This document shows, one piece after another, positions 1 to 64,000 of a DNA stretch of 64,000 nucleotides (position 1 is the first letter of the stretch; every line of letters starts with the position of its first letter). Source of the stretch: Cystobasidiopsis lactophilus. Taxonomy: Eukaryota; Basidiomycota; Agaricostilbomycetes; Agaricostilbales; Chionosphaeraceae. A model generated the notes under the pieces. It made no database searches. It was not told the DNA's origin and saw only the letters and a list, made by a program, of their open reading frames with translations. The stretch is from the NCBI GenBank assembly GCA_001599975.1, contig BCIO01000003.1, positions 558,001-622,000 of the forward strand, written 5' to 3'. Both the position numbers and the translations under genes were made by a program.

Positions 1-84
1 CACGCCTTCGAGGGCGTCGAAGGCATCAGGCCCGAGGCTCCTTACGAGGACAAGATCCCAGCCATGACTCCGCCTCTGAAGTGA
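1..84 (+). CDS. 3' end of an unidentified protein-coding gene
   Basis: The window opens inside an open frame that reads HAFEGVEGIRPEAPYEDK and then IPAMTPPLK before a TGA at 82-84. Only 27 residues are visible and I do not recognise the family. The gene runs in from the left and is convergent with the mitochondrial carrier gene, whose stop lies about 100 bases away. It could be a last exon, since many genes here have short terminal exons. Confidence 0.5.
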   Translation, partial: HAFEGVEGIRPEAPYEDKIPAMTPPLK

Positions 85-187
85 GCTTAGAGGGTGGCAC
101 GAGTCTAAAACGAAACCGCTTTGGTATAATTTTGTATCGTGGTGTGTAGTGTTGCAATTACAAGTCTCTCTAAAGTGATACACGCTT

Positions 188-1310
188 CTAGCCAAATTTC
201 TGTTCGAGGAAACAAAAGTTGAAGAGTGGACGCTGGGGAAGGATAGGCGTTAGAACTCACACTTTCTAGGAGAGCGTAAATGCTAAAGATCAAAGCCGAA
301 CTGCCGCCACTGCGGATGCAGGTGACGCCACAGCCTTCGTACAAGCCGACGAGGCCTTTCGATGCCAAGATCGAGCGGCCGGTGGCGAAGAAGCCCGGCA
401 TCTTTGCGCCGAGCACGCCGGTCTCTGGGCGCGTTTGGATGTTGGACTTGATGGTGTCGGCAGGGTAGAGCGACACAGTGTAGGAGATGCCAGCCAGTGC
501 GCCGGAAGCCAGGAGCTCGAAGATGGACAGGTCGCTCTTGGTTGCCGTCGGCGAGTGGCGCCAGGACAAGAACTGCCGGCACGCCAGCTCGTAGGCGACG
601 AACCAAGACATCGATCCGCCAGTCTCCCGCAGCAAGGTGCCCGTCTGGCCCAGCCACAGGCCCTTGAAGCCGTTCTCGCGCAAGACTTGGCGGGTGATGG
701 AGACTGGGCCCGGTGGCCGGAGAGCACCGCCGGCGAACTGGGGCGACAGCATCTGCACTTGCATCCGGCACTTGACGAGCTCGACCGGCGTCAGGACGTA
801 GGACACAGCGAGGCCTGCTGCTGAGCCGGCGCCGACGAGGTGGGAGATGGGCGTCGGGCCTTGGTAGGGAAAGAGCGAAGCCAACAGCTGTTGGGATTGG
901 TTGTAGACGACAAAGAGGGTGGCATTCTCAGCCATGGCGCCAGCGACAGGCATTGAGAGTCCCTGATTTGCTCCGTCAGCTTGGAGTGATCCGAGAAGCA
1001 AGCGAGGCGGACTCACTCGGTACAACCCACGCAGCCCTTCACCCTTGATGGTCGACGCAAAGCAGTTGAGCGGGCCGGTGAAGTGCAGTGGGCGGCCATT
1101 CTCCCAAGGCTGGGACTGAAGCCGTACTTTGACCAAATCGAAAGGGTGCTCAAAGCCCTTGGCGATCATGCCTGCCGTCTGCGATAGTTGGTTTTAGGAA
1201 CAGGAGTGCATTGCATGTACAAAACGAAGAGAGCCTACAGAGCCGTACAACACATCCTTCCAGGCCGGCCGCTCAAGGTGAGCCTGCGTATCTGGCTCCG
1301 TGCGTTCCAT
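188..1310 (-). CDS. Mitochondrial carrier family protein (ornithine/basic amino acid carrier-like)
   Basis: A solute carrier of the inner mitochondrial membrane. The three carrier repeats are visible through their signatures HPFDLVKVR, TPVELVKCR and YPADTIKSN (Px[D/E]xx[K/R]). The stretch ETGGSMSWFVAYE resembles the ornithine-carrier branch (yeast ORT1, human ORC1); substrate is inferred. The start is the ATG at 1310 (MERTEPDTQAHLERPAWK). I place introns at 1179-1238, 963-1016 and 200-260. The second restores GLYRGLSMPVAGAMAENA; the last has a GTTCTAACG branch site and leaves a four-codon final exon ending in KFG. The first donor, GTAGGC, is unusual. Total length is about 315 residues, normal for the family. 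No break is seen. Confidence 0.88.
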
Positions 1311-2598
1311 TTTGAAGAATCAAGCGGGTCGACCACGATGCCCTGAAGGAAGCCATGGCGCGAGAGTCAGCGTCGACGTTCCTTCACACCAGGTTGGTAT
1401 AGGGGAGAAGGATCAGAAAGCCGTTTAATATCACGCCGTGGCGCCTTTCTCTTCAAGAAGGACCTTCGCACGGCAGCTTGACTTTCGTAAGAGCCTCGCC
1501 TGCCACTTTCGCCTTTGCAAGCTAGTCATGACGGCTACAGCCCTCCATAATCGCCTTGCCAGCCTGTGCGAAAAGTCCAGACTCCCGAATGCGAACGAAA
1601 AGCACCACATAGAAGTCATTGAATGGATATACGAAAGTTTTCGTCTTGAACAGGGTGGTGGGAGAAGCTGGCGGATAGAAGGAGGAGAAAAAGGTCGCGC
1701 GTACATCTGCAAAGCACAAAGGTAAAGGTCAGCATCGAAGTCCGCTTTGCAAAATGACAATCAAGCTTGAGGAGGAGGAGGGATCAGTAGAATTGGTAAG
1801 TTTGGTAAAATGCAGTGTCTTCATTCTGTATTCAGAAGCAGAACTGAAAAATAGCTAAATCTCATCACGCAAAGCGGGTCGAAGGGGATGGGGGCACGAA
1901 GGAGGAAGATGGGCAGAGGACACGTACTGTTTTCACTCGGCCAGCATTCTTGACGTGACCTATAGACAGCAACACAGCAGTCAGCATCGAGTCCTTGGAA
2001 CCAAAAATGGAGGTCAAGGAGAGGGTCAGTTGGTAGTGCATAAAAAAGTCGGCATTGCGCCTCGTGGAGGGCTCGCGACATGATTTGATTCGTGATACCC
2101 GTCTCCGGGCGGTATCGTCTTGTGGAAAAGAGCGCAAACAAGAGCCTTCGACTTACTTGCTTGAGCTTAAGGCGGGGCAAGAGTCCGTTCTGCGAAAATT
2201 TGTGGCGAGCCCGAAATCTTTCGCGACTTGTGGTGGTTGTCGCCACCTTCTGAGAAGGCGTCTTTCTTCACGAACTGTCGTTGCCTGCTCCGCGGACCCC
2301 TTATGGAGCTTCGCTGAATGATATTTAAATGTGACGATGATCCGTTCGCCGCCAATCTGCCTGGGGCCAGAATCGGACTCAAGCGACTCGGCGCGACGAG
2401 CTGTGTTTCTGCAGGTCTTCGAAAGAATCCTGCTCATCAAGCCTGGTCCAAAAGAAGGACCCAGAGACTTCATCTGTTTTATTCTCGTTTGCGCCAGGAC
2501 CCGGGTCCCTCGTTCCTTGCCAGGATCCATCAACTGCCTCTCGCTTTAGGTCCCACCTCGACCTAATAAATACGTCGCGAGGCTCCCCAATTTCACAC
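1311..2598. other. Intergenic region with no supported gene
   Basis: About 1.3 kb between the divergent carrier gene and the first gene of the tandem array. Several overlapping frames of 60-140 codons exist on both strands, for example 1438-1725 on the plus strand, but none shows a recognisable motif or a coherent exon structure. It should hold both promoters. An AATAAATA box lies near 2564, about 35 bases before the ATG at 2599. Confidence 0.4.
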
Positions 2599-3314
2599 AT
2601 GGCCTCGCATCCCAATCCGTATCGTATCGTCAACATGGAGCCAGGAAGCCTGACGACTCTGCATATGGAGATCTTCTCCCAAGGTGGCAACCAGCGTCTA
2701 GCTTCTATAAAGGGCATGCTGGGCCCCAAAAACGTATCCTTCTGGGTCCCAGAGCGCCCATCTTTTGACTCGCCATCGGAGCTGCATATCCACGAATCCT
2801 TCGTCCATGACATCGACTGTCAGCTCCATCTCCCAGATACTGAACATCAAGAGCACCAGCCTCAGGACGTCTGCCGGCGCCTGCAGAACGCGTTTCTCGA
2901 CCATGCCTTCGGACCTGATCATCCTGTCGCAGGCATGCGCGGCAAGACAGTCCGAGCATTGTTTCCCGTCTCCAAAGCTCTCCTTGATCGGCAGACGAGT
3001 GAAGACGCAGGCCAGTCTGCCGAGCAGCACTCCCATCTCTTTCCCTTCGTCTGCACTGACATTTGGAAGGGCGTGAAGCCTGCGGAACGCACGCTGTATT
3101 GGTGTTATATCTTGAAGGATCACAGTCTGGTATGCTCTCCCTCTTTTCATTCTTCGCCACGAAGGCTGAGCGTGTGTGAGTACAGGTGGAAGTCGATCCC
3201 AAATTGCGCCAAAGGTTTTATGCTTGGTTGAAGAGTCAAAAGCACGCCACGAAAGCGCAGGTTGGCCCAGAGAAGCCCGCTATCGTTCCATTGGGCAAGG
3301 GTTGGAGGGACTAG
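2599..3314 (+). CDS. Unknown protein, tandem family member A
   Basis: Function not recognised. The ATG at 2599 opens an exon to 3129; a 56-base intron (GTATGC...TACAG, 3130-3185) joins DHSL to VEVDPKLRQRFYAWLK, ending at TAG 3314, for 219 residues. Landmarks are a hydrophilic N-terminal half, CRRLQNAFLDHAFG, then RALFPVSKALLD, LFPFVCTDIWKG and the C-terminal helix DPKLRQRFYAWLKSQKH. No signal peptide or membrane segment is seen. The same landmarks in the same order, with the intron at the matching place, occur in the next genes (3893, about 4552 and 5617), so this is one unit of a tandem family. An in-frame ATG at 2635 is an alternative start. Confidence 0.7.
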
Positions 3315-3892
3315 TTCAATAGACTGCTTGAACCTTTTGCACTGTCCACGCTTAACCATTCAGTTCACTTGAGCGTTTTCACCACTGGCGGCACCGATCT
3401 GCCTTGCCACCTCAACTTCAGGCCGGCTGGTCGGTTTGCTCCGCTTCCTTCAACTTGCCACTGCTCTCCCACTCTTCACCGTAATGGACTGAAAGGAATC
3501 TGTTTCAGCTCGCAGTATCCGCCCCCTCTGCTGGCGTTGCGCTTCCAGCAGAAGGCTGGAATTTCCGCAGCGACTTTCGGCGACTGATGCCAACTTGTCC
3601 TCTCCCTCTTTGCTTGTCGCTTCCGACTTGCGATGACTTCTGCACCTCTGATTCCATCTTGCCCCCTCGCAGAGAAGCCGGAGGAACGCCTTCGTTGCCG
3701 AGCCGAGGCTCCTGGAATTGCCTCTCCTTCTTCTGTGCAGACTGTCCCCACTCTGCCTCGACGTCGGTTCGAACACAAGCGGCTATGCGAGCTCTTGCAA
3801 GAGGGAAAACGGTGCCTCTTCCCGTTCCGTGACTCTCTGCTTTCTAAGCCCTGCATTTGCTCTACATTGCGCTACCTAAAGGATCCCCCAAA
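3315..3892 (+). other. Spacer between tandem family members A and B
   Basis: About 580 bases with overlapping short frames on both strands and no recognisable product. It is pyrimidine-rich on the plus strand (many CTCT and CCTC runs), as expected of a fungal promoter, and precedes the ATG of member B. Confidence 0.4.
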
Positions 3893-4720
3893 ATGAATCA
3901 TCTCGCAACCCCAAATCAACATATTGGAGAACACGACCACTTTCCATTGGAAGCAAAGTACGAGTTCGACGACACCAAGACCCAGTTCGAAATGCACGTA
4001 GGCATTTCGGGCAAATGGCTGGCCAAGCTGTCAGCGAGCGTCGACGAAGAAGGCCGCGAGATTCAGTACATGTCCTCCAACGATACAATCTTTATCTCAC
4101 GTTGCTATCTTAACGATGTTTCGATCTCTCTTCTCAATGTTGAGGCGCCCGCAGAGAACCGGCCAAAGGCGGTCGGGGATCTTACTCATGTCCATCACGG
4201 CCATCCCCTCAAAGATATCTACGACTTTCTCAACAGTAGTTTCAAAGAGCACCGTTTTGGCGAAAGGGCGCCCAAGGGCTGGCAGGGGAGGCGTGCTGGA
4301 GATCTGTCGCCGCTGTCGAAGTCCTTCTCGCAGCTGGGTTTAGGCGATTTTGTCGCACGCGAAGCGTTTGGCCATCCCAAGAATATTTGGCAAGAGATCG
4401 ACCTCCACACGCCGAAAGGCACATGTCAGGCTCTTGTCCTCCCCAATCCGGTCAATCATTCATTTTACACTCCGACTACTTACATACGTGCTGATTCTTG
4501 TGGACAGGATGCAATCAAAATCAGTCGCATGGAGCAGTTTAATGACGTCTTGTGCCAACAACTGGAGCACAAAGAGCACAAGATCACGGTTCGATGCACA
4601 CTGCGCCGCCAACGAATCCTGTTCTTCACCGAAAGCCGGCCCTCACATCTGCGCGCTGCTACTTCTTTCATCAAAGATGTAGAATTTTTCATGAAGCTGT
4701 CAACGCCAGCAAAGGATTAA
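3893..4720 (+). CDS. Unknown protein, tandem family member B
   Basis: Function not recognised. I chose the ATG at 3893 (CCAAAATGAAT context, MNHLATPNQH). The protein has a beta-rich N-terminal part (KYEFDDTKTQFEMHVG), then LKDIYDFLNSSFKEHRFG, then LSPLSKSFSQ and HPKNIWQEIDLHTP, matching in order the landmarks of member A. A 72-base in-frame intron (GTCCTC...GGACAG, about 4434-4505) would join CQAL to DAIKISRMEQFNDVL, the same place as in A and D; because it is a multiple of three the frame stays open either way. The tail after about 4600 is unlike A and overlaps the putative start of member C in another frame, so the real 3' end is uncertain. Confidence 0.6.
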   Translation: MNHLATPNQHIGEHDHFPLEAKYEFDDTKTQFEMHVGISGKWLAKLSASVDEEGREIQYMSSNDTIFISRCYLNDVSISLLNVEAPAENRPKAVGDLTHVHHGHPLKDIYDFLNSSFKEHRFGERAPKGWQGRRAGDLSPLSKSFSQLGLGDFVAREAFGHPKNIWQEIDLHTPKGTCQALVLPNPVNHSFYTPTTYIRADSCGQDAIKISRMEQFNDVLCQQLEHKEHKITVRCTLRRQRILFFTESRPSHLRAATSFIKDVEFFMKLSTPAKD

Positions 4721-5265
4721 ACAGGGCAGGAGAGGCGGGAAAGGGCTCGAGAACAGACGACGCCTTGCCTACTCTGTACACCCACCTCAATGAAGTCTTT
4801 CTCAACCAGCATCTTGGATCGGTCGTTTTTGCGGAACACTTGAAGATTCCAAGTGCTGATCTTCAGCAAATGAAGAACCAACGCCTGCTGGAGCTGTTTC
4901 CCATCTCCACAGCGTTCCGAGATCCTTCTACGGTGGATGCTACTTTACAAGCCGAGAACGTCATCACCTTTTTGACGCAAAAGATGTTCCCTTTCAACTG
5001 CAGCAATGAGTGGAGCAAAGTCAGGCTTGCCGGTCAGTCAAGCTGCCGGCACTTTATCGCTGCCGGCACTTTATCGCTTTATCCCGTCTCGTTCGTTTTT
5101 CTTCCTTCTATAAAAGACGCCACTGAGAGAATAAGAATTCAGCTCGACAAAGAACCAACGCAGAAGGATCGCTTCACAGCTTGGGCGCGCAAGGGCATAC
5201 CATCCGGTTGGGCAGATGGCAATGGCATCACTGGCAGACTCAGATCCCTTAGATTCCGCAAATGA
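4552..5265 (+). CDS. Unknown protein, tandem family member C
   Basis: Function not recognised. The frame to 5265 contains LPTLYTHLNEVFLNQHLG, LLELFPISTAFRDPS, KMFPFNCSNEWSKV and, at the end, QKDRFTAWARKGIPSGW, which parallel members A and D. The ATG at 4552 lies inside the end of member B in another frame, and the first 50 or so residues show no family likeness, so the real start is probably nearer 4700 or in an unrecognised exon. A perfect 17-base direct duplication (5042-5058 and 5059-5075) lies just before the expected intron position; GTCAGT at about 5034 and TAAAAG at about 5120 could be its splice sites. It may be N-terminally truncated relative to A and B. Confidence 0.45.
   Translation: MPTTGAQRAQDHGSMHTAPPTNPVLHRKPALTSARCYFFHQRCRIFHEAVNASKGLNRAGEAGKGSRTDDALPTLYTHLNEVFLNQHLGSVVFAEHLKIPSADLQQMKNQRLLELFPISTAFRDPSTVDATLQAENVITFLTQKMFPFNCSNEWSKVRLAGQSSCRHFIAAGTLSLYPVSFVFLPSIKDATERIRIQLDKEPTQKDRFTAWARKGIPSGWADGNGITGRLRSLRFRK
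5042..5075 (+). repeat. Perfect 17-bp tandem duplication
   Basis: GCTGCCGGCACTTTATC occurs twice in direct succession at 5042-5058 and 5059-5075. It lies in member C, at or next to its probable intron, so its effect on the protein depends on whether that intron is spliced. It looks recent because the two copies are identical. Confidence 0.9.
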
Positions 5266-5616
5266 ACAATGCAGTCTTGATGCCTGTACACTAAGACCTT
5301 TATTTACCACTTTCGCCACCGGCCCTAAAAATCTGGATCCGCTCTGAAATCTTCTTGCGCCGCTCCCTCCGACGTGCTACTGCTTTGATTGCCCTTTGAC
5401 ACCGTCATTGCATTCTTTCAAAGCAGAGAACAAAACGCCTGCTTTGCGCTGCTGCTTTTTAGGGCCGGACGCTGTGCGGAGAGAGCCATGCGATGATGAT
5501 GCTGTTGTTGGCTCGCCGTAGCTCGTGTCGTCCAATCCGCCCCTAAAAGGCTCCTGTTTCGCGTTTTCCGCTTCGTCTCCTGTACTGCCATCTGCGCTCT
5601 TGCTTTCAACGATAAA
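5266..5616 (+). other. Spacer between tandem family members C and D
   Basis: About 350 bases with no supported gene on either strand. It should carry the promoter of member D; no clear TATA box was found. Confidence 0.4.
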
Positions 5617-6631
5617 ATGGAAGCCTCCGTGCCGTCGTGAGTCCCTCGCTCGCCAGCCCAACTGCGAAACACATTCTGATGCCCACCACGCAAGATTCCA
5701 AGACAGCACTCGCGTCAACGCCGAGCCTTGGGCTGTCGTCGAAGGCAGCGACTCGAAGACCCTGCGACTTTCGAACGGGGGCGCCTGTCCTTTGCTTCTC
5801 ACGCTCGCCGAGTCCTACATCCAATCCTCCACCGCCGACTCTGCCCCTACCATCACCATCCAGCGCAATATCTCGCCTAAAAGCCTCTCTTTGCTGCTCG
5901 CTGAAGGGACGGACGTGGCCATCACTTTCGAGCGGGACCAAGAGGCGCCGTTATTGCAGCAGGGCAAGGCGCAAAACCTGGGCCCAATCTTTGACATTTC
6001 GTTCGCCCTCATCGGGCCCGCTTCCAACCCTGCCGGCCTTCTGAAAACGGACACGCCAGCGGCCGCCTTCCGCAAGCTCCAAAAGGCGTTGCAAGAGGGT
6101 CGAGCGCGCTTTCACAGCCGAGCCGATAATTCCGTTGGCCACGTAAGGCTGTCCTTCTCTTTGCATAAATCAGAGCATAGCTTAATTTAGAGTCAAACAC
6201 AGGGGACAGAGATTAGATTCTGGCGCGCTGCTGGGATCGCCAACCCGGAGTCTCTGCCGGGCTACAGCCAGACCTTCCTCTTCCCCACCGACTCAGTCCT
6301 GCGCGCTGCGGAATATGAAGCTTACACTTTGACCGACTACCAGTCTTGGCTGGCTATGACCCACGCCGTCCCTTCGATTCTCCTCTACCAGCGCTTAGGT
6401 CGAGCCACCGCGTTCGTTCATTCTTCCCTTCTGACTTCGCTCGCCGCATGCTCATTTAGAATAAGCAGCAACGCAATAGTGAAACCTGGACCCATCTCGC
6501 CTGAGGTCCAAAGCTGGGTCGAGTACGTGACCAAAGGCGCGGGCAGGGTGGCGCTGTCCAAGTTCCCAGACGAGGCCGACCCCGCGTTCTGGCCTCCAAC
6601 TCCCTTGGCGTCGACTTTGGTCTCCTCCTAG
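5617..6631 (+). CDS. Unknown protein, tandem family member D
   Basis: Function not recognised. The ATG at 5617 starts a 20-base exon (MEASVPS). Introns are 5637-5694 (GTGAGT...CGCAAG), one from GTAAGG at about 6142 to CACAG at about 6209, and one after YQRL ending at GCAATAG. The product is about 260 residues. Parallels to member A are KLQKALQEGRARF, TFLFPTDSVLRAAEYE, then YQRL joined to VKPGPISPEVQSWVEYV, equivalent to A's DHSL joined to VEVDPKLRQRFYAWL with the intron at the same spot. Its N-terminal half (ITIQRNISPKSLSLLLAEG) is the most diverged of the four. No membrane segments are evident. Confidence 0.65.
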
Positions 6632-7274
6632 AGAGTCTTTGGTCTCGTTACCAACTAGAGAGTTGTACATTTAGCTTTGACGAACTTGCGTTATGATTCT
6701 TGCCCTCTTGCACTGTAGTTCGTTTTCGCGCGTCGTGATGGGATGTGGCTGACTTGCCAGTCATAATGTTGCTATGCTGTGTAGCCAAAAGACACCAACA
6801 TCGCCGGCCCACCGCCACGCAAGAAACCCGCCTGTCCGCCCTCTCTGACCCTGTCGTCCACCTCTGGCCTCGGGTATTGGGCCTTTAGTCTCCCCTGAAC
6901 GCTCATGCGTTGTCCAATGCTCTACGCCCGACCCCAGATCTTGTCCTGAAAGCCCAAAGCTCTGTCCTGCTGATCCTCATCACGAGTCAGGTTCCTCTGT
7001 TCTCGCCTCTCCCAAAGTCTGCCGGATTCATTTCGATCTTGGCATCTTCTCCTCCCAGTATCTCAAGAGCGAGCGTCCTAATCCCAAACACCCGCCGGGC
7101 TCGAGTTCTCCTTCCCGCGCAAAAGAATTACGTCTGGAGTGCTGCGCTATTTGGGTCTGAGGAGGAACTGGCTTGAAGTCTTCCGGCTAGGCTGTCCAGA
7201 GTAGTGTGCGTCGTGCAGTACTCGTTTGCAGCTACCAAAGGAAGTTGAAGCTCACATATCAAAAGCAGGCCGGG
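6632..7274 (+). other. Intergenic region with no supported gene
   Basis: About 640 bases. A frame at 6910-7176 (88 codons) ends before the next gene and has no recognisable motif. The stretch is rich in CTC and CCT triplets on the plus strand and probably serves as the promoter of the F-box-like gene at 7275. Confidence 0.35.
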
Positions 7275-8024
7275 ATGCTGCTCACCGACTTGCCTTTTGA
7301 TGTCCTGCTCAAAATCGGCCGCGCTCTCGCTGAGGATGAAGCCAGCGCAGAGATGGTCGTCTCGTACGATCGCAATATGACAGAGCGGATCAGGTCCTAC
7401 CCCAGCCCCAGCGTCGCTGCAGCTCGCACAAGTCGCCAGCTGTACGAGGCGTTCATGCCGGCTTTCTGGCGCTGCCTCTACATCTCCTGTCAAAACGTTG
7501 GCGGCCACTTTCGTCGACGATTTGACCCTCAGGCCGGAAGAAGCGCCGCTCGGCGTGCGCCTGCTCTCCCGTCGCTGCTGGCTCGGCTCGATCGCCCTTT
7601 GCACTACGTTCGCTCTCTCCACATCTCTGTTTCCACAGGCATGTACCACAATGACCTGGTCGACTTCATCTCCAAATGCCACCAAATCCTCGCCTTCCCT
7701 TCCCTCGCCGCCCGTCGCTGTTCCATAGAGCTTGCTGTCGGGCTGCTGGACGGCATTCCCGGGACGCTTGACCGCTTGCTGCCTGACCAGCATCAATGGG
7801 CAGACAGGCTTACCCTTCTGATCTTCAATCCGGCCTTCAATTCGGGGGCCGAGTATCCGGAACCCATTTCCTTGGACCCTTACCCTCGGTTGTGGCGGAT
7901 CGTGGTCTACGAAATCGAGTGCACGTTCAGCCTCGCTGGTCGGAAATACGAAACGAAAAAGCGGGACACCGTGGTGTGGGGCAGGGCTGAAGATGGGGGG
8001 CTGTACGAGGTGCTGCGAAAGTGA
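7275..8024 (+). CDS. F-box-like protein, short member of the local family
   Basis: The ATG at 7275 begins MLLTDLPFDVLLKIGRALAE, an F-box-like motif of the kind that recruits substrates to SCF ubiquitin ligases. It is followed by RTSRQLYEAFMPAFWRCLYI and LDRPLHYVRSLHI, which match the same positions in the genes at 27741, 34829 and 59581. Those relatives are about 450-500 residues, with a second half of LRR-like repeats. This one stops at TGA 8022-8024 after about 249 residues, just past the segment matching the YHDRIYSTG region, so the LRR-like half is missing. The following bases show no continuation in any frame, which suggests a truncated gene rather than a missed intron. Target unknown. 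Confidence 0.65.
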   Translation: MLLTDLPFDVLLKIGRALAEDEASAEMVVSYDRNMTERIRSYPSPSVAAARTSRQLYEAFMPAFWRCLYISCQNVGGHFRRRFDPQAGRSAARRAPALPSLLARLDRPLHYVRSLHISVSTGMYHNDLVDFISKCHQILAFPSLAARRCSIELAVGLLDGIPGTLDRLLPDQHQWADRLTLLIFNPAFNSGAEYPEPISLDPYPRLWRIVVYEIECTFSLAGRKYETKKRDTVVWGRAEDGGLYEVLRK

Positions 8025-8629
8025 ATAGCTTGTGCAAGTTCGGCAATTTCACCACGGTGCTTCTGGATCCTTAGTAAGTCCTTGACTTCCCCGCAACCTC
8101 CTGTCCTACCTGCAACCAACTGATTTGGCAGATTGTCAGCTCGGTTGGCGACTTTCTTTTCAGACGAGCTGGCAAGTGCACGCCCAACCCCCTTCTCCTA
8201 GCTCTCCCGCTCCCCTGAGCCGTCTGTTGTCAAACCTGGTCCCAGTTCCTGAAGCCTGCATCTTCTCTGTTTCCTTTGTGGATGCTCCGCTGGTTCCTCC
8301 TCCCAGCTACTCTGAACGAGGCGTCGACGTCGGTCCATGCAGACCACCAAGCGAAGACGCAAAATACACACACGCACGCAATGGTCTGCTCCTGAGCGCT
8401 GCCTCTCAAGTTGTACGCTAGCCCGATTGGAACCTCATGAACCTTTTCCCCTTTCCCACCTTTTTGCTACTCCCTCCTACTTCCTTCTCTCTCTCCCTCC
8501 CTCCCTCCCTCCCTCCTACTTCTTCTCCCTCTCAAGCACCAAAAGAGAACGCAACTTAGGTATCCCCCGTTTCAAAAAATGCACGTCTTCTCTCCTCTTT
8601 TTCTAAGATTTCTACCTCGCCCAAAAAAC
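8025..8629. other. Intergenic region with pyrimidine-rich tract
   Basis: About 600 bases between the F-box-like gene and the convergent phenylalanyl-tRNA synthetase gene. It contains a CTCC microsatellite (listed separately) and no supported gene. Confidence 0.4.
8492..8516 (+). repeat. CTCC/CCCT microsatellite
   Basis: About six tandem CTCC units inside a longer polypyrimidine stretch. It lies in the spacer downstream of both neighbouring genes. Confidence 0.85.
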
Positions 8630-10987
8630 CTAAAGGAAAGGCTCCAAATCAAACTCGATGGCCGAAACCGCAAAGCTGTCCACCTCAAACTTGTCCAGCA
8701 CCGTGGGGTGCAGAATGCCCAATTGGCCGAGTTCGACATCGGTGAATTTGGGTTCCAAAGCGCCTTTGATCTTGGTCGTTATCTTCTCCATTGTCGACTT
8801 CGGGGCGGAAGAAGGGAGGTTCTCGGGGTCGGGTAATGGGTCAGAAGGCGGGAGGTGGTAAGTTGCGTCGATGAGCGCTGTGGGTTCCGTGGAAGGAAGG
8901 GAGGAGCGGCGGAGGTAGATCTTGGCACTTCGATCTGGGAAGAAAGTTGGATCTAAACCCCCACACTCCCTTGATCAGCCTCCCCGTTGTCGACAAAGAA
9001 AGAAGAGGGGACTGACCATCAGCAGCTTTGATATAATACCCCTCCACCTCTTTCCCCCCTTCAGCGGAGATCCTCTTGACGCCGAGAATGAGCATCAACC
9101 GATCCAACAGCCCATGCACCTGCTCAAAACCCGCCTTCTTCCCCACATAAACCGCAGCGACTCTCCTCACATTCCTCGCTCGTCTAGTCTTCTTTGGATC
9201 TTGCAATACGATATCCGACACTTCGAACAGCCGGAGTGGGAGGGAGTGCTTTTTGTTCTCCCGAACGGTCTTGAGTAGGCCGGGGAGGAGGGTGGTGCGC
9301 ACGATTTGATACTCTGTAGTCTTGGGGTTGGCCAATACGACGGCGGTGTGGCCGGGGTCAGGGCGGTTGAGCCAAGCGAAGGATTCATCATGCGAGCACT
9401 GTTTCACGTCCCATTACCGCATCAATGTTTACCCATTGATGAAAGGGAGGGGGAGGGGGGACGAACGAGGATCAAAGGTAAAGCCTCGACCCAGCCTGAC
9501 GAGGCGCACTCGCGGCGGACGAGGTCGGTGAGTTTATTGATGGGCAAAGGGGCAGCGACGGTGTTGGTCTTAGGGAAAGTCTTGACCAAATTATCAAAGC
9601 CATAAGCGATCGCTGCGTCCTCGACCAGGTCGCAAGGGTGGAGGATGTCCGGTCTGGTTGGGGAAATGAGGACTTGGATGGAGTCTGGGAGGAAAGGGTG
9701 GGGTTGAGCGTGGTTGCCCATTTTAGAGAGCAAGCGGCAGATGTCAGAGGTGGACAGGGTCAAGGCGGTGACTGAATTGATGTAGTTCGAAGGGCAGGTC
9801 ATTTCTGACACGGCCAAGTTGGGCGTGATGACTTCTCGTCCCGAAGAGTAGACGATCTTGACGGGCTCGACGACAAAGGCGTGCGGGGTGCAGTACTGGG
9901 CGAACATGGTGACGATCATGTTGAGGACGATGTTGAGCTTGGTCTCGTCGGTGGCGGTCACGTCGACGAACACGTCCGTCGTGGTCAGGGTGATCTTGGT
10001 GTGCTCCGAGTTGATGATGGGCGGCATGGACAACACCTGGCGGGTCGAGTCGTAGAGGATGGGGTAGACGGGCGAGGAGCGGATGATGGGTAGGAACTTG
10101 GCCAAATGCCTATCCCCCTGTTCGTTCCCCCACTTCACAACTGAATTCCTGGTGGAATAAAGGTAAGAAGACGAACCTCGTAGAGTTCCATCATCTGTTC
10201 GGCGTCGTACACCTTGTCCTTGTTGAGCGGCTGGAACTTGATGTCTTTGGGGGGCAACGCTTCGTAGCTGATCTCTCCGTCTCTGTTCACCCCATTAGCC
10301 TCACCACACTGTCATGAACAACAAGGGAGAGGGTACACACGCCACTTTAGCCAAGTCGTGGGTGCCAATAGCGACCAAGGTCCTCTTCCTGGCCAAGTTC
10401 ATGTGCAGCTTGTCCTGCAAGTCGATGAAGCTGGCGTATCGCTTCTCGTCAAACTTGATTCCCCTGAGAACAGCAGCACCGAAGAAGGGCCTGATTTGGC
10501 TTGTCTCCTTGTGCACCCTCGCCACTCGGTGTGTGCCAGCTGAGAAGGGCAAGACGGTGTAAGCTGGCAATGGCTCCAAGCCGAGGTAGATCCGCAACGC
10601 CCGAGCTAAGCCTTCCAAGCATAGCAAGTCGTATCGATTCGCAGGCACTTCGATCTTGAGCTTGTGTGGCTTCTCGTCGGGTAGGGTTTGGCTCGTCTTT
10701 GCTCGTCCCTCTTTAAATATTATCCCGCGTGTGTTTAATGGGACAAGGCTTACATCCTCGTCCTAAGGCGTTTGTTTATGGTCAATACAAATAGTATTTA
10801 AAAAGTTTCAAAGGCGAACGCACCAATTCCAAGCCATAAGCGAACATGAGCTCGTCAAACTCATCCGTCGCTATTCCCCCTCGCACTCAGTTCTTGGCTT
10901 CCTCAGGCCTGGCAGTGGCAAACACGCACTGTAGGTCTTGCCTAAAAGCCGGTACAGCTCGTCCTTCTCAACAGTGATCGTCGGCAT
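8630..10987 (-). CDS. FRS1: Phenylalanyl-tRNA synthetase beta subunit, cytoplasmic
   Basis: Beta chain of the alpha2beta2 enzyme that charges tRNA-Phe. The start [19 protein letters not shown] is diagnostic. Spliced, it continues [19 protein letters not shown] and then [20 protein letters not shown]; later come [17 protein letters not shown] joined to [11 protein letters not shown], and ending with EFDLEPFL. Exons on the minus strand are 10930-10987, 10824-10870, 10754-10762, 10341-10696, 10177-10282, 9467-10117, 9017-9398 and 8630-8952. The seven introns are 57-68 bases. The third exon is a 9-nt microexon coding DED. The reading frame is intact throughout and the length (about 640 codons) is close to that expected for the eukaryotic subunit. 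It is convergent with the F-box-like gene on its right-to-left side. Confidence 0.95.
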
Positions 10988-11089
10988 TTTGTGTGACTCG
11001 GCGCAACAAATTTGTGGCTGGGAGCACCACTTGGGAGCGTCAAGGGGTTTCACTTTTGGGATGGTTCAATAATACACTACGAACACGGA

Positions 11090-11710
11090 TATAATGTTTA
11101 TGGAGGGTCTGGGTCAGGTAGGACGGGAACGGGTAAGGCCTAAGCGGAGGCGGGAGAGGGGTGGCGAGGGGCCGGGGAGAATGTTGACTGCCAGCAGGAG
11201 CTTGGACCCATACATACAGTGGTACCAGCAAAGCATGAGCAACCTGTGATGCAATCATCAACAGTGAATCCTCGTGGGATTGGGAGGCGGGACGCAGCTC
11301 ACCTTCGCCGTCGAAGTTCGAGTCCAAAGCGAGTGCTTGGCTGCTTCCGGACTCGGAGGGCGTCAAAGGCCGAGGTGTGGGGGGGTTTTCATGTCAGAAA
11401 GAACCACATCTGTCCTCGCGGGCCACATCTCAGCTCAAGAAGAGCTGAAGAAGAGGGCGGAACGGACCTAGCTGCACCATCAGCCAAATGCCAAACATCT
11501 TAAACCTGCAGGCGCACCACTTGGACGTGCTTGCTCTGTTCGCCTTTCATCAAATTTTACCCTCGATAGGGATGAGGGAGGAAAGTAAACGAACAGGCTC
11601 GGCTTTTGGGCAGTCGGACAGCAAGCGGCTTCACTCGGAGCTCCTTCCGCCGCTGGCCAGTCGACGCTCACATAGATAGCACTGTCGGCTTCTTCGATAA
11701 GTTATCCTCG
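11090..11710 (-). pseudogene. Decayed glutathione S-transferase copy
   Basis: On the minus strand this stretch follows the intact GST gene at 15000-16066 exon by exon. LIEEADSAIYVSVDW lines up with LLEEIGLKYDIVHYK; an intron beginning GTTCGT and ending GCGAACAG sits at the matching place; LTPSESGSSQALALDSN and FDGEG match LAPDRSDAVKYSRYLYLN and HFAEG; and a GTGAGC...CACAG intron follows just as in the intact gene. Similarity is patchy, frames do not connect and the first and last exons are missing, so it is a relic and not a gene. It is part of a cluster with 11715-12660. Confidence 0.6.
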
Positions 11711-11714
11711 TTGG

Positions 11715-12660
11715 GATGAGGTGTGAAGAAGTACCAACCACGAAGTTAGCCACCAAAGGAAAAACAGTTGCTGCTATTCTCAAGGCTCGAGCTCGAGGGC
11801 GCGTAGGTGGCGTTCGGATGTCCTAATCTGCTCGACTCCATCTTCAGTTAGCCGCTTGAGAGGTTGGCTAAAAGGGAGGGAGACGAACGAGCGGATTTTG
11901 GGCAGATGCAATTCGGATCATGTTGAGCAGCTGGAGCGTATGATGTAGCTGGCTGCGGGTCGGCCCAAGATCACAGTCTTCCTGTGGCTCTCAGTCAAGA
12001 ACAATTCCCATGGAGATAAGGAGGAGACTGAAGCCCACCATCTACGAAATAGCCCGCTGATCAGAAGCCGGAGTACTTGGCTGGGTCAAGGGCCACCGGG
12101 TGCGCAAGATGGGGTGAAGGTCGTGATCAACAGATCTGGCCTGTCCGATGCGGGGAACCTGATCAGCTTCGAGGGGGCTGTAGTAAAGGACCAAACGGAC
12201 CTAGCTCCACTCTTTTCCAAGTAGCGTCAAACTTCGGTCTTTGGTTCGAGCTACTGGAGCTTGTACCGCCTGCCTGTCCTGGCGTATTTCAAGAAATCTC
12301 GAGTGGGATCAGGGGGGAAGGCCAACGAACGAGGTCAATTCAGAGCGCATTCCGCCAAAAGCAACTTTGACCAGTGGGCGCTTGTAGTGTAGCGCCACTT
12401 CCATTTCCGATGATCTGTGGGTTGCGACCGTTAACTTGAGAGCTTTCGGCAAAATCGACAGCTAAAAGGACGGGAACACACCTCGACTCGGGGATCGCTT
12501 TCACCTTGTACGGACTCGCTTTCGGGCCATACCAACAGCACAGGGTAGCGTTCAAAGCCAGTTTCGTGCAACAAGAGTCAATCAAAGGGCAAAGTGCCGA
12601 GCTGTCAAACGAGAGCAGAAAAGCCTTGACGTAGGAGGGCAACGGGCAGACGGTGGTCGC
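11715..12660 (-). pseudogene. Decayed glutathione S-transferase copy or copies
   Basis: The best block, about 12100-12420 on the minus strand, keeps ACTACAAGCG (the HYKR exon), then a GTTCGT intron, then ACAAGCTCCAGTAGC...CAAAGAC...GAGTGGAGCTAGGTCCGTT, which aligns with the intact gene's ACAAGCGCCAGTAATC...CAAAGAC...GAGTGGCGCCATGTCCGTT. The following GCCAGATCTG...GATCA also matches. At about 11760-11800 the frame ERHLRALELE resembles NRHLDVLEAELQ of the intact gene, possibly a third fragment. Stops and frame breaks are frequent, so it is a relic. Confidence 0.6.
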
Positions 12661-13467
12661 TGTCGTCGTCGTCCTGTTCGTTGTTGCTGGTGTTTTTAGT
12701 ACATGACAGTACTGAGGCTAAGGACGAAGACGAACCAGCTACAAGCCTTAAGCGAAAGATAAGCTTGTCAAGTCAAACCCGTCTTCGCAAGCCAAAGGTC
12801 AGAAGCGGTCCAACAGAAAGGACAGGCTCGGACCGAGGATCGGAGAATGCCTTTACAAGCTCTGGACACCTCGCAAGTCCCCAGTCTCAAGGCACCCGGG
12901 CCACAGCGCAGTCTCAGCATCTGTCCGATTTTTGGCGGGCTCGTCTGAGGGCAAGCTGAGGGCATCGCCGGGATGGGACTGGCAGCGCTGCACTACCCGC
13001 GGAATGATTCTGTGCTCCAGCCAGGCCTGTCCAGATAAAGCAAGGTCGCCGGAGCGGATGGAAGGTCGCTTTCTTCGATTTTGCCACCCTTGGTCCGGGG
13101 CGACGACCCATGGTCTTTTTCACATACGTTGAAGGATGTGCGCTCAAGTGATGCTGGTGCCTTGCCAAACGGATCTACCCAATTCCCTGCCTGCTGTTCT
13201 GCCGCTTCTCAGGAGCGTTGCCAGTTCTCTTGGCCATCAGCCGCAGGCCTCCGTGTCCAGCCAGCCGGTGCTGCGACTGCAAATTCTCCAGCAGTGGCAA
13301 CAGAGTGACTCTGCATTGAATCCCTTTGTTCGAGGCGAGACCTCACCGTTCCTGCAACTTCTTCTGGAGTCGGCGAGCCAAGGCCGTCCGTCCTGACGCC
13401 TGCACCCAGCTCCCATACGTATCATTACGACGTCTGTGACCTGACTCGTGCCTGAATCTGCTGCACA
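12661..13467. other. Intergenic region with no supported gene
   Basis: About 800 bases. Frames up to 92 codons occur on both strands (for example 13136-13396 plus) but carry no recognisable motif, splice structure or family likeness. It may hold the promoter of the gene at 13468. Confidence 0.35.
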
Positions 13468-13845
13468 ATGAACGACGAGAAGCAGTCCGATCCTGAGCCC
13501 GGCCCTCCTGCCCTGCCAGACCTAACCGAGTTTGTTCGCACCAGGATGAATCCCTCTCTTCCCAGAGAGAAGCTATTCCTGGTCATTGGCGTGTTCAAGC
13601 TGCTCGCTACGTCAAGGGCATACGATATCTGCGGCCCCGATGTTCTCTCCGACAGATTCTTGCGCCACTGGTACCAGCTCATCACCCTGCGGGGCATCTT
13701 GACTTCAATTGACAAGCCCCACTTGCTCGAGATAGCAGCTCTGATCCAAGGGCATGCGCATCTGAAGCGCGCCAGGCAGCCCAGACCAGCTGGACGGTTG
13801 AAGCGAATGTTCCAGCGAAAGGCGGGAGCCCAGGCATGCCAATAG
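13468..13845 (+). CDS. Small hypothetical protein or first exon of the next gene
   Basis: An uninterrupted 125-codon frame from an ATG in good context (GCACAATGAAC). It reads MNDEKQSDPEPGPPALPDL with a helical middle (REKLFLVIGVFKLLATSRAY) and a basic tail. I recognise no family. The TAG at 13843-13845 overlaps the likely start of the multi-exon gene at 13836 in another frame. The two may be one gene with an internal intron I could not place, because no donor in this frame gives the needed phase. Confidence 0.4.
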   Translation: MNDEKQSDPEPGPPALPDLTEFVRTRMNPSLPREKLFLVIGVFKLLATSRAYDICGPDVLSDRFLRHWYQLITLRGILTSIDKPHLLEIAALIQGHAHLKRARQPRPAGRLKRMFQRKAGAQACQ

Positions 13846-14881
13846 GTCCTCACAGCCTTTTAGGACTGCGATGGCTCATCTTCATGCAGGGAGGTGCAGT
13901 TCCGATCCCCTATCAGAATCTTCAAGATGCGGCCGAGAAGTCGGAAGGTGGTGCTCGAAAGCTTGATGCGAGGATTAACCGGATGGTAAGTCGCCTCCAG
14001 GTTCTATGGAGATACAGCCTGAGCACTACCTTAGCAAAGTGAAGCCGATGCCAAAGCAGCGTTGTTCCTGGACAGATCATTGCATGATCGCCACCCGCGG
14101 ACAATTGACCGAAGAGACATGGTCAGCGAACAGTCTGCTACATTCGGGTAACAAAACTGACGATTGGATCAGGAATCCTTACTAAGACTCCGCAGCGAAG
14201 TCATTTTCGTCATGGAGCAGAATTCTCATCGTGAAGCAGAATTCTACACGGAGGTGAGATCAAGCCGACCTTGACCGCTTCGAAACTCAACTGTGCCCGC
14301 TCCTTGGGACAGGCCCAGAGAGACCGGTTATTTCGTTTGGACCAACAATTGCGAGGCCTGATCAAACAGTTGCATCCTCGCTGTCATGCCGAAGATTTGC
14401 AACACCGGTACGGCTTTCACCTCCAATGGGCATTTGATGCAATGGAGAAGCGATGGGTGAGCGAATCCGTCTTCATTGCTCTTTCATCCTAAGGTCTGAA
14501 GTGCCACAGGGCATCCTACCCGTGTCACGAGCAGCACACCAAGGGCTTCCCACTATTTACATCCAGATCAAACGTCGAGATGGCTTTTTGAAGGAGCTCA
14601 GGACTATGCAGGAACATGTAAGCGCATCCATCCTCTGTTATGTGAGTGAGCTTAGAGGACAATCACAGCGGCCACTGGAAGGGTGGCGTGAATGGAAGGC
14701 GATTCTGGGTGCTCAACAGATCCAACTGGAGGGTATACAAAGTCTCTGCATCGTTGCGAAGGGACAGGAAGACCAGATGCGCTCCACGGTCTACATCCAG
14801 GAAACCATGGACAAAGCGGCGCGGGGACTCTTAAACCTCGCAGCACAGGAGCGGTGGATGGTGACAACGTACGGTCACTGA
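13836..14881 (+). CDS. Unknown six-exon protein, probably coiled-coil
   Basis: Exons 13836-13985, 14035-14121, 14173-14253, 14313-14456, 14510-14617 and 14669-14881 join in phase 0 at every junction, which strongly supports the model. The product reads on through RINRM joined to QSEADAKAALFLDRSLHDRH, then LRSEVIFVMEQNSHREAEFY, RLFRLDQQLRGLIKQLHP, RRDGFLKELRTMQEH and WREWKAILGAQQIQLEG. Charge-rich helical sequence with hydrophobic spacing suggests coiled coil. No enzyme motif, signal peptide or membrane segment is visible. Start alternatives are the ATGs at 13836 and 13878. About 260 residues. The function is not recognised. Confidence 0.6.
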
Positions 14882-14999
14882 AATGCAAAGACCACTCATA
14901 CACATTCGTACCTTCTTGTAAATGTGTTGTCCGTTCACAAAGACCCCGCTTCGGAATACATTATGAGGCGAACGGAACCCGCCCGGGCAAATCGCAAAA

Positions 15000-16066
15000 T
15001 CAGTCCCAGCCGCTCGTGTCCAACTCTACAAGCGGACAGATCAAAAAGAGAAGGAAGGAGGAGTTCGAAGCAGCACTCACCCCCACCAACTTGAACTGCC
15101 TTCTTGTAGCACTGCAACTCCCTCATCCTCTTCCCCCAAGCCTGAATGTTCGGGTAAGCTTTCGCCTCACTTGATACACCCTCCACCGAGAAGTAAATCA
15201 TGAAGTCGACTGTGCGTTGTTATCTGGATCACACATCCCACACGCGATAATGGAAGGCAACGCACCTCCAGAGAGCTTCTCGCCAAGGAAGAAGCGGTTG
15301 CCATTCTTCTGCAGCTCAGCCTCTAGGACGTCCAAGTGCCGATTGATTCGCGGGACCTGAGAGAAAACGTGAGAGATGTCGCGAGAGACTGAGAGATGGA
15401 GGCTTACGAGCACGCTTTGGACAGCGGCGGACTGGTCGGGCTGGGCGACGTGCTTCATCACATATTTGGCGATGGACCAAGAACCCAGTGATCCTGTGCA
15501 GATCTGGTAAACGCATCTCAAAGAGATTCGAGATAAGGAAGCGCGCACCTTCTGCAAAATGGTTCAAGTACAGGTAGCGAGAGTACTTGACCGCGTCCGA
15601 GCGATCAGGGGCGAGATGAGGGGCGTAGTGCATGATCAAAAAATCAGATCTGACCATTGCCACCCGGCTTTTTTTTAGCTCGAGAAGGGCTGTGCAGGAG
15701 GGAAAGCGAACGGACATGGCGCCACTCTCAGCTAGAGTGAGCTCGAAATCCGCGTCTTTGATCTGGATTACTGGCGCTTGTCCGACCTGTTCGTGCCTTT
15801 CAGTGACCTGTCCAGGTATGGACAAGGTAAGGGGGAGAACGAACAGGGTTGACCTTAAACAATTCCGGTGGCGCTTGCTGAGTAGGTTGACGCTTGTAGT
15901 GCACTATATCATACTTCAAGCCGATTTCTTCTAATAGCCTGTGCGCTCCAATCAAGAGGCGTCAGCTTTCGAAGATCCCAAAGCGGAAGGGTGCGAAGAG
16001 AGCACACATGAGCGTGCGGATCGCCTTCGAGTTGTTCAGGTAGTGCAAAGTGATTTGGGGAGCCAT
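15000..16066 (-). CDS. Glutathione S-transferase
   Basis: A cytosolic GST that conjugates glutathione to electrophiles. The start MAPQITLHYLNNSKAIRTL is a typical thioredoxin-fold N-terminus. Then come LLEEIGLKYDIVHYKRQP, KVNPVGQAPVIQI (the conserved cis-proline region) and TLAESGAISDFLIMHYAPHL, with ESGA binding the gamma-glutamyl group. The helical C-domain holds VPRINRHLDVLEAELQ, RFFLGEKLSGVDFMIYF and YPNIQAWGKRMREL. Eight exons (minus): 16008-16066, 15845-15938, 15716-15786, 15549-15649, 15408-15493, 15266-15356, 15081-15209 and 15000-15025; all junctions keep the frame. About 217 residues, normal length. Decayed relatives lie at 11.1-12.7 kb. Confidence 0.92.
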
Positions 16067-16669
16067 GGTTGGCAAACGACTCCAAAGGTCAACACGCGAA
16101 AGCAGTAGGGCTGGTAGCAAGCAGTCAAAAGGTCAAGAAGTTGACGCAAACAGTCATAGCCGTGGAGTGGGGCGGGCGCAGTGGGATCGCGGGCCAGGCC
16201 CAATGCAGACGGCTTCGGACATGTGCACAAATTGGGGGCCTAGAATCGAGTGTAGAGACTCGAGGAGGCGGATAAAGCGCCGCTCAGAGCTGGGGCAAAC
16301 GCGCTTGGATTTTAATTAGGCAGAAAGGCGGCGCGCTCTCGAGGAGCTCAACGGCGAGCAGATTGGGGTTGGCAGGCATGCCAGAGGCCTCACAAGAAGT
16401 AAAAGTGAGGGCAAGCAAGCGAACGGAGCGAGCACAAAAGGTCGGAGTTGACAGCCAATTTCTGCAGGCGGAGGCTCAGAGGGCTGGTGGCAAAATGTGT
16501 TCCTTGATAAAGGCATTTCTATTACTTTCTATGCTGATGGTTTGGGAGGTCTATACTATGCTACAATTGGTTTTGATGATGGGTTCATAACGCTCTTGTT
16601 AATCGATTTGAGACAGAAGTGCGAAGAGGTCGTGAGGTGGGTTGAAGGTGAAATGAGCTGACGAGCGGT
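16067..16669. other. Promoter region of the GST gene
   Basis: About 600 bases between the start of the GST gene and the end of the MFS gene, both on the minus strand. No coding region is supported on either strand. Confidence 0.4.
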
Positions 16670-18891
16670 TTAGACAACCTCGGTATGAGGTGCCTTCTCG
16701 CTCTCGACGGCGGCGACGGCGTCCAAAGCTTCCGAGGTTGGCTTGAGGACGACGTTGCGCAGGCTCCACAGGAAGAACACGCCAGCGACGGCTTGCAGGA
16801 CGATCATGCTGCGAATGTCCTTGAGCAATTGTCCTGCAGAAATAACAAAGGAGAAGGGGCAACGCACTAGTAGAAGCCGTTTTGCGATGAGGTCCAGTCC
16901 GACAACCCAGCGGGCGTGGATGTGGTCAAGCCAGCTTGAACGCTGAGGACGATCACACCTCCCACTTGGCTGTTATCATCAATGAGCAACCAGTGCAAAG
17001 CAAGAGACTGCAAGAATCAACGCACAGAACAGTGTTGAAGAAAGAGCCGCAGACTGCCGCCCGCTCGGGTGGGACGGACATGATCAAAGTGGCGTTGGAC
17101 GAGAGGTAGGTGATGGCCGCGCCGGCTGAGCCCAAGATGAAGGAGGGGAATAGAAACTTCCAGTAGTCTAAGCCGCTGCCACCGTTGGAGACGATGGCGA
17201 GGATGTTGCCGACGATGCCCAACAGCAAGCCGACCGGCACGTTGATCCGAGGCTTTGACATTAGAAGCGGCACTGAGCTGAGGGCGCCACCGATCACGAA
17301 GGCCGATAAGCCTTGAGGAACCAGTCGAGCCGACACCAGGACGCCCGAGTAGCCAGAAATGCTGCGCATGCGATCAGAATAGGTCCCACAGAGGGAAAAG
17401 AAAGCAGATCTCACATTTGCCAGTAAGCTGCGAACTGCGGGAGTGCATTTTAAGAGTGAGCAAGAGCGTTGGCAAGAGAGAGAGTTGGTAGAAAAGCGCA
17501 TACCTGAGCTTGCGAGGACGACCACCAAGCGTAAGGCACAAGGGCGAGCACGATGAAGGCCGGGAAGCCGGGCAGTCGCCAGGTGGAAGCTGGCAAGAGC
17601 GCGAGGTCCTCCGGCAGGTACGCCTCCCAGACGAAGAAGCCGATACCGAGGATCCACGAAAGGGTGAAGGGCGCGATGAAATGCGCATCTGACCAGCCCA
17701 AGTTGGCGCCTTCAGTCAAGCCGAGGATGAAGAGGAGGAGGGCTCCAGTGATCATGAAGGTTCCGGGCAGGTCGAGCAGGCGCAGGAGCGAGTACTGGCG
17801 CTTCGTTTGTCCGCGGTTGATCTTCCAGAAAGGTTTTGGCATGAGATAGATGGTGAGGAGGAGCAAGGGGACGATGAGAATGGTGATGAAGCGGAAGAAC
17901 CATCTCCACGAGGCCAAGAGGAAGACTCTGCGCATCCAAGTCTGAGTTCTCGCCTTCGACATGATTCAAAAGCGATACTCACCCAGCAAGGACTGCGCCG
18001 ACAATGTTGGCAATAGCCTGAGAAAAGGGTCAGCATTTCGGCCTTCCAGATGGGAAGGCCAGTGCTCACGCCTGACAAGCCAAAGTACGACAGGGCCTGA
18101 GCCTGCTCGGTTCGATCGGGATATAGTTGGACGATGAGCTTGATTCCCGCTGGGATGGTGAAGGAACCAAAGATGCCGGCCTGCGAAGACTCATGAACAT
18201 CCGACCAAGGGGCCGAAGCAAAAAATTGCTCACCAACGCGCGGAGCACCAGAAACGCATACTTGTTGGACAGGAACGAAATAATAAGAGACAGCACTGCC
18301 ATCATGCCAAAGCCGACCAAGAAGACATGGGCAGCGTTGGTGGTATCCGTCAGCCGGCCGCTGAATAGCAGAAAACTGATCGCAAGTCTTCAGCATGAGA
18401 TCAGAGTCTCAGTCTGGAAACCATTTACCCGGCAAAGGTCATGGAATACGACGTGATGATCCATGTTTCGCTTGCGAATGGGAGATTGATGTCGCTGGCA
18501 ATGTCAGCAGCACCCTAAGAATCCATTGCGCTCAGCAAATCTCGCAGAATCGATTTGCAGTGACACATAGCTTACAATGACGGCCGCAGACACGTTGGCG
18601 ACGTCGACGAACCTGGGAAGAGGCGAGCACGTTGGCTATCAGCCACCTGTTGGGCCATCAAAAGATCGCGGAACCCAGGACTCACTGTGCCATAGAGAAA
18701 ATCAAAAGCAAAACAGCTCTAGCGCCTTTGGTGCTGTAAGGGTTCTTATCGAAGGCGGTTGGCTTTTCATCTTCCGCAGAGTAAGGCAGAATAGCGGATT
18801 GAGATTTGTGAGGCGTGTTTGTCGCGCCAGTGTCCTCCGGCGAGCCAGGCTCTGTAGGTGGTAACGGGCGAGTAGTTTGTTGAGAAGTCAT
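16670..18891 (-). CDS. MFS transporter, DHA2-like drug:H+ antiporter family
   Basis: A plasma-membrane transporter of the 14-helix type. The start MTSQQTTRPLPPTEPGS opens a hydrophilic N-terminal tail; helices follow in small exons: AVLLLIFSMAQ, SDINLPFASETWIITSYSMT, LVGFGMMAVLSLIISFL, YAFLVLRAL, AGIFGSFTIPAGIKLIVQ, RWFFRFITILIVPLLLLTIY, LPGTFMITGALLLFILGL, FTLSWILGIGFFVWEAY, FPAFIVLALVPYAW, VPQGLSAFVIGGAL, VPVGLLLGIVGNILAIVS, FLFPSFILGSAGAAITYL and a last helix near 16750. It ends KAPHTEVV. At least eight introns interrupt it. WxIxSYxxxxAG is a DHA2 hallmark. Substrate unknown. Exon borders were not all derived, so minor junction errors are possible. Confidence 0.85.
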
Positions 18892-19267
18892 CGCAGTAGT
18901 GGAGAGAGCAGAGGTGTAGAAGAAATTTGTTTGGTTTGAGGAGTGGGTGAAAGTGTTTGAAGAAGAAAAAGGTGGGTGTGTGAATGGGTGGGATTTGAGT
19001 AGTTGATGTGTATGAGGTATGGTGGGAGTGGAAAGAGAGGCAATCTATAAAGCAAATAGTGCTTGGCGGCTGGGAGTCAGCTCGTTCGGATTTTGCGCGC
19101 GCTGGTCGGGCGGCCGCCGATCTCCAAAGCCGCGGACGAAAACCGTCCGTCCGAAAGCCGCGGTGATCTCTATGTTCCCTCTCGAAAGCGTCATTTGAGG
19201 TCGTCCTGCAGAGCGCTAAGAAACGGTGCATCAGTGAAGAGGCACACTGAGGCTGAAAAGATCTAAC
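18892..19267. other. Promoter region of the MFS transporter gene
   Basis: About 375 bases upstream of the minus-strand MFS start. On the plus strand it is rich in GGTGGG, GAGGAG and GTGTGTG, which is a polypyrimidine strand for the MFS gene and typical of fungal promoters. No gene seen. Confidence 0.4.
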
Positions 19268-20737
19268 CTAGCCGAAGACATGGTCGCTGCCCCCAAACCA
19301 ATCCGACCCCCTACAAATTCGAATCAACATACGATGAGCAGCAAGCATATGAGCAGCGCACTTAAGATCCAGCTTGGAAACTTCGAGCTTGATGCCACGG
19401 AGCTGAGCCAACGACTTGAGTTGCTCCAACTCTTGCGCCCAAACTCTTCGCAGCGAGCCGATTATGCGCAAATCCAAAAGATGGAGGAGTGGCGTGCGCG
19501 ACACTCCATCGGCAAGAAGGCGGAAAAGAGAGTCGATAAGGGCGGATGCGTGCTCGTGGGGTAGAGCTGAAGGGGAGCTGAAGACTACCGATAAGGTGTG
19601 TAAATTCGGAAGTGAGACTGTATCAATCGAAAAGATAGAGTCGTGGCTGCTGGTGGAGGCTGGGGCCGGTAGACGGTACTCCATCGGTAAGGAGTGATGA
19701 TTGAACTGAATCACCAGCTCCTGCAAGACGGTGAGATGCTGCAGTGCGCTCCAGTCGGACACGTTGGACAAGCAAATCGCGCCCAAATTGCCAGAAGAGT
19801 ATGTGAAGCTCATAACGAGGCGTTTCAAGCTGGTGGGAAGGTCGGAGAGCGTTCTCTGCCAGTCGAGGAGCCGTCCTGGCCCGATCTGGGAGAATCGGAT
19901 GGTCATCTCCAAGGTGCCATTCCCACACGTCTCTTGCAACCATTCCTCCTCTTGCCGTTGAAAGAGCGGATGCTGTCCCTGGGTGAGTTGGATGCGGAGG
20001 GATCGAGCATGCAGCGCCGATGGACCAACGCGCCACTCGACCGTGTCCGCCCGGCCCACCAAGTAAGACCTGCCTTGGTAAACCAGGCGGCAGCAGGCTT
20101 TACTAGTGTTGTCGACGACAATCGTGCGAAGATTTGGTAGTCCATCCAACACGAAAGGGTTTTGGAGTGTGTAATGACCAGAATGGATCCTCAACTCTTG
20201 TAGCCAATCTTGCCGCCAAACGCTACTGTCAAGCAGGCTGGGGACGGCCGCGTTCCTCAAAAAATGCCAATTCGACGCATGCACGTCGAATTTGAGGTTG
20301 AGCCGACCGCGCCTGATAAACGCCGGGCAGGCTGAAATTGCTTCCAGGTAGTCCAAAATGCCATCGTCTTCAATCTTCATATCGACACACTCCACGTGAT
20401 CCAACTGTTGCCGTCCTTCGCGCAACAGTGACTGGAAGCCCGCTATGTTTTTAGTAGAGCTAGTTTCGTCGAGCCTGCGAAGCCTTGGAGCTGAGATGAC
20501 GAGGCGGCGCCAGACGGCAGGCGTGAGTGCCGCATGCAGCTTGCGATTTATCAGAAGGCATTCAAAGCCTTGACCGACCAGTCGCCACTGCAGAGGCTTC
20601 AAGGGCCGATATTGTCGCACGCCGCCAACAGCGACGAAGGCGTACGTGGAGTTGGAATAAGCGCATATTTTGGCATGAGCGTCAAGGTGGCCACCGATCT
20701 CCGCCAACAATTTGATTGGAAAGTCGTTGAGGAGCAT
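19268..20737 (-). CDS. F-box/LRR-like protein of the dispersed local family
   Basis: The first ATG in frame, at 20737, begins MLLNDFPIKLLAEIGGHLDA, an F-box-like start. The product has about 489 residues in one exon to TAG 19268. It shares with the genes at 27741, 34829 and 59581 the order of an N-terminal F-box-like motif, LTPAVWRRLVIS, a middle EQHPLF-like block (LTQGQHPLFQRQEEEWL), LLDWQRTLSDLPTSLKRLV, SSGNLGAICLSNVSDWSALQ and then LRR-like strands (DTVSLPNLHTLSVVF). F-box proteins usually pick substrates for SCF ubiquitin ligase; the target here is unknown. A GTG-started extension upstream of 20737 stays open but is not needed. Confidence 0.75.
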   Translation of the reverse strand: MLLNDFPIKLLAEIGGHLDAHAKICAYSNSTYAFVAVGGVRQYRPLKPLQWRLVGQGFECLLINRKLHAALTPAVWRRLVISAPRLRRLDETSSTKNIAGFQSLLREGRQQLDHVECVDMKIEDDGILDYLEAISACPAFIRRGRLNLKFDVHASNWHFLRNAAVPSLLDSSVWRQDWLQELRIHSGHYTLQNPFVLDGLPNLRTIVVDNTSKACCRLVYQGRSYLVGRADTVEWRVGPSALHARSLRIQLTQGQHPLFQRQEEEWLQETCGNGTLEMTIRFSQIGPGRLLDWQRTLSDLPTSLKRLVMSFTYSSGNLGAICLSNVSDWSALQHLTVLQELVIQFNHHSLPMEYRLPAPASTSSHDSIFSIDTVSLPNLHTLSVVFSSPSALPHEHASALIDSLFRLLADGVSRTPLLHLLDLRIIGSLRRVWAQELEQLKSLAQLRGIKLEVSKLDLKCAAHMLAAHRMLIRICRGSDWFGGSDHVFG

Positions 20738-22466
20738 GGCAAGGACAGGATCTGGCTGCCGTATTGAGCCATGCGTCGCGCAAGTGCGTATGTGGCACGC
20801 GTACCTTAGCACTTGACTCCAAACAAAGCCCGCTACCGTTAAAGCTCGGATGCAAAGCAGGAACGAGTTGCCGTCTCAAGTTGGACGGCCAAATTGGCGC
20901 TGCTCACCTCACGGTCATAGTCAAAATAGCTCCGCTCGTGAGGACGCAATAATAACATACCAAGTTCGATGATTACAAAGCACAGGAAAGCAGGCAGCTA
21001 GACAGCCAGGCAGCTCGGACCAAGTTGCAATGCGGGCCAAGCTTGAAGCGCGATGTGCCAGACTAGAGGCCGCCTGCGCGGCGAATGCGGCCATCGCGCC
21101 TCTGACTTGTGGCACTTCTCGCTATGTAGCTGTCGGTGAATATCAGATTGCAATGTCTTTTACAATGTACCAAGGAATTGGCCTAGAGCCGCCGGAAGAT
21201 AGATAGCGCATTAGCCAATGAGGTCTTTGGTGGCAAACGGCGCAGATCAGGACTGCATAACGTTCTGGAGATGCCATGGACTGTACTCACAGAGCCTCGA
21301 TGTGCCTAAAGAAATAGCCGGGGTGCATGAGTATCAAGCAACGGTACACCTGGCGCCTACAAGTGCTGCCAGGCCATAACACTAGCTTCACGTTTGCCCA
21401 TTAGAATGGCGGAGATAATGAGGAAATAGAAGCTGGTTCTAGTGACTAGGTGTAGCTGCATAATGAACTGGTGAGCGCGCGATAAGACAGTGAAGAGAGA
21501 TCGAGCCTGCCGGGCTACTGCTGCAATCTGACAGCAGAACCAAATGTGCGCTTGTGTTTTGCAGTTGACTGGCCGACCTAGAAGAATATCCTACTGTCTT
21601 CGACGTCAGCAGTGCCAAAGTAATGATAAAAGCCACGGGCTGAATGAACAGGGGTGGCATCTCTCCTGAACATTCAGACAAACCCGAAACACTGCTGTAA
21701 CGAGTGTCAGTTATCCTCTAGACGGTCTATGTCTATCACCCCACGACCAGAGGGCGCATTTGAGTTGCCTCTTCTTGGACAGCTCGTAAATAATTCACCT
21801 GCGGCAGGCGACCCTCGCTCTTTCACCGGGCAGGGAAGGCTCGATACTTTGTTTCGGAGAAGGCGGGCATGCACAGACGCGGTTAGAGACGGCAGGCAGG
21901 GATACAGGAGAGCTGGCTCCAGCGTAGCAATGGTATCTGGCATCGAACAAATTTCGTCCAACCTTGTTGCTCGCCGAGACTCTTTTGGTTGGTTCGAGAT
22001 AGCTAGACTCGGATAGAGACAGAAACAGAGGATACAGATAGGGCACGGGCGAGAGAAGGCAATCTCAGGTGTCGACAGGCAGGACGAAGCCCAACGCCAG
22101 AGGATATCGACCACAGGGATCGGAACCAAGATACACCACCAGTGATAAGTCTTGTGGAGGCAAACATAGACAGGTCAGGCACGAAGAGCCGACCAGCGGG
22201 GCGTCAACGAGAGCAGGACGAAGATGGGGCACGGAAATGACATCTTCGAACCTTTTCCGCCTTTCCCACCGACATAGATTTGTATAGAGCTTTCCAAGAG
22301 CGTAAGCAAGCAAGCAAGGAAGTGGTTGCAGTACTCCAACTACCAACACTCCAAATTTCGGCACAGCATTTCACGTGCCACAAAAATGGTCGCAGGGATT
22401 TCCATGTTTCTCAACGGATCGCTTAGCGAAGGGCAGACATTTCAATCAAAGGCGATATGGGTGCCA
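20738..22466. other. Gene-poor stretch of about 1.7 kb
   Basis: The longest stretch without a supported gene. Frames up to about 140 codons exist on both strands (such as 21707-22129 minus and 21654-22016 plus) but they overlap each other, show no motif and lack paired splice signals. I see no transposon terminal repeats, no microsatellite and no RNA gene. It could hold a non-coding transcript. Confidence 0.35.
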
Positions 22467-22923
22467 TCAACATGTACGCTTGGCGTTGGAATCAAGTCGG
22501 GAGACCATTTTCAGCGCCCACAATTCTCGAAAGAAGATTTCCATGTCGGGGTGGAGTGCCAGAGCTTGCGCTCTGGCCAAGCAGACGATAACGAAAGCGC
22601 CCAACAGGTCTAGTTTGAGCCTTGCCGAGTGCAAAAGTCTCTTGAGTAAGGAAGAAGCAAAGATTGGCCAAAAGAGGTGCGCGGCAGGTTCGACTTGGCG
22701 TCTTTCTAGTGGAGACGTCGGAGTCGCACCAGCCCTTATTGCGTCCGCAGGCTCTAGCTAGGTTCACAAGTCACTGAGCCGAAACTGGAACAGCTCGAAT
22801 GCTTCTGGCGATGGAGCAGAGGCAGGCGGACGTACGAGGAGTCAACTCCTCTCTCGCTCGCCAAAATTTGGGCGGAGTGGCAAAAGCGGTCGATACAATT
22901 GGTTCCCCAGTCTCTCTGGACAT
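22467..22923 (-). CDS. Possible small two-exon protein of unknown function
   Basis: Reading the minus strand, the ATG at 22923 begins MSRETGEPIVSTAFATPPK. A donor CCTC|GTACGT at 22835 and an acceptor CTAG at 22754 (82-base intron) join FWRAREELTP to QPADAIRAGATPTSPLERR in phase. The second exon runs through HLFWPIFASSLLKRLL and LKLDLLGAFVIVCLARAQAL to TGA 22467, about 125 residues. The hydrophobic run LLGAFVIVCLARA could be a membrane helix. I do not recognise it. Support is the ATG, matched splice phase and plausible composition only; it could be chance. Confidence 0.35.
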
Positions 22924-23406
22924 TCCAAGATCTCAAAACAGGTTCCCTCCCCCAAAAAGCCATCATCCAATCAAAGGGAGGGAAGAGAACATGTGCGTGG
23001 GGAAACATTGTCTTTGCTTCGTCCAAAATTTAAGACGCTTTGCGGACTGACATCTCGGCTCACACCAAGCCCGACGCCGAAGAACCAATCAAGAGTTGGG
23101 CAGGGGGAGAGAGAGAGCAACAGCGCGCTTGGAACAGAAAGTTGTGTACAGGTAAAGAAGTTGCTATTTGAGTGGCGCTCGGCTTCGGAAGGACCGAGCC
23201 CAAGGAAACGATAGGTTGCATGGCGGAGGCGCTTGTTGTAGGAGAACAATGGGAAGAATTCGTATTCGAACCTGTTGGCGGCAGCGCATCGTTAACATTC
23301 GAAGGTGAATGAGGGAGCGCCACCAACCATGAATGAACCTGAGACTGCTGGAAGTTTTCAGCCGGAACTCTGGACGGTGTGAGGTAGCAACCAACCTTGG
23401 AATGGC
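22924..23406. other. Spacer with no supported gene
   Basis: About 480 bases between two minus-strand genes. Several overlapping short frames are present and none is convincing. Confidence 0.35.
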
Positions 23407-24243
23407 CTATTGCTCAGGTTGGCGAGCCAGGTGCCAGGGCACGCGGACGAGCAAAGGCTGCAAGAGGCTCGACTTGGCGGTGGAGAGCTTGACTCGCCTG
23501 TGTTCCCGCACCATTGACGAATTGAGCAAGCAATTAATGTAAAACGACAAGGACACACTTCTTGGACTTGGCGATAGCGGCTGCCAAGACGTATCGATTG
23601 TCGTACTGTGCACAACACACTTCAGGATGAGCAAATCGGCTCAGAGAGAGAGGTGTGGAAGCTCACGTTCTTGACGGTGCCGTAAGCGGGGGCGCCGGTG
23701 GCCTTGACGGTCAAGTATGAGCGGAGGTTGATGTGGATGTTCTGGCGGATGAGCTTGTTGCACTGGCGCATCGAGTCGGGCAAAGGCTCGTAGCCGTCGA
23801 GCAAGTCCTCCGACTCTTCCGACAAGCTGCTGCTGCTGGAGACCGAGGAGGAGTAATTGCTGGAGCCCACGGGAGCGCAGATGCCTGTAAGGGCAGCGCA
23901 CTATCACAGTCAGCGGGCAGCACACGGACGAAAGTCGGGGGAGCAGTGCCTTACGGAATTCGATGAGCAAGGCCTTGGCGACCAACAGCTTGTCGTTGTC
24001 GCTCAAGGGCGAGGATGAGGTCGCTTGGGACAAGAGCGAGTAGGTCAAGGTCTCGGCGTCGTCGATGGTGGAGAGGGTAGCGGCCTGCGAAGCGACGCTC
24101 TCGCCGTCCAAGCTGGCCGAGAGCAAAGGCGAGGTCTTGGTGCTGCTCGAGCTGGCCTCGCTGTTGCAGCTGAGCTTGGCCAGGCTTTCGGCGAGCGAGC
24201 TGACGTTGCCGCTCGAAGCCTTCTTGCCACCGCGGCGGGTCAT
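23407..24243 (-). CDS. Unknown serine-rich protein
   Basis: The ATG at 24243 starts MTRRGGKKASSGNVSSLAES. Spliced, the first exon's LIEF joins RICAPVGSSNYSSSVSS, followed by an acidic patch (EESEDLLDGYEPLPD), QCNKLIRQNIHINLRSYL and KATGAPAYGTVKN. That joins YDNRYVLAAAIAKSKK and then RVKLSTAKSSLLQPLLVRV, ending at TAG 23407. Introns are GTAAGG...CTTACAG, GTGAGC...GCACAG and GTGTGT...AACACAG, each keeping the frame; about 200 residues. The first half is serine-rich and probably disordered; the second half is basic and folded-looking. I do not recognise the family. Confidence 0.7.
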
Positions 24244-24892
24244 TTAGCGTCCTTTTGTTCTTGGCGGGTGATAGGGGGGCTTCGAAAGGCTGCTGCTGCT
24301 GGATTGCTCGGTCGTATTGGACCAAGAGAGACTCTCTGTGTGACAATATGGGTTCAAGGGAGCGTGGGACACGAGAGTACAGGGGGCTCGACAGAAGGCG
24401 TGGCGGTCGACTGAGTGAGAGAAGTTTCCTCGCATCTTGAGGGGCGGCGTTTGTGTCCGGCTTCCCTCGGCGCTTGGATCCAGTTCATACACTTCACTCT
24501 CAAGTGACAGCCAAAGCGACAGGAGCTCGGCGAGGAAATGGGGGAGGCACCCTATTTTTAGCGCTGCGCGTCGACCTCTTCCATGCGCAATTTTGACCTT
24601 ACCCAACCAACTGCGCCTCCGTTTGCCTGCCTGTGTTTTGCTGTTTTGATCCTCGTTCGTCCCTATATTGCACACTAGCCCGCCTACCCAGGGCTGACAT
24701 AGACGCTGCGAGCAGGCTTTGATAGCTCCCAAGAGACCGAAACAACAGCGCGCAGTTCTCTTCCGTTCTTTACTGCCCTTGGCTTCCTGACCACTTGACC
24801 TGTTGAGCTCCCTTGCCTCACACTAGCTCATAAGATCGCGAGCTGACCCGTGCGGGTGCACGACAGCGAATCGCAAACACACGACGCTAAAT
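24244..24892. other. Divergent promoter region
   Basis: About 650 bases between the minus-strand serine-rich gene and the plus-strand glycoprotein gene, which start in opposite directions. It holds short frames on the minus strand (24244-24732) that have no recognisable motif. Confidence 0.4.
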
Positions 24893-27197
24893 ATGGCCTG
24901 TGCAACCGTGGCGATGCTGGCGACTCTGGCCGGCCTGGCTTCCGCCCAAGCCGGCAAGTACTCCAACACGTTTGGCGTCTACACCGTCACCCAGGACACC
25001 GGCGCCGATGTGAACTTGGCCAGCAAGGTCTTTGACTATGTTTGTCCCTCCTTGCCTCATCATCAATTTTATGCACGGACTGATGTCTGAGCGGTTGGGA
25101 CCAACAGCCTTATCTTCCTTATCATGGTGCGCTGCTCCTACAACTACAGATCTGCCCATCGAGCAGGATCTGATAGGGTCCGGTGTCCACAGCCGACAGC
25201 GGCGACACGGCCCGAGGCACACAGCAAGGCTACAACAGTGCGTTCTTGCTGATCTACCTCATCACTACAGAGTGTAATGGTATTGTATTGCTGTCGCACA
25301 GTCTGCAACTCGACCACTTTGGGGTTGGTCTTTTGGCTCCTTAATGTTTCAGCCTACTTCCGGCAAAAGCTGATGCTTGGATGCTGCTTTGCTCAACAGG
25401 CCCAACTCCATGTGCCAGACTGCTTTCGTCGTGGGTTTCTCGAGCGCACATTCAGTAATATTGACTCTGATCCGTTGGTTCTGACAATCCACAGAACAGC
25501 ATTTCTGATTTTTGCATCTGGTGCGCCCGGCTTTCACCCTTGATCTCTTTGAGATGTTGTTTAAATCCTCTTACACAGGGGAGCCATCACACCCGGCGCC
25601 ACAGTAGCGGACGAGGAAGAGTGCGTCTGGTCCCACCACCTCGTGACATTTTCAACATTCGCTAAGCTTTCCCCGGCCTTCTGTGCACAGAGAAATGGTG
25701 GCCTACTGCACCAGCGACAAGTACGGCACCCGCGTGCTGCCGAGTGGCGCGATCACTGGGCTTCAGTTCATCCAGACGCCGCACTACGTCGAGCTCGTCG
25801 GCTTCTTGGACCAGACCGCTTTGGACCTGCAGTCAAACGACACTGGAGGAGAGGAGTGGGTGGCGTCGAACTGCTGTAGCTCTCCTGCGCTGAGTTGAAT
25901 ATTCTGGACGCGCCTGCAGAGACCCGCATGGTGCTGATGAGCGTGGCAACCCGTGAGCAGGCTCCTCTCTCCAGACATAGCCATGTCTAAAACCATTCGC
26001 TTGCCACAGTCTCGGCTCGTTGTTCTACTCGAGCGCTTTCGGACCCGGCCCGTCGTCCAACTACCAGCAAGTTCATGAGTGGGTGTTTGTCGCTTTCCTT
26101 CAGATCGTTCGCTGATCTATGTATGTCAACCCCTCAGATGGGACTACTTTGTTCGTGACCCCCAATTTCATCTGCACTACTTGTATTCTGATGCAAGACG
26201 GGCGTTGCGAACAGGTTGGCAGCGGCATCTTCTGCTTGAAGGCTTGCGACCCTTGTGAGTGACCAGAACTCTGTCAGCCATCCGAGACTCGGCTTAAAAA
26301 GGCATCTGCCTCACAGCGTACGCCGATGCGGCTAAGGTGAGCGCTGCCCATGACCTCCGCCGCGCCGTCCGAGCTCACGGCCAACCTCGGCTTTAGCAAT
26401 GCAACCACATGTGAGCTGCTCTACTTCCTCATTTTCGTTGTTGTCCTGAACGTGGTATTGTAGCTATGACCGAGTGCGTTCTGACCTCAACTTTTGCCGT
26501 TTGTGGCTGTAAGCTTATAGCTCCGGACAGGTCGGCTGCACGTACAACCAATACGTTGACTATGCTGCGATCAACAACACGTTCACGTCCTGCAAGGTGG
26601 GTTTCCTGCCCTTGCCTGGCAATCATCAGCGCTGACCAAGGGGCTGCAACGTCAACAGGGCGATGACCAAACGTTCCCTGTGAGTCTTGAACCTCCGTTG
26701 TACCTGACTTCAGATGCTGAGGATGCGACATTACAGGGCGTCTACGTCGATGGAAGCGGCAACACCGTCACTTGGTTCCAGCCCGCGGAGAGGTGAGCAG
26801 GCGCGCCTTGCTTTCGACTGCACTCAAGTCTCATTCGGGTGCTTTTTTGCACAGTCTCGGCCCCATCCAGACTGTGCCTTTCACTCCTTCCAGTGAGTGT
26901 CGCTCTGATGACCTTCATTCAGAGAAGCTGATCCGAGCCGCCATCACAGTCCCCGCCACCAGCAGCTGCACGACCTACACCTCGTCCGCGCTCTTGACCC
27001 AGCTCACGTCGGCGTCGACCTCGGCAGCATCGAGCACCGTCACTTCTGCTCCTTCCGGCGGCGCCACCTCGGGCGGCGCGGCTACCACCAGCAATGGCCA
27101 AGCGGACAAGTCGGCCTCCTCAGGCGCTTCGACTGCCTTTGTCACCTTCACCGCAGCCCTCTTTGGCGTTGCCGGCTTTGCCTTCATCTTGGCATAG
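24893..27197 (+). CDS. Macrophage-activating-glycoprotein-like GPI-anchored cell-surface protein
   Basis: A secreted, probably wall-linked glycoprotein. The ATG at 24893 opens a signal peptide (MACATVAMLATLAGLASAQA). Mature-part exons read NTFGVYTVTQDTGADV, then ATVADEEECVWSHH, REMVAYCTSDKYGTRVLP, HYVELVGFLDQTAL, FCLKACDP, KYCQN-type and VGCTYNQYVDYAAI, then GVYVDGSGNTVTWFQPAES and LGPIQTVPFTPS. These match, from memory, the cryptococcal MAG/DMP family (FCLKACDP, GC.YN, PAESLGPI). The end is a Ser/Thr/Ala-rich stretch (STSAASSTVTSAPSGG) followed by a hydrophobic tail, AALFGVAGFAFILA, as needed for a GPI anchor. At least ten short introns; not all borders were derived, and the region 25030-25560 may contain more than one intron. 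Confidence 0.75.
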
Positions 27198-27740
27198 TCC
27201 ACCTGCCGACCTGGCTTGGCTTGGTCCATCACCGTCTTCAAGAGGTGGACATCACATTTCGCAGTCTTGGCAGCTGTGCAATCTTCGTCTTCGCCACCAT
27301 CTTCACACTCGCCACTTCTTGGTAGTGCCATCGCACTCTCACTGCGCCACCGAACTGGGTTCTTGGAGCTGTGGAGAGGGTGCGACGACATGGACATTTA
27401 GAACACCGAACGACCCTCCTTTTATACCTCTGCATTTCACATACAAAACGGACGCTCTTACATTCGGATGCTCTGCTTGATCCGCCTATCACCAGTGATT
27501 ACCACAACCATTGACAGTTGGCCTGAGCTCGGCGAGGTGGCGGCACCAGTGAGGCTTGAGGACTGGGACATCCTGCCTTGCTTCTTTGCCTCATAGAAGA
27601 TCTTTACTGTTCACTACACTTGTATTTTGATCAAACGAAACGCTCGGCACCAATAGCGCCGCCCTCAGAGCTCCACAGGCTGACTCGCTCCTTGTCCGCT
27701 CCCACCATGTTGACCTGCGAACAACTTCCCTAGCGAATCT
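27198..27740. other. Spacer with no supported gene
   Basis: About 540 bases between two plus-strand genes; it should contain the 3' end of the glycoprotein transcript and the promoter of the F-box-like gene. No coding region supported. Confidence 0.4.
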
Positions 27741-29281
27741 ATGTCGCTACTCCTGGACCGTTGCAGGCGATATCTGTCCTCACCTCTCACCTTGGACCCC
27801 ATAGGTGGCCGGAGAGGTGCGTTAAGCCGTTGTTGTTTGCCTGATCAGCCTCAGCTCACCTCGCGGAGCGCCTCACAGAAGACCGGAGCCAGCCCAGCGT
27901 GCTCATCACCAACCTGCCTATTGAGATCCTAGTCGAGATTGCGGGTTACTTGGGCAGCTCGGCTTACTTGTGCCCTGGATGGGAAAGGAAAGACGCGATA
28001 GCGTATCGTCCGCCTGGGCCATGGCGCTTGGACTGTCCGGGCTTCGCTATACTCCGCACCAGCCGCCTGTTCTACAGAGCATTCGCTCCGGTCCTCTGGG
28101 CCGAATTCTTCATCGACCTCCCCCATGATTCGCACCGGCGCAACGTGTGCTATTACCCGGAGACGCCTGACCAAATCGCTGCTCTGCAGGCGTGTCTTGA
28201 CCGACTCAACCGCCCACTTCAGTTTGTGAAGAAGCTTTGGATAGAGCTTCCGGGCAATTGGAACGACTCCAGCGACAAGGACTTCGACTATGTCAAAGCC
28301 ATCCTCTCCTCGCCCTCGTTCGCTGCCAACCGGCCCTCGGAGCTCTCCCTCCGGCTCTACGAGCCTCGTCGAAGTCAGACTACAGTTTGGCTGGGCTGTA
28401 ACGGATGGGCCAAGGACTGGTTGACGTCCCTCTGTCTCAGCTGCGGCCACGAAACAGCCCTATCGCCACCCATCTGTTTGGACTCGTTTCCGAGCCTGAA
28501 GGAACTGCATATCTTCGAGACCCCCTGCACTGTTCTCTACCACGACCGCATCTATAGCACTGGTGCGGAAGACCGATTAAGCTGGCAAATCAAGGACAAG
28601 AAGCTTTGGGCGAGCAACTTTTGGTTGTTCGTCGGCAACGACCACCCAATGCTGCAGCTTCAAGGGCCAACCTGGTTGCACGACACATTCGTTCCCAGAC
28701 CTGAAGGGATCAGTCGCCTCAAGCTGCGGTTCGACGACGACTTGCGGGCTCGACTCGATTGGGCACAAACGGTGTCGAGCCTATCGCCCGAACTAACGAC
28801 TCTCGACCTGACCATGAATTACGCTTCTGGAGACCTCGAGACGCTTCCGTTCTCGGACATAAGCGACTGGTCGACCTTCGGGCACCTTGCGGCTTTGACG
28901 AGGCTGTCAATCAATTTCAGCCACTACTGGCAGCTGCTCGCCGACGAGCCCATCCTTGCTACCCGAAGTGACGGTGTTCTATCCCTGCACACGTTGTCCA
29001 ATCCAGCTTTGAAGCACCTTTCTCTTCGGTTCAGCAGGCCGCCTAGTCAGCATGCCGTCGTCATGACCCAATCCCTCGTCAGTCTGGTCGATTCCCAGCC
29101 CATCCGCCTTCCCTCCCTTCAGCGCATTGATCTTACCATCAATTTCGCCGAGGAAGTACACTCGGCCGTAGCACTTGACCTTCTTGCACTCTCGGCGAGT
29201 GCCAAACGCAAGGGCATTCGCTTCTCATTTGCGCGCCATGGTCAGATCTTGCACGCTAGATCGTCCTCAAGCGTGTTCTAA
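27741..29281 (+). CDS. F-box/LRR-like protein of the dispersed local family
   Basis: The main frame has no ATG before its F-box-like motif VLITNLPIEILVEIAGYL. A 25-codon first exon from the ATG at 27741 (MSLLLDRCRRYLSSPLTL) joins it through a 62-base intron, 27817-27878 (GTGCGT...CACAG), in phase. The product is about 492 residues. Family landmarks are RTSRLFYRAFAPVLWAEFFI, LDRLNRPLQFVKKLWIEL, YHDRIYSTG, NDHPMLQLQGPTWLHD, RLDWAQTVSSLSPELTTLDL, SDISDWSTFGHLAALTRLSI and LRR-like strands to the end. The role as an SCF substrate receptor is inferred from the F-box-like motif; the target is unknown. The first exon is a model, not proven. Confidence 0.75.
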
Positions 29282-29399
29282 TTTGCTTGAGAGTCCAGGA
29301 TAAAAGCCTGCTATGGCATGATAGGGGAAGCTTGGTCAACGCGCGATCTGGTTCTATGCCCTTTTCCAAGTATGTCCAAGGCTCTTCCGTCAACCTTGT

Positions 29400-29675
29400 C
29401 TTCCTGGCGCAGCTTGACCAGTATAATTGGTTCAACAGGCAGAGGGTGCTCAAGTATCGCAGTCTCGTCGTTTCGCAGAGACGGCGCGCCAAGGAGAACC
29501 TGGAGCAGGACGGCAACAGGTCGTTGTTTTTAGGCAAGCCATTCTTCTTATGACTGCTGCTGCCGCCAGTCTTATACAAAGGGCGCCACAGGCTCAATCT
29601 ATCGGAATACGTAGCGGGAGGGATTGCTCGATGGTGGCTATCAATTTGCTAAGACCAGATCTCTTGCAATCTACC
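29400..29675 (+). pseudogene. Copied 3' tail of an ACS-type MFS transporter gene
   Basis: This stretch matches the last part of the MFS gene at 32044-34307. Here YNWFNRQRVLKYRSL and QRRRAKENLEQDGNRSLF parallel YKFINQKRALKYSQL and QRQIVEDNLEQEGNRSLLF at about 34165-34272. The match continues past the coding end: GGCGCCACAGGCTCAATCTAT here and GGCGTCGCAGGCACTCTCTAT there, then GCGGGAGGGA and CTCTTGCAATCTA against GCGGGAAGGA and TTCTTTGCAATCTA. No upstream part of a transporter is present, so it is an isolated, decaying fragment lying just downstream of the dioxygenase gene. Confidence 0.75.
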
Positions 29676-29807
29676 CAGACGACGGGCCCTTCTCTCTCCG
29701 TTGACATGCGCACTGTCTTTCTGAGTTTGTGAAGCGGCCGACTCGCGCAGCACAGGGGATTTCGGATGTCATTTCAATTTGTCAGATCTTTCAGTCTCTC
29801 TCTTCAT

Positions 29808-31297
29808 TCAAGATGAGTGGCGAGGCAGGCCCAAAGCTTCGCGGCGGCTCTTGCCATCCTTGTCAAAGTAAGGGCGCTCGCCGATAGAGACGACTCGGTC
29901 GCCAACACGGAGGTCTTTGGAATAATCCCAGGTGCTGATGCCTTTGTCAGCGACAGAAACGGTGCTAAGCAGTGGGCTTGACTCACGCCGAGTGGTAGGT
30001 CGACCTGTTGTCCCAGATGGCAACATCTCCAATGCCGCGCTCCTTGTCGCCGTGGTTCCAGCGGAATCGCACCTGCAGCCCGTGGGTCAGTATTGTTCAG
30101 TTGTCTCTTTGAGCCTGAACGCACCTGAAGGTCATGGTTGTTGGTGATGAGCTTGCCAAGGTAGGCCAAGAGGTCATCCGACTCGTCCTTGGTGACACTG
30201 GAACAAAGCTCGGTCAGCACGCTCGAAACCAGAGGCATAAGGAGAGGGGAAGACGCACCCCAGGATGCGCTTGGTGAAGACGGGGTTCACAAAGACGCCC
30301 TTGTAGCCAGTGACCGGGTTGGTCCTGATGACAGGGTGGACAGCTTGGAAGTCGGGGCCGACGTTCTCAGGCGATCCACGAGCGACGGTACGGACTTCGT
30401 TGCCACTGCGAGGTCAGACGTTAGTGATGCGTTCATTTAACAATTGGTGATGACGGCTCACTAGGCTTTGGCATGGTCGTGGAACCAGTTGGCATCATGA
30501 CGAGCCTCGAGGGTTTCCAAGAAGGCGGCCAGCTTGGGACTCAGCCTGTCGTACACCTCATCTGATGAACGAGAAGTTCTTTTTGAGCTCAGGCTGGTGA
30601 TTGGATCCTGGATCGAAGAAGCTTACAGGCACTGGCCCACAAAGTGTCGCCGCCGCTACGGGACGGGTTCGTGTGGACCTTCAAGATAGCATAGTCGGAG
30701 GGCACCTTCTCGAAGGTGATATCGCTGTGCCAGCCAGAGCTGGCCAGCTTGCTCTTGTCGTCGCCATCGTAGACAGATCGTCGTTCAGAAGTGATGCTAC
30801 AATGATGACAAGGTCAGAGAGTGCTGACGATCACATCAAGTTGTAACCCACATCGAGATCTCGTCTCCCTTGGGGCTCGAGTCCTCAGTCGTAGGGTGGA
30901 TGTGGAGGGTGGAGCTCGCGGGCTTGCCGGACAGCTGACCGAGCTTGGTGCCGAGGATGCGCTGCTCGTCGATGGTGACCGTCTGGTTTCTGAAGAAGAC
31001 CACGCCACGTTGGGACACCAGAACGGCGAGGTCTTTGACGAAGTCGTCGGCATTGGCTTCCTTGAGCAGCTGGCTCAGCTGTGCTTTGCCTTCAGCTTCC
31101 GTCTTCCTTTCTATGCAGGCCCAAACAGAACGAACCTGGACACCGTCTTTGAATTCCTCTCCGATGACGGGGGTAGCTTCGAAATGCTCAAACTTGTCGA
31201 GAGCATTGTTGCGCTTGAGAGGCGTGTACGAGGCGCGGAGCGAGATAGAGCCTTGCAAACCATGGAGCTTGTCGGTGATTGTTTGGACGCTAGACAT
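29808..31297 (-). CDS. TauD/TfdA-type Fe(II)/2-oxoglutarate dioxygenase
   Basis: An alpha-ketoglutarate-dependent dioxygenase, like yeast Jlp1, which releases sulfite from alkylsulfonates. The start MSSVQTITDKLHGLQGSISL leads to VVFFRNQTVTIDEQ and LGQLSGKPASSTLHIHPT. The iron-binding HxD appears in SSGWHSDITFE and the distal histidine in WDNRSTYHSATWDYS. Also seen are PSDYAILKVHTNPSRSGGDT, HPVIRTNPVTGYKGVFVNP and RFRWNHGDKERGIGDVAIW. It ends with ALGLPRHSS. Several introns of about 50-60 bases split it (for example near 30070-30125, 30210-30260, 30410-30460). Length is that of a full enzyme. It is divergent from an ACS-type permease gene at 32044, which fits uptake plus cleavage of an organic acid or sulfonate. 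Substrate not proven. Confidence 0.88.
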
Positions 31298-32043
31298 CTT
31301 GGGTGTGGAGCAAGAGGAAGGTGAAGAAGGAGGACAAGATGCGAGTCCGGGGCGAGGGCAATGCAGACGGCAAAGGGAGCATTAACAATCGAATTGCGCC
31401 ACCCGGACTAAGTTCGTGTCAGATTGAGTTGTGCAAGGCGCTATCGTTTGACCACGAGTCAAATGGGCACCCATTTCAAACGGCAGAAGGGGCGCAGGAT
31501 ATCAATGATTCGAAATGGTGTGCGATTGGCTCATGCTTGGTCGCTGGGCAATCATTTTCACGGGGAAGCTCCCATTTTAGCGTCAAATCAACGCCTCTGT
31601 GTTCAAAGCACAGGATAAAGCAAGCGATGGTCCGGAGCAAGAGGCGATGCCCGAGAGGCTCGCCACTTCTCCTTTCGACAAGGTTGGCGAGGAGCGGCGA
31701 GTGGGTCTTGACCGGCTTGAATTCTGTCTGCTCCTAGCATTGCTTTGATACCCCACGATGCTATCTTTGGCTGTGGTCAAGCGAGATTGCGCAATCTTGA
31801 CCGACAAGGCAACTTGTTCACCCTTGACGGCTTTTCAGGTTGGGGCCAATTAGAGCGTCCCGGTTGCGAGGCTAGCGCTGTCTGACCATGGCACGCCACA
31901 AAGACGCGAGAAGCGTCATCCTGGATGCACCGTGGTTGGAGATTGCCTGCTTGAAATGAGCTTCGCGCCTTGCTAGGTTGCTGCTCCCTTTGCTGACTTT
32001 ACCTGCTCTTCTTCTCGTTACCTTGCCCTCCAGAGCAACCATC
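31298..32043. other. Divergent promoter region between dioxygenase and MFS genes
   Basis: About 750 bases between the starts of the two oppositely transcribed genes. No coding region supported. A shared promoter would let both be induced together; no regulator site was identified with confidence. Confidence 0.45.
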
Positions 32044-34307
32044 ATGTCTCACTCTCCTGCGAGTTCCATCGACGACAAAGGTTCCCACGACAAACTTTCT
32101 CGAGATTACCGAGTTGAGGGCATTAGCATCGCCCTGCTAGAGCACAGCACTGCTGATCAAGAGCACTACGACGAAAACCTTGTATATGATGAAGCTGAAG
32201 AACGAGCCGTGATCAGAAAGCTCGACCTGCGCATATATGTAAGTGTTTGGCTTCTCTTGGTGGCAACTGTGGCTCACGCAGCATGTGCGCTCCAGTCCGC
32301 CCTGCTCCTGTCCACCTTTGTACTCAACATCGACCGCACCAACATGTGAGAGGTTTTTGGTCTAGATGTAGGAGCCGAAGCTCACGCTGTCCACCACCAG
32401 CTCGAACGCCATTTCTGCCGGTCTTCCCGCGGATCTCGGCTTTACCATCAACACCGTCAATAGTGCCCAGCAGGTCTACGCGGCGATCTTCACGGGTGAG
32501 ACTGACATGCTAGCCGCCGTTGTTCACGCTAACACGAAGACTAAAACAGTGACCGCTCTGACTGGCGGCATCATCGGCAAGCGTATCGGTCCGGCTCGCT
32601 ACATTCCCATCCTCATGTTCTCTTGGTTGGTGAATTGTCGCTTTCTTTCGCTGGGGCTCATCTTTAGCGTCTATAGGGGTTTGGTCACGCTGGCGCACGC
32701 TTTGATCAAGGACGAGGCCGGCTACTTTGTGGTTCGAGCATTCATTGCGCTCACGGAAGGAGGGGTCATCCCAGCAAGGTAAGATGGTCCGTTATGTGCC
32801 AACACCCTGCGTAACGTCGTTGTCACCCAGCTTGGTTTATCTGAATTATTTCTACAAGTCCAAAGAGCTCGTCAAGCGCTTGAGTCTCTTCTGGGGTGTC
32901 CGCAAGTCCACTTTTCACCGCTTCGCATGCCTAGCTAACAAGATGCTGCTGTTAACAGAGGCGGTTGCGTCGGCCGTGTCTGGTCTGATGGCGGCTGGCT
33001 TGCTGAAGTTGAACGGCGTTCAAGGATTGTTTGGGTGGAAGTGGTGTAAGCAAGGTCTTTTTACTCAGCGCGGCCCGAGTTAAGCTTTCTTGCAGTGTTC
33101 ATTGTCGATGTAAGCAAGGTCGTTCCGCTCATCGGAGCAAGACTCAAGCCTTCTTGCAGGGCATCATCACGGTGGCGGTGTCCGCCTTCCTTTGGTTCTA
33201 CCTACCCTCCTCAATTGCCTCGAAGCGCAACGTCATTGGCTTGTTCGTTCCTTTCTTCGTTATGGATTCTGAAATTCTAACTCTTTGGGATAGGTCGGAA
33301 CGCCAGAAGCAAATCGCGGTTGTCCGAACCATCCGCGATGTAAGCCACTCGGATTATGAAGAGTTATTGGTCTCATCATCACCCAACAGGACCCTTCCAA
33401 GATCACATACCTCAGCACTCAAGTCACCTGGCACGATGCCCGTACCCTTGTCGCCGAACGCGGGTTCTGGACTCATCTCGCTATCACCGCAATTGGCCTC
33501 ACACCCACTGCACCGCTGTCGCAATACCTTCCTACTGTCATCAAAGGCTTTAACTACAACGTCTTTGTCGCCAATGCGTTGACTGCCCCGATCTACATCT
33601 TGCAGTGCGCGGCCATGTTTCTGTTGGGCTGGTCGTCAGATCGGCACGGCTACCGGTCTCTTCATGGCGTGTTCGGAGCCTCTTGGCTGTTTATCGGTTT
33701 TGTTCTTCTGCGGGCTTTGCCACTCAATGCTGGAAGGGGCGCTCATTATGTTGCGGCCCTCGTCGCTGGTTCCTGGCCCCAGACCCATGGACTGCAAATC
33801 GGTTGGATGCAGGTAGGAGCAAGCCCAGTTGCTATTGAAGTTGTTTTGATCTGATTCACGTCACAGGAAAACATCGCGGGTGTTGGAAAGCGCAGTTTGG
33901 CGAACGGCGCGGTCATCGGTGAGCCCAGCCGCCACTCCCATCACCGCCCACTATGGACTTACACGCGCTTCAGCTGCCGCCAATATCTATTCTTTGTGGG
34001 GAGCACAGATCTACCGAGCTGACGATGCGCCCCAATTCAAGCGCGGCAACGACATCGCCATCGCGTTTGCTGCCGCTGTCATCCTCATCTAGATCTTTGC
34101 CTTCTTTCAAGTGCGTTCTGCCTTTCAACACCACCCTTGGCTCATCTGACGAATGATTTTCAGTACAAGTTCATCAACCAGAAGAGGGCGCTCAAGTACA
34201 GCCAGCTCAATGCTTCGCAAAGGCAGATTGTCGAGGACAACCTCGAGCAAGAGGGCAACAGGTCGTTGCTGTTCAAGCAAGTCACTCTTCTCACTTTCTT
34301 TTCTTAA
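32044..34307 (+). CDS. MFS transporter of the anion:cation symporter (allantoate permease-like) family, with in-frame stop
   Basis: A plasma-membrane permease resembling DAL5-type transporters. The ATG at 32044 gives MSHSPASSIDDKGSHDKLS. Spliced exons read LDLRIY joined to SALLLSTFVLNIDRTNIS, AGLPADLGFTINTVNSAQ, RIGPARYIPILMFSWGLVT, FIALTEGGVIPASLVYLNYF, RLSLFWEAVASAVSGLMAAG, GWKWLFIVDGIITVAVSAFL, SERQKQIAVVRTIRDDPSKI, YNVFVANALTAPIYILQCA and KRSLANGAVIGAANIYSLWG. In the last helix (AAAVILI-stop-IFAFFQ) a TAG at 34090-34092 stands where tryptophan would fit; beyond it YKFINQKRALKY and LEQEGNRSLLF still read as a normal tail. So the gene is cut about 45 residues early, or that base is a sequencing error. 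The true end is 34307 or, with another intron, as late as 34401. Confidence 0.75.
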
Positions 34308-34828
34308 GCCGTCTTACACAGAGGCGTCGCAGGCACTCTCTATGAGCAATTTGTTTCGCAGCGGGAAGGATGGTGGCGGCAGATGGTTCACGATTTGTTA
34401 AAGCAAGCTTCTTTGCAATCTAAGATACAACTCCGACTAACTCCCTCCTCTAATTCACTGCTCCCTGAGCCCATGAGTTGCCCCTGCGCAAGTTGACACC
34501 TGGCACACTCCGGCCATGGACCTGGCCGACGAAGTGATAGATCTTCGACGCCCAGTTTTTTGCCCCATCCTGTCTTCAGCGTCACTTTAAAGCTCCACGG
34601 CACTGTCCGTCCTCCAGTGCTTGCTCCTGTCGCGTCGCTGGTCCGCCCAGTGGCCGCAATTTCAGCGGTCGTGCCAAATCTCTGAGACTCCGAGTCCTAA
34701 TTCTGACAAGCGTGAGGACCCAGTTGCGAGCGGTTTGAGCTGTTCTGACGAAGTAGCAGGTATCTTAGCAGCTGGGCCATCGCGTGTCGCGCCCTGCTGG
34801 CCTTCGGCGGCGACTCCTCCCGGCTCAA
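34308..34828. other. Spacer between MFS gene and F-box-like gene
   Basis: About 520 bases, including the 3' flank of the MFS gene (to about 34430) that is also copied at 29.6 kb. The rest has no supported gene and precedes the ATG at 34829. Confidence 0.45.
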
Positions 34829-36470
34829 ATGGAACTCCCTACAATCGAAGCTGCCTTGCAGCGGACTTTGGAAGGCGTTCTGGATACACGTCTGACCCCA
34901 ATTTTGAACGACATTCAGAAGCGCTTGGATCGGATCGAGGCCGGTATGAAACCGGTGGAAGAACGGCGGCTGGACGTTTTCGAGGAGCCTCCGCCTCCGC
35001 CTCTGCCTCAACCAGTGCGTTGATCACTTCTGAACATGCTTCAGCTTGATACACTAACTCCAGTTGAGCCAGGTTCCCGCAGTTCTTCTCACAGACATGG
35101 CACCGGAAGTGCTGCAGCAAATCGGCAGCCACTTGATCATGAAAAGCGAGTCCTCTCTTCGCCCTCCCTGTATCGCACCTCCCCGTGGGAAAGACACCGA
35201 GCCTGCTTTGCGCTGGTATCTCGCGCTTCCCCCTCACTGTGCGGCCCTGAAGACATGCCGCAAGCTTCGCAGCGCGCTGACACCAATCTTCTGGCGTACC
35301 TTACAATTCGAAGTGCCTGCGCGTTACCCTCTCAACTTTCCAGAAAGCTTGAAGGCCTTGGAAGACATGTTATCTTGCCTCATGCATCCGCTTGGGCATG
35401 TGCGGCAGATTCATGTGATCTTCAACAAACGCTGCACTTTCGACTACCTGGAGTGCCTTCTTCGCTCGCCATATTTCAGCCACGGTAGCGAAGAGCGAGG
35501 GACGGACCTCCGCTTGGCATTTACAATTATCGGTTTCCCCGAGGAAGCACTTGTGCAGCTGCTCACAAGCGAAGTGTGGGACAAGAACATGTTGGAGCAT
35601 CTTTCGATTCGCAATGACTCGCTTGCTACGGGCAGTGAGCCCCAAGGCTATACTGCCCCCATCGACCTGAACCCTTTCCGCCATCTCCGCGAATTGCGGA
35701 TCAATATCAACGCTCTTCTTCTGTTTGGCGAAACCCTCTACACAAGCGAGCAGTGCAGGGAATTCCCATTGTGGCGAACGGAAGGCAACATTCTGCGCCC
35801 ATACCTACCCAAAGCCGAGATCAGCCTGGGCGGCTGGAACAGACATCCATTACTTGGACGGGAAGGACCAACTTGGTGGCGGACCCTCTGCAACCTTCAA
35901 TCTTCGGGGCCATCCAGCTTGACTCTGAACTTTGGTCAGGCGAAGACTCAGATCGATTGGCAGGACTTGATGGGGGGACTGTCGCCCACCTTGACATCGC
36001 TGACGTTGGGGTTTCGCTACAGTATGAACGACTTCGGCTCTCTTTGCTTGCACAACACCGTCGACTGGTCTCCTATTTCACATCTCGCAAGTCTGACGAC
36101 ACTGCGGATCCGATTTTACCCAGAAAACCCTGACTATTCCGACTTTCGTCCTTCCGCAACCTCTTTGACCGACGCGATCCTGAACCTGGACACGATCTCC
36201 TTGCCATGTTTGCGGGAGTTGTCCGTGCTGCTGAAGCCCACCTCCAGCGGGTCGACCGACTTCCCCGAATGCCACTTCGACGCCGCCACTGCCGCTCTTC
36301 TACGCCTCCTCCGCCAGGCGCCTTCCTCTCTGCCGTCTCTTCACCACCTCACCGTAGACTTCACGAGCAAGGGGCATTGGGTTAAAGCGTTGGGACATGA
36401 GTTGGTGACAGAGCTGCGGACTGCGGGCAACGAGTGTGGAGTGCAGCTGAAGATCGTGCCACCCGACTGA
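34829..36470 (+). CDS. F-box/LRR-like protein with an added N-terminal coiled coil
   Basis: Exon 1 (34829-35014) begins MELPTIEAALQRTLEGVLDT and contains a short heptad-like helix (LNDIQKRLDRIEAGMKPVEE) and a proline run (EPPPPPLPQP). A 49-base intron, 35015-35063 (GTGCGT, branch ACTAACTC, CCAG), joins it in phase to LSQVPAVLLTDMAPEVLQQI, the F-box-like motif. The rest follows the local family: CRKLRSALTPIFWRTLQFEV, RHPLLGREGPTWWRTL, QIDWQDLMGGLSPTLTSLTL, HNTVDWSPISHLASLTTLRI and LRR-like strands to TGA 36470. About 530 residues. The coiled-coil plus proline segment is absent from the other members and might mediate dimerisation; that is inference. Confidence 0.78.
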
Positions 36471-36949
36471 GAAGTGAGCTTATCTTTCTCTTGGCTTCAG
36501 TGTGACCGTTCCAGACTCAGAATCGGCATGCTTGCAGATCTTTTCGAGTCCAAGGAGGTGTTGCCGCTTCGGTGATTACCGTAATGCCTTCTGCCAAAAA
36601 CAGTCGATGAGAGCCCAAAAGAGGTCCCAAGGTCTAGCAATTGGAAGTTGCACTCTGTACGAAGACGAAAGCTGCCGGTCGCATGCCGAAGCGACGGCAT
36701 TGAGAACACCGTCGGATTGATCTCTCTGGAGCAAATGGTGGCAAAACTGGCAAAATAGCCCTCTTCAACTTTATGATCTTCTTAGCTACGCAGGCCTTCT
36801 TCTTGTGTAAATTGCAAAGGCTTTGGAAGGCACCGTTCTAGGCCTGACCAAATGCCAAGAGCTATCCGCAGATCGACACAGAACATTTCCCACGGTCCCG
36901 CACTCTTGCGCTCTCGCGTGGGTTTGCTCTTGCTCGACGACTCGAAACA
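36471..36949. other. Spacer with no supported gene
   Basis: About 480 bases between two plus-strand genes; no coding region or repeat was supported. Confidence 0.4.
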
Positions 36950-37415
36950 ATGGCTGTCGATAAAGGTGGGTTTGCAACTGCGTACCACCGATGAGAACAC
37001 TGTTGATGGGGAGGATCCAGCTGCCGCACAAACTGAACAAGAGAGGGTCTTTGTCGAGTTCTGCGAGGCCTGGGCAACCTCCGACGTCCAGAAGATTGTC
37101 AGCTTCTGGTCGGACGACGGGATCTGGAGCATCATCCCCTCCGCCCGCGCTCAAGGCCACAAAGAGCTCGAAGGGACGGTGGCCAATTACTTGGGTTTGG
37201 CCGGCATGCGGATCGAAGTCGTCGCCCTGGCCTCTCGCGGTGACCTCGTCTTCTACGAGCTGATCGACCACTGTACTTTCACCGACACCAGCCGCGGCAC
37301 GTACGACATGCTCGTTGCGGGAACTGCCAGATTCGAAGGCGGCAAGATGAAGGATTTGCGCGAGTACGTCGACTGGGCCAAGATGGAGGAGGCCGCCGGC
37401 ATGCCTTTGCGCTAG
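36950..37415 (+). CDS. NTF2-fold protein, limonene-1,2-epoxide hydrolase/SnoaL-like
   Basis: The ATG at 36950 (CGAAACAATGGCT) codes MAVDK; a 58-base intron (GTGGGT...GATCCAG) joins it in phase to AAAQTEQERVFVEFCEAWAT. The body reads IVSFWSDDGIWSIIPSARAQ, GHKELEGTVANYLGLAGM, VVALASRGDLVFYELIDHCT, RGTYDMLVAGTARFEGGKM and LREYVDWAKMEEAAG, about 135 residues. The helix plus curved-sheet pattern FW.DD..W...P....G...I, with the YVDW motif near the end, is typical of limonene-epoxide-hydrolase-like members of the NTF2 superfamily. Substrate unknown; could also be a non-enzymatic NTF2-like protein. Confidence 0.72.
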
Positions 37416-38810
37416 GTAAGGTGCGAAGATGCCTTGAAAGCGACAACCTTGCTGAGACTTGCCTGCCATTCGTTGAGAATTGCTGAGTGAGAAAAATCGC
37501 TCCGAACGGCGTTGCAATGGTCGGCAGACAAAAGGCTGGGTTCTGGGTTGGATAGGGCCAAAAGCTTCTTACGAAAGATTGGCATTGTGGACAGACCGGG
37601 ATCGTGCGCTAAAGAGGTGACGACTTGGTGGCGACAAATGAGACGGGCAAAGGCGCAATTCGCTGTGTAAAAGAAGGCGCTCTAGACTTGGAGAACATTC
37701 GAGCTCTAGGCATCACAACCTAAGCGAACCAAGGCATAGGCGGCGAGCGTTGTTGACGTGGCCAGCGGATCACAACGCAAACAAACCGGGGCGGCAAGCA
37801 AGCACTGGCAGCAAGCCCGGGCGCACTCCGACCATAGGCATGTGCTCAAATGAAGCACGGACTAGTGTCAGATGCGGCCAGCAAGAGGCAAAAGCAGGCG
37901 CAATGCAGCGCGACTCGGTTGGCGAGGATCAACGACGGCGGAATGAACGAGTGGCGAGGCTGGCGCTCGCGGCTGCTTGTGGCTCTGGCCTGGTGTGGCT
38001 GATAAGTGCTAACTGAACAGTCTGCTGAGCCTGGCCTTGGACGCGTTCACTGTGGATCAAGGCTGCAGAGCCGATGTTTCTGTTTCCCGCGCAAACCTCG
38101 CGCATCGATGTCTGTTTAATTGTGGCTCTGTGTACGTTTGCTGGGGCCCTTGGAGTGATGCCTTGAAGCACTGGAGCATCGGTAAATCTGTAGTCTGGCC
38201 TCCCAATCCACCGTTGCTTCAACAACAGCGCCAACGCTCGGTCACTCCCGCCTGACGGATTTGCCACTCTACCACTTCACGGCTCCCACAAGCGGCGTCT
38301 TCATGTCTGTCTAAGCGCTCACATAGATCAACGGGACCGGTCCAGCTCGGCGTCTCCAACACAGGACTCATGCGGACGAGGGCTGAGGGCGGCATTGTCG
38401 AGTTGCTACAACGTGCGTCGGTCTCTTTACACTACCATCTCCATCGAATCAGAGTTGATGCTGTTGATGCTGCCGCTTCTCGCACAGATACGTTAATGGC
38501 CTGCCTTTCTCCCTGCTTTCTTTCTTTCTCGGCAGCTCATGAGCACCACCTTTGGCCGATGCAGAGGTGCGTTGCCTACCTTACCACATCATTCTCCTTG
38601 TAAAGAGACTGATGAATGCATCGAATGCGACGCACAGGGCTCATTTTCGAGCCGCCGTCAACCCTTCCGAAATCCTGCTGGAGGGGGGAAAAAAAGAACA
38701 AGAAGGGCGAGATTGCCTGCCTGTTGCCAAGAGCTAAAAACGAGTGGGTGTTCTATCTTTTGTGAAGACCACGGATCACGCCCTGATCTAGGAGTCACCT
38801 CGTTTCCACA
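37416..38810. other. Gene-poor stretch of about 1.4 kb
   Basis: Frames up to about 120 codons occur on both strands with no motif, and no matched splice structure was found. The neighbouring decayed ChAPs fragment suggests this may be old, degraded gene sequence. A short purine run (GGGGGGAAAAAAAG) lies near 38681. Confidence 0.35.
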
Positions 38811-39120
38811 GACGAGGAGGTCAAAGCCGTCCAAGTCCTCCACCGCGCCCTCCAAGACTTTCCCCAGTCCTACAAGCTGCTCCACGTCCAGTGTGACGTT
38901 GTACGGGTGAAGGTAAGACTGCGCTACCCTCTCATTGCTTATCGATGGTTCGTAATCTTTCTGCTGTAGGGCGAGGGCGAGCGGCCGCTCCATCTCGCAA
39001 ATCTCGGTTATCAACTGCGCGCCTTCGGACTTTGTCACCTGGGCTGCTCCTCTTCCTGCACGCATCTGAAGAGCAGGCCTTGGCCGGATACTTTGTCTTG
39101 GATTCACCTAACAAACAGAG
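38811..39120 (+). pseudogene. Decayed fragment of a ChAPs-family (Chs5-Arf1-binding, exomer) gene
   Basis: After a CACAG acceptor the frame reads DEEVKAVQVLHRALQDFPQS and YKLLHVQCDVVRVK, followed by a normal-looking intron (38913-38969, GTAAGA...CTGTAG) and GEGERPLHLA. A single-base frame change later, the sequence reads ISVINCAPSDFVTWA. NCAPSEFVTWA and the LLHVQCDFL repeat are hallmarks of the yeast Chs6/Bch1/Bud7 family, which carries chitin synthase to the cell surface. A third frame gives EEQALAGYFVLDSP, like the following ALLTLNSCPM segment. No more of the 700-residue gene is present, and frames do not connect, so this is a relic of a copied gene. Confidence 0.6.
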
Positions 39121-39641
39121 TGGTTGGCTGGCCCGATGAACTCTCAAGCGGGACATCTTCCTGCCTCATCCTCCTCTGCTTGCAGCACCGGCTCATCCTC
39201 CTCGGTTTGCAGCACCGGCTCCAAAAGGGCCTCCCCGATCAGTCCTGCCGGTTTCTACCACCGTCAATGTGCCTCCTTCGAATAGCCCTCGATCCAGTGA
39301 CACGCTGAGCGCATTTAAAGGAGACGCATGGTTGGTTCCGCTTTCGGTTTGCTACTCCCTTTGCGCGCTGGTGTATGAATTCATCGCGAGGCAATGACTT
39401 GGTGGCATCAGAGCTCCCGTCCTGCCAGCAGAGATCGTTGCGGTTGAAACGCCGGCGGGATCACGAGCGCAGGATGGCCTCTTTCATGTGCTCTTCCAGT
39501 TTTGGGCTGCTTCTCGTCGTGTCTGATTCTTCGATGGTGTCTTTCATGACCCACAAGCCGGAGTGCAATGCTGTGACTACCAAATGTCCGTTCGCCTCTC
39601 GCCTCGCTTCACCTAAATTCGTCCACTCGGTCCCAGAAACC
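39121..39641. other. Spacer holding a 27-bp tandem repeat
   Basis: About 520 bases downstream of the ChAPs relic and upstream of the gene at 39642. A plus-strand frame from 39375 runs in phase into that gene but lacks family likeness before 39642 and is probably 5' leader. Confidence 0.4.
39165..39218 (+). repeat. 27-bp tandem repeat, two copies
   Basis: CTCATCCTCCTC followed by three variable bases and TTGCAGCACCGG occurs at 39165-39191 and 39192-39218. The copies differ only in the three central bases (TGC against GGT). Confidence 0.85.
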
Positions 39642-40693
39642 ATGGGTATCTGTACAGAGTTCAAGGGCCAGTTGAAGCTCGAAAGATGCGTGGATGACGC
39701 CACCCTAGCTTTACTGCAAAAACTTGGTGCGCTGCAGTCTTTGCAAAATCGCCATTATAAATTCTGCGAACCCCCCTAACTCAACATCTCCTCTATCTGG
39801 CTCGAAGGCAGCACCCGGCGTCTAATGCGCTCGGTAGAGGGATATGGGGTCGATGGCGAGTTCTACGGAGGTAACAATTTTGAGGGCGTAATCGACCAAT
39901 TGGAGTCACCGCAAACCCAGCCTAATCAACGTTGTGGGTGGATCGTGCTCGAAGATCGCAAGCATTTGGCGTGAGTCTCACTCATGACCCTGTCTACACG
40001 TCGCTCATGTTGTTTTGCCAGATTGGTTGGTAAGTCGCCCACGCTGTTATTTCAAGCCGTTAACATCGGATCGGCTCAGACGGCAAAACTTATTGCTACG
40101 TGGAATGGCTCGTCTACTTTCAAATGCTTCTACGATGGACCGACAATCATTTGGTCGGTGGTCGTATTGAGTGGCAGGGCGAAGAACCCTCGGATTCGGG
40201 CATCATCGAGATCAAGGCCGGCGTCATCCACGTTTACGCCGAAGACCCCCACTGTAGCTACTGTGGCAAAGCATTTCAAGGCTTGAACATCAGCGTCAAC
40301 GATGCTCCCTGCCCGGCTCCCACCACCACTACTCACGTTGTCCTCCGACCCGTTCCAAAGGCGGCTCGACTAACTTTGACGGATATGCCGTTCGATGTGC
40401 AACGCGACATTTTGTCGGCCTGCTCCCCTCGCTCAATGTTCAATTTGTCTTGGACCAACACGACGCTCTACAACTTGTGCGATGACGCCTTGTGCGGCCA
40501 AGCTGCCCGCCCCTTTTACCCCGCCACCTTCCCTCGGCTGACCAAGGAGCACCTGGTCCGCATTGCGGCCGCGACTTGTTTTCAGTGCGAGGGTGCTTTG
40601 TCCCGACAAGAAGACCATGTGTCAAGGAAATTGACCGCGTATCTGGGATTGAAAACCAGGTGGTGCACGGTTTGTCAACCGTGGAAATGCTGA
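39642..40693 (+). CDS. Bacterial-type unknown domain fused to an F-box-like motif and Cys pairs
   Basis: Exons 39642-39726, 39808-39970, 40022-40029 (8 nt) and 40080-40693 join in phase to give about 289 residues. The first 150 residues read MGICTEFKGQLKLERCVDD, STRRLMRSVEGYGVDGEFYG, QTQPNQRCGWIVLED, DGKTYCYVEWLVYFQMLLRW and GGRIEWQGEEPSDSGIIEIK. This follows, from memory, a widespread bacterial hypothetical-protein domain with TRRM, GEFYVGG, QPxLWCQW and EWLEYLI...GYxLNGEVxWQGE landmarks. Then comes a CSYCGK pair, an F-box-like LTLTDMPFDVQRDILSAC, and a C-terminal CFQC...CTVCQPWKC that could bind zinc. Function unknown. The four-exon structure shows it is a resident fungal gene. The first intron ends in an AAG acceptor chosen to fit phase. 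Confidence 0.7.
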
Positions 40694-41053
40694 CCGACTG
40701 AACTTGGTTATAAGTGCGTAAACTCGTCTCCGGCGGTTCTCGTGCTGACTTGCAACTAAACAGACGCGCCCTCTCAAATTTGCCACCCTCCCTTCCGCCA
40801 CCATCCTCCTTCCTCCTCGGCACCGGGTTCCGGCTTGTGTTCCATAGACTTAGCTTTTGGCGCTCTACGTACTGCTGCAAATCGATCAAGCTTGCCTCCA
40901 AATCCACGGACTGAGAGACCGCTTGGACCTCGGGGCGTGTGCCGAGAGCGCTGCCAAAACAGGCCCTGGGTTTCATGTTCTTGCCTTCTTTGTCCCCTGT
41001 CCATCAATAGTTTTCGCTGCATCCACCAGCCCCAGCCAATGCTAGAAGAGTGA
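40694..41053. other. Spacer upstream of Ric8 gene
   Basis: About 360 bases. Short frames on both strands (such as 40774-41097 minus) have no recognisable content. Confidence 0.4.
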
Positions 41054-43522
41054 ATGGAGGCTACAGCCATAGCGCGCGCGTCCGAGGCGTCGCTCAAGCC
41101 GGAGGAGCGAGCTGCCTACATTGCTGCATTAATCGACTGCCTGGCCCAGCCTGCGTCCGCGTCCAGTGAGCGCTGCTGCTGCCGTCACTAGAAGCCAAGT
41201 ACTCAAGCCAAGCGAAGCCTTGAAGCAACTGCAGGCGCTCAAGCTGCTCGGCCGCATCCCCTCTGGCTCCTCGGCACTGGCTTCCAGCAGCGCCCTGCGC
41301 GTGTTGTTGCAGCACGCCCGCTTGTCAGAACCGACCAGGCAGCCGACAGAGGAGCAGCTCGAAGCCTGGCGGGTCCTTTGCAACACGCTCAAGCTCCATG
41401 AAGAGGCCAGGCTGAGCTTGGAAGCTATCGACGGCGCCGTCGCTGCCGTGCTCTACAATGCCCTGGTGCGTTTAGCTCTCTCAGCATATCCTGTCTGGTA
41501 CGTTCTGAGCATTATGCACACACAGCCAAGCGTGTCGGCGCACCTGCAGTTCGTCGCCAGCCGGGCCTTGTTCCTGCTCTCCGTTAAGGCCGGCGAAGTG
41601 AACCGCACCCTAGTGAACGAGCTGGGAGCCGTCAACGTCTTCCAAGAGGTCCGTGGTTGCCTATGTCACAGTATCAAGCCTTGTTACTTAGGCCGTGCGT
41701 TCACGACAGACTCTGGGGTATTATGCCACCCAAGCCAAAGAATCCACCAATGGCCTTAATCAGGAACAAACGATGGCCTTAAGCGAGCACCTGAAGGTGA
41801 TCTACAATCTGGCCATCTTCTACCCTCGTCTGCTGGCTATCGATCCCAAGGCCTCCTCGGCCTCGTCGACTTTCTCCCCGGCGTCAACTTTGTCGCCGGC
41901 ATCCGCCTCGAGCACTCCAGCAGAGGCGAAATCGCCAATGGGTGCCTTGGGGAGGGGGTTGAGAACTGTGCTTTCGAAGATCCCCTCGCCCGCCACTTCC
42001 AACCAAGGCGGCTCCGGGTCTCGGCCTTCCAGCCCTTCGCCCTTGTCCCCAGCTTCCTCCTCATCCTCCACAACGTCGACTATGACCTCCACTCCCACGC
42101 TGTCCAACACTAAAAAGCACTCTAGGGCACCCTCAAAAGCAGTGGTGGTGGTGAACCGCAACCTGGACGCTTTGGCACCCGAGATCATCTCCCTGCTCCT
42201 CTCGCTCTCCTTCAAGCCGGAGCAAGACTTGGTGCCCCAACCTCCGCTCTCGCACGCCATCCACACCCTGTCCGAGTTGACCTGCAGCCAAGATTGGTTC
42301 AAGGCGACCTCCCTACCCTTGAACATGGTCCTCTGCGGCTGTGCTCTGCCCTCGACCTCTGCAGGGTCTAAAACGATCGACGATACGCTCCCACCCCTGC
42401 TGGCAAAGTTGACGGTCTTGCTGGATCGCTGCCTGGAGAACATATTCCCGGCCGTCATTGATCCGGACGACGAGGCTAACCGGAAACGAATCGAGAGGCT
42501 AACGGGAGGCGAGCAGGCAGAAGGGCTGGACTCGGAGCTGGCTCCTTTGCTGCTGCTGATTCGGAAGTGCGTGGTCGGCGATGAACAGGGCCGGAGCGGG
42601 CGAGGGCTGAGGGCCAGGTTGTTGAGTGATACAATGTGCGTCGACTTCCTTGACACGATCATTTCTTCGAATAGGAGCTGATGTGGCAGCTGCTGTCGCA
42701 CAGGTACGTTGTGGACTTGTTCTTTTCGGATTTTTTTCCCCTCCCCCCTAAGGCGAGCTGAATGCGCCTTCGCGATGTCAATGAACAGGTGCGTTGCTAT
42801 ACTGACCTTATCATCCCCGTAATAATAGGCTGATGCCAATTTTCGCCACGACACACAGGGATCGAACGGAACCGCTAACGAAGCACGAGAACCTGACCGG
42901 CCGCCTGGCTCGGCTGATGAACTCGGTCTACTTTTCGCACTGCAAAGTCGGAGCTGGCGAGCTGCTTTTCGCTCTATGCGGTCAAGATCGTGCGTCCTGC
43001 GTTCCACTTTGATCCCTCCTCGTTGCCGGGCTCATCTGGAATCATCGCTGGCCAACAGCTGAAGAATTGGCACGGTCGATTGGCTATGGCCCGGCTGCTG
43101 GCTTTCTAGTGTCCAACGGCATGCTAGTGCCTCCGCCTGAATCCTACCAACAGGCCGCGTTCGACTCCACCTCCCAACCTCGAACCGTCAATCCAATCAC
43201 TGGCGCCTACCCCTCGGCCTCTTCCTCCGCTAACGACGAACTGGAGAGTATGACAGACGATGAAAAGCTGGCAGAGGCCGAGCGCCTCTACGTGTTGTTC
43301 GATCGGATGGCCAAGACGGGGGTGATGTCGGTCGAGAACCCGCTGGTCAAAGCGAAGGAGAGCGGAAGGTTCCAAGAGTTGGACGAAGAGGAGATCAAGG
43401 AGGAAGTAGAAAGGCAGAAGCGAGAGGAGGACGAGGATGAACGGGAGGCGGAGGAGGAGATGAGGAGGTGGAAGGCTCGGATGAAGAAGGGTCCGACGGC
43501 TTCAGGGAGCGGGACTTCCTAA
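41054..43522 (+). CDS. RIC8: Synembryn/Ric8, guanine nucleotide exchange factor and chaperone for G-alpha
   Basis: A cytoplasmic armadillo-fold protein that folds and activates heterotrimeric G-alpha subunits. The ATG at 41054 gives MEATAIARASEASLKPEER. Helical repeats follow (SEALKQLQALKLLGRIPSGS, EEQLEAWRVLCNTLKLHEEA, LQFVASRALFLLSVKAGEVN, LSEHLKVIYNLAIFYPRLLA), then a Ser/Pro-rich low-complexity insert (about 41850-42110) and DALAPEIISLLLSLSFKPEQ. The end holds HENLTGRLARLMNSVYF, GYGPAAGFLVSNGM, the family signature MTDDEKLAEAERLYVLFDRM and an acidic Glu-rich tail to TAA 43522. Introns of about 50-80 bases split it; the ones near 42680-42860 isolate very small exons whose borders I did not fix. 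Confidence 0.88.
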
Positions 43523-43837
43523 TAAACAGGTGCGTGGTTCTCGCCTTGCATTCCATTCGTGGATTCTTTTTGAACCATCCCGCACAGATGATAGAACTGC
43601 TCACTTTGCAGAACTTCGCTCTTTCCGACGATATGGCGTTCGCTTTTTTCAGTTCTCATAGTCCGCGTAAAACTATCCCAAAACATCGTATGCTCCTAGT
43701 TCTTAATACCCTTGCATCTTGGAAGCCCTTTTGACCTTCGACCACTTGTTCGCCACCTGGCTCGTGGCGAAAGCTTGAGTCCCCGCTTGCACTCCTCTGC
43801 CACGCACGGTCATCCTGTCAGAGCCAACCGACCTAAA

Positions 43838-45038
43838 AATGACACGGCGCCTTCCCAGCGAGGTTTTGGAACAGATAGTGGGCAATTTCATGGCCGGCGA
43901 GGGGGACCCCTTTCCGCTGGCAGCCTGGCGGTTTTCGAAGGATTGAGGTGCCGGGAGCACCTCCACTGGCTTCGACGCTTGCTTTACCGCCACATAGCTC
44001 TCCGGAAGCAGAAGAAGACGAAGAAGCTTTGTGATACGCTGGAAGGGGCGCCAGAATGGCAGCTGGGCGAGCGCCGGGCGGATTTGGTGTTGCACCTCCA
44101 GCTCGATGTCACCCAAGACCTCTGGGACCGCAGGCCGGAGACCTGTTATCGCCTTCTTGCTCTGTGCTTCAATCTTCAGCGCCTTGCCATTCAGGACTGC
44201 GGACCTGTTTCGCCACCTAGAGTTGCTTCGGTGCGATGCGCTCAGATCTTGTCGACGTCCAAAGTGGTCCGCTTACTTGTGCGCGCTATAGACTTTACAC
44301 GCCGACCACTTGGTACATTTCTCTACCAAGGGACTTGTCAAAGCGTCTAAGCTCTTTGCTCTCTTGGCGCTCATGCCAAACCTACGCCGCCTCGACACCG
44401 AGTCGATTGATATCGACGCCGGGCCAGTAGCAAGCGCCTCTTATCCTTCGTTGCGCTGCCTTTCTTTCTCCCACTTCCGCTCCGACTGTTGGCCCACACC
44501 AGCTCTTCTTCCTTTCTTTCCGCCGTCCCTGACGGACCTCTCGATGTCGGGAACTTGGAGCCTCAACCAGTTCAACGGAGCGCCCGAGATGACCCACTGC
44601 AGCCTGAAATCCCTGTCCTTCTTCTTTGACACTGAACTCTTTCGCTTCTTTCGCGTAACTCGGCTCTTCTTTCCTCCACTTCCCATTCAACGTCTTCGTA
44701 GTTTCACCGCCCGATTTTCTAAGTATGAATATCCCCCATTCAGAGGACAAATCCAACGTCTCCTCCAAGCAATCGCTCATAGCCTTCCGGACTCTGTGGA
44801 ATCTCTGTGCTTCTGGACCTACGACGAGGCGCCGGGATACTACGTGGACACGATGCGAGATCTCCTCTCGTCACCTCTGACTTTACCTCGGCTTCGAAGA
44901 TTGACGCTCAAGAGCTGCACGCCCCAAGCCGGCACTCCGCGCTACCTGGAACCGATGTCTTCTCGGCCAGACCTGGTTGTCGTGCTGGACAGCGGAAAGT
45001 GGGGCCACGGTCAGTCGTGGAGGCTTTCCAGATTTTAA
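43838..45038 (+). pseudogene. Broken F-box/LRR-like gene (different subfamily)
   Basis: The ATG at 43838 starts MTRRLPSEVLEQIVGNFMAG, a clear F-box-like motif, but that frame stops at a TGA after 35 codons. The next frame continues at once with LRCREHLHWLRRLLYRHIAL and LLALCFNLQRLAI. A second shift near 44200-44330 leads to LFALLALMPNLRRLDTESI, SFTARFSKYEYPPFRGQI, LCFWTYDEAPGYYVDTM and LPRLRRLTLKSCTPQAG, ending at TAA 45038. No intron fits either junction, so the gene carries at least two frame breaks. The LRR-like strands remain readable, suggesting recent loss. It lacks the SDWS block of the dispersed family and belongs to another F-box group. Confidence 0.6.
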
Positions 45039-45474
45039 ATCACTCTTTAAGACCATTAACAGATATCAACAACGTGTACGCCGGAATTTGGTCGCCCGAG
45101 GAGGAGGAGTGAAGGCACATCGTTCTTCGCTTGCAGAGGAAGGCGGGGCCCGGGCTCTCAAAGAAGGACATAATCTGTTGGGTGCTCGAGATGCGCGGTG
45201 CATTGATCATGGAAGCGTCGAGCAGGGTGGAGAGGGGCCGGAAAGGGAGAAGATTTGCCTTTCGTTCGTGGCGAGGAGGACTTGGAAGCGCTCATAAACG
45301 CATCTTGACTTTTCATTCCTGTCACTGACACCTGTTTGTAATGAAACCCTGCATTCCGAGTGAACCTCTTTGGCACCAGAAGTGCGCCCAAGCCCAAAGC
45401 GCCGAGTTGGCCCGCGCTGCCATCTCTTTATCAAACGCTAGATTATCAGATCGAATAGTGCCTCAAAACATTCC
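45039..45474. other. Promoter region of the HAP3-like gene
   Basis: About 435 bases between two plus-strand genes with no supported coding region. Confidence 0.4.
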
Positions 45475-46117
45475 ATGGCAGCCGCTTCTTCGTCGACGCT
45501 GGAGGCAGTCGATGTGATTACCAGCGCGGCCGATGTCCTACCCGAGATCCTGGTGCGTCGCGCTTCCGTTTTCGCGCCTTCCCCATTGCCGAGTGCGCTG
45601 ACACGGCCACAGCCCATCGCCAACGTCGCCAAGCTCATGAAAGTGGCCTGTAAGCCTGGCCTGTTGATCTGCCCGCATACCGAGGGACTGAAAAGCGATC
45701 AAAACAGTGCCGGATCACGCAAAAGTCGCCAAAGAGGCAAAGGACGCCATGCAGCTTTTTGTCACCGAATTCATCAGGTGTGCTCTCGCGTCGTCTTTCT
45801 CAATGTCTGGTAGTTCAGAGAAGCTAAAGAAGACGGAGTAACAGCTTTGTCACTTCGGAAGCCGCCGAGCGGGCCAATGTCGCCAAGCGGCGCATCATCA
45901 ACGGCGAAGACTTGCTGCTCGCCCTCTCTGCTCTGGGTTTCGACCAATACTCGGATCTGATGAAGATCTACCTGACTCAATGGAGAACGGTGCGTTTGCA
46001 TATTCACAGAATTGCATGATATGAAGGATTTGTCGCTGATCGATGAGACGCGGATAACAGCTGCCGAAGGGACAAAGCCCCCAGCAAAGCCCGCCAGAGT
46101 CACCAATGGAGTTGTGA
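45475..46117 (+). CDS. HAP3: CCAAT-binding factor subunit HAP3/NF-YB
   Basis: Histone-fold subunit that pairs with HAP5 and binds CCAAT boxes with HAP2. From MAAASSSTLEAVDVITSAAD the exons join as VLPEIL + PIANVAKLMKVA, then LPDHAKVAKEAKDAMQLFVT, EFIS + FVTSEAAERANVAKRRIING, and EDLLLALSALGFDQYSDLMK with IYLTQWRT. This is the full NF-YB histone fold. Introns are GTGCGT...CCACAG (45556-about 45612), GTAAGC...AAACAG and GTGTGC...GTAACAG, all in phase. After QWRT, a 71-base intron leads to LPKGQSPQQSPPESPMEL and TGA 46117; without it translation stops at TGA 46020. It is convergent with the membrane-protein gene ending at 46194, only 76 bases away. Confidence 0.88.
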
Positions 46118-46193
46118 AGAAGGCCTCCTTCTCACCAAATACTCTACACCACCCAGCAGCACCAGTTCCCAAGGACAACTCCCCTTTGCGCGT

Positions 46194-48164
46194 TCATATC
46201 CGTTCGGGGATGCCGACGTCAGAGAAAAGGTCATCGTCTGGCGATACTGGCGTGGAGATTACTGGTGCTGGTGCGGCGCCAAAGCCGGCGCTCCGGGCAG
46301 AGCTGGGTCGGCGGGCTGAAAGAGGTTCGTCCACCTCGCGAATTGGGGTGGGCGGGGCCGCCCCGCCTCGCTGCTTTTGGCGCCTGTAAATATTGGCTGC
46401 ACCAAGCAGGGACTGGTGGTGGCTGTCTCGGCGGTTGAAGCTCTGGGTGCTGAGGTCGCTCGCTGCGGACATCATGGAGTGCCTTGGGTCGGCGGTAGGA
46501 GCCGCATTGCGGCTGGCTCTTAGAGAAGCCTTGCGCAGCGTGGCATTGACGATATCAGATGCGCTACTTGTTGAAACGGAAGCTCTGGCCTCCAAATTGG
46601 AGGCGCGGTTCAGTCCGGTGGAGATGGCCGAATCGCGCTGCACCGGTTGTTGCGCTTGGCCTGCTCGGGTCCGCTTAGTGAATGAGAGGGGAGCAGTCCC
46701 TCCTGCTGGTCGCAGCTGGTCGGGCACGTCTCTTTGAGAGGAGGGCAGGCCAGCCATAGGAGGCCGCCCAGAGGGTCCTTCCCGCTGAGCCTCCAGGTCG
46801 TCGGCCGGCGGTGGCGAGGCCGTGAGATTGCCTTTGAGCCAAGTTCCTGCTTTATTCAGGAGCTGCTTTGGACCAGCTTTGGCTCCAGCTGGAGGCGCAT
46901 CGGCAGGGTCGGGCACGCTGTCCCAGTTCTGGTGGGAGCTTGCATCAGCCATCGCATCGGGGCTGTTGAGTCGCCAGCGCACCTTGTGCTCCTTCTTGAG
47001 CCCCGAGGGGCCAGCAGCCAAAGCTTCCTTCTCGTCCACAAGCGTTGTCTGAGAGTCTTGCCGCTTTTTCGACATGCGAGACTCCATCATAGTCCGGGCC
47101 TTCTGGTAGTCGGCTTGGACGTCAGCGACCAGGCCCAAGATGTCTGCCGGGTGTCGAAGGTGGATACGGCCTGCAAGCGACTGAGACAAGACAGCGTGGA
47201 CTAAAAACGATGTTGGACTCACCGATGGCGTAAACAACAAACCCGCATATCATCGCTATGACGTGCAGAATAAAGGCAAACAAAATCAGCCAGTACCCTC
47301 GTCCAGCTTCAGGCTTGATTCCTTTGGGGTTGAAGAGCTCAAAGTTAGTGATGGCTTGGGAGATTTGAAAGTTGGTGGTGAGGGCGAAGCCGCTGCGTTC
47401 TTCCATGAGTTCACGCTCGCATCAACCAACCATAAGACGCACCATAGCCCGACCATGTACGCATTCATCATGACGAACGACTTCAGGTAGAGAGGCTTGT
47501 AGATGTGCACTGCCACGTCTCGGTCAGTGGCAAATCAACTGCAAGTTGAACTAAAGCGCGTACCATGCTTGTGATAGAACATAGGTCCAGCGAAATGAGC
47601 TATGAAAGAAGTGACCAGCAAGAGAATGACGAAGATGAGAACGCCAATGGCGTAGGCTGTGCAGCGGGCTCTAGGTCTGGATCACCGTCCGAGGAGACGG
47701 CAACGTACCTATGGCGACGCTCGGGAACGCTGCTCGGAATAGACCTATAGTATATAGCATCTCCTCGGCATAGTCGGGAACGGCGGCCGTGGAGCCAGTC
47801 AAGTCTGCTCCCCGTCTTCTGAGAACTTCGGACGTGGCTAACGGACGAAAGACGAACTGTAGGACCCAAAAAGAACGGCATGACAGGTCCAGTCTACTGT
47901 CGGCTTGGCCCTGTAACAGACTCCGCCGCCTGGAACGGCGACTTGGCCGACGGTCGTCGTCTTCCCTCGAAGCCCTGCCCCAGTCTTCTCTTAGCGCGCC
48001 GGCCGACCTACATTTCCTCTTCAATGGATATTCTTACCATTAGCAGTGAAGAGAGCCATATTGGCGTTGGGCACGGAGGCAACTGCGAGCATTAGGACCA
48101 TGGCAATGATGCAACAAGGGGCGATGGCAAGTTTGAGGGCCAGGATACCCTTGCCAGAGGGCAT
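46194..48164 (-). CDS. Four-helix membrane protein with long disordered tail
   Basis: Family not recognised. On the minus strand the ATG at 48164 starts MPSGKGILALKLAIAPCCII, a first membrane helix. Further exons give AEEMLYTIGLFRAAFPSVAI joined in phase to AYAIGVLIFVILLLVTSFIA (helix 2), HIYKPLYLKSFVMMNAYMVG with LWCVLWLVDASV (helix 3) and GRGYWLILFAFILHVIAMIC with GFVVYAIG (helix 4). A cytoplasmic tail of about 300 residues follows, rich in Ser, Pro and charge (RRDSHHQSLLGAANIYRR), ending DDLFSDVGIPERI. Four helices with a disordered tail recall SUR7/PalI-type cortical proteins, but no signature residues support that. The first intron junction near 47880-48040 is not resolved. Confidence 0.65.
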
Positions 48165-48618
48165 AGTGAACGATGGACAAGGGCCAGCCTCGTATAAGGT
48201 ACTGACACAGAAATGGAGATGGTGGAGTCGATGGGAGGTTGTCCGGCCAGGGCAAGAAGAAGGACCGAGGCGAGGCGGTGTTCGCCACCGGCCCTCGCTG
48301 TGAATACTTGAGAATCGTGTCGGTAGCTTCGCATTCGACTCCCTGTATGGCACTATCGCAGGGCCCAGATGAGCGGAAGGAGGGCACTTGTCGTTGTGCC
48401 GAGAAGAGATCGTCGCAGCCTCTCCATGCAACTCTAAGCGACGGCGGAGCAGTCCTGGGAGCATCGCAACCTCCTTGTTGTCCCCATCCATACGTGAACA
48501 CAGACAACCAAAAGCGGCCAACTTCTGACCAAGGAATGCGGAACGTCTCACTGGCAGGCGTGCAAATTGTCAAGGCTTTCTCCCTACGACCACGAAATCA
48601 AGGCAGCACCAAAGCAGC
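48165..48618. other. Divergent promoter region
   Basis: About 450 bases between the starts of the membrane-protein gene (minus) and the DcpS gene (plus). No coding region supported. Confidence 0.4.
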
Positions 48619-49873
48619 ATGGCAGAGCCGCAAGCGAGTTCTGAGGGCTTAGATTTGAAGGCATTCCAATTCGAAAAGATCCTGAACGAAGGTGAGCGAG
48701 CCGTGGCCGCCTTGGTTCAAGCGGTCACCCCTGCTCACAAAAGCGCGCTCAAGATGCCCGCACACGCTCCGTTGTTCTTCTCGGCTCTTATAATGGTGCT
48801 CCAGCAATGTTGACGGCGGAAAAGACACACTTTGACAATGCGCACTTGGCCCGGCTCGCGGGCGCCTTCTTGAGTGTGCAAGACCTTGGGCAGAACGACG
48901 TCTACCACTGGCTGTTGGGGACCTTGCAAGCAGATCGACCAGATGATGTGAAGATGACTTTGATCGCACCCGCTACCGAGACAGTGAGTGGCAAAACGGA
49001 CGGCGTCAACGATTCACTGAGTCTTGTTGTGGCCAGCATATCCGAAAATACTCGCCTCAGACCACCAAGCTCATCCGTGAAACACCAGAGCTCTACGCCA
49101 GCATCGTCCTGCCTTATATCGAGTCCATACCGCCTCAAAGAATTCAATGGTGTGCCCCTTCTTCGGCCATGCAGCGACATGAACGTTGATAATCGGAGCG
49201 CTTGCAGGGTCTACAACATCCTGGAGCACAAGAAGGAAGCAGATAGAATCCTTTACGAGGACGAGGACTTCATCATCCTGCCAGACCTGTGAGTGTGTGC
49301 CGATAGTTGCGGCCGCCTTGGTTGACGACGCGGCCCAAAACCAGCAAATGGGACCAGTCACTGCCTCTTACGATGTATCTTCAGACCATAGTTCACGACA
49401 GAAGTCTACGCAGCCTTCGTGACTTGCGATCTAAGCACCTCGGCCTGCTGCGCTCCGTTCGGTCCAAAGCCAGCGAGGTCGCCGCCCGATTTGGGGTCGG
49501 GCCTGGTGACGTGCGATGCTTTGTACACTACCAGCCTAGCTACTGTGGGTAGTATTGTCTTCTTTCAAGTCCCCTCAAGCTCACCACCTCTCAATGTCCA
49601 GACCACTTTCATGTTCACATCGTTCGGTTGTCTCTCTTCGAGCTACTTACAGACCTGACGGATCCGGTATAGGTTCACGTCTCTTATGAAAGCCCTGGAA
49701 CGACCCGAGCTGCCCATGTGGCGCTCGACGACATCATCGACAACTTGACGCTCTTCGAAAGTCTGGACTCTACTCAATCTTTCTACGCTCAAAAGACGCT
49801 GGTGTATGGCCTAGGCGACCAACATCCCCTTTTCAAGGACCTATGGGCAGCTCAGGCCGGTGTTCAGATTTAG
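48619..49873 (+). CDS. DCS1: m7GpppX diphosphatase, scavenger mRNA decapping enzyme (DcpS)
   Basis: Hydrolyses the m7GpppN left after 3'-to-5' mRNA decay. The start MAEPQASSEGLDLKAFQFEK runs into ILNE, spliced to DARTRSVVLLGSYNGAPAML and EKTHFDNAHLARLAGAFLS. Then QNDVYHWLLGTL, TPELYASIVLPYIESIPPQR, VYNILEHKKEADRILYEDED, FIILPDL, KWDQSLPLTMYLQTIVHD (normally KWD), the RSLRDLRSKHLGLL helix, and the histidine triad HFHVHI, split from VHVSYESPGTTRAAHVALDD by a short intron (about 49630-49678). It ends QHPLFKDLWAAQAGVQI at TAG 49873. All key motifs are present, so it should be active. Confidence 0.9.
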
Positions 49874-49965
49874 GCCTTGCTACGTCCACCCGGTTCCTTG
49901 ATAGAGTCTAAACCACGTCACTTTTGCATTGTCAGAGATACCTTCTACACGCTTTTCTGTAACAA

Positions 49966-51137
49966 TCAAGTCATATGAGCACCACCCGACACTTGAATAG
50001 TCTGGCCGGTGATCCATTGGGCTTCGTCTGAGGCAAGTAGGGCCACAGCACCTGCTACATCGTTGGGAAACCCGTTCCTGCCACACACTCTTAGAGGATT
50101 CGTATCTCGTATGGAATCGGCTCACCTTCCGAAGACTGAAAAGCTGGCAATGATCTCGTCGACCCGGGTGTCGGTAAGGTTGGCGCCACCGGGCACAAAG
50201 TTGCGCGCACCCTCGGCGTACATAGGGGTCTTTATCCCGCCTGGTCACCTGTCATTTAGCTTCGCGTATCGGACGTGAAGTTAATGCGCTTGCCTGGCGC
50301 GAGAACGTTCACGGTGCAGCCTTTGGGTCCAAAGTCAGCAGCCAGGTTCTTTGCCAGGCCTTCTAAAGCGGCTTTGGCTGCAGCATATATGGAATGTCGT
50401 GGAACGTGCTGCTCATCTGGTAAGAGACACATTGATCTGCTGGAGAAAGGTACGAACTAATTGTGCGGCAATCGAGCCCGTCATGATCAGGCGGCCCTCT
50501 GGCTTCATGTGTTCGTACGCTTGCTGTGATACCCAAAAGTGCGATTTGACGTTGGTGTCAAAAACCTGCAAATCGGTCAATGGAATGGCCAGACTCGTGA
50601 AAGGATTGCGCATAAGCAAACCCACCTTATCAAAATCCGCTTCAGTCACTTCCGAGGGCGACCCAAAAGACTCGTAGCCACTGTTGGAAAAGACAATGTC
50701 GATGCGGCCCAGCTTGGCGATGATCTCCTCGAACATGCGGGCAACGTCAGCACGCTTGGTGACATCGGCCTGCACCGTCAAGGTCGACACGCCCAGGCTC
50801 TTGCACTTAGCAGCCACTGCTTCTGCCTTGTCGGCAGAGTTGAGATAGTTGATCACCACCTGCGACAGACCTTAGCTCCGGAAAGTCTGAAGATCAGTGG
50901 CGACTTGCATTGGCCCCATGCTCGGCCAGGCGGACCACAGTAGCAGCACCGATTCCTCTGTAGCAGACCGTGAGATCAGGAATGGCCACTCATTTGGACT
51001 GAGCGCACCCTGAGCCTCCAGTGACTAGTGCGACCTGGAAACCAGTTCAGCGGTGGCAAATTCGAACGCCCACTGGCACAAACGAGCCCTCGGCTGACCT
51101 TGCCCTTCAAATTCTGGCCGTATTTCGATGCCGACAT
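49966..51137 (-). CDS. Short-chain dehydrogenase/reductase
   Basis: An NAD(P)-dependent oxidoreductase of the classical SDR type. The ATG at 51137 gives [13 protein letters not shown], spliced to VALVTGGS and [17 protein letters not shown] (the TGxxxGIG cofactor motif, split by an intron). Then [54 protein letters not shown] (NSG for the usual NAG), [32 protein letters not shown], and the YxxxK motif in [20 protein letters not shown]. The C-terminal part has [29 protein letters not shown] and [15 protein letters not shown], ending at TGA 49966. It shares a 280-base promoter with the divergent TRI12-like transporter. Substrate unknown. Confidence 0.87.
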
Positions 51138-51417
51138 TGTCGTTAGTGTTCAGAATTGACAGAAACCACACACTACCGCACAACCTGCAAGGCTCGGAGA
51201 AATAGGAATGTTGGCCGAAGAGGTGGGCTTCACCGAATGAGGGTTGGTTAGGCCCCCAAATCACTCCCCTCATGGTTTTGTCTGTTTATAGTCTGTTCTG
51301 ACGACTGCTGGCCGGCACATCTGATCGACATTGAAGCCCGGGGTCCCCATAAATTCGCCGAGGTCTTTTTACAGAATCTGGGGCAAGGCATCCTGCTCGT
51401 ACCCACCTTCTGGCAGC
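51138..51417. promoter_or_regulatory. Shared promoter between SDR and TRI12-like MFS genes
   Basis: The two start codons face away from each other across 280 bases with no frame worth noting, so both promoters must lie here or overlap. This layout suits joint regulation; no specific operator was identified. Confidence 0.5.
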
Positions 51418-54192
51418 ATGAATCCTATCGACCCATCCGACAAGGCAGAGACTGTCAGCCATCGGGAGACATTGCAGTCGCCCGAGATTCCTCGCGAACG
51501 GGGTGTGGAAGTTACGCGGGGCTTTGCGCTTGCTCGCACTGTCGGCGATGTCGAACCCAAGCTTGGCATTCGTACTTGGTGAGTCCGGCTCTTCAGTTGT
51601 CTTTGTGTTCGTGTTGAGTGTTCTGTTTCTACAGGTTGGTGCTCGCTGTGCTGTCCTTTCAAGGCTTCTCCATCAACCTGTAAGCCGCCCTGGACGTGGG
51701 CTCTCACAAGACGCGTACTGAGGGATAAGATGCACAGCCCTGTGACTGGATTGGGATTCTGGACAAGCTCTGTGGTTGAGGAGTTTGGACATGGAGACCT
51801 GGCCATCTTCTTTGCCGTGAGGGTCCCATCCAAACCATGTCAGCTCTGTGTTGACTTTGGCTTTCCCCAACAGACTGGATGGCTCGTAAGACCATCATGC
51901 TGTGCTTCAACACTCATTAATCCTTAGTCACACAGATGACTCAAGTCGGCCTCACGCCCATGTGCGCCGAGCTCCCCGTTTTAACTTCTCCCACTCATTC
52001 TCGTCTCCAGCGTCGGTCAAATGTGCAACTGGGGTCCAGTCACGCGCAAATGGCTTTGCATTTGTTTGGCCGCTATCGGAGGTGCTGGGCTGTTCGTAGT
52101 GGCCACCTCTGACGGAATGGTGCGTCAGTGTAACCTTGCTGCGAGACGCAAGCTAACTAGTCCATCCCAGCATGTTGGCATCCTGGGTGTCTGCATTTAT
52201 GGTCTCGCACAAATCAACTTTGGCGTGCAAGCGTGCATCGCGGCAGACATCTTCAGCCGGCGACATCGGGGTTTGGTTGCGTCCGTCATCTACGTTACAC
52301 AGGTGAAGGAGCTTTTCCTATTTCTGGTGGATGGTACTTAATAATTGTGATCAGGCTTCTGGAGCAATCATGGCATCGACTTTGGGCGGGTACTGGATCA
52401 ACCAGAATACAGGTGGACTTGGTGTGTTTGCTTCCATACTCCCATGACCCGAACTCACTCTTCAAACTTATTCGATAGGATGGCGAATCGTTATTTATCT
52501 GGGCGCCGCTTGCCTGATGGCTTCTAGCGTTCTCGTCTTCTTCGTCTATCAGCCAATCAAGCACGAAGAATTGAACGAGGAGCCGCTGTTCCAGAGAGTC
52601 TTGAAGCTCGACTGGGTTGGCAACTTCCTTTTCGTGAGATCCTGACATCCAACTCTTCCAGAGCAAGCTGACCTTTTGCGGCAGGTGGCGTTTATGATTC
52701 CGTTTTTGCTGGCTCTTGAGTAGGCAGCTACAGTCGCATCGAACTCATCGAGTTGGCTTATGCACCTTTGTTACAGATGGGGAGGAAACCGATACCCTTG
52801 GTCGGTGCTTCGCAATCGGCCTGACACGGTGCCAATGAACTAACATGGTCACACCAGGCACTCTGCGGCCGTCATCTCCACCTTCACGATTGCCGGTGTC
52901 TTTAGCATCCTTTTTATCGGCCATCAGATCTGGAAGAAGGATGGCATCTTCATCCACCGACTGTTCAAACAGCGTAACTTTTCGATCGCACTCTTCGCAA
53001 TCTTCTTCGAGGGCTGGCTTTACATCAGCCTAAACACCTTCCTTGGCGTCCAGATCCGCACTCTTTACGAGTAAGGGTCCCGTCCTATCTGCCCTGAGCG
53101 CGGATGCTTAGACCGCACAGAACCCGCCCGGTCCTCGTTGGGCTTCACTTTGCCATCATCCTGCTGTTTGCCTCTGCTGGAGCTGCACTCTGGGGCTGGG
53201 TCTCAAAGAAGTACCGAACTGTCAAAGGGCCGCTCCTTTTCTCGTACCTCTGCTTCGTCGCCGCGTGCATCGGCTTCTCCCAAGCTAAGCCCGACAGCAA
53301 GGTTTTGATCTGGTGCATGTGCGGCTTGGGTATGCTCTATCTTTGTCCTACCGTGTTGGGAAACAGTCCGCTGAGACAATTGCAGTCGGCTTTGCCTTTG
53401 GTGGACCGCTGGCTTTGATCCTCGCTGTGGCGCAGCTTGCTGTTGATCGTGAGTCGCTCTCACCTGGTAATTCTGTCAGTATTCTACTTACAGGTGGTTG
53501 TGAGCACCGCAGCCGATCTGGCGGGAATCACTTCTAACCTTGTCATTGTGAGGACCGCCGTCTCAGGCTCTGAAGTCCTTCTAAGAGACAAACGTCAGGG
53601 GTTTCGAAACACTGGTGCCCTTTTGGGAGCGTCAAGTGCGTGGAGTTTTACCTTGTCATTTCACAGCTAACTGGTGCTGCAGTCGCCTCCGCCATCTTCA
53701 CCTCTTCCATCACCAAGAAGCTTCCGGAGAAAATTGCCCAGTTTGCTCTGCAAGCTGGTGTTCCTTCAGAACTCCTGCCGCAGGTCGTGTCGGCGGTTGC
53801 CTCATCAGCGCCGTCCATCACCATTCCCGGTGTCTCCTCGGATCAAATCGCAATGGCTCAATATGGCGCTAAGGTTCTTCGGTTCCACGCATGACTTCGA
53901 TAGATGCTGACAGCGACCGTGACAGGTGGCATACGCCGACTCCTTCTCCAACATTTACTACGAGATGATCCCTTTCGCCGTCCTGGCCTTCATCGCCCTC
54001 TTGTTCTTGACCAGCGTCCGGGAGGCTATGGATTGGTCTGTTGTGACTCCAGTCGAAGATTATGAGCTGCTGTGAGTAAACTCACCCTTTGCTTCTTCGC
54101 ATATGTTAAGACTTGTGTACAGTGGCGTTACGCGTCTTTACAACGAAGACGAAGCGCGCCGCCAACTCAATAAACCCACCGGGACTGCTTAG
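51418..54192 (+). CDS. MFS transporter, TRI12/siderophore-type DHA2 family
   Basis: A 14-helix efflux-type transporter. The ATG at 51418 opens MNPIDPSDKAETVSHRETLQ. Exons give LGIRTW + LVLAVLSFQGFSINL, WTSSVVEEFGHGDLAIFFA, GPVTRKWLCICLAAIGGAGL, HVGILGVCIYGLAQINFGVQ, RGLVASVIYVTQASGAIMAS, GWRIVIYLGAACLMASSVLV, LDWVGNFLFVAFMIPFLLAL, AVISTFTIAGVFSILFIGHQ, SIALFAIFFEGWLYISLNTF, LHFAIILLFASAGAALWGWV, PLLFSYLCFVAACIGFS, ETIAVGFAFGGPLALILAVA and YYEMIPFAVLAFIALLFLTS. The tail is VTRLYNEDEARRQLNK to TAG 54192. The loop with LPEKIAQFALQAGVPSELL between the last helices is typical of TRI12-like pumps. More than ten introns; a few borders (53060-53500) were not settled. Confidence 0.78.
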
Positions 54193-54443
54193 TGCAGGCA
54201 TTCTAAAACTTCTTCCGATAAGTGTTTGGATGTGGGACGACGCGAGCTTTGCGCTGGGTTCAATGTGTGTAGATGTCTGGTCTATGAAATACATTTCTCG
54301 AGGCGACAGTCCTTCACTCTACTCTTATCACCATCTCAGGAATTTAATGAGCCTCATACTTGGAGATGGAGAGCTTAAAGCAGGTCGAAGGCGGAGTATT
54401 GCGAATGACCATTCCGTAATCTATTCCATTGGCACTCTACACT

Positions 54444-55212
54444 TCAAAGCAGCGTGCCAGCCCCAGTGAACCAAACGGCCTCTTTGTTGTTCTTGCTGAG
54501 CTTCCAGCCGTCTGGCTCGCGCTTGAAGGAGAAGAAGTATTTGGCGCCGACCTGCAAGGCGGAGCAAAGAGATCGGTCACTGCCACGGACGAATCGGCCC
54601 GCGAGGCTCACCTGAGTGTACTCCCTCAGATGATCTTCGTTGATATAAGAGTCTCTAGGCTTCCAGACGTGTCTGCGAGGGCCTCGGAGGGAAAGATTAG
54701 CACTGGCCACCCTTCGCGCTCGACTCAAGCTCTCACGTATAAATGGCATCGACGACGGCATCCGCCGTGCCATTCTCCACATCCAAGTTGACGTACTTGG
54801 GGGCTGAGAGGAAGTGTTGACTTGATGCGAAAGGCTTGAGGCCCTAATGAAATCCGGGGTCCCCGCCACTTTCAGTTCTTGCGACGGCAGGGTGGAATTG
54901 ACAAAAGGAACTTACCTCTGCAGCCAGCCTAGCAATGTTTTTAGCTCCTACTAGCTTCTTGGTGGGGTGAATGAACTCGGCATCTTCCGCATCTGCAGTC
55001 CCTCAGCTTGAGGTGGCAATCCATCGTGGCGGGGCAAGTAGAAAGGCAGTCATACGACAGGCAGCGAACGAGTCCCGGGCTTCATCAGTCTTAGTGGTGA
55101 TGGTCGCGTCCAGGCGCTGGGCGAACTGGTTGAGGAGCGTCTGGATCTGGTCCTTGGCTTCCAAAAGCCGGAGCCGAGCCAGGATGTCTGCCAATTCTTC
55201 CTTGGTGGCCAT
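54444..55212 (-). CDS. SnoaL-like (NTF2-superfamily) protein
   Basis: The ATG at 55212 gives MATKEELADILARLRLLEAK and DQIQTLLNQFAQRLDAT, then spliced DAEDAEFIHPTKKLVGAKNI (the usual F.D.AEF..P....G...I of SnoaL-like polyketide cyclases and dehydratases). Then come QHFLSAPKYVNLDVENGTAD and AVVDAIY, and the last exon KPRDSYINEDHLREYTQ with VGAKYFFSFKREPDGWKLSK. It ends EAVWFTGAGTLL. About 150-170 residues. The fold is a cone-like barrel; substrate is unknown. It is convergent with the TRI12-like transporter and may belong with it and the SDR. Junction phases near 55080 and 54850 are not fully resolved. Confidence 0.7.
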
Positions 55213-55445
55213 TGTCCGCGTCTTGTGTAGTCAGGAAGTGTGGAGTGCAAGAAAATGAAGGTTGAAGGGGAAGGGAAACATTGCAAGAATTCCATTCTAA
55301 GCGCGTGCACAATTCCTCCGAATGCCCGTCGCCCACTGTACAATCGGTGGCGACCCAAATAATGGGCGTCTAAGCAGCTTGCTGTGGGCATAGGAATATC
55401 AACCCTTGCCAAACCGAAATGGAAAGGGGACCGCGCGCTCACTCT

Positions 55446-56280
55446 CTAGAGCACAATCGTGATGAAGACGTCTCCTCCAAATGTGCCGTACGGCGAATGC
55501 ATCTTGCCAGGCAGCAGGTCCGACTCTGTGTAAGCATGGAAGAGCGGCAATGGCGCCCTCGGTTTCTCCGGCTCGAAGCCCAATGGAGTGAAGGTGAGAA
55601 ATTCGTGGGCTGGCTCTGCACGGCACTTTCGGCTGCGGGCGCACAAATCAGCAAAGAAGTAGGGAAGGGAGACGAGGGAGAGAACAGACTCGACGATTGA
55701 AGCCATTTCAAACCAGGAGACGCTGGCGAGCAGTTGCAACGGCCGGGTTTGGGCGAAGAGCAAGTTGCACACGCCAATCATGGTGGCCCACGCCCAGAAT
55801 CCCACTTGCGCCCACCAGCTTTCCTGCGCCACACTAGTCTCCACAGCGAGCCAGTAGATCATGCCCCAGGTTAGGCAGAGATTGGTGAAGTCGAAAAAGA
55901 GGGAGGCGAACAAAAAGCGAGAGATCTGGAAGGTGTGCGGGCGGGTGCGCCAATCAACGAGGACCGTGAAGTGGAAGGCAAGGTGGACGGAGCTGAACAG
56001 GGCGATGCAGTAGGCCGACATGGAAGCCCATTGAACCCAGTCCTCGGGAGCGCCAGAGTGCTTCGTCCTCAAGAATCTGTCTGTGAACAACACCAGACCT
56101 CGTTAGCCTGATGGTCGCTTGAAGTAGTGGAAAGTGCTCACTTTCACCCTTCATGAACTCGTTAACGGCCAACAAGCAAATCGCGGCCCAAATGAGCACA
56201 GCAATGCAGCCCATGATGGCGGTGACACAGTCCTGCAGCTCCCGCTGCCTCAGGATTCGCTTGGGAGTAGGAACTGGCAT
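55446..56280 (-). CDS. Polytopic membrane protein of unknown function
   Basis: The ATG at 56280 begins MPVPTPKRILRQRELQDCVT. Hydrophobic helices follow: AIMGCIAVLIWAAICLLAV, spliced after MKGES to DRFLRTKHSGAPEDWVQWAS, then SAYCIALFSSVHLAFHFTVL, FLFASLFFDFTNLCLTWGMI, VGFWAWATMIGVCNLLFAQ and ASIVESVLSLVSLPYFF. A soluble tail of about 65 residues ends FGGDVFITIVL at 55446. One intron near 56090-56140. Five or six helices, no signal peptide, no motif I recognise. It is divergent from the FAD2 gene. Confidence 0.65.
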
Positions 56281-57003
56281 TTCTTGTCTGATGATAGATG
56301 GAAGAACGAGAGCAAGGTTCGCGAGTGGAAGGGAAAAAGCCAACGGCGCCAACGGACTCAGCCGTTTGAAAATAATTTGAGCATGTGAAATGTGCGGAAC
56401 AGCATGCGAATCAGGTTTGTGGTAGACCCATGATGCAAAGGCAGCAGCCAGAGAGATGGATCGCGTCTCGTGGGCCAAAAGTCAGAGTTCGCCACCAAGG
56501 TGAGCCGTAAGCCAATCCTCGTCCTTGAGGCGATCGGGCGGCTCCCCAGCTCAAGCTCACAGACGCCAAGCTCTGGAGCAGTCTGAGCAGGCCAAGGCAG
56601 CCATGGATAATTGCAGACAGGGTGATCGGATTCTTCAGGCGCGCCAATGATAAGCCTGAGAGCGCAAGGTTCATGCATTCATGCAAGCAGGGGGAAGGTC
56701 GGCGGGCAGTCTGCGCGCGTTCGCCACCTCTAGCTCATTCCTGCGACGTCGCTGATGAGGGACTAGAGGGCCAGGACCGGCAATGGAACCGTGGGCAAGG
56801 TCACGTTTCAATTCCACCCCAACCTGGAGCTCGAGGCTTGGCTTGCTACCATCTCCTCCGCTGTCCTCTGTGTGCGACCACTTTTACATCTTAGAGCTTT
56901 GCTAGTGCCTCACAATCAATAGACGGTCAACGCCCATCATCAAGTCCCCAGCTTGACGAGACACGTTCACCACCCAAGTCCCCTCCCAAAACTTTTTGCG
57001 AAA
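56281..57003. other. Divergent promoter region upstream of FAD2
   Basis: About 720 bases between the minus-strand membrane-protein gene and the desaturase gene. Frames up to about 106 codons on both strands have no recognisable product. Confidence 0.4.
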
Positions 57004-58958
57004 ATGGCCGCTCCCGCCTCGACGTTGCGCGAACGCAAGCCCGCTCCTGCCGTCGTCGACCTCAGCAAGGATGATGAGCTCGCGCCCTTTACGCCGCCCT
57101 CGTTCACCGTGCGTTTCCGTGGCCCCCTGCTCAAATAATTTCTGAGGAGGAGCCTGAAACTTTACTCGGCGCGGGCAACAGGTCAAGGAGCTGCTGGGCG
57201 CTATTCCCAAGCACTGCTTCGAGCGCAGCGCGTTCAAGTCCTCCCTCTACGTGCTCCTCGACTTTGCCATGATCGCCGGCCTGGCGATTGCCGCTTCCCA
57301 CATCGGCGAGCTTTTTGGCAGCTCCGGCTCCCTCCTCGACGGCCGATTGGGCCAAGCTGCCGCTGTCGCTGGATGGCTCACGTACTGTGGGTTGATCTAC
57401 ACCGCGTGGACAGGCATCGGAAGCTGATTTGAGCGCATCCGACCAATCAGGGTTCTTCCAAGGCCTGGTCTGCACCGGCGTCTGGGTCATTGCTCAGTGA
57501 GTTGCCCGCCGCTCTATTGCTTCTCGTTACGTCAATAGCTCACGTCTGAGTGCTCACAGCGAATGTAAGCTTTTGGGGAGAAAAAATGGTGTGCTTAGCC
57601 AAATCGCTAACTCATGATTGGTTCAACGATAAGGCGGCCACCAAGCCTACTCGACCTCCAAGGCCATCAACAACACCGTCGGCTGGGTGCTCCACTCCGC
57701 CTTGTTGGTCCCTTACCACTCGTGGAGGATCTCGGTACGTAGCGACTTCTCACCTCGTGGGGTCTTGGCGCGCCAGCTTAAGCTTTTTTTGGTGTGCGAA
57801 CAGCACGGCCGTCACCATGCTGCCAGTTCGTTGCTCTCCCTCCTATCTATGATGGTCCGGTGTTGAACCAAACGAAACAGCCGGCCATATGACCCGCGAT
57901 GAGGTGTTTGTGCCCAAGACTGCCTCTGAGTGCGGCCTGACCGACACCGAGTCGCCCTCCGGCTTGTCTGCCATGCACGAGGCTTTCGAAGACGCCCCTT
58001 TCGCTGTTCTCTTCGACTGCTTTTGCCAGCAGCTCTGTGCGTTGTTCTCCTCCCTTCACGCACCGATTCTGGACTGACCCTGGATTCGCACAGTCGGCTG
58101 GCCCGCGTACTTGATCCGCAACGCCGCTGGCCAAAGGCACTACCCCAAGGGCACCAACCGTACGCTTACCTTCCCACCCTCTATCTGATTCGAAAGGTTC
58201 TCATCGTGCGCTGCAGACTTCTCGCCCAACGCGGTCATCTTCGAGCCCCGCCACTTCTGGCAGATCCTCGTCTCTGACCTCGGCCTCGTCTGCACCTTCT
58301 CCGCTCTTTACCTCTGGGCCCAAGCCACCTCCTGGTCGACCGTCGGCTTCTACTACTTCATCCCTTACCTCTTGGTCAACCACTGGCTCGTCCTCAGTGA
58401 GTGGCTTTCTCTCTTACAGCTTTGTCGCTGTAGATGACAAGCCTCTGTCTCAGTCACTTTCCTTCAACACACCGACGTCAACTTGCCCCACTACCGCGAG
58501 GGCGAATGGACCTTCCCCCGTGGCGCTCTGGCTACCCAAGACCGCGATGTTTTCAACTTCTTCGTACGTCTGACGTACCACATTCAGCTGTGCGTGCAGA
58601 GCTAAAGAGGAACGTTGTTTTATACAGACCCACAAGATTGCCAACACGCACGTGCTCCACCACGTTTGCTCCCGCATCCCTCACTACCACGCCTCTGAAG
58701 CCGTGAGTTGCCGCTTCCCTCCTTGCCTGCCAACGACATTCAGCGAATGTGATTCCACAGACCGAAGCGCTCAAGAACGTCCTCGGCGAGCACTACCTGT
58801 TCAAGCACGAGCATTGGGCCATCTCCTTCTTCAAGACGTACCGCGACTGCCGATTCGTCGACGACGACGGCGATGTCGTCTTCTTCAAGAACTCGTCCGG
58901 CAAGGCCCAGCGCCGCGTCCAGTACGAGGGCGAAGACTCTGGCATTGATGGCTTATAA
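57004..58958 (+). CDS. FAD2: Delta-12 (omega-6) fatty acid desaturase
   Basis: An ER membrane di-iron enzyme making linoleate from oleate. The ATG at 57004 gives [20 protein letters not shown]. Membrane helices include [20 protein letters not shown] and [15 protein letters not shown]. The first histidine box [16 protein letters not shown] is built from three exons through a 5-nt microexon (57560-57564). The second box is HGRHHA and the third is [15 protein letters not shown]. Between them lie [25 protein letters not shown] and [18 protein letters not shown]. It ends [14 protein letters not shown] at TAA 58958. Ten or so introns of about 50-80 bases. All catalytic histidines are present. A delta-15 or bifunctional activity cannot be excluded by sequence alone. 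Confidence 0.93.
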
Positions 58959-59580
58959 GTGGTTGGTTTCCGGGTTTTTTGAAGAGGAAGGGCGGTTGGT
59001 TGTGGTTTATCTTTCTCGCTGGTGTGCAGCATCCCGCACACCAGACACCAAAAGGCAGAGGGGCAGCGCGCTTTCTCTCGTTTTCACTTTCTAGAGGAAC
59101 ATCATCATCTCCTTAAAAAAACGAAATCCTTTATCGCATCTTTCTCTTTCGCTTGTTGACTTTCTTTTTGCATGGCTTTCTCAAATCACTGTCCTTCCCA
59201 TAGATATTGCATTTCGCTTCTCAACCCAGAACCCGTCGGGCGAAACTGTTTTCGCCACCTGAGCTGCAATTCCCCGCTTCTTATCCGGGACCGTCGAGCT
59301 TGCGGCTTTGTTGCGCTCCATTGTTGCGCTCCATTGTTGACCAAAGCATATTACTTTACTTCCCCTTGCGGTCCTCGGTCGCTCTCAGAAGCGGCAAAGA
59401 CTGGTTCCTGCTCCAGGCACATTTGTTGCCACAAACTTCTTCGAAAGTCTGCCTCTCGACTTCTCAGCCTCTGGCCCCTTTGCTGTACCTTTCGGCTGAT
59501 TAATTACTAGTCAAGGTCGGTCATGCAGTGTGTTGACGGTCCATCGTGTCTCAAGCTGGCTTCCAGTCAAGGTCGGAAAG
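58959..59580. other. Spacer between FAD2 and F-box-like gene
   Basis: About 620 bases. It contains a 13-base direct repeat, TTGCGCTCCATTG, at 59311-59323 and 59324-59336. Frames at 59172-59510 have no recognisable motif. Confidence 0.45.
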
Positions 59581-60924
59581 ATGCCCTCGCTCCTGGACAT
59601 GCCGAGCGAAATTCTCGAAGAGATTGCGAAGCACTTGACAGAGGACATTAAACTGTTCACCGGGTACAAGAAGGGAGCCCTTGAAGCCGGTTTAGGCGGA
59701 CACAATGAAGAACAAGAGGACGACTCTATTGTTTTCCCGCCCATCAGCAACCCTAGACATTCTTCCAATCCCGCCAAATGGACCTTGTTAGGCGATAATC
59801 TACCGATGATGGCGACAAGTCGAACGTTCCTCGAGGCTTTTGTTCCCGCCATCTGGCGAACCCTTGCCATCCGCTTGCCAGCCGAGTTTCACGCCACAGA
59901 AGACTCTCCGCATCTCCTATTGGCTTTGCAAATGTTTTTGGGTCGACAGCAGCATCGATTGAAGCACGTCAAGTTCCTTTCGCTGCATCAAAGTGGCCTC
60001 GACGACTCTACTTTCGCTGCTATCGTACTTGCATCGCCCGCCTTCCTAAAGAGGTCCGACTTCGAGCTTGCTGTCAAGTTGACGGGGTTTGGCTCAAGGG
60101 ATATCGACTGCTTGACGATCATGAGAGTCGACGATTTCTCTGGGGCGTTCGATCTGGACCGGTTCCAAGGTCTCAAGAGGTTCAGAATAATCGATAGTGA
60201 CGCTTGCATGCTGCGGTATGGAGGTCAGACCTGGGACATTGGTGATTCGGACGACATTTCCTGGCTGGCCGCTCATCGTGCGCTGTACGCGACGTCAATA
60301 CGCATTCGCGGTAAAACCACCCACCCTCTGTTTTTCCGAGGGCTCGACTGGCTTCAGCGGCTGGCAGCGCCTCATCCCTGGGGTCCCAGCGATTTCAAAC
60401 TTGACCTTCCAGCGCATCTGGCTCCTCGGCTCGATTGGCGGCAAACTATGTCTACTCTGCCATCGACACTGGAGCGCCTCTCGGTTCAGTCAAGCTACGG
60501 CCGCGGCAATTTGGGTACCCTCGCCTGGGAATCTGTATCGGATTGGTCGGCATTGTCCCATCTGGTCAACCTGAAGTGCTTGTCTATTGGTTTCGCCCAT
60601 CGCATTCGCCCTACACATCCAGTGGAGTCCCCAAACGACATGATTTTGCAAATCGACACACTGGCTCTACCCAACGTCACGCGCTTGATCCTGCTTGTCG
60701 GGTCGGCTTATGAGCCTCTGCCTCTACAGCATGAATCAGCTCTTCTTGACTCGACATTGCGCCTCATCAATCAAACTCATTCTACATGCCCCTCCCTGCG
60801 CTACCTTCGGATAGTCGTGTCACCTTCGGCACCGGGCTCCTTCCATTCGCAAGTGTACGATCAACTGGAATCGGCGGCGCACCTTCGAGAAATCGCTTTA
60901 GATATTTACGAGAGCAGGGTATGA
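59581..60924 (+). CDS. F-box/LRR-like protein of the dispersed local family
   Basis: The ATG at 59581 opens MPSLLDMPSEILEEIAKHLT, an F-box-like motif at the extreme N-terminus. One exon, about 447 residues. Family landmarks in order are TSRTFLEAFVPAIWRTLAIR, HRLKHVKFLSLHQSG, KTTHPLFFRGLDWLQRL, RLDWRQTMSTLPSTLERLSV, RGNLGTLAWESVSDWSALSH, NLKCLSIGFAH and DTLALPNVTRLILLV, ending with REIALDIYESRV. It would act as a substrate receptor of an SCF ubiquitin ligase if the F-box works; the target is unknown. In-frame upstream codons stay open, but no better start is seen. Confidence 0.78.
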   Translation: MPSLLDMPSEILEEIAKHLTEDIKLFTGYKKGALEAGLGGHNEEQEDDSIVFPPISNPRHSSNPAKWTLLGDNLPMMATSRTFLEAFVPAIWRTLAIRLPAEFHATEDSPHLLLALQMFLGRQQHRLKHVKFLSLHQSGLDDSTFAAIVLASPAFLKRSDFELAVKLTGFGSRDIDCLTIMRVDDFSGAFDLDRFQGLKRFRIIDSDACMLRYGGQTWDIGDSDDISWLAAHRALYATSIRIRGKTTHPLFFRGLDWLQRLAAPHPWGPSDFKLDLPAHLAPRLDWRQTMSTLPSTLERLSVQSSYGRGNLGTLAWESVSDWSALSHLVNLKCLSIGFAHRIRPTHPVESPNDMILQIDTLALPNVTRLILLVGSAYEPLPLQHESALLDSTLRLINQTHSTCPSLRYLRIVVSPSAPGSFHSQVYDQLESAAHLREIALDIYESRV

Positions 60925-61430
60925 GGTCAGTGCGCCTGCGCCTCCTCTTTGAGTTTGTCCTTTCCCAAATCTGACTTCTTCGCCATCAGTCGGCAGGACG
61001 TGGTTTGGGAGGCAGACGAAGGACTTCAGTCTCCTTCTATCGGCATGCTCATCAAGAGTCGTCTGCACGTGACTGGTGCCGCTAATGAGCATGTATCAAA
61101 AGGAGCAGGTCTGGCGGATCGCTCACACGGTGGCGAAAGAGATGAATTAGGATTTGGCCTCAGCGTAGTGGTCTGTTTGTGGGGGCTTGGGAAAGCTTTG
61201 ACTGAATCCAAAGTCTTGTTTCTACAAGCCAAGGAAGGCACAACAACGCCATCAACATTTCCCAGCACTGACGGAGTTCGCCGGAAGGCTCGGGCCGAAC
61301 GCTGTGAAACTTTCGCTCGTGCAGCGACGAGCTCTGCTTGGAAACCTCAAGCTTAGCATCCGAAGAGTGAAGCGCCGTTCAATGAGGCTTGGTCGATGGT
61401 GAACGAGGCGTCGGAAGAGACCAAACCAGC
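60925..61430. other. Promoter region of the hybrid histidine kinase gene
   Basis: About 500 bases. A plus-strand frame at 60949-61356 (135 codons) has no recognisable motif and no support as an exon. Confidence 0.4.
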
Positions 61431-63818
61431 ATGAATGGCGCCGAGGTGGATCCCCTGCGGCAGTACCTGGCCAGCTCGCCGCAACCAACCTTTGTCGCCC
61501 GGGTACAAGGGCTCAATGTCCCTGAAGACATTCTTTTCGAAAACACCGCCTGCCGCACCCTAACAGAAGGGCTGGATGTCTTTTCGTGTTTCCCGGCTGC
61601 CACCCACCGTCCCAAATTCAACAACTGGCTGGCTAGCCCGCAAGCCTTTCAACTGGACATGTCCGTCGTCCTACCACCGCGACAAGGCGTGCAGTTCCTC
61701 GAGAGCGGAAAGGCCGTGGCTAGGGAGGCCAGTTGGTGGAGGCAGGAGACAGTGTGGGATGGCCAGAAGGCTATCATTGTGTCCTCGACGGTGTTGGCCA
61801 CCAAGCAGCTGGAAGCGCCCGACCTTTACGCCACAGAAACGGAGCGCGAAGTCCGGCAGCGGCTCAAAGAGGTCGAGATCCTGGCCAACAGCTCCAAGAT
61901 GGCCATGGCTAAAGTCGAGTTTGACGGCAATCACACATGGGTCAATTCCGCATGGTATCGGCTCATGAACCTCCCCAAAGGACACCCTATCAACGATTGG
62001 TACATGTTCATCGTCGACGAGGACAAGACCCGCGTCCTTACGGCTTGGACTGCGGCTCTGTCAACCAAGTCGGACCTCACCATCACCTTCAAGATGATGC
62101 ACGGCATCACCATTCTCACACACGTTTGTTTGAACGACTCTGATCGGGACAAGGCGACCGCCTGGGTCGGCTACATGCTAGAGTACGTCTTCTCTCTTCA
62201 TCTAGACGCAGCGACTCACCCATCAAAATTCGCAGCATCACCGAAGAGCGCAGGACGCAAGAAGCGCTTGCCTCAGAGCAGCAGGCTGTGATCGTTGAGA
62301 AGGAGGCCGCTCGATTAGCCGAGGAAGCCCGTCGAGCTCAAGAACTGCTGATCGACGTGACGTGGTGCGCCCGCTCTCTTGTTGTGGTCAACTTTACAGA
62401 GCACTGACAAAGCGGTGCACAGTCACGAGCTGCGAAATCCTTTGCATTCTATGTAAGACTTCCCCAGGTTTGGCCGTGTTCCAAATTCTAATTGGCTGGC
62501 CAACACAGCACACAAGCCGCTCGGCTGGTGGCAGACATGCTAAAAAGACAGCAGACCGCGTTTGCCGACCTAGAGCCATCAGAAGAGACCGTTCAAACGC
62601 TGCTAAATGACATCGACTTGGCGCTTTCGGACTTGGAGAGCATCCAGCTGGCCACCAAGTCACAGGAGCGGACGGCAAACGACATCCTTCAACTCGGGCA
62701 GATCGAACACGCGGCATTGGTGTGCACTCCCATATCAGTCAATTTGCCGAAGCTGTGCAACAGCCTCCTCAAGATGGTCAATCCCGAGGCGCGGGCCAAC
62801 GGGGCGGCCGTGAACTTGCATCTCGACTCCAGCCTTGAAGCTTTGTCCCCGACGCGAAGCTTCTTTTTGGACCCAGCTCGCCTTGTCCAAATGCTTGCAA
62901 ATCTCGTGCGTCCCTTAACTTTGTCGATTCGGCATATAATGACGGGGCGCCCTTTCTTCCCAAAAGGTCTTTAACAGCTTCAAACATGCAAAGAGAGGAC
63001 AGCAGCATCAAATCGAAGTTTCTGTGGCCGTTTCTACAGCCGCCCCCGTATTGGGCGACCTGAAGACGCCAACATCGGACCTAGACCTACCAGCAGACGC
63101 GAAGCCGGCTTTCCTCCTTTTCAGTGTGGCAGACAACGGAGTCGGTATTTCGCCCGAAACACTCGACCGGCTTTTCTCCAAGTTCGTTCAAGGCAAATTT
63201 GCGCATATCAACACGGGCGGTTCTGGGCTTGGATTGTGGCTCGTGCGCCAGCTCTGTCGCTTTCACGGAGGCGACATTACCGTCGAAACGCCGGCGTCAG
63301 GCGGCTGCGCCTTCCGCTTCTACATCAAGTCTGCCGTGGTCGCTGCTCGAACCCTGGAAGCCGAAAGGCTGGCGGATGAGCTTCGGAGGTCATCGCTGGG
63401 TCCTCAACTGCCGGGTCGACTGAGGCTAGTCGTCGCCGAAGACAACGTGGTCCTTCAAAAGATCCTGAGGCGCCAGCTCGAAGGCGCCATGCTCGAGGTC
63501 GTTCACATGGCAAGTAATGGGCAAGAGGCGCTTGAAGCGGTCAAGGCCAACTACGACGAGCTCGACTGCGTCCTTCTCGATCTCGAGATGCCCATCATGA
63601 CCGGATTGGAGGCTGCCACTGCCATCCGCGCATTTGAAGCCACTCTGCCGAACAAACCACACATCCGCATTGCGGCAGTTTCTGGCAACGCCCGCTCCGC
63701 CCAGATCGACCGTGCCTTGAAGATGGGCTTCGATGCATTCGTCACCAAGCCTTACACCGTCGCCGATCTCATTCAAGCCGTCCGGCAGACGCCAGCACCA
63801 TCCCCTGATGCTCCTTGA
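61431..63818 (+). CDS. Hybrid histidine kinase with PAS domain and receiver
   Basis: A two-component sensor. The ATG at 61431 begins MNGAEVDPLRQYLASSPQPT. A PAS-like region follows (AMAKVEFDGNHTWVNSAWYR, NDWYMFIVDEDKTRVLTAW), then a coiled linker (SITEERRTQEALASEQQ, EEARRAQELLIDVT). The H-box CHELRNPLHSM is coded by a 30-nt exon (62423-62452) and holds the phosphorylated His. The ATPase part has QMLANL, joined after an intron to FNSFKHAKRG (N-box), VADNGVGISPETLDRLFSKF (G1/F) and GGSGLGLWLVRQLCRFHGGD (G2). The receiver has VVAEDN, the phospho-acceptor Asp in VLLDLEMPIMTG, and TKPY with its Lys. No membrane helix is seen, so it is probably cytosolic. About 715 residues. Signal unknown. Confidence 0.9.
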
Positions 63819-64000
63819 CGTTTCGCGTTGTACTATTATCTCATAAAAATGGGCTCGCATGGTATACCCAATAGAATATGTTTTGCATTGTATCACAAAG
63901 CGTCTGGCCACCAGCTTGGCATCACGTCTCGGTCGACCGAAGCGACTCAGCTTGGCAAAAGCTTGGTCTCCTCCGACCAACTGCTCTTTCTCAGTCTCTC
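63819..64000. other. 3' flank of the histidine kinase gene
   Basis: The last 180 bases contain the kinase 3' untranslated region; AATAGAATATG and CATAAAAATG near 63842-63880 could serve as polyadenylation signals. No other gene is visible. Confidence 0.35.

What the first reader, a model, noticed from the sequence alone, without database searches (positions are those of the whole stretch)
39642..40693. Bacterial-type hypothetical domain joined to an F-box-like motif and Cys pairs
The first half follows a domain I know only from bacterial hypothetical proteins (TRRM, GEFYVGG, QPxLWCQW, EWLEYLI, GEVxWQGE landmarks), and the second half has an F-box-like motif LTDMPFDVQRDILSAC with CxxC pairs before and after. 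Three introns, one flanking an 8-nt exon, show it is settled in a fungal genome. A bacterial-type module coupled to a possible ubiquitin-ligase adaptor would be a new architecture, either an old horizontal transfer or a conserved unknown fold.
Basis: partly seen in the sequence, partly recalled or inferred. Interest (0 to 1): 0.75.

Follow-up and report, generated by a model that had tools for sequence, protein, structure and literature searches.

The report
Phage-type domain fused to fungal F-box
A fungal gene, one of three related copies, joins a protein domain typical of bacteria and their viruses to an F-box and a cysteine-rich tail, which suggests that a fungus captured a microbial domain and may use it to mark proteins for destruction.

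Summary
Window 39642-40693 (+) is a four-exon gene (289 aa) with an 8-nt exon. Two paralogs in the genome (named C3 and C2 after their contigs) share its exon layout. Exon 4 alone runs from inside the N-terminal domain through the F-box to the stop, so the fusion is not a splicing artefact.

The N-terminal domain belongs to a large prokaryotic/viral family: 3350 proteins at E<=1e-3, loci in bacteria, one archaeal bin and viral contigs, a giant-virus fold match. No Pfam or NCBIfam model reached its cut-off over the domain, and no PDB sequence matched. The C-terminal half has an F-box (over Pfam's cut-off in C2, below it in C3 and the window copy) and two CxxC pairs. dN/dS is well below 1 in both halves. 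The fungal trio is one clade (100/100); its donor is unresolved.

Best reading: a captured prokaryotic or viral domain joined to an F-box/zinc module, probably the target-binding part of an SCF ubiquitin ligase. The architecture is well supported; the function is inferred. The window copy has lost 6 of 21 family-invariant residues. Spread among other fungi is untested.

The parts
39642..39726 (+). exon 1 (85 nt), start of the N-terminal domain
   Evidence: same layout in both paralogs; in-frame TGA 5 and 10 codons upstream of the ATG in the C3 and C2 copies, read by eye
39727..39807 (+). intron 1 (GTGCGC..AG, 81 nt)
39808..39970 (+). exon 2 (163 nt), middle of the N-terminal domain
39971..40021 (+). 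intron 2 (GTGAGT..AG, 51 nt)
40022..40029 (+). exon 3, 8-nt microexon (ATTGGTTG); in the C3 copy it encodes the family-invariant Trp (of WDG), here replaced by Leu
40030..40079 (+). intron 3 (GTAAGT..AG, 50 nt)
40080..40693 (+). exon 4 (614 nt with stop): end of the N-terminal domain, CxxC, F-box, two CxxC pairs, one open frame
39642..40249 (+). phage/bacterial-type N-terminal domain, residues 1 to about 142 (spliced)
   Evidence: profile match 111.5 bits over profile positions 1-145 of 147; phrog_38666 E 1.8e-5 over residues 61-133
40253..40264 (+). first CxxC (CSYC, residues 144-147) just after the N-terminal domain
40376..40486 (+). F-box-like stretch, residues 185-221
   Evidence: PF00646 positions 1-37 of 43, below the cut-off here; over the cut-off in the C2 paralog
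40577..40588 (+). second CxxC (CFQC, residues 252-255)
   Evidence: both cysteines invariant in the three copies
40664..40675 (+). third CxxC (CTVC, residues 281-284)
   Evidence: both cysteines invariant in the three copies

Best explanation
Shown: a fungal gene of 289 codons, with two paralogs, encodes a prokaryotic/viral-type alpha/beta domain (residues 1 to about 142), then a CxxC pair, an F-box-like stretch and a C-terminal segment with two CxxC pairs. Inferred with good support: the domain entered the fungal lineage by horizontal transfer from a bacterium, a phage or plasmid, or a large DNA virus; it was joined to the F-box/cysteine module before two gene duplications; and spliceosomal introns arose in the transferred part. 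Inferred, less certain: the protein is an SCF (Skp1-cullin-F-box) substrate receptor. The F-box would bind Skp1, the C-terminal cysteines would hold zinc, and the captured domain would take the place that WD40, LRR or Kelch domains take in other F-box proteins, binding a protein or nucleic-acid ligand and presenting it for ubiquitination. The window copy is a diverged member whose captured domain has lost part of its conserved core. My odds: architecture and transfer about 0.9, SCF function about 0.4; the confidence figure is for the whole statement.
For: Exon 4 carries both halves in one open frame. In this genome, searches with the whole protein, with the C-terminal half and with a family-like N-domain query all lead to the same three loci, each with both halves (the tool warns that counts are lower bounds). 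Exon layout and the 8-nt exon are conserved in all three copies. dN/dS is 0.18-0.25 in the N half and 0.13-0.30 in the C half over three pairs, with synonymous sites near saturation. Prokaryotic/viral family: 3350 proteins at E<=1e-3; 68 loci; 175 viral contigs encode a relative, 80 kept. The fungal trio is monophyletic, 98 SH-aLRT and 100/100, and lies outside the starred 6-row group (99/89) that holds the Streptomyces and cyanobacterial rows. F-box over the Pfam cut-off in the C2 copy. A Skp1 gene is present in the genome.
Against: No expression, Skp1-binding or ubiquitination data. The F-box scores below the Pfam cut-off in 2 of 3 copies, the window copy included. The AlphaFold model of exon 4 is unusable (pLDDT 41), and a profile of the exon-4 parts found no F-box protein among PDB sequences (one chance-level row, E 8.8), so neither the F-box fold nor a zinc site is confirmed by structure. 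The window copy keeps only 15 of 21 family-invariant residues. The domain's function is unknown in prokaryotes too, so its role as a target binder is analogy.
Confidence: 0.5

Rival explanations
1. The fusion is real and retained, but the F-box-like half does not work in an SCF ligase: the protein is a Skp1-independent or zinc-dependent binder of nucleic acid or protein.
For: F-box below the cut-off in 2 of 3 copies; three CxxC pairs; weak PF22289 match (E 0.0034) and weak zinc-ribbon matches, all below their cut-offs.
Against: The C2 copy's F-box is over the cut-off in two searches, and the F-box stretch aligns without gaps in all three copies.
Confidence: 0.3
2. The window copy is a decaying duplicate of a functional C3 copy.
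For: It keeps 15 of 21 family-invariant residues against 21 of 21 (C3) and 20 of 21 (C2), and has a longer end branch, 0.93 against 0.21 for C3 and 0.65 for C2.
Against: Its reading frame and splice sites are intact, it keeps as many of 25 near-invariant residues as C2 (16; C3 keeps 19), and dN/dS against C3 is 0.18 (N half) and 0.30 (C half). Part of that constraint could lie on the C3 branch.
Confidence: 0.3
3. The domain reached the fungus through a giant virus or another eukaryote rather than directly from bacteria or phages.
For: The best fold match in the viral library is a Tupanvirus protein (Foldseek E 4.8e-8, probability 1.00, 28% identity). In the quick tree the sister row is P0198 (SH-aLRT 88), a protein whose leader looks eukaryotic to me.
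Against: The careful tree leaves both P0198 and the fungal trio unplaced and flags P0198 as a long branch. A viral-contig scan with P0198 confirmed no relative. The 28 viral loci found with the fungal domain were not classed and their tails were not scanned for an F-box.
Confidence: 0.3
4. Chance resemblance or a wrong gene model.
For: The window copy alone is divergent, and a full-length search with it found nothing at E<=0.01.
Against: Paralogs with the same exons; 53% identity of the C3 copy to P0058 over 144 residues; best E 2.9e-40 with the three-copy profile.
Confidence: 0.02

Closest known systems
PHROG phrog_38666 (phage protein family, unknown function)
   Same: Window N-terminal domain matches at E 1.8e-5 over residues 61-133; 6 of 6 prokaryotic/viral family members tried match at 4.8e-13 to 2.9e-21.
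   Different: It covers mainly the second half of the domain, and carries no function and, as far as seen here, no F-box.
DUF1281_C / Api92 / YubB ferredoxin-like family (PF18406)
   Different: No sequence-profile support: hhalign score 14.2 against up to 16.7 for 30 column-shuffled controls. Kinship not shown.
F-box proteins (PF00646), SCF substrate receptors
   Same: F-box over the cut-off in the C2 copy; F-box beside a separate domain.
   Different: The partner domain is prokaryotic/viral in type and lies N-terminal to the F-box; Pfam reported no WD40, LRR or Kelch repeat in the three copies.
Prokaryotic and viral fusions of the same domain
   Same: The domain also stands in front of other modules: DnaJ in P0155 and the ArdC N-terminal domain in a Bacillus pumilus plasmid protein, and CxxC tails in 13 of 339 prokaryotic or viral rows, some of them duplicates.
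   Different: Pfam found no F-box in the 71 members of A4 or in the 8 proteins; the rest of the 3350 were not scanned.

Membership tests
F-box protein (PF00646) | Match over Pfam's curated cut-off (20.5 bits) | tested here: inconclusive
   Window copy 14.5 bits whole protein and 16.1 for the half, not over the cut-off; C3 copy 18.2, not over; C2 copy 23.6, over. The three copies align without gaps in this stretch.
F-box protein (PF00646) | Three-helix F-box fold that binds Skp1 | not testable with these tools
   Exon 4 model has pLDDT 41; no binding assay. A Skp1 gene is present in the genome.
SCF substrate receptor | Separate target-binding domain beside the F-box | tested here: inconclusive
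   A separate domain is present, but that it binds a target is not shown.
phage/bacterial domain family (phrog_38666 and relatives) | Significant profile match over the whole domain | tested here: met
   111.5, 166.9 and 150.4 bits for window, C3 and C2 copies over profile positions 1-145, 1-145 and 2-146 of 147.
phage/bacterial domain family (phrog_38666 and relatives) | 21 residues invariant in 71 prokaryotic/viral members | tested here: inconclusive
   Kept 21 of 21 in C3, 20 of 21 in C2, 15 of 21 in the window copy.
DUF1281_C / Api92-like ferredoxin-like family (PF18406) | Profile similarity above chance | tested here: not met
   hhalign 14.2 against shuffled controls up to 16.7, with 14 DUF1281_C-type proteins; no PF18406 match in the Pfam scans.
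DUF1281_C / Api92-like ferredoxin-like family (PF18406) | Same fold | tested here: inconclusive

The most novel reading that the evidence does not exclude
A fungus turned a domain carried widely by phages, plasmids and giant viruses into the recognition half of a family of SCF ubiquitin-ligase receptors, so that the eukaryotic degradation machinery is aimed by a viral/bacterial module. All three introns lie in the captured half, including a pair that cuts out an 8-nt exon over one of its most conserved motifs.
Probability: 0.35. Interest if true: 0.75.

Novelty: new variant of a known kind. Interest (0 to 1): 0.52.

Why it matters
The prokaryotic/viral family is large (3350 proteins at E<=1e-3), yet in the scans made here no Pfam or NCBIfam model reached its cut-off over the domain and no solved structure matched by sequence, so its function is an open question. 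F-box proteins usually carry a partner domain that binds a target. If the F-box here works, the fungal fusion makes that question directly testable: find what the C3 copy binds or degrades. The gene family would also be a case of horizontal transfer followed by fusion, duplication and intron gain.

Full report
Gene model. The window gene reads ATG at 39642 to TGA at 40693 with exons of 85, 163, 8 and 614 nt and three GT..AG introns. Its protein of 289 aa has two paralogs in the same genome, called C3 and C2 after their contigs: C3:794192-795242 (296 aa) and C2:490784-491862 (305 aa), with exons of 85/172/8 and 97/172/8 nt before the last exon. The introns sit at the same places and in the same phase. 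In the C3 and C2 copies an in-frame TGA stands 5 and 10 codons before the ATG (read by eye), so the start at MGYTT is enforced there, and it is where most of the prokaryotic proteins also start. Exon 4 is a single open frame that begins inside the N-terminal domain and ends after the last cysteine pair. The two halves therefore cannot be parts of two genes joined by a wrong splice.

N-terminal domain. A search with three fungal and four bacterial domains (A2) found 3350 proteins at E<=1e-3 among 3839 candidates, of which 120 were listed. The C3 copy is 53% identical to P0058 over 144 residues. GTDB contigs gave 68 loci, among them contigs titled Candidatus Lokiarchaeota, Saccharibacteria and Enterococcus, many cyanobacteria and many Actinomycetota. 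IMG/VR gave 175 encoding contigs, 80 kept. Plasmids gave 13 records; one, Serratia at E 0.7 on tra genes, is probably chance. The family rings phrog_38666. No Pfam or NCBIfam model reached its cut-off over the domain in the members scanned, and no PDB sequence matched at E<=10. In 201 of 208 listed relatives the domain starts within the first 10 residues. It also stands in front of a DnaJ domain and of an ArdC N-terminal domain.

C-terminal half. The F-box scores 14.5 bits in the window copy, 18.2 in C3 and 23.6 in C2, where it passes the 20.5 cut-off; the genome-wide scan listed the C2 copy among 22 F-box places, but not the other two. Cysteine pairs lie at 144-147, 252-255 and 281-284, and these cysteines are invariant in the three copies. 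Two or more CxxC in the last 42-49 residues occur in 1.4, 1.5 and 5.3% of shuffles of the same letters, so conservation, not frequency, is the argument for a zinc site. The model of exon 4 with three rows is unusable (pLDDT 41), and the exon-4 profile found no F-box protein in the PDB sequences.

Selection and history. NG86 dN/dS is 0.18, 0.20 and 0.25 (N half) and 0.30, 0.26 and 0.13 (C half) for the pairs W-C3, W-C2 and C3-C2; dS is 0.7-2.1, so the ratios are rough. Searches of the genome with either half find only these three loci. The fungal trio is one clade, with W and C3 as sisters (96/75). The quick tree of 230 of 360 rows put P0198 next to it (SH-aLRT 88); the careful tree did not resolve this, and its bootstrap had not settled. 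The careful tree used 75 of 360 rows, picked by me from the neighbourhood of the fungal trio in the quick tree plus named outgroups. The donor is open. All three introns lie in the N-terminal part; since prokaryotic genes lack spliceosomal introns (general knowledge), they were probably gained after the transfer and before the duplications, unless the domain came from another eukaryote.

State of the window copy. Of 21 residues invariant in 71 prokaryotic/viral members, C3 keeps 21, C2 keeps 20 and the window copy 15; of 25 near-invariant residues they keep 19, 16 and 16. The lost ones include the Trp that the 8-nt exon encodes in the C3 copy. The frame is intact.

Mechanism. The simplest working model is an SCF receptor: the F-box on Skp1 and the captured domain as target or ligand binder, with cysteines shaping zinc sites. 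A Skp1 gene is present. Every functional step is inferred. What is shown is the architecture, its conservation in three copies and the prokaryotic/viral kinship of the first half.

Limits. The protein database names uniref and nr among its sources, but how many fungal proteins it holds is unknown, and no other collection here holds fungi. The full-length profile found no full-length relative among its 120 listed hits, so the spread and novelty of the fusion among fungi are unknown. No transcript or binding data exist here.

Noticed in passing
window 19268-20875 (-), 27845-29281 (+), 35058-36470 (+), 59500-60924 (+): Four long open frames of 470-535 aa with F-box-like starts (by eye). A search with the last one finds 46 places at E<=1e-5 in the genome, all four of these included, 33 of the 46 on contig C3 at 0.07-0.8 Mb and 3.1-3.4 Mb; some may be pieces of one gene. 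It looks like an expanded, clustered gene family around the finding. Pfam sees only weak, below-cut-off LRR and F-box-like matches in one of the four.
   Followed up: partly
window 41692-42681 (+): Downstream open frame matches Ric8/synembryn, a guanine nucleotide exchange factor (PF10165, E 8.7e-14).
   Followed up: no
window 105-1193 (-): Mitochondrial carrier protein (PF00153, E 4.6e-49).
   Followed up: no
window 1781-1873 (-): C/D box snoRNA snR61 (Rfam RF00476, 60.9 bits).
   Followed up: no
L095, L114, L122, L126-L145 and others: In viral contigs the domain gene often lies within about 6 kb of other short families that start MGLDM (21 viral loci), MGQYY (17) or MPNWC (13); many of these contigs are near-identical copies of one virus. 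An MGLDMW gene also stands just upstream in two Enterococcus plasmids.
   Followed up: no
L058 3525-5700: An Amycolatopsis contig appears to hold two or three copies of the domain in neighbouring open frames; the third match is weak (24 bits).
   Followed up: no
L017 6001-6495: The Enterococcus sp. M190262 plasmid copy of the domain gene is broken by an in-frame stop, while the copy of E. faecalis plasmid pEK4S (L018) is intact.
   Followed up: no
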